DNA from: Elusimicrobia bacterium RIFOXYA2_FULL_39_19
Lineage (GTDB): Bacteria > Elusimicrobiota > Endomicrobiia > CG1-02-37-114 > XYA2-FULL-39-19
NCBI GenBank assembly: GCA_001800285.1
Contig: MGVC01000071.1
Location: 29,642-93,641 of the forward strand
Direction of reading: 5' to 3'
Length of the DNA: 64,000 nucleotides
Positions 1-64,000 of this stretch are shown piece by piece. The notes beneath the pieces are model-generated. The model had not been told where the DNA came from. It did not search any database and saw only the letters and a list, made by a program, of their open reading frames with translations. Within the stretch, counting starts at the first letter, position 1; each line of letters opens with the position of its first letter. Both the position numbers and the translations under genes were made by a program.

Positions 1-1
1 A

Positions 2-769
2 AGAACCGCAGGATTACAACCTTCAAACCTTGTTATAGTTGCGGCAAGGCCCTCAATGGGAAAAACATCCTTTGCTATGAATATTGCTGCAAACGTAGCT
101 ATAAGGCAGAATTTACCTGTGGGAATATTTTCAATAGAAACTTCAAAGGAAGAGCTGTTGTTTAGGCTTATATGTTCTGAAGCTTGGGTGAATTCACACG
201 AAGTGCGCAGAGGAATGCTTCCAAAAAAATCTTGGACAGTTATAACTTCCGCGGCTGAGAAAGTTTACAATGCTCCAATATATATTGATGACACTACCAG
301 CATATCTCCGCTTGATATGAGAACCAGGGCCAGAAGGCTGGCTGCTGAACTTGAATCAAGAAATGAGAAACTTTCAATGATAGTAATTGACTACATTCAG
401 ATGATGCGTTCTTCCACAAGACATGATTCAAGACAACAGGAAATTTCTGAAATTTCACGCTCTCTAAAAGGTATAGCAAGAGAATTGAAAATTCCAGTAG
501 TTGCTTTATCCCAGCTTTCAAGAAAACCCGAAGAAAAAGGCCGGGAAGGTGTGCCACAGCTGTCTGATTTGAGAGAATCAGGAGCGATTGAGCAGGACGC
601 TGACCTTGTTATGTTCATATACCGAAAAGAAGTATACAGTAAATCAATGGAAGATGAAGGAAAGGCAAACATAATAATCGCAAAACAGAGAAATGGCCCT
701 ACGGGTGAAATTGAGATGAAATTTTTCAAAGAATATACAAGGTTTGAAAGATTAGAAAAATCATCTTAA
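2..769 (+). CDS. dnaB: Replicative DNA helicase DnaB, C-terminal part (5' end outside window)
   Basis: This is the RecA-like motor domain of the hexameric helicase that unwinds DNA at the replication fork. The reading frame is open from base 2 (…GLQPSNLVIVAARPSMGKTS), so the ATG at 56 given in the ORF track is internal and the N-terminal and linker domains lie upstream of the window. Visible motifs are Walker A RPSMGKTS, Walker B MIVIDYIQMM, and the family segment LSQLSRKPEEKG…SDLRESGAIEQDAD before an arginine-finger-like C-terminus. It ends 10 bases before alr, so the two are probably co-transcribed. The family assignment is secure; an intein or other interruption upstream cannot be excluded from here. 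Confidence 0.96.
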   Translation, partial: RTAGLQPSNLVIVAARPSMGKTSFAMNIAANVAIRQNLPVGIFSIETSKEELLFRLICSEAWVNSHEVRRGMLPKKSWTVITSAAEKVYNAPIYIDDTTSISPLDMRTRARRLAAELESRNEKLSMIVIDYIQMMRSSTRHDSRQQEISEISRSLKGIARELKIPVVALSQLSRKPEEKGREGVPQLSDLRESGAIEQDADLVMFIYRKEVYSKSMEDEGKANIIIAKQRNGPTGEIEMKFFKEYTRFERLEKSS

Positions 770-779
770 TTTAATAAAA

Positions 780-1904
780 ATGAAAATTTCCAGACCAAAC
801 TGGGTTGAAATCAACACTTCAAATATTACCCACAATATCTTACAGATAAAGAAACATATCCATCCTAAAACAAAAATCATTTCAGTTATAAAAACAAACG
901 CTTACGGACACGGGCTTGTAGAAACAGCAAAAATACTTTCAAAAGAACCGTCTGTATGGGGTTTTGGTGTTACAAACGTTGAAGAAGGGGTTGCATTAAG
1001 AAACAACAATATTAAACTTCCTGTTCTTATCCTGGGTGCTATGTACCCTTTTGACTACTTTAAAGAAGTGATAAAATATAACATAATCCCAACTATTACA
1101 AGCATAGACGCTATAAAAGCACTTTCAGAACATGCTGTAAAAGAAAAAAAAGTATCGAAATTTCATCTAAAAGTTGATACTGGAATGGGAAGAATTGGTT
1201 TGCTTCCTAAAGGCGTAGATGATTTTTTGACAAGTTTAAATAAATTTAAAAACATTAAAATGGAAGGTGTTTTTACGCATTTTTCTTCAGCTGGCACAGA
1301 TAAACAGTACACACTTAGCCAAATAAGAAAGTTCGACGAGATAATAAAAGATGTGAAAAAAAAATATTCCAGTGATTTGCTTTTTCATGCATCTAATTCA
1401 AGCGGTATTTTAAAATACAAATCTGCAAACTATGACCTAGTTAGGTGCGGGTTGTGTACTTACGGATTGTCTCCATTTAAGAATTCCGATAAATATATAA
1501 ATCTTTTACCTGTTCTGTCATGGAAAACAAAAATAGTTTATTTGAAAAAAGTAAAAAAGGGCAAGTCTATAAGTTATAACCGGACTTTTGTAACCAAGAG
1601 GCCGTCAGTTATTGCAACAATCCCCCTAGGCTATGGAGATGGTTACAGCAGAGCACTGTCAAATAAAGGGTCTGTAATCATAAAGAACAGAAAAGCAAAT
1701 ATTATAGGTACGGTTACAATGGAAATGTCGATGATAGATGTTACTGATATTCCGGGAGTTAAGTTAGGGGACGAAGTAATAATTATAGGATCTGATTCAT
1801 TCGGAAAGAAAATAACAACAGATGAAATAGCGTACAAATGCGGGACCATAAATTATGAAATAGTTACGAACATTAATCCGCGTGTACCGAGAATTTATGT
1901 TTAA
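780..1904 (+). CDS. alr: Alanine racemase
   Basis: A PLP-dependent enzyme interconverting L- and D-alanine for peptidoglycan. The PLP lysine lies in VIKTNAYGHG (about residue 38), and the second catalytic base is the Tyr in GYGDGYSRAL. The length of 374 aa is normal for the family. The start ATG follows dnaB closely without a strong Shine-Dalgarno. Its 3' end overlaps the start of the next gene by 8 bases (ATG start) or 23 bases (GTG start), suggesting translational coupling with the lipid transporter genes. It supplies D-Ala for the cell-wall genes located 45 kb downstream. Confidence 0.96.
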   Translation: MKISRPNWVEINTSNITHNILQIKKHIHPKTKIISVIKTNAYGHGLVETAKILSKEPSVWGFGVTNVEEGVALRNNNIKLPVLILGAMYPFDYFKEVIKYNIIPTITSIDAIKALSEHAVKEKKVSKFHLKVDTGMGRIGLLPKGVDDFLTSLNKFKNIKMEGVFTHFSSAGTDKQYTLSQIRKFDEIIKDVKKKYSSDLLFHASNSSGILKYKSANYDLVRCGLCTYGLSPFKNSDKYINLLPVLSWKTKIVYLKKVKKGKSISYNRTFVTKRPSVIATIPLGYGDGYSRALSNKGSVIIKNRKANIIGTVTMEMSMIDVTDIPGVKLGDEVIIIGSDSFGKKITTDEIAYKCGTINYEIVTNINPRVPRIYV

Positions 1905-2676
1905 TAAAACAGAAGAAAAAATTATAGAATTGCTCAACAGCCTGGCAAGTAGTTTTATACTAGTATATAAAACTATAATCTCATGTTTTATGAAGCCTTT
2001 TGAAACAAATCTCGTTATTTATCAAATGGTCGGTATTGGATTGAGGTCTTTGCCTGTTACTATACTGACATCTTTTTCTGTAGGAATGGTGCTTGCCTTA
2101 CAGGCAGGATATTCAGCAATGTATGTTTTTAATGAGCCTCTTTATGTAGGTACAATTGTCACTTTCTCTATAATTAAAGAATTAGGCCCCGTCCTTACCG
2201 CAACTGTTATAACCGGAAGAGTAGGTGCGGCAATTACCGCTGAACTTGGCACAATGAAAGTTACTGAACAGATAGATGCTTTGTACACACTTGGCACGAA
2301 TCCTGTAAAATATTTAGCCGTTCCCAGGTTTCTTGCCTGCATAACAATGATACCTATACTTGCTACAATAGCAAATATTTTTGGTGTTGTAGGTGGTTTT
2401 GTTGTTTCAAGATATAAGCTGGATATACCATCTACAGTTTATTGGACTGACACTCTAGATTTTTTAAAGATAGATGATTTTTTTCATGGATTCATAAAGT
2501 CTGTTTTTTTTGCGGCAATTATCGCTTTTGTTGCAATATATAAGGGTTTTGGAACCAAAGGCGGTGCCGAAGGTGTAGGGAAAGCAACTACTCAAGCTGT
2601 TGTTACTACCCTCGTGCTTATTCTCGTTATTGATTATTTTCTTTCTGCGCTGCTCGTAGCTTTAAGAATAGGTTAA
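1897..2676 (+). CDS. mlaE: MlaE/YrbE-family ABC transporter permease
   Basis: Inner-membrane permease of an Mla/MCE phospholipid transport system. It shows the family signature region ELGPVLTATVITGRVGAAITAELGTM followed by KVTEQIDAL, and about five hydrophobic segments. The ORF track starts at a GTG (1882), but the in-frame ATG at 1897 removes only five residues and gives an 8-base overlap with alr, so I prefer it; the start is not certain. The ATPase gene follows 9 bases downstream and the MCE protein after that, an mlaE-F-D order. No MlaB (STAS) or MlaC gene is seen nearby. Confidence 0.93.
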   Translation: MFNKTEEKIIELLNSLASSFILVYKTIISCFMKPFETNLVIYQMVGIGLRSLPVTILTSFSVGMVLALQAGYSAMYVFNEPLYVGTIVTFSIIKELGPVLTATVITGRVGAAITAELGTMKVTEQIDALYTLGTNPVKYLAVPRFLACITMIPILATIANIFGVVGGFVVSRYKLDIPSTVYWTDTLDFLKIDDFFHGFIKSVFFAAIIAFVAIYKGFGTKGGAEGVGKATTQAVVTTLVLILVIDYFLSALLVALRIG

Positions 2677-2685
2677 TTAGGAAAT

Positions 2686-3447
2686 ATGATAAAAATAGAA
2701 AATGTACATAAACATTTTAATGAAAATTATGTTTTACGCGGAGTAAATCTCGAAGTAAAAGACGGAGAAACCTTGACCATCATAGGTGGTTCGGGGTCCG
2801 GTAAAACCGTGCTTTTAAGGCATATTGTTGGTTTATTTCTTGCAGAAAGAGGAACAGTGGAAGTTGACGGTATCAATCTTGGTGCTGTCAGAGAACATGA
2901 ATTGCATGAAGTTCAGAAGAAAATAGGATTTTTGTTTCAGGACGGTGCTTTGTTTGATTCTCTTTCTGTAGGTGAAAATGTTGCTTTCGGGTTACGATAC
3001 ATGAATTTATCTGAACAGGTAATTCATAAAAAAGTATCCGAATGCCTTATGCATGTAGGTTTAGCTGGCATTGAAAGCGTACGGCCTTCCGAACTATCAG
3101 GCGGCATGAAAAAAAGAGTAGCCTTAGCCAGAGCCATAGCCAGGGACCCGAAATATATGCTCTATGATGAGCCTACTACAGGTTTGGATCCGATATTTTC
3201 TGACGTAATAAATGAGCTTATTTTGGATTTGCAGAAAAATTTGAAAATGACGTCTATTGTTGTAACTCACGATCTAAAATCCGTGTATAAGGTTTCTAAC
3301 AGAATTGCCATGCTCCTGGAAGGAAAAATTATTGAAACTGGAACACCGGATGAAATTAAGAACTCAGTAAATCCTTCTGTACAGCAGTTTATAAACGGTT
3401 CTAGTAAAGGGCCTATAAAATTAAAAATTAAAGAATATCAGGAATAA
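2686..3447 (+). CDS. mlaF: MlaF-type ABC transporter ATP-binding protein
   Basis: Cytoplasmic ATPase powering lipid movement with the MlaE-like permease. It has Walker A GGSGSGKT, Q-loop FLFQDGALFDSL, ABC signature LSGGMKKR, Walker B MLYDEPTTGLDP and the H-loop histidine in VVTHD. At 253 aa it is of usual length. The LSGGM signature followed by KKRVALARA and the FDSLSV segment after the Q-loop are typical of Mla/Ttg2A ATPases. It lies between the permease and MCE genes with 9- and 15-base gaps. Confidence 0.95.
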   Translation: MIKIENVHKHFNENYVLRGVNLEVKDGETLTIIGGSGSGKTVLLRHIVGLFLAERGTVEVDGINLGAVREHELHEVQKKIGFLFQDGALFDSLSVGENVAFGLRYMNLSEQVIHKKVSECLMHVGLAGIESVRPSELSGGMKKRVALARAIARDPKYMLYDEPTTGLDPIFSDVINELILDLQKNLKMTSIVVTHDLKSVYKVSNRIAMLLEGKIIETGTPDEIKNSVNPSVQQFINGSSKGPIKLKIKEYQE

Positions 3448-3462
3448 TCGGAGGGGCAGCAT

Positions 3463-4824
3463 ATGAGAAAAGAGACTCAGTTAGGTTTATTCATACTTTT
3501 AGGAATAATAGCAATTGCTATTACTATTCTTACAATTCAAAATATAAATCTCGAAAGCGGCTACAGGCTTAATGTCACTTTTAATGATGTCTCAAACCTT
3601 ATGGAAAAGGCCTGGGTGCGTATATCAGGAGTAAAAGTAGGAAAAATTGAATCAATCACGCTTTATGACAAAAAAGTTAAAGTTACAATATGGATTAAAA
3701 GTGGTGTTAAAATTCATAAAGATGCCCAGGCAAGTGTACAATCTACCGGTATTTTAGGCGTTAAATACATCGAAATGACTTTGGGTTCAGAAGACGCGCC
3801 ACTTTTTAATAACGGGGATTTTATTGAAGGGAAAGATCCGGTTTCTATTGATAAAATGCTTTCAGAAGGTCTTAGCGGTGTAGGGAATCTTACTAAATCT
3901 CTTGGTGATATTGCCGGTAACGGCGATCTGGCGAAAAACTTGAATGAACTTTTAAGAAATGCCAGGGAAATAAGCGAAAAGCTAAACCGCCAACTGGATG
4001 AAAATAAACTGGAAAATATTGTAAATAACATTGAGGAATTTTCTGAAAAAGCAAAGAAACTTACCAGCGACCTGGCGGAAATTACCGGTGAAGAAAAAAT
4101 GGATATAAAGCTGACGTTAAAAAACTTGAAATCATCATCGGATAAACTTGATAAAATACTTACTCAGATTACTAACGGTGAAACAACAATAGGTAGATTG
4201 CTTTCAGATAAGGAAATGGGAGATGATTTAAAGAAGACAGTAGAGTCGCTGAGAGATGCAAGCCAGGAAGCCAAAAAGACAATATCAAGATTTACTCTTT
4301 TTAGGACATACTGGGATTATGAATTGAGATATGATACGGTAAATGAAGAATTTAAAAGCGATTTAGGTATTCAAATAAGGCCGGTCCCGGATAAATATTA
4401 CTATATTGGTGCATCAAACATTGGTGATACAGGTGTTGTTTCTTCTGAAAAACGCAATACGCTGGATTTAAATATTGGCAAAGATTTCAAGGTATCTGAT
4501 AAGCAATTCGGTACAGTTTATGCCGGTATGCTAAGGTCTACCGGCGGGCTTGGTATTTCAGTTAAACCAATGTGGAAATGGGACCCGTGGAGTAAGGTAG
4601 ATATATATGTAGAATCATATGATTTTACACGTACAACTGTTGAAAACAAAAAGAAACCCAAAATCAACACTGGAGCAAAGATTAAACCATACAGATGGCT
4701 TTCAGTAGGCAGTTCTGTAGAAGATGTGCTTGTTGAAAATGATGTCCACGGTTCAGTAAATATAGTCCTTGAAGACGCAGATCTTGCCTACCTGTTAGGA
4801 TTGGTGGGTTTAGCCAGGCCATGA
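3463..4824 (+). CDS. MCE (MlaD-family) protein with long coiled and beta-rich C-terminal extension
   Basis: Periplasmic lipid-binding subunit of the Mla-like transporter. Residues about 7-26 form one N-terminal membrane anchor, and about 35-115 are an MCE domain (LMEKAWVRISGVKVGKIESI…STGILGVKYIEM). Residues about 130-280 are helical and probably coiled. The last ~170 residues (from FRTYWDYELRYD) are rich in alternating-polarity strands and resemble half of an outer-membrane barrel or a beta-sheet domain. At 453 aa it is far longer than E. coli MlaD (~180 aa), so it may span part of the envelope in place of MlaC. The RBS is TCGGAGGGG. It overlaps radA by 4 bases (ATGA). Confidence 0.9.
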   Translation: MRKETQLGLFILLGIIAIAITILTIQNINLESGYRLNVTFNDVSNLMEKAWVRISGVKVGKIESITLYDKKVKVTIWIKSGVKIHKDAQASVQSTGILGVKYIEMTLGSEDAPLFNNGDFIEGKDPVSIDKMLSEGLSGVGNLTKSLGDIAGNGDLAKNLNELLRNAREISEKLNRQLDENKLENIVNNIEEFSEKAKKLTSDLAEITGEEKMDIKLTLKNLKSSSDKLDKILTQITNGETTIGRLLSDKEMGDDLKKTVESLRDASQEAKKTISRFTLFRTYWDYELRYDTVNEEFKSDLGIQIRPVPDKYYYIGASNIGDTGVVSSEKRNTLDLNIGKDFKVSDKQFGTVYAGMLRSTGGLGISVKPMWKWDPWSKVDIYVESYDFTRTTVENKKKPKINTGAKIKPYRWLSVGSSVEDVLVENDVHGSVNIVLEDADLAYLLGLVGLARP

Positions 4825-6221
4825 AAAAAGACAAAGCAAAAACAGTGTTTGTATGCCAGAACTGCGGGAATGATTCTCCTAAGTGGCTGGGCAAATGTCC
4901 CGAATGTGACCAGTGGAATTCATTTGTAGAAGAAAAATTCTCATCATCAGACAAAAGTCAATCCCGCAGGTTAACCGAATTTTCTACTCCAATACTAAGA
5001 CTTGACGAAATTTCCTTATCCAAAACAGACCGCATCAAAACCGGAATAAATGAATTTGACCGCATGCTGGGAGGCGGTATAATGCCTTCCTCGCTTATTC
5101 TTCTTGGTGGATCCCCGGGAATAGGCAAATCAACTTTAATGCTTCAGGTAGCTTATAATCTTGCCGGTAAAACAGATAATGAAACAAAAGTTCTTTATGT
5201 GTCCGGAGAGGAATCACTGGAACAGATTAAAAACAGGGCTGAAAGGCTAAATATTTTAAGCCAAAAAAAACAGGGCCTGATGCTGATGTCGGAAACAAGT
5301 ATTGAAACAATCATTGAAAAAGTAAACAAAATCAGCCCTCAAATTCTTATAATAGACTCAATTCAGACAACTTATAAAAACGAAATGTCAGGTGCCGCCG
5401 GTTCTGTCGGCCAGATACGGGAATGTGCGGCAGAATTGTTAAGTCTGGCAAAGGGCAAAAATATTACAGTGTTTTTGCTGGGGCATGTTACAAAAGACGG
5501 TGATATTGCAGGCCCCAGAGTACTTGAACACATAGTAGATACGGTGTTGTATTTTGAAACGGAAAAACATCACACTTATAGAATATTAAGGTCTCATAAA
5601 AACCGGTTCGGGCCTACTTCAGAAATAGGTGTTTTTGAAATGAAACCTTCAGGCTTAGAAGAGGTTTCTAATCCTTCAATGCTGTTTTTAAGTGAAAGGA
5701 CAAAAGATATATCCGGTTCCGCTATAAGCGTTACTATTGAAGGAACCAGGCCGATACTGCTTGAAATTCAATCTCTTGTAACAAAAACAGATTTTGGTAT
5801 GCCCAGAAGAATGTCTGACGGTATTGATTATAACAGGATGGTTGTCCTTCTGGCCATACTGGAAAACCGGCTGGGATTAGGACTGGCTTCACAAGATGTT
5901 TATGTAAATGTTGCAGGCGGAGTAAAAATAAAAGAACCTTCAGTAGATCTGGCTGTCTGTTGTGCCGTTTACAGTTCATTAACAAATTTTCACATATCTC
6001 CTGAAGTTGTGTTTACAGGAGAAGTAGGCTTGTCCGGAGAAATCCGCGCCGTAAGTTATATTCAGGAAAGAATAAATGAATCAGAAAAGATAGGATTTAA
6101 GAAAATATTTATTCCAAAGCACAATTCAAAAGGCATATTGAAACCTAAAAATATTGATATAGTTACCGTGGAAACATTGTCTCAGGTAATAGAGAGTTTA
6201 AGAAAAACAATAAATAATTGA
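4821..6221 (+). CDS. radA: DNA repair protein RadA
   Basis: RecA-like ATPase/helicase promoting branch migration in recombinational repair. The order of parts is an N-terminal C4 zinc finger (CQNCGNDSPKWLGKCPEC), Walker A GGSPGIGKST, Walker B LIIDSIQT, the RadA-specific HKNRFG motif, and a C-terminal Lon-protease-like domain (GGVKIKEPSVDLAV). At 466 aa it is of normal length. The start codon overlaps the MCE stop (ATGA), so it is coupled to the transporter genes, a genomic habit with no evident functional link. Confidence 0.97.
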   Translation: MKKDKAKTVFVCQNCGNDSPKWLGKCPECDQWNSFVEEKFSSSDKSQSRRLTEFSTPILRLDEISLSKTDRIKTGINEFDRMLGGGIMPSSLILLGGSPGIGKSTLMLQVAYNLAGKTDNETKVLYVSGEESLEQIKNRAERLNILSQKKQGLMLMSETSIETIIEKVNKISPQILIIDSIQTTYKNEMSGAAGSVGQIRECAAELLSLAKGKNITVFLLGHVTKDGDIAGPRVLEHIVDTVLYFETEKHHTYRILRSHKNRFGPTSEIGVFEMKPSGLEEVSNPSMLFLSERTKDISGSAISVTIEGTRPILLEIQSLVTKTDFGMPRRMSDGIDYNRMVVLLAILENRLGLGLASQDVYVNVAGGVKIKEPSVDLAVCCAVYSSLTNFHISPEVVFTGEVGLSGEIRAVSYIQERINESEKIGFKKIFIPKHNSKGILKPKNIDIVTVETLSQVIESLRKTINN

Positions 6222-6231
6222 GAGGTAAAAA

Positions 6232-7395
6232 ATGCTGCGTTTTTTAACTGCCGGTGAATCACACGGAAAATGTTTAATGTCAATCCTTGAAGGCTTGCCT
6301 TCGGGGCTGGGAATTAAAAAAGAATTTATAAACAATGAACTTGCAAGGCGCCAGAGGGGTTACGGCCGCGGAGGCCGCATGAAAATTGAAAATGACTCTG
6401 TTTCAATTTTAAGCGGAGTAAGATGGGGAAAAACTACAGGCTCTCCAATGTCACTTGAAATAAAAAATCGGGATTGGATAAACAATCACGCTTTAATGTC
6501 CATTGAATCCGCTGATCAGAATAAAAGTCTATATATCACAAAACCAAGGCCCGGTCACGCTGATTTACCCGGCATGCTTAAGTATGACATGGAAGATCTT
6601 AGGAACATTAAAGAAAGGGCCAGTGCCCGGGAAACGGCTTCCCGTGTTGCAGTTGGCTCTGTTTGTAAATTATTCCTTATGGAATTTGGTATAAAAATAT
6701 TTTCTTATGTGAAAGAAATTGGCGGAATAAAAGCAAGTATTACAGACAGTGATCTTGAAAAAAACTATTCAAAAATAGAAAATTCACCTGTAAGATGTCT
6801 GGATCAAGTTGCGCAGAAAAAAATGATAGATGAAATTGATAAAGCAGTAAAAAACGGAAATACATTAGGTGGAACATTTAAAGTTATAGTAAAAAATGTT
6901 ATTCCAGGGTTGGGTTCACATATACAATGGGATAAACGCCTTGACAGTTTTTTATCCGCAGCGGTTATGTCAGTGCCTGCAATTAAGGGTGTTGAGATAG
7001 GTGCAGGGTTTGCTTTATCCGGCATGACTGGCTCAAAAGCACAGGATGAAATATTTTATAACCCAAAAGAACAAAGATTCTACAGAAAAACTAATTTTGC
7101 CGGAGGTTTGGAGGGCGGTATAACTAATGGAGAAGATATAGTTATTTCTGCAGTAATGAAACCTATTCCTACGTTAATGAACCCCTTGTCATCAATAGAT
7201 GTAAAAACAAAGAAAACAGTGAAAGCTGAAATAATAAGGTCTGATGCCTGCGCAGTTCCTGCATGTTCAGTAGTGGCTGAAGCAATGGTGGCCTATGTGT
7301 TGGCAAATGCGATAATGGAAAAATTCGGCGGAGATTCTATAAGAGAAGTTACTGTAAATTACAAAAACTATATTAAACAAACAAAAAATTTCTAA
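6232..7395 (+). CDS. aroC: Chorismate synthase
   Basis: FMN-dependent enzyme converting EPSP to chorismate, the last step of the shikimate pathway. Family blocks seen are FLTAGESHGKC at the N-terminus, RRQRGYGRGGRMKIE, a middle RPGHADLPGMLKY…RASARETASRVAVG, and GGLEGGITNGEDI near the end, followed by RSDACAVPA. At 387 aa it is of normal length. It sits 10 bases after radA and 10 bases before shikimate kinase. Confidence 0.97.
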   Translation: MLRFLTAGESHGKCLMSILEGLPSGLGIKKEFINNELARRQRGYGRGGRMKIENDSVSILSGVRWGKTTGSPMSLEIKNRDWINNHALMSIESADQNKSLYITKPRPGHADLPGMLKYDMEDLRNIKERASARETASRVAVGSVCKLFLMEFGIKIFSYVKEIGGIKASITDSDLEKNYSKIENSPVRCLDQVAQKKMIDEIDKAVKNGNTLGGTFKVIVKNVIPGLGSHIQWDKRLDSFLSAAVMSVPAIKGVEIGAGFALSGMTGSKAQDEIFYNPKEQRFYRKTNFAGGLEGGITNGEDIVISAVMKPIPTLMNPLSSIDVKTKKTVKAEIIRSDACAVPACSVVAEAMVAYVLANAIMEKFGGDSIREVTVNYKNYIKQTKNF

Positions 7396-7405
7396 GAGTA
7401 TTTGT

Positions 7406-7915
7406 ATGAACATTGTAATAACCGGGTTTATGGGTACAGGAAAAACAACAATAAGCCAGAAACTTTCAAAAAAACTGGGCTGGGATTATGTTGATACTGA
7501 TAAAATAATTGAAAAGAATACAAACATGAACATAACAGATATTTTTTCTAAATTTGGCGAGACGCACTTCAGAAATCTTGAAACCGAAGCCGCGAAAATA
7601 TCAATGGAAAAAGATAAGCAGGTAATAGCAACCGGGGGTGGGATAGTTTTGAAAGATGAAAATATGGATATTTTTAAAACAAACGCAGTTATTATAAATC
7701 TTTCTGCAAAAGCTGAAACAATATACAAGCGCATAAGGGGAAGTAAAACCCGTCCGCTATTGAACAAACCGGAGCCTTTAAAAGAAATAAATAGATTATT
7801 GAAAGCCAGAAGCAGGTTTTATAAAGAATGCAATTATAGAGTGATTACTGATGGTTTAAACGTTAACCAGATAGTCAATAAAATTTATGATTACCTCAAA
7901 AAAAACAAATATTGA
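7406..7915 (+). CDS. aroK: Shikimate kinase
   Basis: Phosphorylates shikimate with ATP. P-loop GFMGTGKTT at the N-terminus, DTD motif in YVDTDKIIE for shikimate binding, FRNLE with the substrate arginine, GGG in IATGGGIVL, and the LID segment RGSKTRPLL. At 169 aa it is typical. The 3' end overlaps the M24 peptidase start by 29 bases. The neighbours aroC upstream and pepP-efp-accBC downstream form an order common in bacteria. Confidence 0.95.
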   Translation: MNIVITGFMGTGKTTISQKLSKKLGWDYVDTDKIIEKNTNMNITDIFSKFGETHFRNLETEAAKISMEKDKQVIATGGGIVLKDENMDIFKTNAVIINLSAKAETIYKRIRGSKTRPLLNKPEPLKEINRLLKARSRFYKECNYRVITDGLNVNQIVNKIYDYLKKNKY

Positions 7916-8939
7916 AAAGCTTCAGAACAAAATAACCCATCTAAAGTTGGACGCATTTCTAATAACCGATCCAAATGACCTTGTTTACTTAACCGGCATA
8001 GATTTATCAGGAGGATATTGGGCTGTTATTACACGTAAAAATGCCTGCCTGATAACCTCAAAAATGCTTTTTCTCCAATTACGTAAACTTTCTCCTGAAA
8101 TTAAAGTTATTGAAAGCAAAAATACTGTTTTGGAATTAAAGAACATTTTAAAAACAATGAAAATCAAACGAATTGGTTTTGATTCACAGAAAATGATGCA
8201 TGCTGTAGTAAAAAATCTGCAAAAAAAAGTAAACAATGTTATTTGGCACCCATTACAAAACATAATTGAAGAATTCAGGCAAGTTAAGACACCGGAAGAA
8301 ATTGAAGAAATAAGAAAAGCATGCAAAATCACAATGAATGTTTTCAAGAATATCCGGTCATATATAAGGCCCGGAATAACTGAAAAACATATATCTAACA
8401 GAATAATGGAGTTGTTTTATAGAAATAATGCTTCTCCTGCGTTTTTACCTATTGTTGCCAGCGGGGAAAATACAAGTTATCCGCATCATTTAAGTTCTGA
8501 CAGGATAATACGGAAAAATGACACATTAACCATTGATCTTGGAGCCAAATATAACAACTACTGCTCAGATTTGACAAGAACCATATTTTTAGGTAAAATA
8601 ACTAACTTATATAATAAAATATTTAAAATAGTTAATAATGCTCAAAAAAGCGCATTGTTTGTTGTTAAACCTGGAATAAAAGCCAGTTTTATTGATAAAA
8701 TTGCCAGAAAGATTATAGCTTCAAAAGGATATGGCAAGTTTTTCTTGCATGGAACTGGGCACGGAGTTGGATTGGACATACACGAAGCTCCTGGAATTAG
8801 CCCGAAAAGTACTGTTGTTCTTAAAAGCGGTATGATAATTACAATAGAACCAGGGATTTATTTGAAAGACAAGTTCGGCATACGAATTGAAGATACGGTG
8901 CTTGTGACTGAGTGCGGTTACGAACTACTGACAATATAA
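7887..8939 (+). CDS. M24 family metallopeptidase, Xaa-Pro aminopeptidase/dipeptidase type
   Basis: Probable Xaa-Pro peptidase removing N-terminal residues next to proline. An N-terminal creatinase-like domain (about 1-120) is followed by the pita-bread fold. Metal ligands are recognisable: Asp in TIDLGAKY, Asp in CSDLTRT, His in GTGHGVGLDIH, Glu in TIEPGIYL and Glu in RIEDTV. At 350 aa it matches short PepQ/YpdF-type enzymes. The ATG at 7887 overlaps aroK; the translation stays homologous from LQNKITHLKLDAFLI on, so the start is reasonable. The exact specificity is not determinable by reading. Confidence 0.92.
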   Translation: MITSKKTNIEKLQNKITHLKLDAFLITDPNDLVYLTGIDLSGGYWAVITRKNACLITSKMLFLQLRKLSPEIKVIESKNTVLELKNILKTMKIKRIGFDSQKMMHAVVKNLQKKVNNVIWHPLQNIIEEFRQVKTPEEIEEIRKACKITMNVFKNIRSYIRPGITEKHISNRIMELFYRNNASPAFLPIVASGENTSYPHHLSSDRIIRKNDTLTIDLGAKYNNYCSDLTRTIFLGKITNLYNKIFKIVNNAQKSALFVVKPGIKASFIDKIARKIIASKGYGKFFLHGTGHGVGLDIHEAPGISPKSTVVLKSGMIITIEPGIYLKDKFGIRIEDTVLVTECGYELLTI

Positions 8940-8967
8940 TTCAGCAAAGAGGGAGATTGATCACAAT

Positions 8968-9528
8968 ATGATAGATACTTCAGACTTTAAAAACGGCGTA
9001 ATATTTGAATGGGAAGGACAGATATATAAAATTATCTGGTTCCAGCATCACAAACCAGGGAAAGGCGGAGCAGTTATGAGAACCAAAATGCGCAATATCC
9101 GCACCGGTTCAATTATTGAACAGACTTTTAAATCAGGAGTAAAATTTCGTGAAGTACAAATCGAAAGAAGAAAAAAACAATATTTATATAATGACGGTAA
9201 AAATTATTTTTTCATGGATTTGGAAAACTATGAAGAAATACAAATTCCCAAAGAACAATTGGGCGAAGCAGTAAAATTTTTAAAAGAAAACCTGGAAATT
9301 GAAGGCCTCTATATCGACGGAGGTTATCTTGGCGTAGATTTACCGATAAACATGGAATTTAAAGTCACTTATACAGTTCCCGGAGTCAAAGGAGATACTG
9401 TTTCAAGCGTAATGAAACCGGCTACCATTGAAACCGGAGCAGAAGTGGCTGTGCCTTTGTTTATTGATATCGATGATGTTATAAGAATCGATACAAGAAC
9501 AGGCGAATATGTAGAAAGGGTAAGCTAA
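8968..9528 (+). CDS. efp: Translation elongation factor P
   Basis: Helps the ribosome through polyproline stretches. Three beta-barrel domains are expected in 186 aa. The loop at residues about 30-35 reads PGKGGA, placing a lysine at the tip where modification occurs in families using lysine. The C-terminal signature GAEVAVPLFIDIDDVIRIDTRTGEYVERV is present. An RBS-like AGGGAGA lies 17 to 11 bases upstream. It sits between the Xaa-Pro peptidase and accB, a widely conserved order. Confidence 0.97.
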   Translation: MIDTSDFKNGVIFEWEGQIYKIIWFQHHKPGKGGAVMRTKMRNIRTGSIIEQTFKSGVKFREVQIERRKKQYLYNDGKNYFFMDLENYEEIQIPKEQLGEAVKFLKENLEIEGLYIDGGYLGVDLPINMEFKVTYTVPGVKGDTVSSVMKPATIETGAEVAVPLFIDIDDVIRIDTRTGEYVERVS

Positions 9529-9540
9529 AAGGTGGGTAAT

Positions 9541-9996
9541 ATGGCAACAGAAGACATTAAAAAATTTATCGAAGTGATGAAAGACAAAGACATTGAAGAA
9601 TTGCTTTACGAAGCCGGTGATATGCGTATTTCGTTAAAAAGGCTAGAAGGCGAATGTGTGGCGGTTGCTCAGCCTAAACCGGTTTCTCAGGGTTCTGGTC
9701 AGTCTCAAATAATCGAGAAGAAAGAAAAACAAAACCAGGTTCTGGTGATTAAATCACCCATGGTTGGCACCTTTTTAAGGGCGCAGTCTCCGGATTATCC
9801 TCCACTTGTCATGGAAGGAAATCATATTGTTCCGGGGCAGAAAGTAGGATTAGTTGAAGCTATGAAAATAATGAAAGATGTGGTGTCATCTGTTAAAGGG
9901 AAAATCACCAAAGTATTAGTAGATAACGGACAAACAGTTGAGTATGGCCAGGAATTATTTCACGTAGACCCTGAAACCAACAGCAAAGGAAACTAA
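9541..9996 (+). CDS. accB: Acetyl-CoA carboxylase biotin carboxyl carrier protein
   Basis: Carries the biotin prosthetic group of acetyl-CoA carboxylase in fatty acid synthesis. The C-terminal biotinyl domain has the lysine motif EAMKIM and the preceding SPMVGTF; a Gln/Ser/Pro-rich linker (about residues 40-65) joins it to the short N-terminal region. The ORF track begins at GTG 9532, but AAGGTGG lies just before ATG 9541 at proper spacing, so I choose 9541 (151 aa). The accC gene follows after 3 bases. Confidence 0.96.
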   Translation: MATEDIKKFIEVMKDKDIEELLYEAGDMRISLKRLEGECVAVAQPKPVSQGSGQSQIIEKKEKQNQVLVIKSPMVGTFLRAQSPDYPPLVMEGNHIVPGQKVGLVEAMKIMKDVVSSVKGKITKVLVDNGQTVEYGQELFHVDPETNSKGN

Positions 9997-9999
9997 CTT

Positions 10000-11352
10000 A
10001 TGTTTAAAAAAGTACTAATTGCCAACAGAGGCGAAATAGCAGTAAGAGTTATCAGAGCTTGCAGAGAATTAGGAATTCAGACCGTGGCTGTTCATTCTGA
10101 AGTTGATAAGGATTCAATGCACGTAAAAATTGCTGACAAGGCTGTTTGTATTGGCCCTGGTCCGGCAATAGAAAGTTATCTGAACATCCCGAACATTATT
10201 TCAGCTGCTACAATAACCGGCTGCGATGCTATTCATCCGGGATACGGTTTTCTTTCAGAAAATACTTATTTTGCTGACGTTTGCGAATCAAGTGGAATAA
10301 GGTTTATAGGTCCATCAAAAGAATCGGTTCATAAAATGGGTGATAAAATTGAAGCCCGCAAAATAATGATAAAAAACGGTGTAAGCGTTGTTCCAGGTAC
10401 AACTGAACCGATAAGCGTAGATAATCCGGATTTAGAAAAAATAGCAGACAAAATTGGATATCCGCTGATAATAAAGGCAGCAATGGGCGGCGGTGGAAGA
10501 GGTATGCGTGTCGTCCCATCAAAAGAATCTCTTTCGAATGCTATTCAAACGGCGAAGTCGGAAGCTAAAAATGCTTTTGGAAATGATAAAGTTTATCTTG
10601 AAAGATATGTTGAAGAACCTCGGCATATTGAGTTTCAGATAGCAGCAGATAATAAGGGTCATACAGTTTATTTTCCTGAACGCGACTGTTCAATTCAGAG
10701 AAGACACCAGAAACTTATTGAAGAAAGCCCTTCTCCGTTTCTTGATGCAGATTTAAGAAAGAAAATGGGTAAACAAGCTGTTAAGGCAGCCAAAGCTGTT
10801 GATTATTGCACAGTCGGTACAATAGAATTCCTGGTAGATAAAAAGAAAAATTTCTTTTTTCTGGAAATGAATACAAGAATTCAGGTAGAACATCCTATAA
10901 CGGAAATTGTTTCGGGTGTTGACCTGGTAAAACTGCAGATTAAACTGGCGGCAGGCGAAGAATTGAAACTTGAATCTGAAAAAATAAAACTTTGCGGGCA
11001 TGCCATAGAATGCAGAATTAATGCTGAAGATCCGGATAGGGATTTTATGCCTTCACCCGGAAGAATAAACGGTTTAAATCTGCCTGGTGGCCCCGGGGTA
11101 CGTCTAGATACTCATATTTATGACGGATATCAAATTCCATCATTTTATGACAGCCTGATTTGTAAACTCATTACTTATGGCTACAACAGAAAAGAAGCTA
11201 TTGCAAGAATGGAAAGAGCTCTTGTTGAACTGAAAGTAGGTGGAATAAAAACAACAACGCCTCTCCATAAAAAAATCATGGAACATGATTATTTCCGTAA
11301 AGGTGATTTTCAAACGGATTTCCTCATGAAACATATATATGGCCAGCAATAA
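10000..11352 (+). CDS. accC: Acetyl-CoA carboxylase, biotin carboxylase subunit
   Basis: ATP-dependent carboxylation of biotin on AccB. N-terminal FKKVLIANRGEIAVRVIRACRELG, the Gly-rich ATP lid AAMGGGGRGMRVV, the ATP-grasp segment FLEMNTRIQVEHPITE, and the C-terminal domain with HAIECRINAEDP are present. At 450 aa it is full length. The carboxyltransferase genes accA/accD are not in the window. Confidence 0.97.
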   Translation: MFKKVLIANRGEIAVRVIRACRELGIQTVAVHSEVDKDSMHVKIADKAVCIGPGPAIESYLNIPNIISAATITGCDAIHPGYGFLSENTYFADVCESSGIRFIGPSKESVHKMGDKIEARKIMIKNGVSVVPGTTEPISVDNPDLEKIADKIGYPLIIKAAMGGGGRGMRVVPSKESLSNAIQTAKSEAKNAFGNDKVYLERYVEEPRHIEFQIAADNKGHTVYFPERDCSIQRRHQKLIEESPSPFLDADLRKKMGKQAVKAAKAVDYCTVGTIEFLVDKKKNFFFLEMNTRIQVEHPITEIVSGVDLVKLQIKLAAGEELKLESEKIKLCGHAIECRINAEDPDRDFMPSPGRINGLNLPGGPGVRLDTHIYDGYQIPSFYDSLICKLITYGYNRKEAIARMERALVELKVGGIKTTTPLHKKIMEHDYFRKGDFQTDFLMKHIYGQQ

Positions 11353-11370
11353 TTCGGTTGAGGTAGAACT

Positions 11371-11940
11371 GTGAAACAAAGAATTGAAAAAATAATAAAA
11401 GATAGTATCGAAACCAAACAGACTATTCTGAAAGAATATGTTCCTGTTATAGAGAAAATATCCCAATTGCTGATTGAGGCATACAAAAACAAAAAGAAGA
11501 TTGTTGTTTTTGGAAACGGTGGAAGTGCAGCAGATGCACAACATTTAGCCGCAGAACTGGTTGTAAGGTTTGAAAAAGACCGTCGTAGCCTTGATTGCCT
11601 TGCACTGTCAACCAATACATCTACAATAACAGCTATCGGTAATGACTATGGTTTTGAACAGGTATTTTCAAAACAGATTGAGTCTGCCGTAAATGAGGGA
11701 GATGTTGTAATTGGCATATCAACAAGCGGCAATTCAAAAAATGTTATCCTGGCTATGGAGCAGGCAAGAAAGCAAAAAGCAGTTACTGTAGCCTGGACCG
11801 GCAAAACCGGTGGTAAATTAAAAGATGCGGTAGATTTATGCATAGGCATTCCTTCTGAAAATACAGCGCGCATACAAGAGGGGCACGTGCTCCTGATTCA
11901 TATAATTTCAAAACTTATTGAAGAAGAATTATTTAAATAA
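11371..11940 (+). CDS. gmhA: Phosphoheptose isomerase (SIS domain)
   Basis: Converts sedoheptulose 7-phosphate to D-glycero-D-manno-heptose 7-phosphate, the first step to ADP-heptose for LPS core. SIS-domain motifs FGNGGSAADAQHLAAELV and ISTSGNSKNV match GmhA; 189 aa is standard. It begins at GTG with GAGGTAG 5 bases upstream. The stop is followed immediately (no gap) by the heptose adenylyltransferase gene, confirming the pathway context. Confidence 0.94.
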   Translation: MKQRIEKIIKDSIETKQTILKEYVPVIEKISQLLIEAYKNKKKIVVFGNGGSAADAQHLAAELVVRFEKDRRSLDCLALSTNTSTITAIGNDYGFEQVFSKQIESAVNEGDVVIGISTSGNSKNVILAMEQARKQKAVTVAWTGKTGGKLKDAVDLCIGIPSENTARIQEGHVLLIHIISKLIEEELFK

Positions 11941-12435
11941 ATGATTTCAGGAAAATTAGTGGAAATATCAAAAATAAAAAACAGGAAACAGATTTTAAAA
12001 TTAGTAAAGAAATTTAAGAAACAAAAAAAGAAAATAGTTTTTACGAATGGTTGTTACGATCTTTTTCATGCCGGGCACCTTGAAGTCCTAAAAAAAGCAA
12101 AAAGTACCGGAGATGTTTTGATAGTAGGCATAAATTCTGATAAGTCTATCAGAGAATTAAAAGGTCCCGAGAGGCCCATAGTTCAGGATAAATACAGGGC
12201 TTCAATTATTGCCGGGCTTGACTGCGTTGATTTTGTTATTATTTTTAATGAAGTATCTGTTATTAACCTGGTTAAAGCGCTTTGTCCGGATGTTTTGGTT
12301 AAGGGCGGACAGTATAAGATAAAAGAAGTCGTCGGTTGGCAGTATGCAGGGGAAATTGTCCGTGTTCCGATTCTAAAAGGTTACTCGACAACTGCAACTA
12401 TTGATAAAATAGTAAGCATATATGGCAAAAAGTAA
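11941..12435 (+). CDS. rfaE2: D-glycero-beta-D-manno-heptose 1-phosphate adenylyltransferase (stand-alone HldE domain II)
   Basis: Adenylates heptose 1-phosphate to ADP-heptose. The nucleotidyltransferase motif FTNGCYDLFHAGHLEVL (HxGH) and the late ISTT-like segment KGYSTTATIDKI are present. At 164 aa it corresponds only to the C-terminal half of bifunctional HldE, so the kinase is either a separate gene elsewhere or replaced. It abuts gmhA with zero spacing and overlaps the next ORF by 14 bases. Confidence 0.93.
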   Translation: MISGKLVEISKIKNRKQILKLVKKFKKQKKKIVFTNGCYDLFHAGHLEVLKKAKSTGDVLIVGINSDKSIRELKGPERPIVQDKYRASIIAGLDCVDFVIIFNEVSVINLVKALCPDVLVKGGQYKIKEVVGWQYAGEIVRVPILKGYSTTATIDKIVSIYGKK

Positions 12436-12862
12436 AGACCAATTGTTGTTTGAAAAAAATAAAAACCTGTACCGTTTGCTTGATGCAAATTTAAACAGAG
12501 CAAGCGAAGGCTTGAGAGTAATTGAAGATTCTCTGAGATTTATTTACAATAACAAAGATTTATTTTCTACTTTCAGAACTATAAGGCATAAAATAAACAA
12601 ATTATCATCAAAAGCCTACCCAAAACTCATCCTGTCTAGGGATAGCCAGAGGGATTCAGGAAGAGAAATTCAGGAAAAATCAAAAAGAGAAAGTTTAGGA
12701 ATACTTTTGGCCGCCAATTTCAAAAGAGTTGAACAAGCACTAAGAGTGCTTGAGGAATACTCGAAGCTGATTGCACCAGATTCAGCAGTAGAGTTTAAAA
12801 AGGCAAGATATTCAGTTTATAACCTGGAAAAAATGTTTGCATGTAAGGTGTGTAAAATATGA
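12422..12862 (+). CDS. ThiD2-like domain protein (thiamine-related)
   Basis: A 146-aa all-helical protein with NLYRLLDANLNRASEGLRVI, a segment I recognise as the domain that in other bacteria is fused to the N-terminus of ThiE-type thiamine phosphate synthases (called ThiD2 and proposed as an alternative pyrimidine-phosphate kinase). Here it is stand-alone, with no ThiE barrel following. A second conserved block reads AANFKRVEQALRVLEEY. The stop overlaps the thiC start by 4 bases, which supports a thiamine role. The biochemical activity is family-level knowledge I hold only loosely. Confidence 0.7.
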   Translation: MAKSKDQLLFEKNKNLYRLLDANLNRASEGLRVIEDSLRFIYNNKDLFSTFRTIRHKINKLSSKAYPKLILSRDSQRDSGREIQEKSKRESLGILLAANFKRVEQALRVLEEYSKLIAPDSAVEFKKARYSVYNLEKMFACKVCKI

Positions 12863-14154
12863 CACAGATAGATTCAGCAAAGAAAAACATTACAACTAAT
12901 GAAATAAATAAAATTGCCAAGGATGAAGGTTGTCCTGTTCAGCACATATCAGATGGTCTTTCAAACGGATCCATCGCAATATTTTGCAATAACAAAAGGC
13001 CGGCAATAAAAAATTTCAGAGAGTGCGCCGTTGGCGCAGGTCTTAAAACAAAAGTAAATGCCAATATAGGAACATCTCCGGATTGTATCAGTATGGAAAA
13101 GGAGCTTGAAAAGCTGGAAACAGCTATCAGGGCTAAGGCTGATACGGTAATGGATCTTTCAACAGGTGGCAGTCTGAAGAAAATAAGACAGCAGATTATA
13201 AAATATTCCACCATTCCCGTAGGTACAGTGCCGGTATATCAGGCTTCCTGCGAAACGATGCTGCGCGAAAAGTCAGTTTTTCAGATGGATTCAGAAAAAA
13301 TATTTTCAGTTATAGAAGAACATGCTGCTGACGGAGTTGATTTTATAACCGTTCACTGCGGCATAACAAAAAAAACAGTGGATGTATTAGAAAAGAAAAA
13401 AAGAATTTGCGGTGTCGTTTCGAGAGGCGGGGCATTTTTAGTTAAATGGATTATGTCGACCGGAAAGGAAAACCCGCTTTACGAAAATTATGACAGGCTT
13501 CTTGATATTGCATATAAATATGATATGGTTTTAAGTTTAGGTGATGGGTTGCGTCCCGGTGCAATTGCAGACGCAAATGATGATGCTCAGCTTGCGGAAT
13601 TGTCTGTGTTAGGCGAATTAATAGAAAGAGCCAAGAAAAGAAATGTTCAGGCCATAGTTGAAGGCCCGGGACATATGCCGATAAATCTTATTCAGGAACA
13701 CGTTAAATTACAGAAGAAAATTACAAAAAATGCACCCTATTATGTTTTGGGACCATTAGTTACCGATGTGGCGCCGGGATATGATCATATAACAAGCGCC
13801 ATAGGCGGAGCTCTCGCAGCTGCCAGCGGTGTTGATTATCTATGTTATGTCACACCTGCAGAGCATTTGCATCTGCCTGATACGGAAGATGTGTTTCAGG
13901 GTGTGATGGCGTCAAGAATAGCAGCACATGCCGGTGATATTGCAAAAGGCGTCAAGGGAGCCATGCAATGGGATATTGATTTTTCAAAACTACGGAAAAG
14001 CCTTGATTGGAAAAATCAGGAAAAAAATTCACTTGACCCTGAAAAATTTAAATCAGAATTTAAAAAATTTAAAGCTAGCGATAAAGATACCTGTACTATG
14101 TGCGGGCAGTTCTGTGCTATGCGGGAAATGAATAAGGTTCTTGAAAAAGTATGA
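12859..14154 (+). CDS. thiC: Phosphomethylpyrimidine synthase ThiC
   Basis: Radical-SAM enzyme turning aminoimidazole ribotide into HMP-phosphate for thiamine. The C-terminal iron-sulfur motif CTMCGQFC is intact, and GTVPVYQA, RGGAFLV, EGPGHMPI and GPLVTDVAPGYDHITSAIGG are clear family blocks. At 431 aa it is the compact form common in anaerobes. There is no TPP-riboswitch-like leader because it overlaps the preceding gene; it overlaps thrB by 4 bases. Confidence 0.97.
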   Translation: MTQIDSAKKNITTNEINKIAKDEGCPVQHISDGLSNGSIAIFCNNKRPAIKNFRECAVGAGLKTKVNANIGTSPDCISMEKELEKLETAIRAKADTVMDLSTGGSLKKIRQQIIKYSTIPVGTVPVYQASCETMLREKSVFQMDSEKIFSVIEEHAADGVDFITVHCGITKKTVDVLEKKKRICGVVSRGGAFLVKWIMSTGKENPLYENYDRLLDIAYKYDMVLSLGDGLRPGAIADANDDAQLAELSVLGELIERAKKRNVQAIVEGPGHMPINLIQEHVKLQKKITKNAPYYVLGPLVTDVAPGYDHITSAIGGALAAASGVDYLCYVTPAEHLHLPDTEDVFQGVMASRIAAHAGDIAKGVKGAMQWDIDFSKLRKSLDWKNQEKNSLDPEKFKSEFKKFKASDKDTCTMCGQFCAMREMNKVLEKV

Positions 14155-15080
14155 AGTTTAATGTAAAAGTACCGGCAACAACAGCAAACTTTGGTTCAGG
14201 ATTTGATGCCGTGGGCATGGCCCTGAAGTTCTATAATGAATTAGAAATCAAAACCGGTTATAAAAACAATACCGGGAACATACTTACCATAGAAGGCGAA
14301 GGCAGAGATAAACTGCCCAAAAACGATAAAAACATAATTATAAAAAGCATGGCCGAAGCCTGTAAGTGTGCAAATAGAAATCCGGTATCAGTTTTGAAAG
14401 GGCTTGAAATAAAAATGATTAACCGCATTCCTCTGGCAAGAGGAATGGGAAGCAGTGCCGCTGCAATAGTCAGCGGATTGGTAGCAGCAAATCACATGTT
14501 AGACAACAGACTTAGCAGCTATGATCTTTTAAATATTGCAAATAGATTAGAAGGACATCCTGATAACGTAGCACCAGCTCTTTTTGGAGGGGTCTGTATT
14601 TCCGTTTTAGACGGCAGTGACGTGAAATGCATAAAAATCAGGCCTCCTGTTGAATTGGATTTTATTGTCTGCGTTCCTCAGTTTGAACTTTCAACACAGA
14701 AAGCAAGAAAAATCTTACCGGAAAATGTAAGTTTAAAAAATGCGGTGTTTAATCTTTCAAGGGCTTCTCTTTTAGTAGGTGCTCTTGCGTACAGACAATA
14801 TAATTTGCTTTCACTTGCAACACAGGATAAACTTCATCAGCCGTTTCGCAGAAAACTGGTTCCCGGAATGGAAGAAGCTTTTAAAAAAGCTGTAGCAAGC
14901 GGATCCTTGGCAGTTTTTTTAAGCGGTTCAGGCCCTACACTTATGGCTATTGCTGAAAAGAAAGCTTGTAAAAGTAAAATTATCGGGCAATCCATGAGCA
15001 AAGCGTTTAAATCAAAAAATATTAATTCTTTTGTACATGTGCTTTCAGTTGATTCAATCGGAGCTAAAGTTAATGCTTAA
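14151..15080 (+). CDS. thrB: Homoserine kinase
   Basis: GHMP-family kinase phosphorylating homoserine toward threonine. N-terminal VKVPATTANFGSGFDAVGMAL, ATP loop IPLARGMGSSAAAIVSGL, the GHPDNVAPALFGG segment, and motif 3 LSGSGPTLMAI are all present. At 309 aa it is normal. The stop overlaps the start of the Cys-cluster protein. The thrC and hom genes are not in the window; lysC and asd (same pathway) are. Confidence 0.94.
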   Translation: MKFNVKVPATTANFGSGFDAVGMALKFYNELEIKTGYKNNTGNILTIEGEGRDKLPKNDKNIIIKSMAEACKCANRNPVSVLKGLEIKMINRIPLARGMGSSAAAIVSGLVAANHMLDNRLSSYDLLNIANRLEGHPDNVAPALFGGVCISVLDGSDVKCIKIRPPVELDFIVCVPQFELSTQKARKILPENVSLKNAVFNLSRASLLVGALAYRQYNLLSLATQDKLHQPFRRKLVPGMEEAFKKAVASGSLAVFLSGSGPTLMAIAEKKACKSKIIGQSMSKAFKSKNINSFVHVLSVDSIGAKVNA

Positions 15081-15342
15081 AAAAATCAGAAGGCATTTTA
15101 AAGTGTATCTGACAAAAAAGTACTTTGAAAAGCACAAAGAAAAAAAAACCGGTAATTGTAAAAGATGCGGAAATTGCTGTAAAATCTGGTACAAATGCCC
15201 CTTTTTGGAATTTAAATCAAAAGAGGCTACCTGTAAGATATATAAACACAGGCCCGCTGTTTGCAGAATTTTTCCATTAAATAGAAAAGATCTTGAGGAA
15301 ATTTCCACAAAATGCGGTTTTCATTTTGAAAAAAGTCTGTAG
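15073..15342 (+). CDS. Small YkgJ-type Cys-cluster protein
   Basis: An 89-aa protein with the pattern CKRCGNCCKIW…C…C and a later RPAVCRIFPL, the arrangement of the YkgJ/zinc-or-iron-chelating CxxxCxxCC family. The biological role is unknown. The ORF track begins at 15031, but ATG 15073 has GGAG about 9 bases upstream and overlaps the thrB stop by only 8 bases, so I prefer 15073. The basic N-terminus has no signal peptide. Confidence 0.75.
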   Translation: MLKKIRRHFKVYLTKKYFEKHKEKKTGNCKRCGNCCKIWYKCPFLEFKSKEATCKIYKHRPAVCRIFPLNRKDLEEISTKCGFHFEKSL

Positions 15343-15365
15343 AAAAGGAGTGTTTAAAGCTTTAG

Positions 15366-16583
15366 ATGATGGATTTAATAGTTATGAAATTCGGCGGTTC
15401 AAGCGTAGCAAATACAGAGAAAATACTTAACGCAGCCAATAGGATAATTGAAAATAAAAAGAAGGCCAGAAGAATAGTGGTTGTAGTTTCTGCTCCTGGA
15501 GATATGACGGACGATCTTATTGAAAAAGCAAATGAGATAACCGAAAAACCAAACGAAAGGGAAATGGATATGCTCCTTGCAACAGGTGAACAGATCTCTA
15601 TTGCTCTTTTGAGTATGGCAATAAACAATAAAAGCCACGATTCAATTTCATTTACCGGGCCTCAGGCAGGGATTTACGCCGGATATCCGCACACAAAAGC
15701 AAGAATTACAAAAATTATGCCTGTAAAAATATTACAGGCCCTTAAACAGAACAAAATAGTTATAGTGGCAGGATTTCAGGGTTTAAACCCGAACGAAGAT
15801 ATTACTACACTGGGTCGTGGAGGCTCAGATCTTACCGCTGTTGCCCTGGCAGCAGCACTTAAGGCTGATTTGTGCGAAATATATACGGACGTAACCGGTG
15901 TATATACTACAGATCCGCGTGTATGCAGTGCAGCAACAAAAATAGATCAAATATCATATGATGAAATGCTCGAAATGGCCGGTAGCGGGGCTCAGGTAAT
16001 GCAGGCCAGATCAATAGAAGTAGCAAAAAAGTTCAATGTAATAATAGAAGTTAAATCAAGTTTTTCAAAAGAGAAGGGTACCATAATTTCCGGGGAGGTA
16101 AAGAAGATGGAAGAAGTAGTTGTGTCCTCTGTGACTTTTGACAGAAATCAAGTAAAAATGTCAGTGCTGGATTTGCCTGATGTACCGGGTATTGCAGCTA
16201 AAGTGTTTGGCGGTTTAGCCAAAGAAAACATAAACGTAGATATGATTATACAATCATCCGCAAGGGATGGTTTTAATGACATATCATTTACAATATCAAG
16301 AACAGATCTGAAAAAAACGCTCCCGCTTCTTAGGAAATTATCAAAAAAACTTAAGGCTCAGGGTGTAATTTATGATGATAAAGTTGCAAAAGTATCGATA
16401 GTAGGTGTCGGCATGAAAAGTCATCCTGGCGTAGCTTCTGATATGTTTAACTATCTTTCTGATGAAGGTGTGAACATACACATGATATCAACATCGGAAA
16501 TAAAAATATCATGCATAATAAATGATAAAAACGTAGATAAGTCTGTAAAGGCGCTTCATTCAGGGTTTAAATTAGATAAATAA
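15366..16583 (+). CDS. lysC: Aspartate kinase
   Basis: First step of the aspartate family (Lys, Met, Thr). N-terminal kinase domain with MKFGGSSVA and GFQGLNPNEDITTLGRGGSDLTA, and two C-terminal ACT domains (from about residue 255: SVLDLPDVPGIAAKVF; SIVGVGMKSHPGVASDMF), implying allosteric inhibition by lysine and/or threonine. At 405 aa it is the monofunctional type. AAGGAG lies about 16 bases upstream, unusually far; ATG 15366 or 15369 could start. Confidence 0.96.
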   Translation: MMDLIVMKFGGSSVANTEKILNAANRIIENKKKARRIVVVVSAPGDMTDDLIEKANEITEKPNEREMDMLLATGEQISIALLSMAINNKSHDSISFTGPQAGIYAGYPHTKARITKIMPVKILQALKQNKIVIVAGFQGLNPNEDITTLGRGGSDLTAVALAAALKADLCEIYTDVTGVYTTDPRVCSAATKIDQISYDEMLEMAGSGAQVMQARSIEVAKKFNVIIEVKSSFSKEKGTIISGEVKKMEEVVVSSVTFDRNQVKMSVLDLPDVPGIAAKVFGGLAKENINVDMIIQSSARDGFNDISFTISRTDLKKTLPLLRKLSKKLKAQGVIYDDKVAKVSIVGVGMKSHPGVASDMFNYLSDEGVNIHMISTSEIKISCIINDKNVDKSVKALHSGFKLDK

Positions 16584-16609
16584 TAGTTTATTTGAGGAAG
16601 GTTAATTAT

Positions 16610-18226
16610 ATGACACAAAAGAAAATATTTTTATTTGATACAACATTAAGAGATGGTTCTCAATCAGCAGGTGTTTCTTTTTCTGCGGAAGATAAAATCA
16701 AGGTTGCCAAAGCGCTTGATGATTTTGGCATTGATTTTATTGAAGGTGGCTGGCCGGGTTCAAACCCGAAAGACGAGCTTTTCTTTGAGCAAGCACATAA
16801 AGGAATGAATCTCAAAAAAGCCAAGATTGTAGCGTTTGGTTCAACCAGGCATAAAGATAAACAGTCTCACGTTGACTCCAACTTGCTTGCCATAGTAAAC
16901 TCAAAAGTTCAATATGCCAGTATTTTCGGAAAAGCATGGGATTTTCATGTTATTCATGCTTTAAGGGCTACCCTTGAAGAAAACATTGAGATGATTGAAG
17001 ACAGCGTAAAATTTCTCAAACAAAAAGGCCTCGGAGTTGTTTATGATGCAGAACATTTTTTTGATGGTTTTAAAGCAAATCGTAACTATGCACTTAAAAC
17101 AATTGAGGCGGCAGTAAGAGCGGGAGCTTTTAATATTACTTTTTGTGATACAAACGGCGGCACTATGCCAAACCAGATCAGTGAAATCATAAAAGAAGTA
17201 AAGAATCACCTGAACGCAAACAACCAATTTTCGAAAATGGAGTATTCATTAGGAATTCATGCCCATAATGATTCAGAATGTGCTGTTGCTAACACTCTCG
17301 TAGCAGTCCTTGAAGGCGCTACCATGGTACAGGGAACAATTAATGGCTACGGTGAAAGATGCGGTAATGCAAATCTTTGCTCAATTATTCCAAACCTTGA
17401 AATAAAACTTGGCTATAAATGCCTGCCTGAAGATAAGTTAAAAGGACTATATGAGTTATCCAGGCATATTAATGAAATTGCAAACGTAATTCCAAACGAC
17501 CACCAGCCATATGTTGGCAAGGCAGCATTCACTCACAAAGCTGGTATCCATGTATCTGCTGTTCAGAGGCATTCAAGCACATATGAACATGTTGAACCTA
17601 CAACAGTTGGCAACGAACGTAAAGTACTTATTTCAGAACTTGCAGGAAAAAGCAACGTTATGTTTAAAATTAAAGAACTTAATCTTGATTTTGACGGTGA
17701 TAAAGATGTAAGCACAAAAGTTATTGATCTTATAAAAAAAATGGAGCACAAAGGCTATCAGTATGAGGATGCAGATGCTTCATTTGCCTTGCTTGTTAGA
17801 AAAGCATCAGGAATATATAATCCATTTTTTGAGTTAAAAGGATTTAGAGTAGTCGTGCAAAAAGAATCCAACACCGGAGAAATGGTTTCAGAAGCTATAG
17901 TAAAACTTGATGTAAAGGGAACCCTTGAACATACCGTAGCCGAAGGTGACGGGCCGGTAAATGCTTTGGATAATGCTTTGAGAAAAGCGCTGGAAAAATT
18001 TTACCCTGAATTAAAAGAAATGTCACTTTCGGACTTCAAAGTAAGAATAATCAACCCGAATGCAAGCACTGGAGCTATTACCAGAGTACTTATAGAATCA
18101 AAGGACAAAAAAGAAACCTGGGGAACTGTCGGCATATCAGAAAACATTATAGAAGCAAGCTGGCAGGCCTTATCAGAAGCAGTTGAATATAAGTTGTTAA
18201 AAGAATCAGCCAGAAAAAAGAAATAA
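16610..18226 (+). CDS. cimA: (R)-citramalate synthase
   Basis: Condenses pyruvate and acetyl-CoA to citramalate, opening a threonine-independent route to isoleucine. It has FDTTLRDGSQSAGVSFS, IEGGWPGSNPKD (the CimA-type variant of the 2-IPM synthase signature), HAHNDSECAVANTL, GTINGYGERCGNANL, and a C-terminal LeuA-dimer regulatory domain. The ORF track starts at TTG 16592, but GAGGAAGG (16594-16601) lies at good spacing before ATG 16610, giving 538 aa. Homology to the HMGL family alone could mean LeuA, but the WPGSNPKD segment and length favour CimA; ilv and leu neighbours agree. Confidence 0.92.
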   Translation: MTQKKIFLFDTTLRDGSQSAGVSFSAEDKIKVAKALDDFGIDFIEGGWPGSNPKDELFFEQAHKGMNLKKAKIVAFGSTRHKDKQSHVDSNLLAIVNSKVQYASIFGKAWDFHVIHALRATLEENIEMIEDSVKFLKQKGLGVVYDAEHFFDGFKANRNYALKTIEAAVRAGAFNITFCDTNGGTMPNQISEIIKEVKNHLNANNQFSKMEYSLGIHAHNDSECAVANTLVAVLEGATMVQGTINGYGERCGNANLCSIIPNLEIKLGYKCLPEDKLKGLYELSRHINEIANVIPNDHQPYVGKAAFTHKAGIHVSAVQRHSSTYEHVEPTTVGNERKVLISELAGKSNVMFKIKELNLDFDGDKDVSTKVIDLIKKMEHKGYQYEDADASFALLVRKASGIYNPFFELKGFRVVVQKESNTGEMVSEAIVKLDVKGTLEHTVAEGDGPVNALDNALRKALEKFYPELKEMSLSDFKVRIINPNASTGAITRVLIESKDKKETWGTVGISENIIEASWQALSEAVEYKLLKESARKKK

Positions 18227-18246
18227 CTTTTTTAAAAAAGTTATTT
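18221..18246. repeat. AT-rich palindrome at the cimA-ilvD junction
   Basis: A perfect 26-base palindrome (13 bases each side: AAATAACTTTTTT and its complement) spans the cimA stop codon. As RNA it forms a weak AU hairpin followed by TTATT. It may be a weak terminator or transcript-processing element separating cimA from ilvD. No loop bases are present, so the real hairpin would be shorter. Confidence 0.4.
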
Positions 18247-18303
18247 TATTCCGCTTAATGTGCCGTATAACATTGGCATAAAAGCAAATAGAGGTGGAAA
18301 TAG

Positions 18304-19953
18304 ATGCGCAGTGATGAAATTAAAAAAGGTATAACCAGAGTGCCGCATAGATCCTTGCTTTATGCAACAGGAATAACAAAAGAAAGCATGAATAAACCAT
18401 TCATTGGTATTGCTTCTTCCTTTAGTGATATAGTCCCCGGACATGTAGGTATGAGAGATCTTGAAAGATGGATTGAAAGAGGTGTGTGTGCCGGAGGTGG
18501 TGTACCATTTGTTTTTGGCCTTCCTGCAATTTGTGATGGCATTGCAATGGGGCACTCAGGGATGCATTATTCACTTCCTTCAAGAGAACTTATTGCAGAT
18601 AGTGTTGAAAGTGTAGCAAGGGCCCATGGTTTAGATGGTTTAATATTGCTGACCAACTGTGATAAAATTACTCCCGGCATGCTTATGGCAGCTGCGAGAA
18701 TAAATATTCCTTCCATTGTAGTTACTGCAGGCCCTATGTTAACAGGTTTTTGCGGAGGGAAAAGACGGTCTCTGGCAAGAGATACATTTGAAGCAGTAGG
18801 CCTTCTACAAGCCAAAAAAATCACACAGGAAGAATCAGACATCCTTGAAATAAAAACCTGCCCAGGAGCAGGGTCATGCCAGGGATTATATACAGCAAAT
18901 ACTATGTCATGCCTTACAGAAGTGCTCGGTATGTCTTTGCCGGGTTGTGCTACAGCAATGGCAAATTCAGCTGAAAAGAAAAGAATTGCCTATGACTCAG
19001 GTTACACCATAGTGAAAATGATAGAACAAAATATTACACCAAGAAGAATTATGGCAAACAACGCGTTTCATAACGCAATTGTTGCGGACATGGCATTGGG
19101 CGGTTCAACAAATACTATTCTTCACCTTATGGCCATAGGCCATGAAGCCGGAGTGGATGTATCTCTTGACTGGTTTGATAAGATATCCAAAATAGTGCCG
19201 CATATTATCATGCTTGAACCGGCCGGCAATCATTACATGGAAGATTTGGATAGAGCGGGTGGTATGCCTGCAGTATTAAACACGCTGGTAAATAAACTAA
19301 AGCCTTCTATAACTGTAACAGGAAAGAATATTATTGAAATTGCAAAAGCGGGAAAGATTTATGATCATGAGATAATAAAAAGCAAGAATCCCTACTCACC
19401 GGAAGGTGGGATTGCCATTCTATACGGCAATATTGCAAAAAACGGAGCAGTAGTAAAAGTTTCGGCTGTAAAAAGTAATATGTTAAGATTCAATGGTACA
19501 GCCAGAGTGTTTGATTCTGAAGAAAAAGCTATGGTTGCAATTTTAGGCAAAAAGATAAAGAAGGGTGACGTGCTAGTTATCAGATACGAAGGGCCAAAAG
19601 GTGGCCCGGGTATGAGAGAAATGCTCGGACCCACAAGTACGTTACAGGGCATGGGTCTTTCAGATTCTGTTGCTTTGCTTACAGACGGAAGATTTTCCGG
19701 AGGTACCAGAGGCCCGTGTATCGGACATATAAGCCCGGAAGCAGCAGAGCGCGGTGAAATTGCTGCCTTGCAGGACGGGGATATAATAAACATAGATATA
19801 CCCGGAAGAAAACTGAATGTTAGAAGGACAGATTCAGAATTAAACGGACGGCTTGCAAAATGGAGCGCCCCTGAGCCAAAATTTAAAATTGGATACCTTG
19901 CAAGATATGCAAAACTAGTGACTTCGGCAAACACTGGCGCAGTATTAAAATAA
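18304..19953 (+). CDS. ilvD: Dihydroxy-acid dehydratase
   Basis: Iron-sulfur dehydratase making 2-keto acids of valine and isoleucine. Cluster motifs NCDKITPGM and [16 protein letters not shown], and the C-terminal [20 protein letters not shown], are present. At 549 aa it is normal. GAGGTGG lies 7 bases before the ATG. A 77-base gap with a palindrome separates it from cimA. Confidence 0.97.
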
Positions 19954-19977
19954 CAATATACATTTCAAGGAGCAAAA

Positions 19978-21678
19978 ATGATTAAGACTGGAACTGAGAT
20001 ATTTATAGAATGTTTAAAGAAAGAAAACGTGGAATTGATGTTTGGTATTCCCGGAGGCCAAGTTTTGCCTTTGTTTGATAAAATTTATGATGCACCTTTT
20101 AAGTTTATACTTACAAGGCACGAACAAGGCGCTGCCCACATGGCGGATGGTTATGCACGTTCAACCGGAAAGACTGGTGTGTGCCTGGCAACATCTGGGC
20201 CGGGAGCCGCAAATTTGGTGACAGGATTGGCAACAGCAAATATGGATTCTATTCCTCTTGTTGCTTTTACCGGTCAGGTGCCTACAAGTTTAATAGGAAA
20301 TGATGCATTTCAGGAAGCTGATACCACCGGTATCACACGTCCAGTTACGAAACATAACTATCTGGTGAAAGATATAAATTTTCTTTCAGAAGCCATACAG
20401 AATTCCTTTTATATTGCTTCTTCAGGAAGGCCGGGCCCGGTATTAATAGATATTCCGGCAGACATCCAAAAAGCTTCAACTGAGTTTGTTTGGAAAGAAA
20501 AACCGGATATAAGGTCATATAAACCGAACTTGAAAGGCCATCCAGTCCAAATAAAAAAACTTGCTGAAGCAATTAATGCCGCTGAACGGCCTGTTCTTTA
20601 TGTCGGTGGCGGGGTTATCATTGCAAACGCAAGCGCTGAGTTGCTGGAGCTTGCCATGAAAGCAGAACTTCCAGTTACAACCACATTAATGGCGATAGGA
20701 TCATTTCCTCCGGATAATGCTTTGAATATGGGTATGCTCGGCATGCATGGTATGTACTGGGCAAATATGGCAATGCAGAATGCAGACCTGATAATAGCGG
20801 TTGGATCGCGTTTTGATGACAGATGTACCGGAAAATTGTCTGATTTTGCACCCAAAGCAAAGATTATTGCGCACATAGATGTTGACCCAACAAGTATTTC
20901 GAAAAACGTTGCGGCCCATATTCCCGTTGTTGGTGATGCTAAAAATATACTCACGGAATTAGTAAAACACGTGAATAAGAAAAAACATACTCAATGGATA
21001 AAGCAGATTAATAATTGGAGAAGAGAAAAACCGTTTGGCTATGAAAATGATTCAAAGCTCAGACCCCAATATGTGATTGAAAAAATCAGTGAAATAACAG
21101 GCGGAGAAGCTATAGTTACTACTGAAGTCGGCCAGCATCAAATGTGGGCGGCTCAGTTTTACAAAGCAAAATATCCAAGACATTTTATTTCAAGTGGCGG
21201 GTTAGGTACTATGGGTTATGGTTTTCCTGCAGCCATAGGGGCAAAACTGGGCAATCCAAAAAAACCGGTTATCTGTATTTCGGGTGACGGGTCACTACAA
21301 ATGAATATACAAGAACTGGCAACCGCTTCAATAAACAAGGTGAATGTGATTGTCTGCATACTTAATAACGGCCATCTTGGCATGGTCCGCCAGTGGCAGC
21401 AGATGTTTTATAAGAGAAGATACTCTGCGGTAGAATTATTTACGCATGAAGCAAAAAGATGCCAGCCGATTCCGGATTTTGTAAAAGTAGCTCAGGCATA
21501 CGGTGCAGAGGGAATGAGGGTAACCAGGAAAACTGATGTCAGTCATGCTATTGAAAAGGCTTTGAAAATTAAAGATAAACCAATAATTATAGACTTTATA
21601 GTTGAGCAGGAAGAAAATGTTTTTCCAATGGTTCCTGCCGGCGCGGCCTTACATGAAATAGTGACAAGTTTAGCATAA
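19978..21678 (+). CDS. ilvB: Acetolactate synthase, large (catalytic) subunit
   Basis: ThDP- and FAD-dependent synthesis of acetolactate or acetohydroxybutyrate. N-terminal FGIPGGQVLPLFD with the catalytic Glu in TRHEQGAAHMADGYAR, and the ThDP motif GDGSLQMNIQELAT…NNGHLGMVRQWQ are clear. At 566 aa it is full length. An AAGGAG RBS lies just upstream. The regulatory subunit gene follows after 25 bases. Confidence 0.97.
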   Translation: MIKTGTEIFIECLKKENVELMFGIPGGQVLPLFDKIYDAPFKFILTRHEQGAAHMADGYARSTGKTGVCLATSGPGAANLVTGLATANMDSIPLVAFTGQVPTSLIGNDAFQEADTTGITRPVTKHNYLVKDINFLSEAIQNSFYIASSGRPGPVLIDIPADIQKASTEFVWKEKPDIRSYKPNLKGHPVQIKKLAEAINAAERPVLYVGGGVIIANASAELLELAMKAELPVTTTLMAIGSFPPDNALNMGMLGMHGMYWANMAMQNADLIIAVGSRFDDRCTGKLSDFAPKAKIIAHIDVDPTSISKNVAAHIPVVGDAKNILTELVKHVNKKKHTQWIKQINNWRREKPFGYENDSKLRPQYVIEKISEITGGEAIVTTEVGQHQMWAAQFYKAKYPRHFISSGGLGTMGYGFPAAIGAKLGNPKKPVICISGDGSLQMNIQELATASINKVNVIVCILNNGHLGMVRQWQQMFYKRRYSAVELFTHEAKRCQPIPDFVKVAQAYGAEGMRVTRKTDVSHAIEKALKIKDKPIIIDFIVEQEENVFPMVPAGAALHEIVTSLA

Positions 21679-21703
21679 AATAGAATAACTTTAAGGAGGA
21701 AAA

Positions 21704-22177
21704 ATGAGGCATACACTTTCTGCCTTGGTGGAAAATAAATCGGGCGTACTTGCAAGAATATCTACACTTTTTGCAGCAAGAGGATATAATATTGATACTT
21801 TAACAGTAGGGGAAACTGATGACCCGTCCGTTTCCAGAATGACTATTACGGTTCGTGGAGACACGAAAATTCTTGAACAGATAGAAAAACAGCTCAATAA
21901 ATTGATTGATGTCATAAAGGTTTTTGAATATTCACAGACAAAACATATAGAAAGAGACCTGGCGCTGATAAAAGTAAAAGCAGACAAAAACAATCGTTCG
22001 GAAATACTGCAGATAGTTGATATTTTCAGAGCGGATATTATCGACTTGTCACACGAAACATTGATGATTGAAATTACCGGTGACGAAGAAAAGATAGAAG
22101 CTTTTGTAGGTATGTTACGGCCTTTCGGTATAAAAGAATTAGTCAGAACCGGAATCGTTGCAATGGCTAGAGGCTAA
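21704..22177 (+). CDS. ilvN: Acetolactate synthase, small (regulatory) subunit
   Basis: Confers valine feedback control on IlvB. N-terminal ACT domain (LSALVENKSGVLARISTLFAARGYNID) followed by the ALS-small C-terminal domain (LALIKVKADKNNRSEILQI…MARG). At 157 aa it matches the IlvH/IlvN family. AAGGAGG precedes the ATG. Confidence 0.96.
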   Translation: MRHTLSALVENKSGVLARISTLFAARGYNIDTLTVGETDDPSVSRMTITVRGDTKILEQIEKQLNKLIDVIKVFEYSQTKHIERDLALIKVKADKNNRSEILQIVDIFRADIIDLSHETLMIEITGDEEKIEAFVGMLRPFGIKELVRTGIVAMARG

Positions 22178-22199
22178 AAAAATTTTCAGGGAGGATTAA

Positions 22200-23258
22200 A
22201 TGAAGTTAGATTTTGGAGGATCGGTTGAAGATGTGGTGATGAGAGAAGAGTTTCCTTTAAAGAAAGCTCAGGAAATTCTAAAGTCAGAAACAATTGCTGT
22301 GCTTGGTTATGGTGTTCAGGGGCCTGCTCAGGCTCTTAACATGAGAGACAACGGAGTAAACGTAATTATCGGTCAAAGGCCGGAAGAAAAACATTATTGG
22401 CAGAAAGCCATTGATGACGGTTTCGTTCCTGGGAAAAGCCTTTTTTCACTTGAAGAGGCAACACAGAGAGCAACAATAATTCAATACCTTATTTCAGATG
22501 CAGGCCAGATGGCTCAATGGCCGAACATAAAGCCTCATCTTAAAAAAGGTGATGCGCTTTATTTCTCGCACGGTTTTTCAATAGTATATAAGGAACAGAC
22601 AAAGGTTATTCCTCCGGATTTTGTGGACGTTATTCTTGTAGCGCCAAAAGGTTCCGGAGCCAGCGTGAGGGCAAATTTTCAGGCCGGCAGCGGTATTAAT
22701 TCCAGCTATGCAATATTCCAGGATTTTACAGGAAAGGCAAAAGACAGATGTCTGGCAGTCGGTATAGTAATTGGTTCTGGTTATTTATTTCCTACAACCT
22801 TTGAAAAAGAAGTTTACAGCGATTTAACCGGAGAAAGAGGTGTGCTTATGGGCGCTCTTGCCGGTATGTTTGAAGCTCAGTATAATATTTTGCGCAAAAA
22901 TGGCCACAGCCCGAGCGAATCATTCAACGAAACTGTTGAAGAACTCACACAGAGCCTTATCCGTTTAGTAAGTGAAAAAGGTATGGACTGGATGTACGCA
23001 AACTGCAGCACTACAGCCCAGAGAGGTGCCCTTGACTGGAAAGGTAAATTTAGAAAAGCTGTTGAACCCGTATTTGAAGATTTATATGACAGCGTTAAAA
23101 CAGGTAAGGAAACCGAAATCGTGTTAAGAGTTAACGGCGCTCCTGATTACAGAGAAAAACTTGAAAAAGAACTTTCTGAAATGAGAAATTCAGAAATGTG
23201 GAAAGCCGGTACAGCTGTAAGGTCTTTAAGGCCTGAAAACTGGGGTAAAAAGAAGTAA
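22200..23258 (+). CDS. ilvC: Ketol-acid reductoisomerase
   Basis: NAD(P)H-dependent alkyl migration and reduction in valine/isoleucine synthesis. The Rossmann loop reads GYGVQGPAQALN rather than the common GYGSQGHAHALN, and the following cofactor loop is GQRPEEKHYWQKA. The C-terminal knotted domain contains DLTGERGVLMG and the metal ligands around FEAQYN and SFNETVEELTQ. At 352 aa it is slightly long. The GVQGP form is one I associate with Bacteroidetes/Chlorobi enzymes. GGGAGG lies 9 bases before the ATG. Confidence 0.95.
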   Translation: MKLDFGGSVEDVVMREEFPLKKAQEILKSETIAVLGYGVQGPAQALNMRDNGVNVIIGQRPEEKHYWQKAIDDGFVPGKSLFSLEEATQRATIIQYLISDAGQMAQWPNIKPHLKKGDALYFSHGFSIVYKEQTKVIPPDFVDVILVAPKGSGASVRANFQAGSGINSSYAIFQDFTGKAKDRCLAVGIVIGSGYLFPTTFEKEVYSDLTGERGVLMGALAGMFEAQYNILRKNGHSPSESFNETVEELTQSLIRLVSEKGMDWMYANCSTTAQRGALDWKGKFRKAVEPVFEDLYDSVKTGKETEIVLRVNGAPDYREKLEKELSEMRNSEMWKAGTAVRSLRPENWGKKK

Positions 23259-23297
23259 TATTGACTTTGAAAAACCGAAACACACAAGTATTTACTT

Positions 23298-23924
23298 ATG
23301 AAATTACCTATTTCCACTGAAGGGTTTATTTTTATAAAAAGCGCACTGCTTTTTTCTATTGCTTTTTATATTTTAAACAGATATCACTGGCTCTTTTATC
23401 TGCTTTCCGGCGTTTGTTTTTTTCTGTTCTGTTTTTTTCTTGTATTTTTCAGGGATCCGGACAGAAAAATCATTCAGGATAATAAAGTTATTTTGTCTCC
23501 TGCTGATGGAACAGTTTTTGAAATTGAACAGAAAGCCGATTTTAAGATTGTGAAAATATTTATGTCGCCTTTAAATGTTCATGTACAAAGAGCTCCTTTC
23601 TCCGGTACGGTAAAATCTATTCAGTACAAAAAAGGTGCATATTTGCCTGCTTATGTGCCAAAATCATCGGATCTTAATGAGCAAAATGTTATCACATTAT
23701 CCGGAGAGGATTTTGAATCAGACATTAAGCAGATAGCCGGGATTATGGTGAGGCGTATTGTCTGTTGGGTAAAAGAAGGGGATAAAGTAATTCAGGGGCA
23801 AAGAATCGGAATGATTAAATTCGGTTCCCAGGTAGATATTTCTATTGATAAAAAAATAGAAGTTACTGTAAAACCAAAACAAAAGGTTAAAGCAGGTCTT
23901 ACTATTTTAGGCAAAATAAAATAA
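23298..23924 (+). CDS. psd: Phosphatidylserine decarboxylase, short (archaeal-type) proenzyme
   Basis: Makes phosphatidylethanolamine from phosphatidylserine. Two N-terminal hydrophobic segments (about 12-55), then VFFRDPDRK and LSPADGTV, and near the C-terminus IKFGSQVD, where self-cleavage at Gly-Ser would form the pyruvoyl group. At 208 aa it belongs to the short class. It pairs with pssA, 17 bases downstream. Both lie inside the branched-chain amino acid block. Confidence 0.94.
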   Translation: MKLPISTEGFIFIKSALLFSIAFYILNRYHWLFYLLSGVCFFLFCFFLVFFRDPDRKIIQDNKVILSPADGTVFEIEQKADFKIVKIFMSPLNVHVQRAPFSGTVKSIQYKKGAYLPAYVPKSSDLNEQNVITLSGEDFESDIKQIAGIMVRRIVCWVKEGDKVIQGQRIGMIKFGSQVDISIDKKIEVTVKPKQKVKAGLTILGKIK

Positions 23925-23941
23925 TGAAGAAAAGGTGAAAA

Positions 23942-24721
23942 ATGGGAATTGGAATCTATATTGCAAGCTTGTTTACGATAACGAACATGGGTTTTGGTTT
24001 GTATTCAATAATATGCTCTGCTAAAGGAAACTATACGTTGGCAGCCTGGTTAATTTTAACCGCTATGTTTTTTGACGGTTTTGACGGGCTTATTGCCAGA
24101 GCTACAAAAAACACAAGTTTTCTTGGTGTTGAACTGGATTCTTTTTCAGATTTAACATCATTCTGCATAGCGCCAGCAGTATTAATGTATTTTATTGTTT
24201 TAAAAAATATGTCCTTACCAGGACTTGCCGTAGGTTTTCTATATGTGGTTTTCGGGGCCTTAAGATTAGCAAGATATAATGTCAGATCTTATGAGGCAAA
24301 AACATTAACACCATATTTCGAAGGATTGCCCACTCCCGCAGCGGGTGGTATCATAGCTTCCATCGTGCTGATGTTTGAATTACTGCAGAGATTTGAGCAG
24401 GGTGTTACCGCAAAAACAATACCTATTATCATGGAAAGAATACCGGTTATTTTTAATTTCATCCCGGGTATAATGATTCTGCTTTCTTTCTTAATGATCA
24501 CCAATCTCCGTTATGTCGGTTTTTCAAAAATGAGGACATCCAAAAAGATTTCATTAAATATGTTTATAATCCTTATAGTTGCCGTATTGCTTGTAATAGC
24601 GTACCCTGAAAATATGATATTTATTATGTTTTCTATTTACGTACTATCAGGGATATTTGAATATGTATGGAGAATGAATCATATACAGAGAGAAAAAGTA
24701 AAAATAGAAAAAAACGGATAA
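23942..24721 (+). CDS. pssA: CDP-diacylglycerol-serine O-phosphatidyltransferase
   Basis: Membrane enzyme making phosphatidylserine. The CDP-alcohol phosphotransferase motif is exact: DG-LI-AR, then eight residues, G-VEL-D-SFS-D, in the first third. About seven or eight hydrophobic segments follow in 259 aa. Its product is the substrate of the preceding psd gene. A short RBS (GAAAAGGTGAAAA) overlaps the psd end. Confidence 0.94.
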   Translation: MGIGIYIASLFTITNMGFGLYSIICSAKGNYTLAAWLILTAMFFDGFDGLIARATKNTSFLGVELDSFSDLTSFCIAPAVLMYFIVLKNMSLPGLAVGFLYVVFGALRLARYNVRSYEAKTLTPYFEGLPTPAAGGIIASIVLMFELLQRFEQGVTAKTIPIIMERIPVIFNFIPGIMILLSFLMITNLRYVGFSKMRTSKKISLNMFIILIVAVLLVIAYPENMIFIMFSIYVLSGIFEYVWRMNHIQREKVKIEKNG

Positions 24722-24756
24722 ATCAGAAACATTTATTTTAAGAGGTTTAAGTTAAC

Positions 24757-26019
24757 ATGAAACAGACAATCACACAAAAAATTTTGGCAAACCATTGTGG
24801 GAAAAAAGAAGTGCAGCCGGGTGAGTTTATTGAAGCAAATGTTGATGTTGCATTAAGTAATGATATCACATCACCATTGGCTATACAGCAATTTCGTGAA
24901 GTGGGTATAAAAAGTATTTATGATAAAAATAAGGTAGTAATAGTATTGGATCATTTTACTCCTAATAAAGATATTAAATCTGCGGAACAGTGTAAGTTTG
25001 TCCGCAACTTTGCCCATGAGCAGAAACTCAAACATTTTTTTGACTGCGGTAATGTAGGTATAGAACATGTTCTTTTGCCTGAACAGGGCATTGTCCTTCC
25101 GGGCCAGGTGATTATCGGGGCGGACTCGCATACTTGCACGTACGGTGCATTAGGAGCATTTTCATCAGGTGTTGGTTCTACGGATTTAGCCAGTGTCTGG
25201 GCAAGAGGTAAAGTATGGCTTAAAGTTCCAGAAACCATGAAATTTGTTTTCAAAGGAAAAAGAAAAAAATGGGTTTATGGGAAAGATTTTATTTTATATA
25301 CAATCGGAAAAATTGGAGTTGACGGGGCCAATTACAAGTCAATGGAATTTGCCGGAGATGCAACAAGGTTTCTCTCTGTAGCGCAGCGCCTTACTATGTG
25401 CAATATGGCTATTGAGGCCGGCGGGAAAAATGGCATAATTGAGCCGGATGAACTGACCATGAAGTACATAAAACCGAAATTAAAAGGCAGAAAAATCAAT
25501 TTGTTTAAATCAGATGCTGATGCACAATATTGCGATATAATGGAATTTGATGTAAGTAAAATTGACCCGCAGGTTTCTTTGCCGCATTTACCGGAAAATT
25601 CAAAATCAGTAAAAGAAGTTAAAAATATTACCATTGACCAGTCCGTTATCGGTTCCTGTACAAATGGCCACCTGGAAGACCTTGAAATAGCAGCAAGAGT
25701 ATTAAAAGGAAAAAAAGTACATCCTTATGTACGTTTACTGATATTCCCTGCAACTCCTTTGATTTACCAGCAGGCAATGAAAAAAGGTTATATGGACATA
25801 TTCATGAAAGCAGGCGCTATTATCAATCCGCCTACCTGCGGTCCCTGTTTAGGAGGGCATCTTGGAATCCTTACCAAAGGCGAAAGATGCATTGCCACAA
25901 CAAACAGGAATTTCGTAGGAAGAATGGGTGACCTTGAAAGTGAAGTGTATCTTTCAAACCCGGCCGTTGCGGCCGCCAGCGCCATTAAAGGTAAAATCAC
26001 CAGTCCCGAAGAGGTCTAA
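24757..26019 (+). CDS. leuC: 3-isopropylmalate/citramalate dehydratase, large subunit
   Basis: Aconitase-family iron-sulfur enzyme of the archaeal-type two-subunit class (420 aa). Cluster cysteines lie in SVIGSCTNGHLEDL and NPPTCGPCLGGHLG. Further family blocks are VLPGQVIIGADSHTCTYGALGAFSSGVGSTDLA. In this cluster it would isomerise citramalate for isoleucine, and isopropylmalate if a LeuA exists elsewhere; homoaconitase is a less likely alternative. It ends flush with the following 90-aa gene. Confidence 0.93.
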   Translation: MKQTITQKILANHCGKKEVQPGEFIEANVDVALSNDITSPLAIQQFREVGIKSIYDKNKVVIVLDHFTPNKDIKSAEQCKFVRNFAHEQKLKHFFDCGNVGIEHVLLPEQGIVLPGQVIIGADSHTCTYGALGAFSSGVGSTDLASVWARGKVWLKVPETMKFVFKGKRKKWVYGKDFILYTIGKIGVDGANYKSMEFAGDATRFLSVAQRLTMCNMAIEAGGKNGIIEPDELTMKYIKPKLKGRKINLFKSDADAQYCDIMEFDVSKIDPQVSLPHLPENSKSVKEVKNITIDQSVIGSCTNGHLEDLEIAARVLKGKKVHPYVRLLIFPATPLIYQQAMKKGYMDIFMKAGAIINPPTCGPCLGGHLGILTKGERCIATTNRNFVGRMGDLESEVYLSNPAVAAASAIKGKITSPEEV

Positions 26020-26292
26020 ATGGAAAATACCAATCAGGCACGAAAAATGATTCGTGAGCCGTTGAAAGTAATAATTTATCAGCAGGCAACAAAAATTACC
26101 GGTACGGTTTACCTTGATATCGGCTCAAGGCTTTCGGATTTTATTAATAGTGTGAATGTCCAGTTTATTCCGGTTGGAGATGCGCAGGTGGAATCTTTGT
26201 ATGACCCCGGCAAAATACTATATAAAGCAAAATTTATGAACGTAAATAAAACACATATTGTTGCCATACGTCCCGAAACAGAACACGAATAG
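26020..26292 (+). CDS. Conserved small protein between leuC and leuD, function unknown
   Basis: A 90-aa protein starting at the base after the leuC stop. It looks beta-rich: KVIIYQQATKITGTVYLDIGSRLSDFINS…VQFIPVGDAQV, ending in VNKTHIVAIRPE. The RLSDFINS and FIPV-DA elements recall a family of short uncharacterised domains common in anaerobic bacteria (I believe DUF6812-like), but I cannot name it firmly. No catalytic motif, signal peptide or Cys cluster is present. Position suggests a link to LeuCD, unproven. Confidence 0.75.
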   Translation: MENTNQARKMIREPLKVIIYQQATKITGTVYLDIGSRLSDFINSVNVQFIPVGDAQVESLYDPGKILYKAKFMNVNKTHIVAIRPETEHE

Positions 26293-26300
26293 GAGATTTT

Positions 26301-26816
26301 ATGGAGATTAAAGGAAAAGCGTTAAAATACCGCGATAACATAAACACAGATGAAATAATTCCGGCAAAGTTTTTAAATATACGTTCTGAAGAAGAACTGG
26401 GCAGGCATTGTATGGAAGGTATTGACCTGTTGTTTAACAGTAAAGTCAGGAAAGGCGATGTAATAGTTGCCGGTAGAAATTTCGGTTGCGGTTCTTCAAG
26501 AGAGCATGCTCCGGTTTCAATAAAGGCCGCCGGTATCTCCTGTGTAATAGCTGAATCTTTTGCCAGGATATTTTTTCGTAATGCAATTAATATCGGGTTA
26601 CCTATTATTGAACTGAAGGACTCTTCAAAAAAAATCAGTGAAAACGACATATTAGAAGTCAATCTGGAAAAAGGAAAAATTATCAACCATTCAAAAAATA
26701 ATGAAGAATATACATTTTTTGCTTTTCCGGAATTTTTGAAAAATATAATAAATACCGGCGGGTTAATACCGTATATTAAAGCAGATATCAATAAAAAAGG
26801 GGTAAAAACAAAATGA
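26301..26816 (+). CDS. leuD: 3-isopropylmalate/citramalate dehydratase, small subunit
   Basis: Swivel domain partner of LeuC. DNINTDEIIPAKFLN, FGCGSSREHAPVSIK and the SFARIFFRNAINIGLP segment are characteristic. At 171 aa it matches the archaeal-type LeuD. The substrate loop after IIPA reads KFLNI, near the YLRT/YLNT of isopropylmalate isomerases and unlike homoaconitase loops. Its stop overlaps the leuB start by 4 bases (ATGA). Confidence 0.94.
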   Translation: MEIKGKALKYRDNINTDEIIPAKFLNIRSEEELGRHCMEGIDLLFNSKVRKGDVIVAGRNFGCGSSREHAPVSIKAAGISCVIAESFARIFFRNAINIGLPIIELKDSSKKISENDILEVNLEKGKIINHSKNNEEYTFFAFPEFLKNIINTGGLIPYIKADINKKGVKTK

Positions 26817-27871
26817 AGACTTACAGGATAGGTGTGTTGCCAGGTGATGGTGTAGGCCCGGAAATAATCCGCGAAGGAATGAAAGTACTGGAAGAAGCCT
26901 GCAAAAAAGAAAGTGTAAAATGCGAATTTACAAATTATGATTTCGGTGCGGAAAGATACCTTAAGACTAACGAAGTGCTTCCTGATTCTGCTCTCGATGA
27001 ATTTAAAAAGCTGGATGCAATTTATCTTGGAGCCGTAGGAGACCCCAGAGTAAGGCCGGGTTTATTGGAAAAAGAATTACTTCTTAGAATCAGGTTTACC
27101 CTTGACCAATATATAAACCTAAGACCCTGCGTTCTTTACCCGGGAATCTGGACCCCGCTTAAGGATAAAACGTTTAATGAAATAGATTTTGTAGTAATCA
27201 GGGAAAATACCGAAGGCCTTTACTGCGGAATAGGCGGTGTGTTTAAAAAAGGAACGAAGGATGAAACAACAACACAAATAGAATTAAATACTTACAAGGG
27301 TGTAGAAAGATGTATTCGTTATGCTTTTGAATATACAAAGAAAAGAAACAAAAGAAAAAAACTTACAATGGTTGATAAATCAAACGTTCTTACTTACGGT
27401 CATGACCTATGGTTAAGAGTATTTGATCAGGTTGGCGCTGATTTTTCCGAAGTGCAGAAAGACCATGCTTACGTAGATGCAGCCTGTATGTGGATGGTAA
27501 AAAACCCTGAATGGTTTGACGTTATCGTAACAAACAATATGTTCGGTGACATTATCACAGACCTGGGTGCCATGGTTCAGGGCGGCCTTGGTGTAGCAGC
27601 CGGAGGAAATATTAATCCAAACGGTGTATCCATGTTTGAACCCATACATGGCTCTGCTCCTAAATATACAGGAAAAAATGTAATTAACCCCATAGCAACT
27701 ATAGCGGCAGGTGCCATGATGATGGAAACCCTTGGTGAAACTAAGGTTTCAGAAAGAATAGACCATTCCATAAGGGCACTTCTTTCAAGTGGTAAAGTTA
27801 AATCAATGGATGCCGGTAAAATGGGTTTTTCTACTTCAGAGATCGGCGACCTGGTAACTAAAGGAATATAA
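26813..27871 (+). CDS. leuB: 3-isopropylmalate (3-methylmalate) dehydrogenase
   Basis: Oxidative decarboxylase of the isocitrate/isopropylmalate dehydrogenase family. [16 protein letters not shown], the arginine-rich substrate helix, [25 protein letters not shown], the metal Asp residues in [17 protein letters not shown] and the NAD loop [18 protein letters not shown] are visible. At 352 aa it is normal. With CimA present its physiological substrate may be 3-methylmalate as well as isopropylmalate. Confidence 0.94.
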
Positions 27872-27893
27872 TAATAAGCAAGGAATATTAAAA

Positions 27894-28940
27894 ATGAGTA
27901 AATATAAAGTAGGCGTAGTAGGTATAGGTTTAGTTGGCTCAGAAATGGTAAAAGTTTTAAGACAGCGTAATTTTCCAGCAAGCGAAATAAGGATTTTTGC
28001 TACCAGGGAAAGAACGGAAGAAATTAACGGTGAAAAGTTTAAAATTGAAGTAGCCGGCGAAGGTTCTTTTAAAGGCCTTGACGTCGTGTTGTTTGCCGGT
28101 ACGGAAGGTTCAAAAGGTGCTTCAAAACTACACGGCTGGAAAGCTGTGGAAGAGGGGGCTTTTGTAATAGATAACGGCGATGATTTCCGCATGGACCCCC
28201 GGGTTCCTCTGGTTGTGCCGGAAGTTAACCCGCATCATCTTTCAAAAGATAAAAAATTTATTGCTAATCCAAACTGCTCTACCATTCAAATGGTGGTGGC
28301 TCTGGCGCCATTGCATAAAAAATTTAAAATAAGAAGAGTTGTAGTTTCTACGTATCAATCTGTTTCAGGAACCGGCCGGGCCGGTTTGCAGGAGCTTTAT
28401 GAACAGGCAAAAGAAGTTGTTCCTAACTATCCGGATATAGCAAAAATGTCCCAGAAACCTGTCGCTTACCCGCATAGAATTGCCTTTAACCTTATTCCGC
28501 AGATAAGCGGTTTAAGCGATGACCCTGCTTACAGCGGTTATTACAAAGAAGAAATTAAAATGATAAAAGAAACACGCAAAATTCTTGATGAACCTGAAAT
28601 GAAAGTTACTGCAACCTGCGTGCGTGTGCCTGTTTTTTGGGCGCATTCGGAAACGGTAAATATTGAATTTGATTCTAAAATAAGCGCCGCTTCCGTAAGA
28701 GACGTGTTAAGCAAAGCTCCCGGTATTGTGGTTTTAGATAATCCCGGAGAAAGCGTTTATCCCATGCCTGTTGAAATTGGCGGGAAAGATGAAGTGTTTG
28801 TTGGCAGAATCAGGCAGGATGTATCAAACCCTAACGCCGTTGATTTATGGGTAGTATCGGACAATATCAGAAAAGGCGCTGCATTGAATGCTGTTCAGAT
28901 AGCCGAAACACTTATTGCAAGAAACCTCTTGAAATCTTAA
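27894..28940 (+). CDS. asd: Aspartate-semialdehyde dehydrogenase
   Basis: Reduces aspartyl phosphate to the semialdehyde for Lys/Met/Thr and DAP. Catalytic Cys in NPNCSTIQ, GTGRAG, and the C-terminal RVPVFWAHSETVNIEF with the active-site His are present. Two departures: the N-terminal dinucleotide loop is GIGLVGSE rather than GATGAVG, and the usual DNSSAFRMD segment reads DNGDDFRMD. At 348 aa and with all catalytic residues present I still call it Asd; altered cofactor binding is possible. Confidence 0.92.
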   Translation: MSKYKVGVVGIGLVGSEMVKVLRQRNFPASEIRIFATRERTEEINGEKFKIEVAGEGSFKGLDVVLFAGTEGSKGASKLHGWKAVEEGAFVIDNGDDFRMDPRVPLVVPEVNPHHLSKDKKFIANPNCSTIQMVVALAPLHKKFKIRRVVVSTYQSVSGTGRAGLQELYEQAKEVVPNYPDIAKMSQKPVAYPHRIAFNLIPQISGLSDDPAYSGYYKEEIKMIKETRKILDEPEMKVTATCVRVPVFWAHSETVNIEFDSKISAASVRDVLSKAPGIVVLDNPGESVYPMPVEIGGKDEVFVGRIRQDVSNPNAVDLWVVSDNIRKGAALNAVQIAETLIARNLLKS

Positions 28941-28980
28941 CAAAAGAGAGTTATAATCAATTAACACTGGAAACAATAAT

Positions 28981-29673
28981 ATGAAAAAGATTATTATAAA
29001 TGCGGATGATTTTGGTTTAACCTCTAAAATTAATCAAGGGGTTATTTCCGCACATAAAAACGGTGTTGTTACAAGCGCTAGTATGCTGGCTTCTAACCGT
29101 GCGGAAGGGTTTGATGAAGCTGTGGCCCTGGCAAAAGAGAATCCGGGCCTTGAAGTAGGCGTTCATATTGACTTAGACAGATTCTTTGATGTTGATCAGT
29201 CAAGCGGAGTTATATTTGACTGGCTTCAAAATCCTGTGCCTATTGAAGAAGTGAAACAGGAAGCAAGAAACCAGATTAACAGGATTAAATCACAAGGCCT
29301 TGAGCCTTTTCATTTAACCAGCCATCATCATTCACACTTGAGGTTGGAATCTTTTCCGGCAATAGTTGAAGTAGCAAATGAATTTAATATCAAGGTTGTC
29401 CGTTTTTCTAAAAGGTTCTTTCCAAGTCCCGAAGATTACGAAAAAAACAAAAAACTGCTGCAACAAAATAAAATAGCATGTCCCGAACACTTCATTGAAG
29501 GTTGGTATTGGGGTAACGTTGATGAAAACTATACCATCGCAGAACTTGCCACTCACCCGGGCTACGGAGAACTCTGGAGAGAGTACGAACTTACGGCCTG
29601 CTGCAATCCTCAGCTTAAAGTCTATCTGAATGAAAAAAACATTCAACTGATTACATTCAAAGATCTTTTATAA
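28981..29673 (+). CDS. ChbG/YdjC-family carbohydrate deacetylase
   Basis: Metal-dependent deacetylase of the YdjC/ChbG/HpnK fold. The metal site appears as NADDFGLT at the N-terminus and the His residues in LTSHHHSHL; GVHIDL and the C-terminal ATHPGYG motif also fit. At 230 aa it is of family length. The substrate is unknown: N-acetylated oligosaccharide, hopanoid glycan or lipid-linked sugar are possible. A TATAAT-like box (28950-28955) lies upstream but without a convincing -35, and there is no terminator between it and asd. Confidence 0.88.
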   Translation: MKKIIINADDFGLTSKINQGVISAHKNGVVTSASMLASNRAEGFDEAVALAKENPGLEVGVHIDLDRFFDVDQSSGVIFDWLQNPVPIEEVKQEARNQINRIKSQGLEPFHLTSHHHSHLRLESFPAIVEVANEFNIKVVRFSKRFFPSPEDYEKNKKLLQQNKIACPEHFIEGWYWGNVDENYTIAELATHPGYGELWREYELTACCNPQLKVYLNEKNIQLITFKDLL

Positions 29674-29729
29674 TTCAGATCCAACATCTCAAAAAATATA
29701 AAAATTAACTTGCCTTACAGGGAGGAAAA

Positions 29730-30470
29730 ATGAGCAGAAGTTTTATCCTCGCAGTTTCGTTTTGCCTTACATTTGTTATCAATAGCTCTCTTATTCATGC
29801 CGGTGAAGTGCAGAAAATCCTTTCAAATAACCCATCCTACACAGTAGAACAAATAAAAATAATCGACAGCATAATAAACACGGCAATTTCAGAAAAACTG
29901 CCTGCGGATTACTTGTATTTACGTCTTCAGGAGGCCTCAGCAAAGAATATATCATTTGTCGTCCTAGAAGAAGCGTTGAATGAAAAAATAACAACCCTTA
30001 AAATTGCCAGTGAATTATTAAAAAATCGCAAGGAAAAAGGCAGTTTGCTTCCGGAAAATATTAAACTGCTTTCAGAGTTTATTGACAGGGGAATGGCTGT
30101 AAATGAGTTTAATGAGCTCTCCCGGTTATCAAAAAGCAAAAATATTGATATTGATAAAACTATACATACAATAAACTCATATCTGCTGTTAAGGGAAAAC
30201 TGTGTTGATCGGCCTTACTCTAAGCAGGTTTTTGAACTTTTGATAGAAGGAAAATACAGCTCAAAACAAATTAAAGAAATTGAATTACTGTTTACATATT
30301 CTTTTGAAAAAAACATTGATTTTAAAGAAGCCCGTGAAGTTATTCAACCTGGAGTACGTGCCGGTAAATCAACAGCAAAAATCAAAGGGGAATTCAGAAA
30401 AAAAAGAATAGCTGAAGTTAAAGAAGGTATGAAAGAATACGAGAAATATCCAAAAGCCATTAACAGGTAA
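29730..30470 (+). CDS. Exported helical protein of unknown function
   Basis: A 246-aa protein with a signal peptide (hydrophobic core FILAVSFCLTFVINSSLI, cleavage near HAGE). The mature part is almost entirely predicted helix, charged, with no cysteine motif. Helix-turn patterns such as YTVEQIKIIDSIINTAISEKLPADYLYLRLQEA and YSSKQIKEIELLFTYSFEKNIDFKEA look like two related halves. GGGAGG lies 7 bases before the ATG. It ends 2 bases before the ECF sigma factor gene, so the two are almost surely translated from one message. I do not recognise the family. Confidence 0.8.
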   Translation: MSRSFILAVSFCLTFVINSSLIHAGEVQKILSNNPSYTVEQIKIIDSIINTAISEKLPADYLYLRLQEASAKNISFVVLEEALNEKITTLKIASELLKNRKEKGSLLPENIKLLSEFIDRGMAVNEFNELSRLSKSKNIDIDKTIHTINSYLLLRENCVDRPYSKQVFELLIEGKYSSKQIKEIELLFTYSFEKNIDFKEAREVIQPGVRAGKSTAKIKGEFRKKRIAEVKEGMKEYEKYPKAINR

Positions 30471-30472
30471 AA

Positions 30473-31039
30473 ATGATCACGCAACAAAAAGACGACATTC
30501 TGCTGGTTAAAGAAGTACTGTTAGGCAATAACAGTGCTTATAAAGAAATCGTTGAAAAATATAAAAACGATGTCTATAATTTTGTATTAAAATTCTGCGG
30601 AAATACTAATGATGCAGAAGATGTTACCAGTGAAGCTTTTATAAGAGCCTACCTTAAAATCAGATCCTTCAAGATGGAGTATCAGTTTAAAAACTGGATT
30701 TTTACCATAGCTTTAAACATTGCCAGGGATATGCGTAGAAAAAAGAAATATAAAAGTAACTCTCTTGATATCTCTGTCGTTCTTGATGAAGCTGATGTTC
30801 CTACACAATTCAGTGATAACTCAAGTAATCCCGAAAAAGAGATTGCAAACAAAGAAGAAAAATTAAACATCACTGCTGCCATAGAATCACTGCCGTTAAA
30901 GTATGAAACTGCAATAGTCCTGCGCTATGTTGAAAATTTAAGCTATGAAGACATCGGTAAAATAATGGGCAAACCGTTAGGTACGGTTAAAACTCTTATA
31001 TTTCGGGCCCAGAAGATGTTGTATAAAAAACTAAAGTGA
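30473..31039 (+). CDS. ECF-family RNA polymerase sigma factor
   Basis: Extracytoplasmic-function sigma factor of 188 aa. Region 2 (FKMEYQFKNWIFTIALNIARDMRRKKKY) and region 4 (LPLKYETAIVLRYVENLSYEDIGKIMGKPLGTVKTLIFRAQKML, the helix-turn-helix for -35 recognition) are clear. The linker contains a Ser/Asn/Glu-rich stretch. It is followed 47 bases later by a zinc-finger anti-sigma protein, the usual pairing. Candidate targets are the surface genes directly downstream, though their promoter as read is sigma70-type. Confidence 0.95.
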   Translation: MITQQKDDILLVKEVLLGNNSAYKEIVEKYKNDVYNFVLKFCGNTNDAEDVTSEAFIRAYLKIRSFKMEYQFKNWIFTIALNIARDMRRKKKYKSNSLDISVVLDEADVPTQFSDNSSNPEKEIANKEEKLNITAAIESLPLKYETAIVLRYVENLSYEDIGKIMGKPLGTVKTLIFRAQKMLYKKLK

Positions 31040-31086
31040 AACATTTTCCATGCCTCAAACGTATATTAAGTAGAGGGGCTTAATAA

Positions 31087-31674
31087 ATGAAATGTGAAAT
31101 GGGAAGAATTGAACGCTACGTGTCCGGTGACATATCACCGGATGCTTCTATATTAATCAGTAAACACATAAAAAACTGCAAAGACTGTTTTGCATACTGT
31201 AACACGCTTAAACAGCTTGGCAGGTTATCAAAGTCGGTGAAAATCATGAGTGTTTCGCCGGATTTTACAGAAAAAGTATTTTCAAAAATTCCTCAAAAGC
31301 CCGCACCTGAAAAAGAAAATGCGGGTTTTTTCTTTTTTGTTCGCTGGGGTGTAATATTTGCTTCCTTATTAGTTATTACTGCCTCTCTTTTTCTTAAGGA
31401 AGACAACAAAAACATAAAGGTTAAGTTTTTTGTAGTAAATAATGATGCCCAGAAGATTTCACTGGCAGGGGATTTTAATAAGTGGAATGTAGACGCCCAT
31501 AAACTTGCCAAAAACGGAAATGCTTGGTATGTAGAAGTAAAACTGAAACCCGGCAGATACCAGTATATGTTTGTAATTGACGGCAATAAGTGGGTGCCGG
31601 ATGAAACAGCCATGGAATATGTTTATGACGGTTTTAACCAAAAAAATTCAATAATAGATACCACTAAAATATAG
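31087..31674 (+). CDS. Membrane anti-sigma factor with C-terminal CBM48-like domain
   Basis: A 195-aa protein in three parts. Residues about 1-40 are a zinc-finger anti-sigma domain (HIKNCKDCFAYC, the HxxxCxxC pattern). Residues about 82-102 form one membrane span. Residues about 110-195 form an E-set/CBM48 (AMPK glycogen-binding type) domain: ISLAGDFNKWNV, KPGRYQYMFVIDGNKWVPD. The topology puts the zinc finger in the cytoplasm and the carbohydrate-binding-like domain in the periplasm. It would hold the upstream ECF sigma factor until the outer domain senses its signal. The ligand is unknown. GAGGGG lies upstream. Confidence 0.88.
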   Translation: MKCEMGRIERYVSGDISPDASILISKHIKNCKDCFAYCNTLKQLGRLSKSVKIMSVSPDFTEKVFSKIPQKPAPEKENAGFFFFVRWGVIFASLLVITASLFLKEDNKNIKVKFFVVNNDAQKISLAGDFNKWNVDAHKLAKNGNAWYVEVKLKPGRYQYMFVIDGNKWVPDETAMEYVYDGFNQKNSIIDTTKI

Positions 31675-31678
31675 CAAA

Positions 31679-31692
31679 GTGATTTTTATCAC
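31679..31692. promoter_or_regulatory. CRP/FNR-family-like palindrome upstream of the giant surface-protein promoter
   Basis: GTGAT-TTTT-ATCAC is a perfect 5-bp inverted repeat identical to the core half-sites of CRP-type operators. It ends 5 bases before the -35 box (31698), centred about 47 bases before the probable transcription start. The position suits an activator or repressor. No regulator of this family is encoded in the window, so the binding protein is unknown. A 10-base match can arise by chance in AT-rich DNA. Confidence 0.5.
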
Positions 31693-31697
31693 AAATA

Positions 31698-31726
31698 TTG
31701 ACAAAGCAATATAATCGGGGTATAAT
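31698..31726 (+). promoter_or_regulatory. Consensus sigma70 promoter of the giant surface-protein gene
   Basis: TTGACA at 31698-31703, a 17-base spacer and TATAAT at 31721-31726 form an exact consensus promoter. Transcription would begin near 31733, leaving about 100 bases of leader before the AGGAGGGG RBS and the ATG at 31836. The TTG of the -35 box is what the ORF track uses as its start codon, so that start cannot be right. Confidence 0.85.
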
Positions 31727-31835
31727 AATGGCAGATGTTATGAAAATGTCTTCCAACCGTAATAAGATTCAATCCAACACTCACGAAACAATAATAATGA
31801 AAAAGAAAAATATTAAATTTTTAGGAGGGGAAATC

Positions 31836-34800
31836 ATGTTTAGAAAACTGTTTTCCGTTTGTACGTTTGCATTGGTTTTAAATGTTTTTGCAGTATCTGT
31901 AGCACAGGCAGGTGATCCGGTAATATCGTCAATTCAAGAGTATGGTATGGCAATTGATTTTGACACACTTCCAAGTACTATTACTTTTAAAACTTGGGAT
32001 GACGGAACATCAACTGATCTTATGTATGGTACAGGATTATTTGGTGTGCCTACCGGGTTATTTGGAATAGAAGATTGCGGAGTTGTAGATTTTACTACAT
32101 TAAATACCTTCACTAACACTGGGGCTTCTCCGGTAAATATCGCTGCAATTGCGGGCCACACTTATACTTTTAAAACTACTGCTGGAATACCGGTAAAACT
32201 ATATATTCAGACAATATCATATCCTTATGTCAACTTTGTTGCAGCTTATGACTACATGTCCGGTGGCGGAAAAGGGTTTTCCGGAAATATTAGTTATTTC
32301 GGTTCACAGCCAGGCAACATTTACATCGTTGCAGGTATAGGTACTCCACCCGGCTGGACTCCCAAAGGACAGGCAATGCTTGCTGCCCCTGGGCCTTTTA
32401 GTCTTAATGTATCAGAAAATGGCAGTGGTTATTATGTTTGGGCTTACAAAGATTCAAATTCAAATGCAACTTACGACAACGGAGTAGACCCGGTTGTAGT
32501 TGCTCCGGCCGGTCCATACATGATAAACGATAACATTATATCAGGTGTTTCTCTTGAACTACAGGACGCCGGCGGTTCTTCGGGTTCAATTTCAGGGAAC
32601 GTTAATTATTCAGGTATAGAAGGTTCAGGTCCGGGGAAAGCTATTGCCGGATTAAATGAACCATACGAGGGTAATCCTGCATGGCAGCCACAGCGAAGCG
32701 CACCAATTACAGTGCCTGGTTCCTTTAATATTACCAATCTTCCGGAATCTTCAGTTTATTATGTCCTTGTTTATAGAGATTCAAACAACAATGATTTTAA
32801 TGACTACGGTGAACCTTTCGGTTATTCCGGCCCGTATTCGGTTAACGGAAATGTTGTCTCCGGTGTGCCTGTCACAGTTAATGATGTCGGTGGTGGTGAA
32901 GGTGGCGGTCTTCAGGGGTATGTAGGATATTCAGGAGTTCAGACCGGTACTGTTTACATAAAGTTTAAAGATGGTGGTGTCAATGGAACGGATGCAGGGG
33001 AAACATCAATATTTGAATATAGCAATCCCAGCAACAGTTTCTTCAGTATGCCTCTTGAAAACTCCATTAATTATTATGTTTTTGCATTTATGGATGTAAA
33101 TGACAACTCTATATATGATGCTGGTGAACCTCAGTCTATTTGGGATGGTCCCAGAAGCGTTACAGGAAGCTGGACCAACATTAATATTATGCTGACCGAT
33201 GGCTCAGGCACCGGCCAGGGCATTGAAGGATTAGTAAATTACTCCGGAATTCAGTTCGGAGGTAAGGTAATAGTAGAAATATTTGATGGAGACCCGCAAT
33301 CAGGCGGAACATATGCTAATGGAATTAATTTGTTCGGTTTTCCAGACAACAGATATTACCACATTCCTTTATCAGTAGGTTCAAACTTTTATATCCGTGC
33401 TTACTTGGACACAAATTACAATGATACACTTGACGATGGTGAACCATTCAGTACCTGGGAAGGCCCAAGAAGCACCAGCTCAAACATGTTTACTATTATG
33501 GATCTTAACATGACCGACAGCGGTGAACCAGCAGGTGACGAGAACAAGGGCACTAATTATATTATGGGAGATGTATCTTTTACCGGTTCCTCACTTACCA
33601 GGCTGATAAGCAGATGTGGTATTGGTGATCAATATGGTATTTATCCCAATCAGCAATTGGGCTACATTCAGGGTTACGGTTGGCTTTACTTCAATTTTGG
33701 TAACCTTTCAGATGGTAATAATTTTTATGTAGAAGTTTTTGCAGACACTAACAACAATAACATATGTGACACCGGCATAGAGCCTAGAATATATCAAGGT
33801 CCTTTAACATTAAATGCTGACACCATGCCAATGCAGTATCTTCCTATAACTCTTGAATCAACCATATCGGATACAGATATGTCAGCAGGTACTATCACGG
33901 TTACCATAAGAGGCAAACTTGTTGATGAAAATGAAAATCCTATTGGCGGAGCTACTGTCTTTTTGATGGATCCGGGTGGTTTCAATAACTATGATTGGAA
34001 TACTTTTATCACTAAATCAAGCGTAACATCTAATGGTGCCTTGTCAGGTACTTCGCCTAATGATTATAATTTTGAATTTACAGCACAAAATGTAAAAATT
34101 AGCCAGGGTATGATGTATAACTATCAGTTTAAAGCTGTAAAATCAGGTTATAAACAGGCGTGGATGGGACAGTCATTCATGAACTTTGATGCGGGATCTA
34201 CAAAATATTTATGGATGTCCATTCAGCCCAGGCCGGTAGTCACGGTTTCTGATTTAGTGATTTCTCCAACCACAATTTCTCCAAATTTTGATGGCAAAGA
34301 TGACCGTGCTCAGATTAGTTTTAAATATTCTGTAGCAACAAATATGTCGTCTCCCGAAAACGGTGCTTCCATAAAATTTGTAATAGATGCTGATGATGAT
34401 GGCCTTTATGAGGTCATGGATAATTCTCTTTTCTTCTACTCAGGTGACGGCAAAAGATTTAAAAAGAAAAATTCTACAGATTTTATAAACTGGAGCAACC
34501 CCGATTACTCAAAACTAATCGGCCCTATATCAGAAGATTCTTACCAGCAGCTCGTAGCTGAGTATGACCCTACCATAGAATTCATGTGCGATGGTTGGGG
34601 CTTAGCTTTCAATGGAACAGATTCTTATTATCAGGATGTTTATATGATGTGGGAAGGAAGAGACAATTCATGGAATCCGCTTCCGGGTGGTACCTATACT
34701 GCAAAATTAATGATAGATGACCAGATGTTTGATGCTTCAGATGGGCTCACCTATTCAACTACCGTTCAGATAACTATTGAATCACAAGAAATTTATGGTA

Positions 34801-37800
34801 CAGTCACAGATAGTGACGGAGATCCTGTATCAGGTGCAAAAGTTGATGTTTACGGCCCTACAGGCGGCAATATGGCATTTACAAAAGCAGATGGTACTTT
34901 CCATGTTTCCGGTGTAAGGCCCGGAAGATATGGTATGAACGTAACAAAAGATGGTTATGTTGCAGTAAGCCTCAATGATGTATTAGTAGAAGAAAGCGGA
35001 GATACTGATGCAGGCACCATTGAGCTTGGTCAGGGTATTACTGTAACAGGTGTAGTAACCTTACCGAATCCTCCTTTGGCAGGAGCTTTAAAGGATAATA
35101 TGGGTTATTCTATGCAAAACCTCTGGGCAAATGTAGAGGTATGGCGCAGCGACGGGCCCGGTTGGTACAGGTCAGATTTCATGATACCTTTATCAAAGGT
35201 TGCACTTTCCAGCGTTACCGCAACCTACAGCATTTCTCTTGAACCCGGCGAATTTTCTATGAAAGTCAGGTCCCCGGGTTATGCCTCAAAAGAAGAGCAG
35301 ATTTCCATAGTAGACGGCCAGTCTGCACCGACAAAAGATTTTACTCTTGAAAGAACTGCCGAAATACGCGGCATGATAAAACTTCCAGTTTTTGAGTCTA
35401 CCACTACTGCTTCAGAGTTTTTTGATCAAACCGGCAGGTATTGGTTATGGATTAACTTAGGCGCCGAATCAGCAGACAGAAAAAATAGAACAGGTTGCGG
35501 TGTAGGTTTTAGCCGTGATGATGTAATTCTTAACGGTAAAACTACAGCAGAATTTACTCTTTTTGACCTGCTTCCTAATAAAAAATATACGCTTTTTGTA
35601 GAATCTGAAGGTACTTTTGCAAGACAGCAAAAAGTGTTTTATTCAAGCGCTGCCAGCTTGGGGACGATTGATCTTTCCTTCGGCGGTATACTTACTGGCA
35701 CAATAACTCTTAAGGATGATTGTGTAAGCCAGCTTGATGCCAATGATTATGGGCCTTTCCAGGGGGAAGGCAATATTCCCGATGGTATTCCAATTAATAT
35801 AAATGTGAGGTCTTTTGATGATAATTCATGGAATGGAACGATGGTTTATATAACTACTGTTGCTTTCCCATCCAGTGCCCAATATACAATAAGGGGTCTT
35901 TCATCAGGCAAGTACGAAATTAATGTAAATGCAGGAAGCGTAGATGTTGCTCCTGATATTCAAAACAGGATAGTAACATTATCCACTTCAGTAGCTATGA
36001 CTAAAACCGTTCCATTTGATATTGAAATGAGTAAACCTACTGGCAGTATGCAAGGAACAATAACAAACAATTCCGGTAATGCAATAGACTGGAATAAAGT
36101 ATGTGTTACTATTGCCTACCCAAGCACAAATGGACAGGACCATTCCGCTACCCCAATTCAAAGCGCAAGTAACCCCAATGTAGCCAACTATTCCGTTTCT
36201 GATCTGCCAACCGGGGAAGCTGTAATATGGGTATCAGAGTTTGATGTTGCTCCGTCAAGCATCAGCACGTTCGGCAAGGCTTCCGGAAATACAGGTACTT
36301 CCTGGGTTATACAGAATACGCGCAGCGGTGGAACTACAAGTCTTAATTTAGAGCTCAAGGCAGCTTCTACCATATACGTGAAAATTTATGGTTCTGTTAG
36401 TGCTATTTCGGACATAGTAGCAAAAACTACTACTTACGCTGAAATCAATGCTATAGGCGGCATGGGTACAGGAATAGCGCGTATACAATCAATATTTATG
36501 AGAAAATTCGCTGAACGTACGATAGCTAAACGAAAAGAAATGTATGGTGGTAAAGAACAAATTGAAAGTTCCACCATTAAAGACATGATGGATTTACAGA
36601 CACGTATCCCGAATATGAAAGAAACTTCACAGATTGCACTTTTCACAGGAGCCGGTACTGATGATGGTGGCTCCTATGCCAAATTTGAAATAAAAGGTCT
36701 CGAAGAAGGAATTTACTATGTGTATCCGCTTGTAAATACCAATTTTTACATTGAACCTGAATACGGTATGGGTGGTATGGGTGGCGACAATATGCCCCAA
36801 ATAGTAAAATATCCTTATGCATGCATTCCTTTTGAATCTTTTGAAGTTTTAAATGCAAGGGAAACAAAAGAAGTAGTATTTACCTTATCAGCAGGAGTGA
36901 ACCTTTCAGGTACTGTAAAAAGAGCTCAGGCCGGGGTATCTGAAAACATCACAGTTTCTCTTAAAAACCCTTTCTCAGGAGAGAATATAGCTACCACTCA
37001 GGTAGACTTCTCATCTCAGAATGCTATTGGTTTAACAACCAAGTCTTTTGCCTTTAATAAAGTATCACCAGGAAAATTCATTGTCACAGTCTGGTCGCCA
37101 AACTACAAAATTTACAGCAAGGAATATCAGTTCTCAGCTTCTTCAGAAAACGTATCCTTAGGCCAGATTTCGCTGGAAAAAGGCGCATCCATCATCGGTT
37201 CGCTGGTTGATGCAAATAATAAAGCTATCAGCCAGAATGTGCTGGTAGAATGCTGGGCCTATCCGTTTGTTGAAGGTTCATACAAAAATACCGATATGGC
37301 GGGTGTTACGCTTTCTTCAGAAACATCAACAGCAGGCAGATTTACCTTGCCTAACCTGCCCGGTGGTACATACATGATTAAAATTTCACCAAAGTCCGGC
37401 TCTACAGTAAATTACATGGTTACCACAAAAGCAGGTATCACAGTGCCAAATTCACAGGCAGAAGTGGATGCGGGAACCATAAAACTTAATAATGGTACTG
37501 CTGTCTCAGGTAAAGTTACTGTACCCGGTGCTTCTAATACAAAAATTCCTGTTTCAAACGTATTGGTGATTGCTTATCCGCAGAGCGTTCAGGATAGAGA
37601 AGGAAAAAATATCACTGCAACTACAGACCAAAACGGTTTATTCACCTTAAGAGGCCTGGATTTAAATGTGAAGTATTGGGAAATCAAGGCAAATGCCCGC
37701 AAAGATGACCCAACCCAGTGGACCGAAGTAATGAAAAAATACGGCCCAAGCATAAAATCAAACATACTTATTTCAACCAATACACCAACCCAATCATTTA

Positions 37801-40181
37801 ATCTTCTGCCTTCAAATGCAGAGCTTAAAGGAAACGTGAAGATCCCAGCAGCATATTCAAGTTATAAATTACTGCTTCCATTTCCTGTGCCTGGTATTGA
37901 AGTAGAGAACTTCCCAGCGGCGCTGGTACTATTACAGTCACCAGCAGACCTGGCCAGCGGTGACCCTATGTCAGGGTTAAAAGCTATTACAAATCCTGAC
38001 GGTTCATTTAACATAAAGGGATTAGTAGCAGGTACATATACATTAAAAGTGTTCGCTAAAGCAGGTACAGAAATGGGTAAATCAGGTCAAACTATTGTTG
38101 GGTTTGCTACTTTTGCTAAACAAGTAACCATATTAGCAAACACAGTAAATGATGCAGGTAATCTTGAACTGACCAGTGGTGCTTCTTTATCAGGAACCAT
38201 TAGAACCCAAATAGGTGGAAAAATTTCCAGCTCTGATGCTTCTATGGTTGTTGCCGCAACAAAAGATTTTAAAAAATTTGTGTTTGGTTCTCTTTCAATA
38301 AACCCTGTTACACTTGAAGTAAACAGCTATGAGATAATTGGCTTGGAACCAGCGGTAGACTATTATGTTGTGCTTCTTGCTCCTGAAACAGGTAAGGTTT
38401 TTGTGGATCCTACACTTACGAATGTTGCTACAAATGCTGAAAACAAAACCAAAAACATTACCTACAATGTTTATCCTCCAAATTTTGAAGCAAAAGTCAC
38501 AAAATTTACATACAAAAAAGAGTTTATAGAATCGTTTAAAAACCTTATTAGTCTGTTCCCGTCGTTAGCCGGGACTCTTACGCTTCCTATTCCTTTAGGT
38601 GATGATGACGAAGCATTATTGGTAGCTGATTTGCCAAGTGTAGACCTTGATCTTTATTACATTTACGGTTATGCCACAGAGCCTTTACAGCAGGAAAGCA
38701 TGACTCAGGTAATTACTACTGTTACCGCACAGGGAACAATAAAGTATCTTTCTACTTTTGAAGAAAAATTCCAGCAGAACAGAAAGGACTTCCTTGTAGT
38801 TTATGTGCCTTCAGAAAACGAGCTTCTTGGCGGCGCATCAACTTTTATATTTAACTTTCACGGTACAAACTCAAAAGACCTAATCAGAGATACACAATAT
38901 GAGTTCTGGTTTGGTGAAGATGCAAGAAGCGTAAAAATTATTAACCCTATGGCGGGCGGTACTGTAGAATTGGGTGAAGATGACCCATCGGGTATTTTAG
39001 TACCTCCGGGTTCCATTGAAGACGCAGTTGCTCTTAGCAGCGGTACCAGGGTTACTTGTATGAAAGTAACTGATGAATCTATCGGTGCACAGAAGAGAGG
39101 TAAGTATGCAAAAGGAGCCTTCTCATTCCCGATAAAGGCTTTTGATGCTGCAAAACCAGGTACCCAGGTAAGCAGTCTTTATGAAATGAGAGTTAACCTT
39201 ATATCAGGTCCGCTTGCTTCTATTTCACAAAATACGCCAATATCAGTTAACCTTCAGCTTTCCGATAATGCTTTAGATTATGATGAAGAAGACTTAAAGC
39301 TTTACAATTTGTCTTCCGACGGTACATCATGGGAAGAAGTAACAGGTATTCCTACTATTGACTGGGGCAAGTTTACACTAAGCATGAATGTGACCCATTG
39401 CTCAAAATTTGCAGTATTTGCAGTAGCAAGCAGTGATGATGACGGTGGCGGTGTAGATGTAGCTTCAACAACCGTAACTTATGATGTTACCACATCTACA
39501 TCTATTCAGTTAACCGGAGGCGGCAACACAGCAGACATTATTATTGACCCTGATACCTTTGAAGCATCCGGAAACGTTTCAGTAGTAGTTACGCTGAAAT
39601 CAGGACTTATCTGCACTACGGATGGGTTAACAGGCCTTGGTAAAGGTATAGAAATCACTGCTACAAGCGCTGGAAATACGTTACAGCCAAAGAAACCTAT
39701 TAAACTTAGCTATGTTTACACAGCGGCAGATGCTACCGGTGTTACCAATGAAAAAACTATTGGTATGGCTCGTGAAGATGCCGTAAATTCAAAATGGGTG
39801 CTTATTACAAATTCCAAGGTAGATACTACACTTAGAAAAGTAGAAGCTTCACTTACCCATTTAACTCTGTTCCAGTTAGTTGCCAGGGCAAACGCAAACC
39901 TCAACAGTGTGCAAGTGTTCCCGAATCCGTATAAACCGGGATCTGCCACAATTTATGACCGCGCATTGGGTATAAGGATTGATAATCTTACTACAGATGC
40001 CAAGGTAAAGATTTTCAATATTGCCGGCGAGCTTGTTTATGATGTTACGGCAACAGACGGTTATATTGACTGGCTGGCAGTAAATAAGAGCGGTAACGAA
40101 CTTGCAAGCGGTGTGTATATTTATTACATCACCGATACAGACGGACATAAAGCCAAAGGCAAGTTTGCAGTAATGAAATAA
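31836..40181 (+). CDS. Giant secreted repeat protein with carboxypeptidase-regulatory-like domains and FlgD/T9SS-like C-terminus
   Basis: A protein of about 2781 aa. Signal peptide MFRKLFSVCTFALVLNVF…AQAG starts at ATG 31836 behind AGGAGGGG (31823-31830); the longer ORF-track start lies in the promoter. About residues 143-673 hold five ~105-residue repeats, each with a Ca-loop-like DxNxNxxxDxGxEP and a BxGPxS element. Then come an Ig-like domain (SPNFDGKDDRAQISFKY) and many carboxypeptidase-D-regulatory-like beta modules (IYGTVTDSDGDPVSGAKVDVYG and others). The final ~95 residues (VFPNPYKPGS…KVKIFNIAGELVYDV…GVYIYYIT) match FlgD-Ig/type-IX sorting-like domains. Probably a cell-surface or extracellular structural protein. 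No enzyme domain was recognised. A terminator follows. Confidence 0.92.
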   Translation: MFRKLFSVCTFALVLNVFAVSVAQAGDPVISSIQEYGMAIDFDTLPSTITFKTWDDGTSTDLMYGTGLFGVPTGLFGIEDCGVVDFTTLNTFTNTGASPVNIAAIAGHTYTFKTTAGIPVKLYIQTISYPYVNFVAAYDYMSGGGKGFSGNISYFGSQPGNIYIVAGIGTPPGWTPKGQAMLAAPGPFSLNVSENGSGYYVWAYKDSNSNATYDNGVDPVVVAPAGPYMINDNIISGVSLELQDAGGSSGSISGNVNYSGIEGSGPGKAIAGLNEPYEGNPAWQPQRSAPITVPGSFNITNLPESSVYYVLVYRDSNNNDFNDYGEPFGYSGPYSVNGNVVSGVPVTVNDVGGGEGGGLQGYVGYSGVQTGTVYIKFKDGGVNGTDAGETSIFEYSNPSNSFFSMPLENSINYYVFAFMDVNDNSIYDAGEPQSIWDGPRSVTGSWTNINIMLTDGSGTGQGIEGLVNYSGIQFGGKVIVEIFDGDPQSGGTYANGINLFGFPDNRYYHIPLSVGSNFYIRAYLDTNYNDTLDDGEPFSTWEGPRSTSSNMFTIMDLNMTDSGEPAGDENKGTNYIMGDVSFTGSSLTRLISRCGIGDQYGIYPNQQLGYIQGYGWLYFNFGNLSDGNNFYVEVFADTNNNNICDTGIEPRIYQGPLTLNADTMPMQYLPITLESTISDTDMSAGTITVTIRGKLVDENENPIGGATVFLMDPGGFNNYDWNTFITKSSVTSNGALSGTSPNDYNFEFTAQNVKISQGMMYNYQFKAVKSGYKQAWMGQSFMNFDAGSTKYLWMSIQPRPVVTVSDLVISPTTISPNFDGKDDRAQISFKYSVATNMSSPENGASIKFVIDADDDGLYEVMDNSLFFYSGDGKRFKKKNSTDFINWSNPDYSKLIGPISEDSYQQLVAEYDPTIEFMCDGWGLAFNGTDSYYQDVYMMWEGRDNSWNPLPGGTYTAKLMIDDQMFDASDGLTYSTTVQITIESQEIYGTVTDSDGDPVSGAKVDVYGPTGGNMAFTKADGTFHVSGVRPGRYGMNVTKDGYVAVSLNDVLVEESGDTDAGTIELGQGITVTGVVTLPNPPLAGALKDNMGYSMQNLWANVEVWRSDGPGWYRSDFMIPLSKVALSSVTATYSISLEPGEFSMKVRSPGYASKEEQISIVDGQSAPTKDFTLERTAEIRGMIKLPVFESTTTASEFFDQTGRYWLWINLGAESADRKNRTGCGVGFSRDDVILNGKTTAEFTLFDLLPNKKYTLFVESEGTFARQQKVFYSSAASLGTIDLSFGGILTGTITLKDDCVSQLDANDYGPFQGEGNIPDGIPININVRSFDDNSWNGTMVYITTVAFPSSAQYTIRGLSSGKYEINVNAGSVDVAPDIQNRIVTLSTSVAMTKTVPFDIEMSKPTGSMQGTITNNSGNAIDWNKVCVTIAYPSTNGQDHSATPIQSASNPNVANYSVSDLPTGEAVIWVSEFDVAPSSISTFGKASGNTGTSWVIQNTRSGGTTSLNLELKAASTIYVKIYGSVSAISDIVAKTTTYAEINAIGGMGTGIARIQSIFMRKFAERTIAKRKEMYGGKEQIESSTIKDMMDLQTRIPNMKETSQIALFTGAGTDDGGSYAKFEIKGLEEGIYYVYPLVNTNFYIEPEYGMGGMGGDNMPQIVKYPYACIPFESFEVLNARETKEVVFTLSAGVNLSGTVKRAQAGVSENITVSLKNPFSGENIATTQVDFSSQNAIGLTTKSFAFNKVSPGKFIVTVWSPNYKIYSKEYQFSASSENVSLGQISLEKGASIIGSLVDANNKAISQNVLVECWAYPFVEGSYKNTDMAGVTLSSETSTAGRFTLPNLPGGTYMIKISPKSGSTVNYMVTTKAGITVPNSQAEVDAGTIKLNNGTAVSGKVTVPGASNTKIPVSNVLVIAYPQSVQDREGKNITATTDQNGLFTLRGLDLNVKYWEIKANARKDDPTQWTEVMKKYGPSIKSNILISTNTPTQSFNLLPSNAELKGNVKIPAAYSSYKLLLPFPVPGIEVENFPAALVLLQSPADLASGDPMSGLKAITNPDGSFNIKGLVAGTYTLKVFAKAGTEMGKSGQTIVGFATFAKQVTILANTVNDAGNLELTSGASLSGTIRTQIGGKISSSDASMVVAATKDFKKFVFGSLSINPVTLEVNSYEIIGLEPAVDYYVVLLAPETGKVFVDPTLTNVATNAENKTKNITYNVYPPNFEAKVTKFTYKKEFIESFKNLISLFPSLAGTLTLPIPLGDDDEALLVADLPSVDLDLYYIYGYATEPLQQESMTQVITTVTAQGTIKYLSTFEEKFQQNRKDFLVVYVPSENELLGGASTFIFNFHGTNSKDLIRDTQYEFWFGEDARSVKIINPMAGGTVELGEDDPSGILVPPGSIEDAVALSSGTRVTCMKVTDESIGAQKRGKYAKGAFSFPIKAFDAAKPGTQVSSLYEMRVNLISGPLASISQNTPISVNLQLSDNALDYDEEDLKLYNLSSDGTSWEEVTGIPTIDWGKFTLSMNVTHCSKFAVFAVASSDDDGGGVDVASTTVTYDVTTSTSIQLTGGGNTADIIIDPDTFEASGNVSVVVTLKSGLICTTDGLTGLGKGIEITATSAGNTLQPKKPIKLSYVYTAADATGVTNEKTIGMAREDAVNSKWVLITNSKVDTTLRKVEASLTHLTLFQLVARANANLNSVQVFPNPYKPGSATIYDRALGIRIDNLTTDAKVKIFNIAGELVYDVTATDGYIDWLAVNKSGNELASGVYIYYITDTDGHKAKGKFAVMK
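32262..33855 (+). repeat. Five tandem ~315-bp coding repeats in the giant protein
   Basis: Five in-frame units of roughly 100-115 codons. Each begins with a G-x-x-G-x-V-x-Y-S/F-G beta strand and contains YYV-x-A/V-Y/F-x-D-x-N-x-N-x-x-x-D-x-G-x-EP, then GP-x-S/T and a closing strand. The Ca-loop-like cores read DSNSNATYDNGVDP, DSNNNDFNDYGEP, DVNDNSIYDAGEP, DTNYNDTLDDGEP and DTNNNNICDTGIEP. Divergence between units is high at DNA level, so they are old duplications and not recent slippage. Confidence 0.8.
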
Positions 40182-40194
40182 AAGCACAAAACAT

Positions 40195-40228
40195 GGATGC
40201 CTGGCGTTAGCCGGGCATCCTTTCTTGT
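40195..40228 (+). terminator. Rho-independent terminator after the giant protein gene
   Basis: GGATGCC (40195-40201) pairs with GGCATCC (40214-40220); an inner GGC/GCC pair extends the stem across single mismatches to a GTTA loop. It is followed by TTTCTTGTGTT, a moderately T-rich tract. It lies 14 bases after the stop codon and would separate the giant gene from the FecR gene. Confidence 0.8.
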
Positions 40229-40254
40229 GTTCTGATTTTGAAATCTTAAAATTT

Positions 40255-40283
40255 CAACAACGGCCGCCGGAGTTGGCGGCAGT
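40255..40283 (+). promoter_or_regulatory. GC-rich leader hairpin upstream of the FecR-domain gene
   Basis: GCCGCC (40263-40268) and GGCGGC (40275-40280) form a 6-bp all-GC stem with a GGAGTT loop, flanked by AAC/GTT that can extend it. It stands out in AT-rich surroundings. The loop contains GGAG and the real RBS (AAAGGGGG) follows about 10 bases later. It may be an mRNA-stabilising or translation-modulating leader element. No T tract follows, so it is unlikely to be a terminator. Confidence 0.45.
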
Positions 40284-40301
40284 TAAAAAGGGGGATTCAT
40301 T

Positions 40302-41774
40302 ATGAAAAGCAAACTATTTGCAGTTTTAGTTTGTTTGGCAGTATGCGCGGGTTTTGCGTTTTCGGCAAAAACACCCAAAGTAATTGTTACCAGTTCCTAC
40401 GGCAAAGTTTTTGTGAAGTTAAACCAGACAGCAAATTGGACAAAGTGCTACACCGGTATGACCCTTGATGAAAATGCCTCTATCAAAACTGAAGCTAAAG
40501 CAAAAGCAGAAATTATGCTTTATGACGGCAGTAAACTAACCATAAAACCAAAATCAGAAATGTTTATAAAAATCCTTACAGACAGCCAGAAGGCTCTTGA
40601 ACAGAGGGCAGGCAAAGTAAGGTATAAAATATCCAAGCTGGCCCAGGGCAGATCTTTTGAATGCAAAACCCCTACCGCTGTTTGCTCTATCCGCGGTACA
40701 GAATTCTCCATGGATATCGGAGAAAATGACCAGACAGAATTAAAAGTATTTGAAGGCCTGGTAGCCGCAATTGGCACAGACGGCAAAGAGTTTGAAGTAG
40801 GCCCGGGAAAGAAAATGGAGTTCCTCACAAACGTTCCTCCGGAAGATCCGTCATCTTTTGATACTGAAGATAATGAAGAAGAATCAAAAAATCAACAGGA
40901 AAGCGAAAAAATGGCTACCCAGGCTGAAATAAATATGGACCTTTCAAAAGAAGCAGTACAGCAGATGGCAGCCACAGAAATGAAACTTGCTGAATACCAA
41001 CAGGGTAAAACTATCATTGATGTTTTTGGCAAGAGAGTAAGAATTGAGGAATATATAGTAAGAGGAAGCGCAGTAGGTTTAGGGGCAAACCAGTATAAAA
41101 TGGTTGTTTTAAACAGCAGAAAAGACCGTTTTGATTGGTATACCTGGATACCTACCTTTGCAAATAACTTTACAAGCATAGCAGAAGCCAATGAATGGGT
41201 AGGTTGGAGAAATGGCGATGTTGCCCCAGACAATTATTTACTTTCAACAGAATTTGGTGCAAGCAATACCGTTGATAATTCAAAATGGGGATATACTGGC
41301 GGCAGGGTAATTGATGATCCAAGCATTGCTCAGACACAAAACCTTGTTTTTGACAATTATTACTTTAAATTAAATGACGTTACCATGATCTCCTACGTGC
41401 CGGCAGGAGCAGCAGGGTCTCATATAAACAATTTTTCAACTGATGCTGTGTGGACTGTAAACGATCCCTCTGTATCCGGAACCATGACCAGTGCTCAGTT
41501 TGAGACTTGGTACAATACTGGTTATTTACTTCCTTCCGGTGATGATAAAATGCATTCGCGTTTTGAGTTTGGTTTTGCCGGCGGAACTTATACAGAAGAT
41601 ACCTATTCAATAGATGATTACGGTAAAGTTCCTTCCCTTACAGATTACGCAGGCGATAAGCTGAAATATAATATGGAACTTGTTATGTTCTATGACGGTT
41701 TTACCGGGACAGACAAAAAGATTGACCTTTGCGTAGAACCAAAAATCTTTATGGATTCAGGTTTAGTAAAGTAA
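40302..41774 (+). CDS. Exported FecR-domain protein
   Basis: A 490-aa protein with a signal peptide (LFAVLVCLAVCAGFAFSAKT). Residues about 30-175 are a FecR domain: GKVFVKLNQT…DENASIKTEAKAKAEIML…ALEQRAGKVRYKI…CSIRGTEFSMDI. Residues about 185-230 are Glu/Gln-rich and helical. The C-terminal ~250 residues have no recognised family and are rich in Asp, Asn and aromatic residues. Without a TonB receptor nearby it is better seen as a periplasmic or surface structural/sensory protein than as a classical iron-signalling FecR. It is flanked by other envelope genes. Confidence 0.87.
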   Translation: MKSKLFAVLVCLAVCAGFAFSAKTPKVIVTSSYGKVFVKLNQTANWTKCYTGMTLDENASIKTEAKAKAEIMLYDGSKLTIKPKSEMFIKILTDSQKALEQRAGKVRYKISKLAQGRSFECKTPTAVCSIRGTEFSMDIGENDQTELKVFEGLVAAIGTDGKEFEVGPGKKMEFLTNVPPEDPSSFDTEDNEEESKNQQESEKMATQAEINMDLSKEAVQQMAATEMKLAEYQQGKTIIDVFGKRVRIEEYIVRGSAVGLGANQYKMVVLNSRKDRFDWYTWIPTFANNFTSIAEANEWVGWRNGDVAPDNYLLSTEFGASNTVDNSKWGYTGGRVIDDPSIAQTQNLVFDNYYFKLNDVTMISYVPAGAAGSHINNFSTDAVWTVNDPSVSGTMTSAQFETWYNTGYLLPSGDDKMHSRFEFGFAGGTYTEDTYSIDDYGKVPSLTDYAGDKLKYNMELVMFYDGFTGTDKKIDLCVEPKIFMDSGLVK

Positions 41775-41828
41775 AGTATAGATGTTATTTAAAAATGCGT
41801 TAATTATTTAACGAAAGGACATGAATTA

Positions 41829-43025
41829 ATGATTAAAAAAATAATTTTAGCAGTCGGAGTTTTAAGTTCTTTTACTTTAGCGTCTTTTGGGTCTGATATT
41901 GCCACCGTATTAAATGTTAAGGCTTTCGGCGGTCAATATAGTTATGAAGGTGAATCTGCGTCAAACGGCAATCTAAACATTGATTTTGTGCCGGCTATGA
42001 AATTTAGCGATAAGTTTTCTTTTCTTCCCGCTCTTTATGTTGAGTATAGAGGCGTAAAGGATGTTACAGAGCTTGTTGGCGGAGAAAAACTGTTACAACA
42101 GTCCGCAAGTTACAATCTTTCTCTAAGGCCGGTCTATAAAATAGGCGAAAATACAAAACTAAGAGCAAAAGTAGGTTATTTTAAACAGATGATAATAGAA
42201 GCAAAGGACGAAAGCTGGGGCAATGGTGCTTTTGATTATGCAAAAACATCTGTAGGTTTGGACGTGTCAAAGAAAAATATAAATATTGGATATTCAATGT
42301 ACATCATAGCTTTCCCAAACTATGCTTCTCTGGTTTCGCAGACTTCAGGCCAGTTTGGTGTTTCAGCTACAGATATAGGCAAAAACTTGCTTGATTTTAT
42401 GGCAAATGAAGTCAGCCTGTATGGAAAATTTTATCCTTTATCAGGGTTTGTAGTAGACTGGTCTTTTGCTTACACAATGAAAAGTTTTAATGACCAGACT
42501 ATTCAGCTTGACAACGGTGTTTATAATGCGTCTCAGAAAAGAGCTGATACGGTAATGGGTGTTGGTCTGTTCCCGTCATTTGCCATAGTGCCCACTGGCC
42601 CATTAACTATGTTTGGTGGTTTGAGCATAAATTATGTTTCAAATGCTTCAAATCAGAACAGATATGACACAGCAAAAAAACAGTTTATTGAAAAAGACTA
42701 TGATTACACAGAAACAAAAATAGCACCAATAATAAGTTTTTCATTCAATACAGTTCCTTTAAAATTGGATTTTTCTTATGAAATTGGCTCAAGGGCTTAT
42801 TTAAACAGACTGGTTCAGGATGTGGCAGGTGTTTATGGAACTGACAAAATTAAAACAGATACAACTTATTTATCCTTAGGATTAACCTATCCATTATCAG
42901 AAAAGTTAAGCCTTAAGGGTATTTACGGTTCTTATAACTCAAGTTCAAGCATGAAATATGAGCAGGTTTATAAGTACACTTATCAGACTTCAAACATGTT
43001 TTTGGGTGTAGCTTACGAACTGTAA
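41829..43025 (+). CDS. Probable outer-membrane beta-barrel protein, unknown family
   Basis: A 398-aa protein with a signal peptide (IILAVGVLSSFTLASFGSD). The mature part alternates polar and hydrophobic residues in many short segments ending with aromatic residues (SYNLSLRPVYKIG, TKLRAKVGYFKQM, LSLGLTYPLSEKLSLKGIYGSY), and the protein ends MFLGVAYEL, as barrels do. AAAGGA precedes the ATG by 10 bases. It lies between the FecR and PorV-like genes with ~55- and ~70-base gaps. No sequence family is recognised. Confidence 0.75.
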   Translation: MIKKIILAVGVLSSFTLASFGSDIATVLNVKAFGGQYSYEGESASNGNLNIDFVPAMKFSDKFSFLPALYVEYRGVKDVTELVGGEKLLQQSASYNLSLRPVYKIGENTKLRAKVGYFKQMIIEAKDESWGNGAFDYAKTSVGLDVSKKNINIGYSMYIIAFPNYASLVSQTSGQFGVSATDIGKNLLDFMANEVSLYGKFYPLSGFVVDWSFAYTMKSFNDQTIQLDNGVYNASQKRADTVMGVGLFPSFAIVPTGPLTMFGGLSINYVSNASNQNRYDTAKKQFIEKDYDYTETKIAPIISFSFNTVPLKLDFSYEIGSRAYLNRLVQDVAGVYGTDKIKTDTTYLSLGLTYPLSEKLSLKGIYGSYNSSSSMKYEQVYKYTYQTSNMFLGVAYEL

Positions 43026-43096
43026 GTTATTGTATCTTATGCAAATATTTGGTATATATATATATTAGAATAAAAAATCATCAGGAGGTGTTAGAG

Positions 43097-44038
43097 ATGT
43101 TTAAAAAACTATGTTTGATGCTCTTGTCAGTTTGTGTAGTTTCCACAGTAAGTTTTGCGGGTGGAAAAGGTACTACCAGCGCAACATTTCTAAAGGTGGT
43201 AGGCGGTGCCAGATTAGCTGCTTTAGGCGGTGCTTATGGCGCGGTTTCCGGTGACATTGACTGCATAGGCTCTAACCCGGCAGGATTGGCTTCTTTAGAA
43301 AAATCTGAAGTTACCGCAACTTATGCTGTCTGGTTTCAGGAAATAAACTATCAGTATTTAGCTTATGCAATGCCCACAGGCGCAGGTACCTTTGGTCTTG
43401 CTATAAACATGCTTGGCGCTCCCGGCATGGACAGAAGAGATGCAAACGGAGATTTGGTTGATACAGCAGGCAATATTGTAACCACAGCAGAGAAGTTCGG
43501 CGCAAATGATTCAGCTATTACTCTTTCATATTCAAAATCCTTAGGTGAAAAAATGGCAATTGGTGTAAACGTAAAATCAATCACACAAAAGATTGATGAT
43601 AAATCTGGTTCAACAATTGGCCTTGACATTGGCGGCCTATACAAACTTTCTGAAAAAATAAACTTAGGTTTGGCGTTACAAAATGTTGGCGGTAGTGTAA
43701 AGTTCTTAGATGTTGCAGACCCTATTCCTACAAACCTGAAGATTGGTTCAAAGTATCAGGCTTCAGAAAAATTAATGGTAGCTCTTGATATAAATATTGG
43801 TACTGCAGATAGCGTTTCTACTGTTAATTTAGGCACCCAGTATACAGTAGCTATGGGTGAAAATATGGCTCTTCCTTTAAGACTTGGATACCGTACCGGT
43901 ATTGAATCAGGTGGCATGTCAGGTATTTCTTTGGGTTTAGGTTTTGAGCTTAAAAAATCATTCGGTGTAGATTTTACCTGGGCCCCTTATGGCGACCTTG
44001 GAGACACAATCAGAGCAGGCCTTGGCTATAAATTCTAA
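43097..44038 (+). CDS. PorV/PorQ-like (UPF0164) outer-membrane protein
   Basis: A 313-aa beta-barrel protein with signal peptide CLMLLSVCVVSTVSFAG. The family start ATFLKVVGGARLAALGGAYGAVSGDIDCIGSNPAGLASL is diagnostic of the PorV/PorQ/UPF0164 group; the end reads GDLGDTIRAGLGYKF. PorV is an outer-membrane component of type IX secretion in Bacteroidetes, but this wider family also occurs in phyla without that system. The ORF track start at 43049 is an upstream TTG; AGGAGGTG (43083-43090) precedes ATG 43097, which begins the signal peptide. A strong terminator follows. Confidence 0.9.
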   Translation: MFKKLCLMLLSVCVVSTVSFAGGKGTTSATFLKVVGGARLAALGGAYGAVSGDIDCIGSNPAGLASLEKSEVTATYAVWFQEINYQYLAYAMPTGAGTFGLAINMLGAPGMDRRDANGDLVDTAGNIVTTAEKFGANDSAITLSYSKSLGEKMAIGVNVKSITQKIDDKSGSTIGLDIGGLYKLSEKINLGLALQNVGGSVKFLDVADPIPTNLKIGSKYQASEKLMVALDINIGTADSVSTVNLGTQYTVAMGENMALPLRLGYRTGIESGGMSGISLGLGFELKKSFGVDFTWAPYGDLGDTIRAGLGYKF

Positions 44039-44065
44039 AAAATACTTTTACAAAAAAACAAAATT

Positions 44066-44099
44066 AAATAACCTCGCTAAAGAGCGGGGTTATTTTTTT
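44066..44099 (+). terminator. Strong rho-independent terminator closing the surface-protein locus
   Basis: ACCTCGCT pairs with AGCGGGGT around an AAAG loop; flanking A/T bases extend the stem to about 13 bp, followed by a run of seven T residues. It is 27 bases after the PorV-like stop and directly before the next gene, so it separates the two transcription units. Confidence 0.93.
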
Positions 44100-44101
44100 A
44101 T

Positions 44102-44707
44102 ATGAAAAAAATACTACTATCACTTTTTATAATTTATGGACTGACTACTTCTGCCTTTTCTCAGCAGAACAATGAAGTATTTGTATCTAAGGCTGAGTTT
44201 TATACATCCAATAATTGCGGATATGTAAACATTATTTTTAATGATCTCGTAACGGTTAACGAAATTTTGATTAAAAGCATTAACGGAAAAAAAGTTCCGG
44301 AGTTTCCGCGTTATATAAATAATTCAGGTAAAATCTACGAGCAGGTTAAGGTAGTAAATCGTAAATTGTATGAAAGTATAGTAAAGATTCTTGAAACAGA
44401 AACTCCGGTTTCAATAAATTCCGGTTACAAAGAAATTAATTATGAAATTACTAAGTTTTCAATTTTAAAGAAAAGCAAATCATCACTTAAAGCTTTTGCA
44501 GAAGTGACTTTTGACGGTTCCCTGTCTGTAGAGTGCAAGGTGTTTGAAGGTAAAAACGGTTCCTGGATATCATGGCCGGCAAGGAAAGAAGGCAATTCAT
44601 GGGTAAAATTGGTGTTTTTAAGGAAAAAATATAAGGAAAAGATAGAAAAAATTCTGTTAAAAAGGTATGCAGATATAAAAAGTGAAGCCTATAACGGCTG
44701 GGAATAG
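44102..44707 (+). CDS. Exported protein with two SpoVG-like units
   Basis: A 201-aa protein with a signal peptide (ILLSLFIIYGLTTSAFSQQ). Residues about 110-190 read like SpoVG: LKAFAEVTFDGSLSVECKVFEG, then NGSWISWPARK and KKYKEKIEKILLKRY. Residues about 25-95 repeat the pattern more loosely (VFVSKAEFYTSNNCGYVNIIFNDLVTVNEILIKSI…YESIVKILE). SpoVG proteins are normally cytoplasmic nucleic-acid-binding proteins of one unit, so a duplicated, exported version is unusual. The ATG lies 2 bases after the terminator's T tract, so its own promoter is not obvious and expression may rely on read-through. Confidence 0.72.
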   Translation: MKKILLSLFIIYGLTTSAFSQQNNEVFVSKAEFYTSNNCGYVNIIFNDLVTVNEILIKSINGKKVPEFPRYINNSGKIYEQVKVVNRKLYESIVKILETETPVSINSGYKEINYEITKFSILKKSKSSLKAFAEVTFDGSLSVECKVFEGKNGSWISWPARKEGNSWVKLVFLRKKYKEKIEKILLKRYADIKSEAYNGWE

Positions 44708-44713
44708 CGTTTT

Positions 44714-44742
44714 TTGACAATTATGTTTTTTTTTATTATAAT
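44714..44742 (+). promoter_or_regulatory. Consensus sigma70 promoter for the tRNA pair
   Basis: TTGACA at 44714-44719, a 17-base mostly-T spacer, and TATAAT at 44737-44742 are exact consensus. Transcription would start near 44749, about 50 bases before the first tRNA. It lies immediately after the stop codon of the SpoVG-like gene. Confidence 0.88.
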
Positions 44743-44797
44743 CACACTCTGTAGAAAGACAGAATTACGTGTTCTTTGCTGACAATAACGATTTATA

Positions 44798-44870
44798 GGG
44801 CTCCTAGCTCAGCGGTCAGAGCGGTTGGCTCATAACCAATTGGTCGGGGGTTCAAATCCCTCGGAGCCCA
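44798..44870 (+). tRNA. tRNA-Met-type, anticodon CAT (elongator Met or Ile2)
   Basis: A 73-base cloverleaf: acceptor GGGCTCC/GGAGCCC with discriminator A, D-arm CTAGCTCAGC, anticodon loop CTCATAA (CAT at 44831-44833), T-arm GGGGGTTCAAATCCCTC. G1-C72 pairing and lack of three G-C pairs in the anticodon stem exclude the initiator. Elongator tRNA-Met and lysidine-modified tRNA-Ile(CAT) cannot be told apart by reading. No CCA is encoded. Confidence 0.95.
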
Positions 44871-44893
44871 ATAAAAATAAATCATTTTTAAGA

Positions 44894-44967
44894 GGGCAAT
44901 TGGCTCAGTGGTTTAGAGCGTACGGTTCACATCCGTGAGATCGGGGGTTCAAATCCCTCATTGCCCA
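44894..44967 (+). tRNA. tRNA-Val, anticodon CAC
   Basis: A 74-base cloverleaf: acceptor GGGCAAT/ATTGCCC with discriminator A, D-arm TGGCTCAGTGGTT, anticodon stem TACGG/CCGTG with loop TTCACAT (CAC at 44928-44930), T-arm GGGGGTTCAAATCCCTC. It lies 23 bases after the CAT tRNA, presumably co-transcribed. CCA is not encoded. Confidence 0.95.
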
Positions 44968-45015
44968 GATAATAAAAAATTTAAATAGCTGTTAACATAA
45001 GGAAAAGTAAAACAA

Positions 45016-45732
45016 ATGAGCGAAAAATACGGCCTGGACATCAAGTCTTTAGTCAGATTGCAGGAATTGGATGCAGAACTGGACAGATTGAACGAAGAAT
45101 GTGAGCTTGTACCCGCAGAGATAGAAGAGTTTAAAGACAAAATTACAGAATTAAAAAAGAATTTTGATGATAGAAAACTTCATATCAAGGAAATTCAGTC
45201 AAAACACAAAGGTTTTGAACTGGATATTGCTGCAAAAGACGATATTATTAAAAAGCATAAAAACGAATTAAATATGGTAAAAACAAATGAACAATATAAA
45301 GCCTTATTAAACCAGATAGCAAATGTAGAAGCGGAAAAAGGCAAAATAGAAGAAAGTATCTTAAAAGTAATGGAAGAAGTTGAATCATTCAACCGCGGTA
45401 TAAAAGATGAAGAAAACGTCCTAAAAGATCAGGAAGAAAAGATTAATCAGGAAATAAAAGTATATGAACAGAAAGTAACTGATTTCAAAGGCCAGTTAGT
45501 AGCCCTGGAAGAGGAAAGAAAACAGTTGGAAAGTTCTGTAACACCAAACGCTCTAAAGAAGTATGAATATATCAGGAAGAAATGCAAAGACGGCATAGCT
45601 ATAACGATAATTGAAAACAACAACTGCGGTAACTGCCACATGCAGCTTCCCGCACAGGTAATAAACGAAGTTTCAAAAAATGATGTTTTAGTGTTCTGTG
45701 AAAATTGCTCAAAGATCCTTTACATACCTTAA
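45016..45732 (+). CDS. Coiled-coil protein with C4 zinc ribbon
   Basis: A 238-aa protein. Residues about 5-185 form a long, highly charged coiled coil (LVRLQELDAELDRLNEECELV…). The C-terminus carries a zinc ribbon CGNCHMQL…CENCSKILY. This matches the widespread bacterial family of zinc-ribbon nucleic-acid-binding proteins often found next to the RNase P RNA gene, as here (7 bases before rnpB). The exact function is not established. Co-transcription with the tRNAs and rnpB is plausible. Confidence 0.9.
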   Translation: MSEKYGLDIKSLVRLQELDAELDRLNEECELVPAEIEEFKDKITELKKNFDDRKLHIKEIQSKHKGFELDIAAKDDIIKKHKNELNMVKTNEQYKALLNQIANVEAEKGKIEESILKVMEEVESFNRGIKDEENVLKDQEEKINQEIKVYEQKVTDFKGQLVALEEERKQLESSVTPNALKKYEYIRKKCKDGIAITIIENNNCGNCHMQLPAQVINEVSKNDVLVFCENCSKILYIP

Positions 45733-45738
45733 CAAAAA

Positions 45739-46112
45739 TGGGATGGACTAAAGGTCGCCTCATATTCATTATGGGGAGGAAAGTCCGAGCTCTCTCTTAA
45801 TGAGCAATCATTAAGAAAAATGATAGTGGGTAATGCCCATCTGCCTTAAAAGGCAAGAGGTGCGAACAGAGACGTTTTGGCTTGAAAGAGCCAGAAGTTC
45901 CTTCAGTGAAAGAAGGAATCAGTTGCTTTATAAGATAGCTTAACGGTTATCAAAGAGGCAGGTGAAACGGCTAAATCCTTATCTGTGAGCAAGTCCGAAA
46001 ATGGTTGAATAAACCGTTAAAATGGACGCATAAATCCGGCGGTAACGCAGGATTCAGAGAAATGACCTTTGCTCCTAACGGAGTTACAGAACTCGGCTTA
46101 TAGTTCATCCCA
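45739..46112 (+). ncRNA. rnpB: RNase P RNA (bacterial type A)
   Basis: Catalytic RNA maturing tRNA 5' ends. The conserved blocks are in order: GAGGAAAGTCCGAGCTC near the 5' end, GGTGCGAACAGAGAC, GGCAGGTGAAACGG, a GAAATGACC-type segment, and ACAGAACTCGGCTTATAG near the 3' end. The terminal helix P1 forms between TGGGATGGA at the start and TTCATCCCA at the end, giving 374 bases, the normal size. The ends are set by this helix. tRNA genes and the zinc-ribbon gene lie just upstream. Confidence 0.95.
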
Positions 46113-46180
46113 GAAAAACAAACCGGCAGTCCTCATTCCAAAGCTTCAGTCCATTATAAAATCAGTGAAATGTACGCTTC

Positions 46181-46202
46181 AAGAATTATTAAAATAATTC
46201 TT
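46181..46202. other. AT-rich inverted repeat overlapping the mraZ -35 box
   Basis: AAGAATTATT and AATAATTCTT form a perfect 10-bp inverted repeat with a 2-base centre. Its right arm covers the first two bases of the mraZ -35 element (46201-46206). It could be an operator or, as RNA, a weak 3' structure after rnpB; no T tract follows. Confidence 0.5.
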
Positions 46203-46229
46203 GACACGCCTACTATTATATATTATAAT
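46201..46229 (+). promoter_or_regulatory. Consensus sigma70 promoter of the dcw cluster
   Basis: TTGACA at 46201-46206, 17-base spacer, TATAAT at 46224-46229: an exact consensus promoter. Transcription would start near 46236, within the MraZ-box repeats and about 35 bases before the mraZ ATG. Confidence 0.9.
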
Positions 46230-46264
46230 AGTGGTGCAGAGTGGTTAATAGTGGATATATATGG
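46230..46264 (+). promoter_or_regulatory. MraZ boxes (autoregulatory operator)
   Basis: AGTGGT, AGTGGT and AGTGGA begin at 46230, 46240 and 46250, and a weaker fourth TGG lies at 46262: four TGG cores exactly 10 bases apart. Regularly spaced TGG(G/T) direct repeats just downstream of the promoter are the known operator type bound by the ring-shaped MraZ repressor, here in front of mraZ itself. Confidence 0.85.
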
Positions 46265-46270
46265 GGGACT

Positions 46271-46696
46271 ATGATTTTTACTGGACAATACAGGTATGGC
46301 ATAGATGACAAAAATAGATTGTTTATTCCTGCAAAGTTAAGAAAAGGAATAAACAATTTTTTTATTACTATAGGACTTGATGATTGTTTGTACGTATATC
46401 CGGAGGAATCCTGGAAAAAACTGATCGAAAAGTTCGATGAGCTTTCTTTAAAAAATAAAGCTGAAGAACGGGCCTTTAAAAGGGCTTTTTTATCTATGGC
46501 TGCTGAAATAATAGTAGACGGGATGGGCAGGATACTTGTACCTCAAGATTTAAAACAGCAGGTTGGCATAAGTAAAAAAATAGTGATAGTTGGTGTATGG
46601 GACCGGCTGGAAATCTGGCCCGAAGAAAAATGGAATACTTACTATACAAAGGCAAAAACAGTATTTAAAAAATTGACTCCAGAATTAGAGTTCTAA
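46271..46696 (+). CDS. mraZ: Transcriptional regulator MraZ
   Basis: A DNA-binding regulator of the division and cell-wall cluster, built of two SpoVT/AbrB-like halves (GQYRYGIDDKNRLFIPAKLRKG and AAEIIVDGMGRILVPQDLKQ). The ORF track begins at GTG 46241, which falls inside the operator repeats; ATG 46271, with GGGGGA upstream and MIFTGQY at the N-terminus, is the proper start (141 aa). It heads the dcw cluster, and rsmH follows after 5 bases. Confidence 0.95.
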   Translation: MIFTGQYRYGIDDKNRLFIPAKLRKGINNFFITIGLDDCLYVYPEESWKKLIEKFDELSLKNKAEERAFKRAFLSMAAEIIVDGMGRILVPQDLKQQVGISKKIVIVGVWDRLEIWPEEKWNTYYTKAKTVFKKLTPELEF

Positions 46697-46701
46697 TAAA
46701 G

Positions 46702-47586
46702 ATGGAAATTACAAAGCATAAAAGTGTTCTTTTAAAAGAAACCATTGAATTTCTGAACATAAGAAATAACGGGATATACATAGATGCAACCGTAGGTATG
46801 GGGGGGCATTCAATTGAAATTTTAAGCAGGCTTGACACGGGTTTATTGTTAGGTATAGATCAGGACAGTGAAGCTTTAGAAATAGCAGAAGATAAATTAA
46901 AGCAGACAAGTAAAAAATACATATTAGTAAAAAGTAATTTCAGTCAATTAGCAGAAGTTTTAAAACAGCACAGTATTAATAAGGTTGATGGCGTTCTTTT
47001 TGACCTGGGTGTCTCAAGCTTTCAGCTTCAAAAAAAGGAGCGGGGATTCAGCTTTAATTTAAACGGAGCCCTTGATATGAGAATGGACTCATCCACAGCC
47101 TTGACTGCCTACGAGATTGTTAATACTTATCCACAGCAGAAGCTGCAGGAAATATTCAGCGATTATGGCCAGGAAAGATGGTCAAAAAGAATTGCTGAAA
47201 AAATCAACTATTTAAGATCAAACAAAACTTTTGAAACCACCCTTGATTTGGCGGATGCTGTTAAAGGCGCTATCCCGAAAAGCTGCTGGCCTGATAAAAT
47301 TCATCCTGCAACAAAAGTTTTCCAGGCTATAAGAATAGCAGTAAACGATGAAATGGGAAATTTAGAAAAATCTCTGAATTGTTTGTCTGATATATTAAAC
47401 AAAGATGCCCGGGTACTTGTAATATCCTTTCATTCACTGGAAGACAGGATAGTAAAAAAACATTTCAATGATAATAGTGATTTGTATAAAATAATTACAA
47501 AACAGCCCATAACAGCTACAGAAGAAGAATTAAACGAGAATCCAAGAGCAAGAAGCGCAAAATTGCGTGTTGCTGAGAGAAATTAA
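46702..47586 (+). CDS. rsmH: 16S rRNA (cytosine-1402-N4)-methyltransferase
   Basis: SAM-dependent methyltransferase (MraW). N-terminal HKSVLLKETIEFL, SAM motif IDATVGMGGHSIEIL, GVLFDLGVSSFQL, RGFSFNLNGALDMRMD, and the C-terminal FHSLEDRIVKKHF and RSAKLRVAE. At 294 aa it is standard. It is in its usual place between mraZ and ftsL. Confidence 0.97.
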   Translation: MEITKHKSVLLKETIEFLNIRNNGIYIDATVGMGGHSIEILSRLDTGLLLGIDQDSEALEIAEDKLKQTSKKYILVKSNFSQLAEVLKQHSINKVDGVLFDLGVSSFQLQKKERGFSFNLNGALDMRMDSSTALTAYEIVNTYPQQKLQEIFSDYGQERWSKRIAEKINYLRSNKTFETTLDLADAVKGAIPKSCWPDKIHPATKVFQAIRIAVNDEMGNLEKSLNCLSDILNKDARVLVISFHSLEDRIVKKHFNDNSDLYKIITKQPITATEEELNENPRARSAKLRVAERN

Positions 47587-47601
47587 CGGGGAATTTGGAA
47601 A

Positions 47602-47865
47602 ATGAAAAAAGGTAAAACAAATTATTTGCTGGTAATCATGGTTGTTTTTACCGTAGCAATGATTTATGTATGGGAGCAGATACAGTCCGTAAGGCTGCAA
47701 TATATGATTGAAGAGATAAATGAACAGAAATCAAAAGAACTGGAAAATGCGGCAGATTTTCAGATTCTATGCATAAAAATGGAGTCTCCCGAAAGGCTCG
47801 ATAGGCTGGCCTCAGAAAGAAAGTTTTACGCACCTAAAAAAGAGAACGTAAGAATTGTAAATTAA
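47602..47865 (+). CDS. ftsL: FtsL-like cell division protein
   Basis: An 87-aa bitopic protein: basic N-terminus, a single membrane span (LLVIMVVFTVAMIYVW), then a short coiled coil (VRLQYMIEEINEQKSKELENAADF) and a SPERLDRLA segment typical of FtsL/FtsB-type proteins. The sequence is weakly conserved; the identity rests on the size, topology and position between rsmH and ftsI. Confidence 0.82.
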   Translation: MKKGKTNYLLVIMVVFTVAMIYVWEQIQSVRLQYMIEEINEQKSKELENAADFQILCIKMESPERLDRLASERKFYAPKKENVRIVN

Positions 47866-47869
47866 CAAA

Positions 47870-49573
47870 ATGAAAAGTACAAACAACAGAATTCTGGCAA
47901 CTTCAATATTTCTACTGTTTATGTTTTCTCTGATAGTAGTCAGGTTGTTATTTTTGCAGGTATGGAATTATCAGAAATTGCAGAATCTTGTCAATGCGCA
48001 GGTAGTACAAACGAAAGTGCAGAACTCAATAAGGGGTACGATTTATGATAGAAACCAACACGTTCTTGCGATGAACGTTAAGTCTTATTCAATTTCAGCA
48101 AATTCGAATTTAATAGAAGACAAAAAGGAGTTTTCAGATAAGTTGTCAAAATGTTCCGGATTAAACTCAGCTGAAATCTATAAACAGATATCCAGAAAAA
48201 GCGGCTTTTCTTGGATAAAAAGACAATATCAGTCCGATAAATATGATGACCTGGAAAATCTTAAGATGAAAGGCCTTAATATTCAGAAAACAGTCAACAG
48301 GTATTATCCGTGCAAAGATCTTACAGCACAACTGGTAGGTGTGGTAGGTATAGATGGACAGGGGCTCTCCGGTATTGAGCTTTATTATGACAGCCTGGTA
48401 AAGCGTGAAAAAGTAGTAGAAGTATTTAACAGGGATGGAATGAGAAATGCTCTGAGAATGTCTTCTTTAAACGGCCTTAAATCACCTGATATTGTTCTTT
48501 TTATTGATAGTACGTTGCAATATATAGCAGGCAGAGAGCTTGAATCTGCAATGAAAAAAACCAGGGCAGAGAGCGGATTTATAATAATGCAAAACCCCAA
48601 AAATGGTGAAATACTGGCTGTAGCAAGCTATCCGAATTTTAATCCGAATACTGATAAGATTAAAACAGAAAACCTGGTAAATCCGGCAATACATAAAGTA
48701 TTTGAACCCGGGTCCACCTTTAAAATCGTTACTGCGGCAGCAGCCTTAACTGAACGAAAATATAAACCAGATGATATTATTTATTGTGAAAACGGAAGCT
48801 TCAAATACCAGGATATTGAAGTAAATGATCATGAAAAATACGGTTATTTATCTATGGACGGATTAATGGCGTACTCTTCAAATATCGGATTTGCAAAAGT
48901 AGGCATGGCCTTAGGAAGGGAAAAAATCTATTACTGGATGAAACAGTTTGGATTCGGCAATTATACGGGAAGTAATTTTCCCGGAGAACAGATGGGTATT
49001 GTTTTTAATCCTTTTAGTTCAAAATGGTCCTCTGTATCAGGACTTACTATATCGTTCGGACAGGGGATCTGCGTAACAGGATTACAGATGATAAATGCCT
49101 ATTCGGCTATAGCGAATGGCGGTAAACTTTATGAACCTCAGATTGTAAAATCAGTAATAGATGATAATGATAATATGGTTTTTGACAGCGAACCGAGATT
49201 GATAAGAGAGGTAATTTCTACGGATGTATCCGAAAAGCTTAAAAAAATGCTTAATGATGTAGTTGAAATTGGTACTGGCCAGCTGGCAAATGTGGAGGGT
49301 TATTCAGTTTGCGGGAAAACAGGCACGGCCCAGAAAATTGACCCCAAAACTAAACACTATTCTACATCAAAATATATAGCATCATTCTGCGGATTTCTTC
49401 CTATGGAAGACCCGCAAATAACTATTCTGGTAGTGCTGGATGAGCCTAAAACAAGTTACTGGGCCAGTGACGTTGCCTGCCCGGTATTTTCAAGAATAGC
49501 CAAGGAATCAATGAATTATCTGAATATTCCCAAAAAAGAGAAAAAATATGACATTACTAAGTTATCTTACTGA
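47870..49573 (+). CDS. ftsI: Peptidoglycan transpeptidase FtsI (class B PBP)
   Basis: Division-specific cross-linking enzyme. N-terminal membrane anchor (about 10-30), a dimerisation domain beginning RGTIYDRNQHVLA, and the transpeptidase with SxxK in GSTFKI, SxN in YSSNIG, and KTGT in VCGKTGTAQ. At 567 aa there is no C-terminal PASTA domain. It overlaps murE by 26 bases and follows ftsL by 4. Confidence 0.96.
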   Translation: MKSTNNRILATSIFLLFMFSLIVVRLLFLQVWNYQKLQNLVNAQVVQTKVQNSIRGTIYDRNQHVLAMNVKSYSISANSNLIEDKKEFSDKLSKCSGLNSAEIYKQISRKSGFSWIKRQYQSDKYDDLENLKMKGLNIQKTVNRYYPCKDLTAQLVGVVGIDGQGLSGIELYYDSLVKREKVVEVFNRDGMRNALRMSSLNGLKSPDIVLFIDSTLQYIAGRELESAMKKTRAESGFIIMQNPKNGEILAVASYPNFNPNTDKIKTENLVNPAIHKVFEPGSTFKIVTAAAALTERKYKPDDIIYCENGSFKYQDIEVNDHEKYGYLSMDGLMAYSSNIGFAKVGMALGREKIYYWMKQFGFGNYTGSNFPGEQMGIVFNPFSSKWSSVSGLTISFGQGICVTGLQMINAYSAIANGGKLYEPQIVKSVIDDNDNMVFDSEPRLIREVISTDVSEKLKKMLNDVVEIGTGQLANVEGYSVCGKTGTAQKIDPKTKHYSTSKYIASFCGFLPMEDPQITILVVLDEPKTSYWASDVACPVFSRIAKESMNYLNIPKKEKKYDITKLSY

Positions 49574-51020
49574 TAATTCCGGTTATGAAATCAGCGGAAA
49601 TACGGATATTGAGATAACAGGTATTAATTACAATTCAAGAAAAATAGAAAAAGGAAATATATTTGTCTGCCTGCACGGCCAGCATACTGACGGCCACCGG
49701 TTTGTAAAAGACGCGCTGTTAAAAGGTGCAGCAGCAATAATTACTGACAAAATAATTGATGATATTCCCGGGTTGACTCAAATTATAGTAGCAGATCCGC
49801 TAAAGGCTTTATCGGAAGTATCTGCCAGGTTTTTCGGGTACCCTTCAAAAAAACTGACAGTTATCGGGGTTACGGGGACAAACGGGAAAACAAGTATAAC
49901 TTATTTACTGGAATCCATCTTAGCTGTCTCGGGAAAAAAAACTGCCGTTTTTGGAACTATAAATTACAGGTTTAATAACGAAATTATATCTCCGGAAAAT
50001 ACCACTCCTTTTTCTTCTGACTTGCAGTACTTACTGCATAAAGCCGTAACACAGAAGTTTCAAGCGGTGGCCATTGAGGTGTCTTCTCATGCACTTGTGC
50101 TTAACAGAGTTGATGATGTAGAGTTTGATGCAGGTATTTTTACTAATCTTACCAGAGACCATCTTGACTATCACAAAACATTTGATGAATATTTTCAGGC
50201 AAAACTAAGATTGTTTAAAATGCTTGACGCAGGCGGTGTAAAACAAACCCCTAAAATTGCAGTTATTAATATTGATGATGAGTGGGGTAACAAAATATCC
50301 GGGCTTATTAAATGCAAAACAATTAAATATGGTTTTGATTCATCACTTGCAGACATATATCCTCAGGATATAAATGCCAGCGCTTCAGGAACTGTCTTTA
50401 ATCTTGTTTATAATGACAAAAAAGAAAAAATCAGGACCCCGCTTATCGGCAAACACAATATTTACAATATTTTGGCTGCAGCGGGCTATGCACTGGGTAC
50501 CGGAATGGATATAAAAAAGGTCAGGGACGGCATTGAAAAAGTAAGCCTTATACCCGGAAGGCTGGAAAAAGTAGATAAGAAACAGCCCTTTACGGTCCTG
50601 ATTGATTATGCGCATACGGATGATGCTTTAAAGAATGTTCTTTCAACAATAAAAGAAATAGCAAAAAAACGCGTTATTACAGTTTTTGGCTGCGGCGGTG
50701 ACAGAGACAGAACCAAAAGGCCTGTGATGGGAGAAATAGCGGTAAAAATGAGTGATTATGTAATCCTTACCAGCGATAATCCAAGAACTGAAGACCCGAA
50801 AAAAATCATCTGTGATATAGAAATAGGCATTAAAAGAGCAGGGAAAGACAATTACATGGTAAAAGTTGACAGACGTGAAGCTCTGAAAACGGCAGTTGAA
50901 ATGGCTAATAAAGATGATATAATACTTGTAGCCGGTAAAGGCCATGAAACTTATCAAATAATTGGAAACAATAAAATTCATTTTAGCGACAGAGAAGTAG
51001 TAGAGGAGTTGTTGGTATAA
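49548..51020 (+). CDS. murE: UDP-MurNAc-tripeptide synthetase, meso-DAP-adding type
   Basis: Adds the third residue of the peptidoglycan stem peptide. ATP loop VTGTNGKTS, ligase segment TNLTRDHLDYHKTFDEYFQAK, and the amino-acid specificity motif DNPR (LTSDNPRTEDP), which indicates meso-diaminopimelate rather than lysine. At 490 aa it is normal. It begins inside the 3' end of ftsI. Confidence 0.96.
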   Translation: MTLLSYLTDNSGYEISGNTDIEITGINYNSRKIEKGNIFVCLHGQHTDGHRFVKDALLKGAAAIITDKIIDDIPGLTQIIVADPLKALSEVSARFFGYPSKKLTVIGVTGTNGKTSITYLLESILAVSGKKTAVFGTINYRFNNEIISPENTTPFSSDLQYLLHKAVTQKFQAVAIEVSSHALVLNRVDDVEFDAGIFTNLTRDHLDYHKTFDEYFQAKLRLFKMLDAGGVKQTPKIAVINIDDEWGNKISGLIKCKTIKYGFDSSLADIYPQDINASASGTVFNLVYNDKKEKIRTPLIGKHNIYNILAAAGYALGTGMDIKKVRDGIEKVSLIPGRLEKVDKKQPFTVLIDYAHTDDALKNVLSTIKEIAKKRVITVFGCGGDRDRTKRPVMGEIAVKMSDYVILTSDNPRTEDPKKIICDIEIGIKRAGKDNYMVKVDRREALKTAVEMANKDDIILVAGKGHETYQIIGNNKIHFSDREVVEELLV

Positions 51021-51059
51021 AGTTGGTCTAATAAAAAAATAAAAGCACTAAAAACAGAA

Positions 51060-52427
51060 ATGGAAAAAGTCAATCTAAGGGAACTGACACAAGCCACCCA
51101 GGGTAAATTATATTTAGGCAATCCTTCTTTAGAAATTACAAGCATATCCACTGATACGAGAAACATAAAACAGGGGGATATGTTTTTTGCTTTAAAAGGG
51201 GTGAATTTTGACGGGCATAAGTTTGTTGATTATGCCATAAAACAGGGTGCCTCGGGAGTAGTGATTTCAGAAATTGACTCGGAAATAGATAAATGTATTC
51301 CAAACACTTCATCAATTATTGTTGTTAAAGACACATTGAAAGCCCTTGGTGATTTTGCCGGATATTACAGAAAGAAAATTGCGCCCCTCGTGGTTGCTGT
51401 TACCGGTTCAAGCGGAAAAACAACAACCAAAGAGATGATTTATCATATTCTAAAAGTAAAAGGTAATGTGCATGCTACTAAAAAAAATTACAACAATCTT
51501 ATAGGCGTACCGCTTACTCTTCTGGAGCTTACAAAAGAACATAAATATAGTGTTTTAGAGCTGGGTATTTCTTTAAAAGGAGAAATGGACCGGCTTATAG
51601 AAATCACCCGTCCCGATGTAGGGATTATAACCAACATCGGCAAAACACATCTGGAATATTTAGGTGACACATTAGGTGTTTTTAACGAAAAAAGCAAACT
51701 TCTGCGTTTACTCGAAAAAGATAAAGTTTCAATATTGAATTTTGATGACCCGTATCTTAATGGACTCAAGGATAACCTGCGGTCTGAAATTCTTACTTTC
51801 GGGTTAAGTACAAACGCAGATATATATGCTTCCGATGTAAAGTCTTTGAATGAAAAAATGAGTTTTAACATGCACTTAATGGGAAAACGTATCAGTATGG
51901 TAATTCCTGTCCCGGGCCTGTTTAACGTTTATAATGCCCTGGCAGCCGTTTGTGCCTGTCATTGCCTGGGTATTGATATTGAAGTGATAAAAAAAGCCCT
52001 GGAACAGTTTTCTCCTATGAAAATGCGTATGGAAAGGATAATGCATTCCAGCGGCGCTATTTTAATTAATGACGCTTATAATGCCAATCCGGAATCTATG
52101 AAACAGTCTATAACTTCATTTATGGAAGCATATCCTGAAAAAGAAAAGATAATAGTTATAGGAGATATGCTGGAACTGGGTGAACATACACAGCAGGAAC
52201 ATAAGGCTCTGGGAAAACTTGTTACAGAACTGCCTCTTTCGGGTATTTATCTTTACGGCAAATATATTAAAGCCATAAAGGAAGATAATCCGGCGGATTA
52301 TATTGAATATTTTACAGAACAGCCGGGTCTTGAAGAAAAATTAAAAAAACGGTTAAATGCAAATACTGCGGTTTTGTTTAAAGCTTCCCGGGGCATAGGA
52401 TTGGAAAAAATAGTCAATAATTTATAA
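51060..52427 (+). CDS. murF: UDP-MurNAc-tripeptide D-alanyl-D-alanine ligase
   Basis: Adds D-Ala-D-Ala to the stem peptide. ATP loop VTGSSGKTTTKEM, TNIGKTHLEYLGD, and NDAYNANPESM (the MurF signature). At 455 aa it is full length. The start lies 39 bases after murE with only a poor RBS (ACAGAA). A 176-base structured gap separates it from mraY. Confidence 0.96.
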   Translation: MEKVNLRELTQATQGKLYLGNPSLEITSISTDTRNIKQGDMFFALKGVNFDGHKFVDYAIKQGASGVVISEIDSEIDKCIPNTSSIIVVKDTLKALGDFAGYYRKKIAPLVVAVTGSSGKTTTKEMIYHILKVKGNVHATKKNYNNLIGVPLTLLELTKEHKYSVLELGISLKGEMDRLIEITRPDVGIITNIGKTHLEYLGDTLGVFNEKSKLLRLLEKDKVSILNFDDPYLNGLKDNLRSEILTFGLSTNADIYASDVKSLNEKMSFNMHLMGKRISMVIPVPGLFNVYNALAAVCACHCLGIDIEVIKKALEQFSPMKMRMERIMHSSGAILINDAYNANPESMKQSITSFMEAYPEKEKIIVIGDMLELGEHTQQEHKALGKLVTELPLSGIYLYGKYIKAIKEDNPADYIEYFTEQPGLEEKLKKRLNANTAVLFKASRGIGLEKIVNNL

Positions 52428-52441
52428 AATAATTCAGTAAT

Positions 52442-52580
52442 TGAAGCTCCGCGCCTTAACAGGCGTGGAATCAAATTTCATTAACAACGCAGGAACAAGC
52501 CCTACGCTGAAATACCCGAAGCGGACAAGAACTACTCAATCACGGCTTTACAATTGTGGATTCCGCGAAGGGTATTTAAG
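52442..52580 (+). other. Structured RNA-like segment between murF and mraY
   Basis: This gap of 176 bases (52428-52603) breaks an otherwise tightly packed cluster. Hairpin 1: CCGCGCC (52449-52455) with GGCGTGG (52462-52468), loop TTAACA. Hairpin 2: AAATACCC-GAA-GCGGA (52510-52525) pairs with TCCGC-GAA-GGGTATTT (52562-52577), a 13-bp stem with a symmetric GAA/GAA internal loop (tandem sheared G-A pairs likely). The 36-base apical region can fold further. An unidentified ncRNA or cis-regulatory leader of mraY, or the RNA-coding end of a decayed IS200/IS605-type element, are possible. The ORF drawn across it lacks coding character. Confidence 0.6.
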
Positions 52581-52603
52581 ACAAATATTAACCGAGGATA
52601 AAC

Positions 52604-53689
52604 ATGTTTTATCATTTGCTGTACCCGTTAAAAGTATTTTTTTCACCCCTAAACGTAATGGGTTATATTACATTCAGGTCCATTGCGGCTATTATTACAT
52701 CGCTTCTTATTTCATTATTGTTCGGGCCGAAAATGATTAACTACCTTAAAAACAGGCAGTTTGTGCAAAGTATCAGAACAGATGGGCCCCAGACCCACTT
52801 GAAGAAATCCGGCACTCCTACAATGGGAGGGCTGATTATTCTTGTGTCGCTTTTTGTTTCCACAATTCTCTGGGCCCGCTTGGACAACAGGTTTATAATC
52901 TGGATTCTTACGGGAACCATATGGTTGGGTCTGCTGGGGTACCTGGATGACCACATTAAGATAGTAAGAAAGAATTCAAAAGGCCTTGTTGCCAAATGGA
53001 AACTGGCAGGCCAGTTTATCTTTGCTTTGGCAGTGAGCGTTTATATTTATTTCTATCCTTCCAATCCGGCTTATGCAACCAGTGTGAATATTCCTTACTT
53101 AAAGGAAGTATTTCTTGAGTTAGGCATTTTATATATCCTTTTTTCAATGATAGTAATAGTCGGCGCATCTAATGCCGTTAATCTTACCGACGGGTTAGAC
53201 GGCCTAGCTATAGGCAGTATTATAATTTCCTGTTTCGGTTATGCCATTTTTGCTTATCTGGCAGGGCATGCTAAACTATCAACGTATTTAAGAATTATTC
53301 CTGTCAGCGGGTCAGGGGAAATTGCCATATTTTTAGCGGCCATGATAGGTGCAGGACTGGGCTTTCTGTGGTTTAACGGGTACCCCGCGGAAGTCTTTAT
53401 GGGTGACACAGGGTCTTTGTTTTTAGGCGGTACTTTGGGGCTGGTAGCTGTATTTATAAAACAGGAACTTATATTTTTAGTAATTTGCGGTATATTTTTT
53501 GCGGAAATATTATCTGTCATACTCCAGGTTTTTAGTTATAAACGATACAAAAAACGTATTTTTAAGATGGCTCCTCTGCATCATCATTTTGAATTATCCG
53601 GCTGGGCTGAAACCAAGGTTACCATAAGATTCTGGATAATTAGTATCATTTTAATGCTGGTAGCTTTAAGCTCGCTGAAATTGAGATAA
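52604..53689 (+). CDS. mraY: Phospho-MurNAc-pentapeptide transferase
   Basis: Membrane enzyme making lipid I. About ten membrane spans; conserved GTPTMGGL (seen as KKSGTPTMGGLIIL), NLTDGLDGLAIG, YPAEVFMGDTGSLFLGG and the terminal MAPLHHHFELSGW. At 361 aa it is normal. The ATG follows the structured segment by about 25 bases with ACCGAGGA as RBS. Confidence 0.97.
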   Translation: MFYHLLYPLKVFFSPLNVMGYITFRSIAAIITSLLISLLFGPKMINYLKNRQFVQSIRTDGPQTHLKKSGTPTMGGLIILVSLFVSTILWARLDNRFIIWILTGTIWLGLLGYLDDHIKIVRKNSKGLVAKWKLAGQFIFALAVSVYIYFYPSNPAYATSVNIPYLKEVFLELGILYILFSMIVIVGASNAVNLTDGLDGLAIGSIIISCFGYAIFAYLAGHAKLSTYLRIIPVSGSGEIAIFLAAMIGAGLGFLWFNGYPAEVFMGDTGSLFLGGTLGLVAVFIKQELIFLVICGIFFAEILSVILQVFSYKRYKKRIFKMAPLHHHFELSGWAETKVTIRFWIISIILMLVALSSLKLR

Positions 53690-53723
53690 TCAGCCGGCAT
53701 CAGCGGATTTCTTGCCATAATAT

Positions 53724-55067
53724 ATGCTTCCATACAAAAAAATTACAGTTTTAGGCTTAGGTAAAACAGGTGTTTCTATTGCCAATTATTTTGCGCAAAA
53801 AGGGGCAGCTGTTTTTGTGTCCGATTCGGGCAAAACTGAAGTTGTAAAACCCAATATAAACAAACTCAATAAAAGTATTAAATATGAAACAGGTTCACAT
53901 ACAGACAAGGTACTTGATTGCGAACTGATAGTCAGGAGCCCCGGCATTGCCCATGACCTTCCGGTTTTAATAAAAGCAAGGAAAAAAGGTATTGAAGTGC
54001 TAAGTGAAATTGAAGTAGCTTCAAGATTAATAAGGCCTAAAGTGCTGATTGCAATAACCGGCACTAACGGTAAAACCACCACTACTACTCTGGTTGGCGA
54101 GATATTTAAAAATGCCGGGTTTAAAACAGTGGTTGCCGGCAATATTGGTACACCTTTGATAGATTTTGCAGATAAAATTGACTCAAAAACAGCGGTTGTG
54201 CTGGAAGTTTCCAGTTATCAGCTGGAAGACATTGAGCATTTTAAACCGGATATAAGCTGTATTTTAAATATAACTCCTGACCATCTGGAACATCACAAAA
54301 CGATGGCAAACTATATTAAGGCAAAGGCAAAGATATTCAGTAACCAGGACAAAAATGATTGCTGTATTTTGAATTATGACGATAAATACTGCAGAAAACT
54401 TAAAAATACATGTAAAGCTTCAGCCGTTTATTTCAGCTTAAAGAAAAAAACAAGCAACGGCATATATTGCGATAGAAAAACAAATACAGTTTACGTAAAT
54501 GCATTTTCTAAAAAAATATCATTTCCTGTAACATTGAAAATACCGGGAAGGCACAACATTGAAAACGCTTTAGCTGCGCTTGCCTGCGGATTAGGTGCCG
54601 GGCTAAAACCCGGAAACATAATCAAAACCCTGGAGTCGTTTGAAGGGGTGGAACATAGAATAGAATTTGTAAGAGACCTAAACGGTGTAAGATACATAAA
54701 TGATTCAAAATCAACCAACGTTGATTCCACTTATGTTGCCCTGGAATCATTTGAAAAAAACATTATTCTTATAATGGGCGGCAGGCATAAAGGCGCCCCT
54801 TATACGCCGCTGAAAAAACTTGTAAAAACAAAAGTTAAAAAACTGCTTCTTATAGGAGAAGCGATAAAAGCGATAAAAAAGGATTTATCAGGAACTGCGG
54901 ATATTATTGTATCCGGAGATATGGGCTCTGCCTTAAAGTATTCAAAGGCAAACGCGGTTAAGGGAGATGTGGTACTGCTGTCACCAGGGTGCGCGTCTTT
55001 TGACCAGTTTAAAAATTATGAGCACCGCGGAGAAGTTTTTAAACAACTGGTAAATAAACTGAAATAA
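53724..55067 (+). CDS. murD: UDP-MurNAc-L-alanine:D-glutamate ligase
   Basis: Adds D-Glu to UDP-MurNAc-L-Ala. N-terminal Rossmann-like VLGLGKTGVSIANYF, ATP loop ITGTNGKTTTTTLVGE, NITPDHLEHH, and INDSKSTNVDSTYVAL. At 447 aa it is normal. It lies in the canonical position before ftsW, which starts 2 bases after its stop. Confidence 0.96.
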   Translation: MLPYKKITVLGLGKTGVSIANYFAQKGAAVFVSDSGKTEVVKPNINKLNKSIKYETGSHTDKVLDCELIVRSPGIAHDLPVLIKARKKGIEVLSEIEVASRLIRPKVLIAITGTNGKTTTTTLVGEIFKNAGFKTVVAGNIGTPLIDFADKIDSKTAVVLEVSSYQLEDIEHFKPDISCILNITPDHLEHHKTMANYIKAKAKIFSNQDKNDCCILNYDDKYCRKLKNTCKASAVYFSLKKKTSNGIYCDRKTNTVYVNAFSKKISFPVTLKIPGRHNIENALAALACGLGAGLKPGNIIKTLESFEGVEHRIEFVRDLNGVRYINDSKSTNVDSTYVALESFEKNIILIMGGRHKGAPYTPLKKLVKTKVKKLLLIGEAIKAIKKDLSGTADIIVSGDMGSALKYSKANAVKGDVVLLSPGCASFDQFKNYEHRGEVFKQLVNKLK

Positions 55068-55069
55068 TT

Positions 55070-56179
55070 ATGCTAAGCAAGATAAACGAAGCTGACAATA
55101 AACTAATCATCATAACATTCCTGCTGGTTTGTTTTGGAATAGTTATGATCTATTCCTCCAGCGCTATAGTAACCGGCGAAAGGCGGGCAGACCAGTTTTT
55201 CTTTCTTAAAAAGCAGATAATGTGGACTCTGATAAGTTTTGTCTTTTTCATGTTTTTCCTGATGATGGATTACAGGGTCTTGCAGAAAGTCTCAGTGCCG
55301 TTGATAATAATCTCTGCAATATTTCTTATAGCGGTCCTGCTGATGGGAAAATCAATAAAAGGTGCAAAGAGATGGCTTGATTTCGGGCCGATATCTTTTC
55401 AGCCTTCGGAGTTTTCAAAATTAGCGGTAATAATATTTGTGGCTGATTTCATTGATAAAAACCGAAGCAAATTAAAGGATTTCTTTCAGGGTTTTCTTGT
55501 ACCTATTGCGGTAGCGGGTTTAATATGCGCCCTGATTGCTATTGAGCCGGATATAGGAATACCCTTTATTATAATTTCAATTACCATGATTCTGTTGTTT
55601 ATCGGCGGGGCAAAAATAACGCATCTGCTGATAATGATAAGTGCGGCTATCCCGGTATTTTATCTGGCTGTATTAAGCAAACCCTACCGGGTGACCAGAT
55701 TTTTTGCATTTTTAGACCCGTGGAAATTTTCACAGTCATCAGCTTATCAGTTATGTCAGTCTTTAATGTCTATAGGTTCCGGGGGGATATTCGGCAAGGG
55801 GCTGGGAAACAGTGATATAAAAAAGTTTTATCTGCCAGAGGCTCATACGGATTTTATATTCTCAATTATCAGCGAAGAGCTGGGGCTTATCGGCGCCGCG
55901 GGAGTAATTTTTCTTTTTGCGTGGTTTCTGCAGAGAGGCATTAAAATAGCCAATAATGCGCAGGATTACTTCGGTACACTGCTGGCGGCAGGGCTTACCC
56001 TTTCCATAGTTATGCAGGCTCTTTTTAATATAGCAGTTTGCTCCGGATGCCTGCCTACAAAAGGTATTGCTCTTCCTTTCTTTTCATATGGAGGAACATC
56101 ACTGGTGTTGACTCTAAGCGCTGTCGGCATACTGGCAAATATATCAAGAAACCGCAGTAAACCGGTAAAATTCAGATGA
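55070..56179 (+). CDS. ftsW: Septal peptidoglycan polymerase FtsW (SEDS family)
   Basis: Glycosyltransferase partner of FtsI. About ten membrane spans in 369 aa, with MIYSSSAIVTGE, KRWLDFGPISFQPSEFSKLA, FISIISEELGLIGA-like (read as FSIISEELGLIG) and LPFFSYGGTSLVLTL. It could formally be RodA, but its position between murD and murG favours FtsW. It overlaps murG by 4 bases. Confidence 0.95.
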   Translation: MLSKINEADNKLIIITFLLVCFGIVMIYSSSAIVTGERRADQFFFLKKQIMWTLISFVFFMFFLMMDYRVLQKVSVPLIIISAIFLIAVLLMGKSIKGAKRWLDFGPISFQPSEFSKLAVIIFVADFIDKNRSKLKDFFQGFLVPIAVAGLICALIAIEPDIGIPFIIISITMILLFIGGAKITHLLIMISAAIPVFYLAVLSKPYRVTRFFAFLDPWKFSQSSAYQLCQSLMSIGSGGIFGKGLGNSDIKKFYLPEAHTDFIFSIISEELGLIGAAGVIFLFAWFLQRGIKIANNAQDYFGTLLAAGLTLSIVMQALFNIAVCSGCLPTKGIALPFFSYGGTSLVLTLSAVGILANISRNRSKPVKFR

Positions 56180-57276
56180 ATAAAAAAATACTATTGGCGG
56201 CCGGCGGTACAGGCGGGCATATTTATCCTGCAGTCTGTATAGCAAAAGAATTAATTAAACAGGGCTGCTCTGTTGCCTTTGTAGTAAACAATAGTGATAA
56301 AAGCATAGATTTTATAAAATCACAAAACCTGAAGTATTATGAGCTAAAAGTTATAGGCATGCCGAGAAAGCCTTCTTTTAAAATAGTTGTTTTTATCTGC
56401 AAACTTGTGCTTTCCTTTTTTGCTGCGGCAAAGATACTTATATCCTACCGCCCCGGGGTTGTTGTGGGGTTTGGTAATTACCTTTCCTTTCCTGTTATTT
56501 TTGTTTCAAAACTATTTTTTATTCCGGCAGTCCTGCATGAACAAAACGTCATATCGGGACTGGCTAATAAAGTGCTATCAGTAATTGCAGATAAGGTGCT
56601 GGTGTCTTTTCCGGATACTGTAAATAGTTTCGGTAAAAACAAAGCAGTTTTCACGGGAAATATAATAAGGCCGGAGCTGTTAAGCGCAAAGGAAACAGAG
56701 GCTTTTGAAAAATTCAGCATAAATAAAGGATTATTTACCGTTTTGATTTTTGGCGGCAGCCAGGGGGCCCGCTACATAAATTCATTATTGTGCGAAAGTT
56801 TAAAGTATATAGCTGATTTAAAAGATAAGGTGCAGTTTATTCACTTAACAGGTGAGAGAGATTACATCCTTGTGCAGGCTGCTTACAAAAAAAATGCCAT
56901 GAAAGCTTATGTTTATACATACAGGGAAGATATATGGAATGCTTACGCAACGGCTGATTTGGTGGTATGCAGAGCAGGTGCTACAACGGTGGCTGAGCTG
57001 ATAGCTATAAAAAAACCTGCCGTGCTTATACCTTTATCAAGCGCTACTGCAAATCATCAAAAATACAATGCCGGTTATTTATCAGCCCGTGATGCCGGAA
57101 TAATGCTTGAAGAAAAAAACTTAAATCCTGATGTTTTTGCAAAAGTACTCAGAGAACTAATAGAAAAGCCCGAAAAACTACAAACGCTTAAAAATAACCT
57201 GTCAAAAATACGGGATTTTGAAACCATCATTCCTGAAAAAAGAATCACAGAAACTATCCTGTCCTTAACAAAATGA
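56176..57276 (+). CDS. murG: UDP-GlcNAc:lipid I GlcNAc transferase
   Basis: Makes lipid II on the inner membrane face. Gly-rich loops LLAAGGTGGHIYPAV and FGGSQGARYIN, a HEQN motif in VLHEQNVISGLANK, and the donor site GATTVAELIAIKKPAVLIPLSSA. At 366 aa it is normal. It is the last dcw gene here; murC, murB, ddl and fts genes that often follow are absent. Confidence 0.96.
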   Translation: MNKKILLAAGGTGGHIYPAVCIAKELIKQGCSVAFVVNNSDKSIDFIKSQNLKYYELKVIGMPRKPSFKIVVFICKLVLSFFAAAKILISYRPGVVVGFGNYLSFPVIFVSKLFFIPAVLHEQNVISGLANKVLSVIADKVLVSFPDTVNSFGKNKAVFTGNIIRPELLSAKETEAFEKFSINKGLFTVLIFGGSQGARYINSLLCESLKYIADLKDKVQFIHLTGERDYILVQAAYKKNAMKAYVYTYREDIWNAYATADLVVCRAGATTVAELIAIKKPAVLIPLSSATANHQKYNAGYLSARDAGIMLEEKNLNPDVFAKVLRELIEKPEKLQTLKNNLSKIRDFETIIPEKRITETILSLTK

Positions 57277-57357
57277 AAAGTACCTTCTTGGAATACTTTC
57301 TTAACGGCCCTGAAGCGCTCTGCAGGCTGTGTTTTCATATATATCAAAGGTAAAATC

Positions 57358-59538
57358 ATGTTTTACGTATTCTATCTCATTTTTGGTATCACATCTATAA
57401 GTATTCAGATAGTAGCGCTCAGGGAATCAATGGCGCTGTTTTCAGGTAATGAAATAATTGCCGGTATCATTCTTTCTGCCTGGCTTGCATTGTTTTCTTT
57501 GGGTATGCTGATTCAAAAAACAAAACTGTTATGCAATATTAAAGCTGAACCCGTTTTGTTACTGCAAGTTATTCTTTTTCCGGTTATACCGCTTTTACTA
57601 AAAATGATTTACAGGCTGTTTGTTCTGGTCCCGTTTGAAATACTGCCGCTTCATTATGTGTCAATTATTGTTGTTTTGGTCCTTTTCCTGCCATGCGTTC
57701 TACTTGGTTTTGTGTTTTCAATAGTAAATAGAGCCTTTTTTGTAAAGCAAGTTGAGCAAGCGGGAAATATGGCAGGTGTGCCAGCCGGGAAAATATATGC
57801 GTTGGAAACCCTGGGTGCGCTTGTTGGCGGGTTGTTTTGTGCCTTCTGCTATTTGATAAACAAAGGGCCGTTGCAAATAACGGTTGTAATGTCTGTATTA
57901 ATAGCAGTCTATCTGATTGTTGCTTCAAAAAACAAGCTGTATAAAAGACTGGGTTTTGTTTTTATGGTGTTTTATTCGGGGCTAATGTTTACGGGAAGTA
58001 TTGCTAAAATAGACAATTATTCCTCCTCTTATTTATATAAACCCTTTGAATTAGTCCAGTCACGCAACAGTATATATGGAACCGTGTCAGTATTAAAATC
58101 AAAAGAGGATTACAGTTTTTATGTAAATGGTTCAAAAATCTTTACAACAAGCGCACAGAAGGAATATTGCGAGCAGCTAGTACATTTATGTATGCTTCAG
58201 TCCGGTAAAACCGGCCATATTTTGTTGATAGGCGGGGGTATATCAGGAAACCTGCAGGAAGTCCTAAAATATGACATAAAGGAAGCGGATTATGTAGAGT
58301 TAGATCCGGTGCTGATTGAGTTAGGCAGGCAATACGGAGGAAATACTGATGTTTTAAATGATAAGAGAGTGAATATTATAAATCAGGATGCCAGGCTCTA
58401 CATAAAAAACACAACAAAAAAATACGACTATATAATTGTGGATATGCCTGATCCAGTTAATCAAAGTTTGAATAGATTTTATACGGCAGAATTTTTCAAC
58501 GAATTAAAAAACATTGCCGGCCGGGATACCGTTATTATTACAGGCATTAGCGCATCAGAGAATTATATGCCGGGAAATTTAAGATCTTTAACATCAAGTG
58601 TCTATTATACTATACAAAAAGAGTTCAAATATTTCGTTGTACTGCCGGGCATCAAAAACTACTTTGTTTTTTCAGACAGCAAAGTCACAGATAATCCGAA
58701 CTATTTGATAAAACAGTTAAAAACAAAAAAAATAAACACAGTTTATTTAACTCCGTACTATTTAAGTTATCTGCTTGACAGGTATAAGATAGAAAGGCTA
58801 AATGCGCAGATAAATCCGGAAAATGTACAGATAAATGAAGATTTTAAGCCGGTTGCTGGCTATTACGCACTGTTATTCTGGCTGTCGCAATATAATGAGG
58901 GATTTAAAATGCCTGCATTAAAAACCGACAATGTCTTAGTGCCTGTCATTTGTTTTGCAATGGTGTTTTTCGTTTTAATGCTTCTTATAAGAAAACGTAT
59001 CCGTTATGTTATGTGGTTAATGCTTTTTATGGCTGGTTTTGTTTCAATGTTTATTGAATTAACACTGCTTGCGGGTTTCCAGTCAGTTTTCGGTTATATG
59101 ATAGGCAAAATAAGCCTGCTTATAGCTTTGGTTATGGCGGGATTGTCTGCCGGCAGTTATGCAGGTTTAGTTTTTATAAAAAGAAACAAGTCAGTTAAAT
59201 ATATTGTGGTTTTGGTTTTTATTATTCTTTTTGTGTACCTGCTATTTTTTCCGTTATTTTTAAAAATGAACCTGAATCAACCCTGCTGGTATTTGCTCAT
59301 ATTTGTCCCGAATGTGTTTATAGGCACAGTGTTTACATTAATTAACAGTATCACAGCTGGGATTGACAATGATGGAGCTAAGACATTCGGTGATTTATAT
59401 ATTGCTGATTTGGCAGGCGCTGTTTCCGGGTCCCTGCTGACTTCTCTGGTATTGTTGCCTATTCTCGGAATAACAAACGGCTGTTATCTTGTCTTGGCGT
59501 TTCTTTTTTTTGTAATACTTCTGTTAATTATTGTATAA
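57358..59538 (+). CDS. Membrane-embedded spermidine-synthase-like protein
   Basis: A 726-aa protein in three parts. Residues about 1-215 hold six or seven membrane spans; about 225-440 form a soluble SpeE-like Rossmann domain (ILLIGGGISGNLQEVL, YVELDPVLIELG, IINQDARLY, YDYIIVDMPDPVN, RFYTAEFF); about 525-726 hold six or more further spans. Such fused proteins are widespread and uncharacterised. The catalytic Asp positions of polyamine synthases are partly kept, so a nucleophile/decarboxylated-SAM or SAM reaction is possible but unproven. It follows murG by 81 bases, in which a 9-bp imperfect hairpin (AAAGTA…TACTTT) can form. Confidence 0.82.
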   Translation: MFYVFYLIFGITSISIQIVALRESMALFSGNEIIAGIILSAWLALFSLGMLIQKTKLLCNIKAEPVLLLQVILFPVIPLLLKMIYRLFVLVPFEILPLHYVSIIVVLVLFLPCVLLGFVFSIVNRAFFVKQVEQAGNMAGVPAGKIYALETLGALVGGLFCAFCYLINKGPLQITVVMSVLIAVYLIVASKNKLYKRLGFVFMVFYSGLMFTGSIAKIDNYSSSYLYKPFELVQSRNSIYGTVSVLKSKEDYSFYVNGSKIFTTSAQKEYCEQLVHLCMLQSGKTGHILLIGGGISGNLQEVLKYDIKEADYVELDPVLIELGRQYGGNTDVLNDKRVNIINQDARLYIKNTTKKYDYIIVDMPDPVNQSLNRFYTAEFFNELKNIAGRDTVIITGISASENYMPGNLRSLTSSVYYTIQKEFKYFVVLPGIKNYFVFSDSKVTDNPNYLIKQLKTKKINTVYLTPYYLSYLLDRYKIERLNAQINPENVQINEDFKPVAGYYALLFWLSQYNEGFKMPALKTDNVLVPVICFAMVFFVLMLLIRKRIRYVMWLMLFMAGFVSMFIELTLLAGFQSVFGYMIGKISLLIALVMAGLSAGSYAGLVFIKRNKSVKYIVVLVFIILFVYLLFFPLFLKMNLNQPCWYLLIFVPNVFIGTVFTLINSITAGIDNDGAKTFGDLYIADLAGAVSGSLLTSLVLLPILGITNGCYLVLAFLFFVILLLIIV

Positions 59539-59588
59539 TACCTCAGAAAGCACCGCAGTTAAAACTACAAAACTAATAAACAAATTAA

Positions 59589-60968
59589 ATGTATAACCAG
59601 CCCTCATTATTTCCAGAGTCAGAAATAGAAAGCTACAAAATCAAAAAAATCATAAAACGCGACGGCAGAGAAGTAGTTTTTAACAGGGATAGAATAGTTA
59701 ATTCCATTTTTAAAGCTGCCGTAGCTGTTGGCGGGGGGAATAAAACCCTGGCCAGTGAGCTTGCCGACAAAGTAATTAATACCATAAACCAGCTGTACCC
59801 GCTTCATACCATACCCAGCGTAGAAGAAATCCAGGATTTAACTGAAAAAGTGCTGGTTCAAAACGGCCACTTTAAAACGGCTAAGGCCTATATGCTTTAC
59901 AGGCATGAAAGGCATAAAGTCCGCGAAGGAAAAGAGGCAAAACTGGTAGTAGAAGATAATGTGCCCTACAAGAATATCTGGAAAGCTTATACCTGGAATG
60001 TTGAAAATAAATGCGATACTGTAAAAAAAATAAGCGCAAAAGTTAAATCAGGCACTATAAAAACATTGGTGAAGAAATCCGAAAACCTGTATCACGAAGA
60101 AGTAGAAAAGGTTGCCAAGCAGATACTTAAAAACAAAGATAAAATCCGCCTGGTTATAGTTGCGGGCCCGTCAAGTTCCGGTAAAACAACAACTACCATA
60201 AAGATAAGTGAACAGCTAAAGGAAAATGGCAGGTCATTTGTTTTGTTAAATGTAGACAACTACTTTAAAAACCTTGAAGAACATCCGAAGGACGAATACG
60301 GGGATTATGATTTTGAAACGCCTTATGCCCTGGATTTAGAGTTAATCAATGAACACCTGGATAAACTAATAAACGGAAAAACAATAAAAACACCGAAATA
60401 TGACTTTAAAACCGGGAAAAGAGTATTAAACGTAACCGAGTTCACTTTGAAAGAACATCAAATCCTGCTGATAGACAGCCTGCACGGGCTTTATGAAAAA
60501 ATGACTTCAAGTATACCTCTGGATTATAAATTCAAATTCTATATTGAGGCGTTGTGCCAGGTAAAAGATGATGCCGGTGAATTTGTAAGATGGGCCGACC
60601 TCCGAATGCTGCGCAGAATGGTGCGCGATTCCTGGCACCGCGGTTATGACCCGGATAAAACCGTAGGCCACTGGCATTATGTGCGCAGAAGCGAGATGAA
60701 ATATATTGTTCCGTTTATCAGCCAGGTGGACTATTTATTTAACAGCGCGCTTGCCTATGAACTGCCGGTGTACAAAAAACATTTGTTTAAAATTTTCCCG
60801 GAAATAATAAAAAAGTATGAGCCGGACCCCAAAAAAACAGATGCTTACATAAGAGCCAAAAGAGTTTATGAATTACTTATGCAGGTGGAAGAAATCAAAG
60901 ATGAATCAATAATCCCCGAAAATTCCCTTATAAGGGAGTTTATCGGCGGCAGCAGTTATAAATACTAA
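59589..60968 (+). CDS. ATP-cone domain fused to uridine kinase-like P-loop kinase
   Basis: A 459-aa two-domain protein. Residues about 15-115 are an ATP-cone (KIIKRDGREVVFNRDRIVNSIFKAAVAVGGG … VEEIQDLTEKVLVQNG … AYMLYRHER), the nucleotide-sensing module of ribonucleotide reductases and NrdR. Residues about 185-420 are a uridine kinase/phosphoribulokinase-type domain: P-loop VAGPSSSGKTTTTIKI, NVDNYFKN, DFETPYALD. Probably a nucleoside kinase regulated by ATP/dATP through the cone. Firmicute nucleoside kinases of this group carry a different (TGS-like) N-terminus, so the fusion is distinctive. The start has no clear RBS. Confidence 0.87.
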   Translation: MYNQPSLFPESEIESYKIKKIIKRDGREVVFNRDRIVNSIFKAAVAVGGGNKTLASELADKVINTINQLYPLHTIPSVEEIQDLTEKVLVQNGHFKTAKAYMLYRHERHKVREGKEAKLVVEDNVPYKNIWKAYTWNVENKCDTVKKISAKVKSGTIKTLVKKSENLYHEEVEKVAKQILKNKDKIRLVIVAGPSSSGKTTTTIKISEQLKENGRSFVLLNVDNYFKNLEEHPKDEYGDYDFETPYALDLELINEHLDKLINGKTIKTPKYDFKTGKRVLNVTEFTLKEHQILLIDSLHGLYEKMTSSIPLDYKFKFYIEALCQVKDDAGEFVRWADLRMLRRMVRDSWHRGYDPDKTVGHWHYVRRSEMKYIVPFISQVDYLFNSALAYELPVYKKHLFKIFPEIIKKYEPDPKKTDAYIRAKRVYELLMQVEEIKDESIIPENSLIREFIGGSSYKY

Positions 60969-60977
60969 AACTAAAAG

Positions 60978-62078
60978 ATAGGGGACGTAGCTGACAGTAT
61001 TGACAGATGAAATAAAAAGGAATAGAATAACAAAATGCCAAGAAAACCACGAATAGATATACCCGGGTTACTCTACCACGTTATGGTGCGCGGAATAGAA
61101 AGAAGGGATATCTTCAAAACAGATAAAGACAGGGAAGATTTTGTTAAGAGGTTAGAAACAGCGCTGGAATGGAGCAAAGCAAAATGTTACGCATGGTCAC
61201 TCATGCCTAATCATGTGCATTTATTGATAAAAACAGGTGAAAAGCCCTTAAACAGGATAATGAGGAAATTATTGACAGGCTATGCGGTAAATTTCAATAT
61301 CAGGCATAAAAGGACAGGGCATTTATTTCAAAACCGGTATAAATCAATAATAGTTGAAGAAGAAAGCTACTTACTTGATTTGGTAAGGTATATCCACTTG
61401 AACCCGCTAAGAGCTAATCTAGTTAAGAATTTGAAAGAGCTGGCAGAACATAAATGGAGCGGATATTCGGTAATAATGGGCAATTCTGAAAAGAATTGGC
61501 AGGATAAAGAGGAAGTACTAGTCCGGTTTGGTAAAAGTATAAAAAAAGCCCGGGAAAATTATCAGAAGTTTGTAGAGGATGGGATAAAACAAGGCAAGAG
61601 AACTGATTTAACAGGCGGTGGCTTAATAAGAAGCATGGGTGGCCTGCTAAATGTTATGATGAATAAGCGGGCAGGTAACAGTGAACTAGGAGATGACAGG
61701 GTGCTTGGTTCTGGGAATTTTGTAGAAGGGCTGCTAAAAAACGAAGAAAAGAAAGATAAAACCAGCAAGGAAGTAAAAAGAATAGGAATAAACAAAATAA
61801 AGCAAGAAATAGAAAGGCATTATAAAATAACAGAAGAAGAATTAACAGGGAAGTCCCAGAAAAGGAATATAACAACAGCCCGTGGAGTATTGAGTTTTAT
61901 AGCCATGAAATACGCAGGCAAAAACGGGAACCAGCTGGCAAAAATAATGAATGTAAGTTCAAGCGGGATAAGCAGGATGTATGCCAGAGGAGAAAAGATA
62001 ATAAGTGGCGATAGCAAAATAATGGTAGAAATTTTAGGTGAGAATTAATGTGTCACCACTATCAGCTACGTCCCCTAT
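60978..62078 (+). mobile_element. RAYT-type insertion element with inverted terminal repeats
   Basis: ATAGGGGACGTAGCTGACAG (60978-60997) recurs inverted, with one mismatch (C to T), at 62059-62078; one further base matches on the inner side, giving about 21 bp. The pair encloses the single HUH transposase gene. A second short copy GTCCCCTATACC follows the right end (62083-62094). The left end starts 9 bases after the upstream kinase stop codon. No target duplication was identified, as expected for this transposase class. Confidence 0.8.
61035..62048 (+). CDS. REP-associated tyrosine (Y1) transposase with DnaA-like C-terminal domain
   Basis: HUH-endonuclease transposase of the RAYT/IS200-like group. 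N-terminus PRKPRIDIPGLLYHVMVRG, the HUH pair in LMPNHVHLLIK, RTGHLFQNRYKS, and the catalytic-Tyr region YLLDLVRYIHLNPLRANLV. The C-terminal ~85 residues (IKQEIERHYKITEEELTGKSQKRNITTARG…SSSGISRMYARG) resemble the DnaA C-terminal DNA-binding fold, a common addition in this family. At 337 aa the gene is intact. Confidence 0.93.
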   Translation: MPRKPRIDIPGLLYHVMVRGIERRDIFKTDKDREDFVKRLETALEWSKAKCYAWSLMPNHVHLLIKTGEKPLNRIMRKLLTGYAVNFNIRHKRTGHLFQNRYKSIIVEEESYLLDLVRYIHLNPLRANLVKNLKELAEHKWSGYSVIMGNSEKNWQDKEEVLVRFGKSIKKARENYQKFVEDGIKQGKRTDLTGGGLIRSMGGLLNVMMNKRAGNSELGDDRVLGSGNFVEGLLKNEEKKDKTSKEVKRIGINKIKQEIERHYKITEEELTGKSQKRNITTARGVLSFIAMKYAGKNGNQLAKIMNVSSSGISRMYARGEKIISGDSKIMVEILGEN

Positions 62079-62095
62079 ACCCGTCCCCTATACCT

Positions 62096-62164
62096 GAATC
62101 ACAATGGGTTGCTGAACAAATGAAACAACATACTATAACGGGAAGTGGATCATGTACTCCTTAA
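62096..62164 (+). pseudogene. Possible 3' relic of a coding sequence at the RAYT right end
   Basis: A frame opening just inside the right flank reads ESQWVAEQMKQHTITGSGSC, then TP and a stop at 62162-62164. The length is short but the composition is protein-like and resembles the tail of a displaced RHS/toxin tip. It is in a different frame from the following TPR gene and overlaps its proposed upstream starts. This may be the remnant of a gene cut by insertion or rearrangement. Confidence 0.3.
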
Positions 62165-62172
62165 TGTTTCAA

Positions 62173-62841
62173 ATGAAATATTTTAAAATTATTTTCTTTT
62201 CTTTTCTTTTTATTAATGAAACGTTGATTGCCGAATCAATAAATATTTTAAATGTGAAAAATGAAAAAATAAATGAATCTCATATAGGACAGATAAGTCA
62301 AATGGATAAAAATAATTTTGATTATCATTTGGGATTAGGTGATTCATATAAAGAGAAGGGGGATTTTATAAAGGCATTAAACGAATATAAAAAATGCATT
62401 AAACTTTGTCCAGAAAATACTCGCGCCCATGAACGTATAGGGGATATTTATAGTAATGAAAGAAATTATGACTTAGCAACTAGTGCATATAATAACGTAA
62501 TTATTTTAGCAGAACAACATTTTCAGAATAGAAACTCAGAATTAGCAAAATTTGTATATGCTAGAGTTTATAATAAGTTGGCTAAAATATATGATGCTCA
62601 AAATAAAAAGAAAGAAGCAAAATTAGCAATTGAGACAGCCAATAAATATACGGATGAAGTAAAAAAATTTAAATTAAATATGGCAAAAAATAGTTATGAA
62701 GTAAGCCAACAAATTATTGTTAAAAAACGAGAGATTATTTTGTTGAAGATAACGGCGTTTGTTCTGTTAATTATTGGAATTTATGGAATCGCAAAAATTG
62801 CTGGGAAGATAGAAAAGTATATAAAAAAATTAAAAGGATAA
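62173..62841 (+). CDS. TPR-repeat membrane protein
   Basis: About 222 aa from the ATG at 62173 (MKYFKIIFFSFLF, signal-peptide-like); ORF-track ATG 62152 adds seven residues. Residues about 45-165 hold three TPR-like helical repeats (YHLGLGDSYKEKGDFIKALNEYKKCIKL; AHERIGDIYSNERNYDLATSAYNNVI; YNKLAKIYDAQNKKKEAKLAIETA). A C-terminal membrane span (ILLKITAFVLLIIGIYGIA) precedes a basic tail. It is more AT-rich than the genes before the RAYT element. It could be an immunity or accessory protein of the RHS region; its function is unknown. Confidence 0.72.
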   Translation: MKYFKIIFFSFLFINETLIAESINILNVKNEKINESHIGQISQMDKNNFDYHLGLGDSYKEKGDFIKALNEYKKCIKLCPENTRAHERIGDIYSNERNYDLATSAYNNVIILAEQHFQNRNSELAKFVYARVYNKLAKIYDAQNKKKEAKLAIETANKYTDEVKKFKLNMAKNSYEVSQQIIVKKREIILLKITAFVLLIIGIYGIAKIAGKIEKYIKKLKG

Positions 62842-62854
62842 ACCAGGAAATGAA

Positions 62855-63580
62855 ATGCTTTCAAAGGTAGTTACTACTTCCGACTTCCCACTTATGATTT
62901 ACGGTTTTTATTACCATTATGATTCACTGGGTTCGATGAGTGCAGTAACCAACTCAAGCGGAACCGTGACTAACACCTACAGATACGACCCTTTCGGAAA
63001 TTTAATGAACAGCACGGGGAAAAACGGCAGGTATTCCTTTGTAGGTGCCTTTGGTGTGGAGAACGATGGAATGAGCGGCCTGTTTCACATGGGTGCCCGC
63101 TATTATGACCCAACCATTGGCCGTTTCATACAGAGAGATTCTGTCCATGGTTTTGTTGATGACCCTTTAACATTGAATAGATATACGTACTGTTCAAATA
63201 ATCCAATTAATTATATAGACCCGAAAGGATTATTTTTCAAAGAATTATGGCGGGGAATAAAGGATGTTACTAGATGGACTAAAATTGAGCAAAAAATCCA
63301 AAGAACAGAAAAAAGAGCAGCTGAATTATCTAAGGAATCAGAAAAAATATTCTCTAGTGAACAAGACGACGCAAAACATATTTGGGTATCAAAGAAATTA
63401 ACAATAGAAGAAGGGCCTGTAATAACTTTATTGGGTGGGGTGTATAAAGAATGGAAAGATTATAGGGACAATGATGATAACACGCATGCTGAACTTACAG
63501 ATTTTATTAGTGATTTAGAAGGTATAAACCTAGGAAACCAGTATTTAAAGGAACAGAAAAGATGCAACCCAAAAGAATAG
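62855..63580 (+). CDS. 5'-truncated RHS core with variable C-terminal tip
   Basis: A 241-aa fragment. Residues about 18-127 are the RHS-associated core that normally ends a protein of >1000 aa: YYHYDSLGSMSAVTNSSG, YRYDPFGN, GLFHMGARYYDPTIGRFIQRD, NRYTYCSNNPINYIDPKGL. After DPKGL comes a ~112-aa unique tip (KELWRGIKDVTRW … DDAKHIWVSKKL … HAELTDFISDLEGINLG). An in-frame stop 24 bases before the ATG shows the rest of the RHS is missing, so this is an orphan core/tip as found in RHS arrays. The tip is probably a toxin-type domain; I do not recognise its activity. Confidence 0.8.
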   Translation: MLSKVVTTSDFPLMIYGFYYHYDSLGSMSAVTNSSGTVTNTYRYDPFGNLMNSTGKNGRYSFVGAFGVENDGMSGLFHMGARYYDPTIGRFIQRDSVHGFVDDPLTLNRYTYCSNNPINYIDPKGLFFKELWRGIKDVTRWTKIEQKIQRTEKRAAELSKESEKIFSSEQDDAKHIWVSKKLTIEEGPVITLLGGVYKEWKDYRDNDDNTHAELTDFISDLEGINLGNQYLKEQKRCNPKE

Positions 63581-64000
63581 TATTATTTTTCATAAATAGT
63601 GTGGTTAAAACATTTTGTATTTTTCTTATACCATTTATAATTATGGTAATAATAAAATTTTTTGAAGGTTTTATAACTAATACATTTTATTTTCCAGATT
63701 GGTTTAATACCAAATATATATTTTATTTCAATTATTTAGTTTTTAGTATTGCCATAATAATTATTACTATTAAATTAAAAGGCCAAAGAATTAAAACGAT
63801 TGTTCTTTGGATTAGTGTATTTATTTGGTTTTTGGATCTCTATATTGGTGAACAAGTTTTTAAGTCCTGGAAAGAGGAAGAAAGAAAGTATATTTCAGGA
63901 ATAGAGATTGGAATGAATGAAGAAAAAGTTGTTGAAAAGTTAGGAAACCCTTTTAGGATGTATTATTCTTCGTCAGCCCCTGTTGATTATTATGTTAAGG
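63562..64000 (+). CDS. Membrane protein with SmpA/BamE-like C-terminal motif (3' end outside window)
   Basis: This ORF is not in the track because it runs off the window. It starts at ATG 63562, overlapping the RHS fragment by 19 bases. About 146 codons are visible. Three hydrophobic segments (FCIFLIPFIIMVIIKFF; FYFNYLVFSIAIIIITI; IVLWISVFIWFLDLYIG) are followed by KSWKEEERKYISGIEIGMNEEKVVEKLGNP, the GMxxxxVxxxLGxP pattern of SmpA/OmlA-like domains. The overlap with an RHS tip makes it a candidate immunity protein. Function is inferred from position only. Confidence 0.7.
   Translation, partial: MQPKRIVLFFINSVVKTFCIFLIPFIIMVIIKFFEGFITNTFYFPDWFNTKYIFYFNYLVFSIAIIIITIKLKGQRIKTIVLWISVFIWFLDLYIGEQVFKSWKEEERKYISGIEIGMNEEKVVEKLGNPFRMYYSSSAPVDYYVK

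Follow-up and report, generated by a model that had tools for sequence, protein, structure and literature searches.

A conserved Elusimicrobiota gene cassette combining a giant repeat protein, a FecR-domain protein, a barrel and a PorV-family protein, with features of type IX secretion

Do seven neighbouring genes in the genome of an Elusimicrobia bacterium make a single structure of the cell surface and, if so, how would it be exported and controlled? The genes occupy positions 29730-44038 (forward strand, as for all genes below) of the window, the whole 64,000-nucleotide stretch of DNA analysed here. Its genome is numbered G000; the other G numbers denote compared genomes. An earlier note on this DNA had described seven same-strand genes with six exported or membrane products, ended by a strong terminator, and had read them as one surface system with an ECF sigma/anti-sigma pair as control. 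The description was borne out: the coordinates confirm seven co-directional open reading frames, six of the products have a signal peptide-like N-terminus or a transmembrane (TM) helix, and a hairpin with a 13-bp stem and a T tail closes the set at 44066-44095. A second strong terminator-like hairpin (11-bp stem, 8 GC pairs, T-rich tail) lies at 40195-40220, directly after the gene for a giant protein, which makes a single simple operon of all seven genes improbable.

The gene neighbourhood was compared in relatives, and synteny is kept across many Elusimicrobiota families, which supports the idea of one conserved surface system. The conserved core consists of a FecR-domain protein, a 16-strand barrel, a giant protein with CarboxypepD repeats and a T9SS-A-type domain, and a putative carrier of the PorV family. 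In a scan of 84,980 genomes, the named loci all belong to Elusimicrobiota, save two from genomes titled only 'bacterium'. An open reading frame of at least 1000 aa stands next after the FecR-barrel pair in 40 of 51 named loci, and PorV then follows in 16 of 18.

The giant is an exported protein of 2781 aa with CarboxypepD_reg repeats (31836-40181; PF13620, 1.2e-33). We placed its start at ATG 31836 from an AGGAGG motif and the signal peptide MFRKLFSV; TTG 31698 was rejected as a start, since this TTG belongs to a perfect promoter, as its -35 box. No riboswitch was detected in its 5' region with Rfam. The T9SS-like module previously seen at its C-terminus was confirmed at 39915-40166, where the match to the type A sorting domain exceeds the cut-off (TIGR04183, 25.9 bits against 23; CHU_C, 1.2e-5). 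Giants of distant cassettes retain the CarboxypepD repeats and a C-terminal module of FlgD_ig/CHU_C type.

Three genes precede the giant. The first encodes an exported helical protein of 246 aa with a signal peptide and no family (29730-30470), whose orthologues stand 5' of the sigma gene in G001, G002, G006 and G049. It is followed by an ECF-type sigma factor (30473-31039; Sigma70_r2, 8.9e-16; Sigma70_r4_2, 2.4e-15; TIGR02937, 113 bits), which lacks region 3 but has regions 2 and 4, and by a probable anti-sigma factor (31087-31674) with one TM helix at about residues 79-97 and an extracytoplasmic AMPK1_CBM/CBM48 domain (1.8e-9). The zf-HC2 match of the latter is weak (0.053; 14.1 of 22.2 bits, below the cut-off), and its HxxxCxxC-type motif is lost in G001 and G002.

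The extracytoplasmic CBM48 domain and the position of the pair favour a reading in which the seven genes form one ECF-driven operon or regulon and the anti-sigma factor senses the assembled structure or a glycan. Sigma and anti-sigma genes, mostly with the 246-aa gene, lie directly 5' of the cassette in six genomes from four families (G000, G001, G002, G006, G007 and G049), that is, three genomes of the window's family and three other lineages. We nevertheless consider this reading unlikely, because just one of the 68 named loci has the module upstream, a second cassette of G007 lacks it, G003 and G004 have it without any cassette, and the giant gene that follows it here has its own terminator and a perfect, conserved sigma-70 promoter. 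The ECF pair thus stands as the companion of a minority of cassettes. A role as their general control is not supported, given the 67 of 68 named loci without it and a CRP-type operator that recurs before cassettes throughout the phylum.

That promoter, TTGACA-N17-TATAAT, matches the sigma-70 consensus at 12/12 positions (31698-31726), and the corresponding position in G001 and G002 also has a 12/12 match. An unrestricted scan gave 41 sites versus 49 in shuffles, with no excess; we therefore rely on the 12/12 site alone, which three genomes conserve. At the promoter lies a palindromic operator of the type TGTGA-N6-TCACA, AGTGATTTTTATCACA (31678-31693), centred about -47.5 from the predicted transcription start and likewise conserved in G001 and G002. 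CRP-type sites precede cassettes across the phylum, and all of the strict ones (11/11) fall within cassette upstream regions (80 loci; P 8e-15, best of 256 half-sites). A CRP-family gene is present in the window genome (G000:C77; cNMP_binding plus HTH_Crp_2, with an RETVVR helix), and one adjoins the cassette in G024, G038 and G049. The recognition helix of the family has a conserved RE-x3-R, like that of E. coli CRP. Full-length CRP was not found in G001 and G042, both of which bear cassettes. A cyclase adjoining a FecR gene (G000:C14) was considered as a source of cAMP and found no support, with no Pfam match. From operator and helix we infer that a CRP-family regulator may control the giant.

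The FecR-domain protein (40302-41774) has a signal peptide followed directly by a FecR-type domain at residues 60-154 (PF04773, 2e-14), and then a conserved C-terminal domain without a solved relative. An N-terminal cytoplasmic anti-sigma domain with a TM helix before the FecR domain is not present in this exported protein, and we therefore rejected its identification as a FecR-type anti-sigma regulator. In the structure model (pLDDT 81) the N-half matches FecR/PupR periplasmic domains (2.7e-7) and also resembles the MpAFP anchoring domain 5ix9, with a weak NF033682 match; a profile search against the PDB gave nothing useful. The next gene (41829-43025) encodes a 16-strand outer-membrane beta-barrel of no known family, modelled by AlphaFold with pLDDT 90 and pTM 0.84. 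Its profile found no sequence relative in the PDB, and the fold of the model gave only generic porin/AlgE matches, the best being AlgE, CymA and porins. These two proteins are the tightest pair in the cassette: the barrel gene follows FecR in 58 of 70 named loci, and their Mantel correlation is r=0.941 (0/2000 permutations), a co-occurrence test that is confounded by shared ancestry.

Such tight pairing, the porin-like matches of the modelled barrel and the likeness of the FecR protein to both signalling and anchoring domains would also suit an independent pore or an uptake/sensing unit, of retention-module or porin-like kind, merely co-located with the giant. This is improbable in our view, as a large repeat open reading frame and PorV come next in most loci, and FecR genes adjoin giants outside the cassette too.

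The last gene encodes a PorV/PorQ-family barrel (43097-44038; NF033709, 158.6 bits, cut-off 90), starting at ATG 43097 rather than TTG 43049, and is the proposed carrier of the giant, from which the FecR and barrel genes separate it. It falls short of the PorV equivalog model (62.6 of 250 bits); its profile has a sole match in the PDB, PorV 6h3i_F (E 6.6e-24), from the same solved complex as SprA. Among 34 cargo-PorV gene pairs elsewhere, PorV is always just downstream on the same strand (0 upstream, 0 opposite). With at least 29 matches in the window genome the PorV family is very large, so the cassette is not peculiar in having a PorV with a gene for a C-terminal sorting domain (CTD).

Whether this PorV has a T9SS secretion partner was a question left by the earlier note, and a SprA homologue is indeed encoded elsewhere in the same genome (G000:C81). 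The SprA_N Pfam search gave no match even in controls, and TIGR04189 was used instead; the homologue matches at 5e-25 with 86.9 of 200 bits (87-102 across homologues), below the curated cut-off. SprA is the sole PDB match of its profile (E 4e-26, three colinear stretches). Homologues occur in 45 of 60 relatives, and the SprA locus holds a paralogous FecR/275-aa/barrel/PorV-like set in G000, G001, G009 and G014. The window genome has 67 TIGR04183 sorting-domain matches, and co-occurrence of CTD and SprA-like proteins is 40/5/3/12, again a comparison confounded by shared ancestry. PorU/C25 and GldM/PorM were each found in 0/60 genomes, with no match in any control genome either; matches to the PorU model were rejected as PorU, covering the C-terminal domain only. 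Three features of T9SS are thus present at the sequence level, namely a SprA homologue (a distant one), a PorV-family barrel and cargo with sorting domains; as PorU/C25 and GldM were not found, the system is not classed as canonical T9SS. That the SprA-like protein is instead a barrel for envelope lipid or LPS, leaving the cassette in need of another exporter, is very unlikely: its gene does lie beside LptF/LptG at almost every locus examined, and Endomicrobiaceae are reported to lack LptD (PMC11257099), but the homology is to SprA, not LptD, its presence tracks C-terminal sorting domains, and PorV-family carriers are abundant.

We think it reasonably probable that the cassette builds one outer-surface structure, with export through SprA-PorV and control by CRP. 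Under the control of a CRP-family protein, the giant would be transcribed from a sigma-70 promoter of its own, cross the inner membrane via its signal peptide, have its C-terminal sorting domain passed to the dedicated PorV-type carrier, and exit through the SprA-like outer-membrane translocon. Anchoring or receiving it at the outer membrane would fall to a fixed pair, the 16-strand barrel and the FecR-domain protein. The window's family, like a few others, may have added the ECF sigma and CBM48 anti-sigma factors, probably for sensing of glycan or envelope state.

More tentatively, Elusimicrobiota may possess a T9SS-like pathway of their own, with a compact SprA lacking PorU/GldM, a downstream PorV for each large cargo, and a phylum-specific, CRP-controlled FecR/barrel pair fixing giants on the surface. 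The cassette and the distant SprA-PorV suggest that type IX secretion exists, in a relaxed form, beyond the range accepted for it. In so distant a phylum, a SprA/PorV/sorting-domain set whose PorV genes are paired with cargo, and which lacks the known sortase and motor, would set the minimal translocon apart from what Bacteroidota have added, and would bear on the powering and evolution of type IX secretion. It would also give an initial look at how a little-studied, mostly uncultured phylum displays proteins on its surface and regulates this display.

T9SS of Flavobacterium and Porphyromonas (SprA/Sov plus PorV) shares with this system the SprA homologue, the PorV-family barrel and the type A C-terminal cargo domains. 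Here, however, SprA is shorter and scores below the curated cut-off, PorU/C25 and GldM were not found, PorV-family proteins are numerous, many of their genes forming a pair with a single cargo gene, and the host phylum lies outside FCB. T9SS has been reported in Bacteroidetes only (PMC4793230) or in FCB (PMC11205867), and the literature searched, largely outside subscription journals, held no description of it in Elusimicrobiota. The sprB-sprF pair of Flavobacterium johnsoniae likewise codes for a giant exported protein of the surface and a barrel in the outer membrane dedicated to it, SprF being the outer-membrane carrier/anchor of the giant adhesin SprB (PMC12635249), whereas the present cassette has a type A domain, a PorV-type carrier and, in addition, an unrelated 16-strand barrel and a FecR-domain protein. 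Adhesin retention of the LapA/MpAFP type resembles it in the membrane-anchoring domain like the N-half of the FecR protein, which here is a separate protein and not the N-terminus of the giant; no LapE-type exporter was identified. Anti-sigma factors of the RsgI type (Clostridium thermocellum) also carry carbohydrate-binding domains (PMC12203970, PMC4711584) on the extracytoplasmic side, unlike the present case in which the sigma factor is of ECF type, the domain is CBM48 and the host is diderm. CRP/FNR regulons, finally, have in common with the cassette the TGTGA-N6-TCACA operator and the CRP-type recognition helix, but the predicted target here is a surface secretion cassette.

The seven ORFs of the block at 29730–44038 were confirmed by an ORF check with the strand and coordinates first proposed for them, and inspection for N-terminal signals and transmembrane segments bore out that six of the seven products are exported or membrane proteins. 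The first gene encodes a 246-aa exported helical protein (exp246). Domain searches and family models identified an ECF sigma factor, an anti-sigma candidate bearing a CBM48 domain, a giant exported protein of 2781 aa with CarboxypepD_reg repeats and a T9SS type A module (CTD) at its extreme C-terminus, an exported FecR-domain protein, a barrel protein assigned to no family, and a PorV-family barrel. The start of PorV was moved to 43097 and that of the giant to 31836, preceded by AGGAGG; a perfect TTGACA-N17-TATAAT promoter has its −35 hexamer at the TTG of 31698 and scores 12/12 also in two related genomes, G001 and G002. Since the giant has this promoter of its own and a terminator hairpin directly 3′ (40195–40220), and a second terminator (44066–44095) ends the cassette, the block probably comprises at least two transcription units. 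In G002 and G038 (loci L031:10636-10642 and L033:8374-8585) the giant gene is split between two frames, by sequencing error, pseudogene formation or frameshift. Directly after the cassette, here (44102–44707) as in G001 and G002, lies a gene whose product is predicted to be exported and ends in a SpoVG domain (PF04026, 3.5 × 10−11); SpoVG is usually cytoplasmic.

The neighbourhood recurs in relatives, and the gene system is real. The whole set keeps its order in G001 and G002. Cassettes read giant-FecR-barrel-PorV in G038, G058 and G012, and FecR-barrel-giant-PorV in G024 (twice), G009, G007 (twice) and G042, and giants in cassettes of permuted order retain the same architecture. In 79 named loci, collected via FecR so that the figures are conditional on it, the barrel follows FecR in 58/70, FecR-barrel is followed by a large ORF (1000 aa or more) in 40/51, and PorV comes after the large ORF in 16/18. 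FecR and barrel distances correlate across 62 loci (r=0.941, reached by 0/2000 permutations), with a contribution from shared descent. When 84,980 species genomes were scanned for relatives of the FecR protein, the best 79 records (35 weaker matches aside) were Elusimicrobiota throughout, bar two titled only 'bacterium'.

Control by the ECF pair, as the earlier note had it, is mostly replaced. Sigma and anti-sigma lie upstream in only 1/68 of the named loci. They precede the G007:C3 cassette; G006 has exp246-sigma-anti-sigma, then FecR-barrel, and G049 has exp246-sigma-anti-sigma-FecR at a contig end. A candidate CRP-type operator, AGTGATTTTTATCACA (31678–31693), stands just 5′ of the giant promoter and is kept in three genomes, 4–5 nt from the −35 box. 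The window and the 79 named loci, 1.36 Mb together, contain 11 strict WGTGA-N6-TCACW sites, all upstream of FecR, giant or exp246; such regions make up 5.3% of bases (P = 8 × 10−15, optimistic because the regions were drawn after the first sites were seen and related genomes are not independent). The ranking is robust: this half-site comes top of 256, ahead of AT runs at 8 × 10−5. Another FecR gene of the window's genome (G000:C63) has a CRP-type site and an 11/12 promoter. The same genome encodes CRP-family proteins with an RE-x3-R recognition helix, that of E. coli CRP. Full-length CRP occurs in 14/17 genomes with FecR genes versus 3/43 others, a co-occurrence that shared ancestry confounds. 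Three lineages, G038, G024 and G049, carry a crp-hisS pair 2.6–4.5 kb upstream of the cassette (L033:2672-4771, L036:11383-13400, L103:10796-12875). The ECF pair is therefore an add-on of some lineages. A glycan is a plausible ligand of its extracytoplasmic CBM48: of the residues that bind glucan in AMPK-beta, the first tryptophan is kept in all eight proteins compared, while the window's protein lacks the lysine. Adjacent ORFs with many CBM48/AMPK1-type domains occur at G007:C2:117202-127987.

The FecR-protein model (pLDDT 81) matches FecR and PupR periplasmic domains over its first half and the membrane-anchoring domain 5ix9 over 62 columns; structure comparison found no solved relative of its conserved second half. 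A true FecR regulator has a cytoplasmic half, whereas the cassette protein has none. For the barrel protein, modelling gave a confident 16-strand structure (pLDDT 90, pTM 0.84) that resembles generic porins and exporters only. We infer that these two proteins anchor the giant; homology, synteny and motif conservation likewise point to export, a carrier function and CRP control.

The secretion side is stronger than the earlier note could know, for the sov/sprA gene it proposed to seek has a distant homologue in the window's genome (G000:C81). TIGR04189 (SprA) matches colinear stretches of a single ∼1760-aa protein in 45/60 relatives, this one included, at 87–102 bits for the whole protein, below the 200-bit cut-off. 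A profile of ten such proteins found SprA (6h3i and relatives) as sole match in the whole PDB (E = 4 × 10−26, three colinear stretches), and the cassette-PorV profile found only PorV from the SprA complex (6h3i, E = 6.6 × 10−24). TIGR04183 sorting domains number 67 in G000, at least 80 in G002 and 34 in G038. Across 60 genomes, 40 have both CTDs and a SprA homologue, 5 SprA only, 3 CTDs only and 12 neither (Fisher, 1.5 × 10−6), the smallest genomes lacking both. G000 has at least 29 PorV-family matches. Among the best 150 CTD and best 150 PorV matches, 34 pairs in 15 genomes (G000 included) have PorV immediately downstream of the CTD gene on the same strand, none upstream or opposite.

In a second giant-FecR layout (L210, L212, L213, L214), another giant ORF that ends in a CTD has downstream of it a ∼500-aa protein (in L210 and L213, CarboxypepD_reg/CARDB) and a FecR-domain protein of smaller size. 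Very long open frames of 17343 and 11814 aa, at G024:C6:90200-90490 and G049:C28, carry a sorting-domain or CBM48-like match.

The SprA-like gene adjoins LptF/LptG in nearly all loci (L093:1052-8587, L095, L097, L098, L099, L100, L101, L106) and, in G000, G001, G009 and G014, a paralogous FecR/275-aa/barrel/PorV-like set. Endomicrobiaceae reportedly lack LptD (PMC11257099); given this and the LptF/LptG neighbours, a link to lipid export is possible.

PorU/C25 and GldM, the latter from the PorM/GldM part of the porK-N search also proposed, gave no match in 60 genomes, an absence of evidence as no control genome matched either, and for this reason we do not class the set as a T9SS. Its likeness to that system, in whose manner it would work, lies in the SprA homologue, the PorV-family barrel and the type A CTDs, all present in the window's genome.
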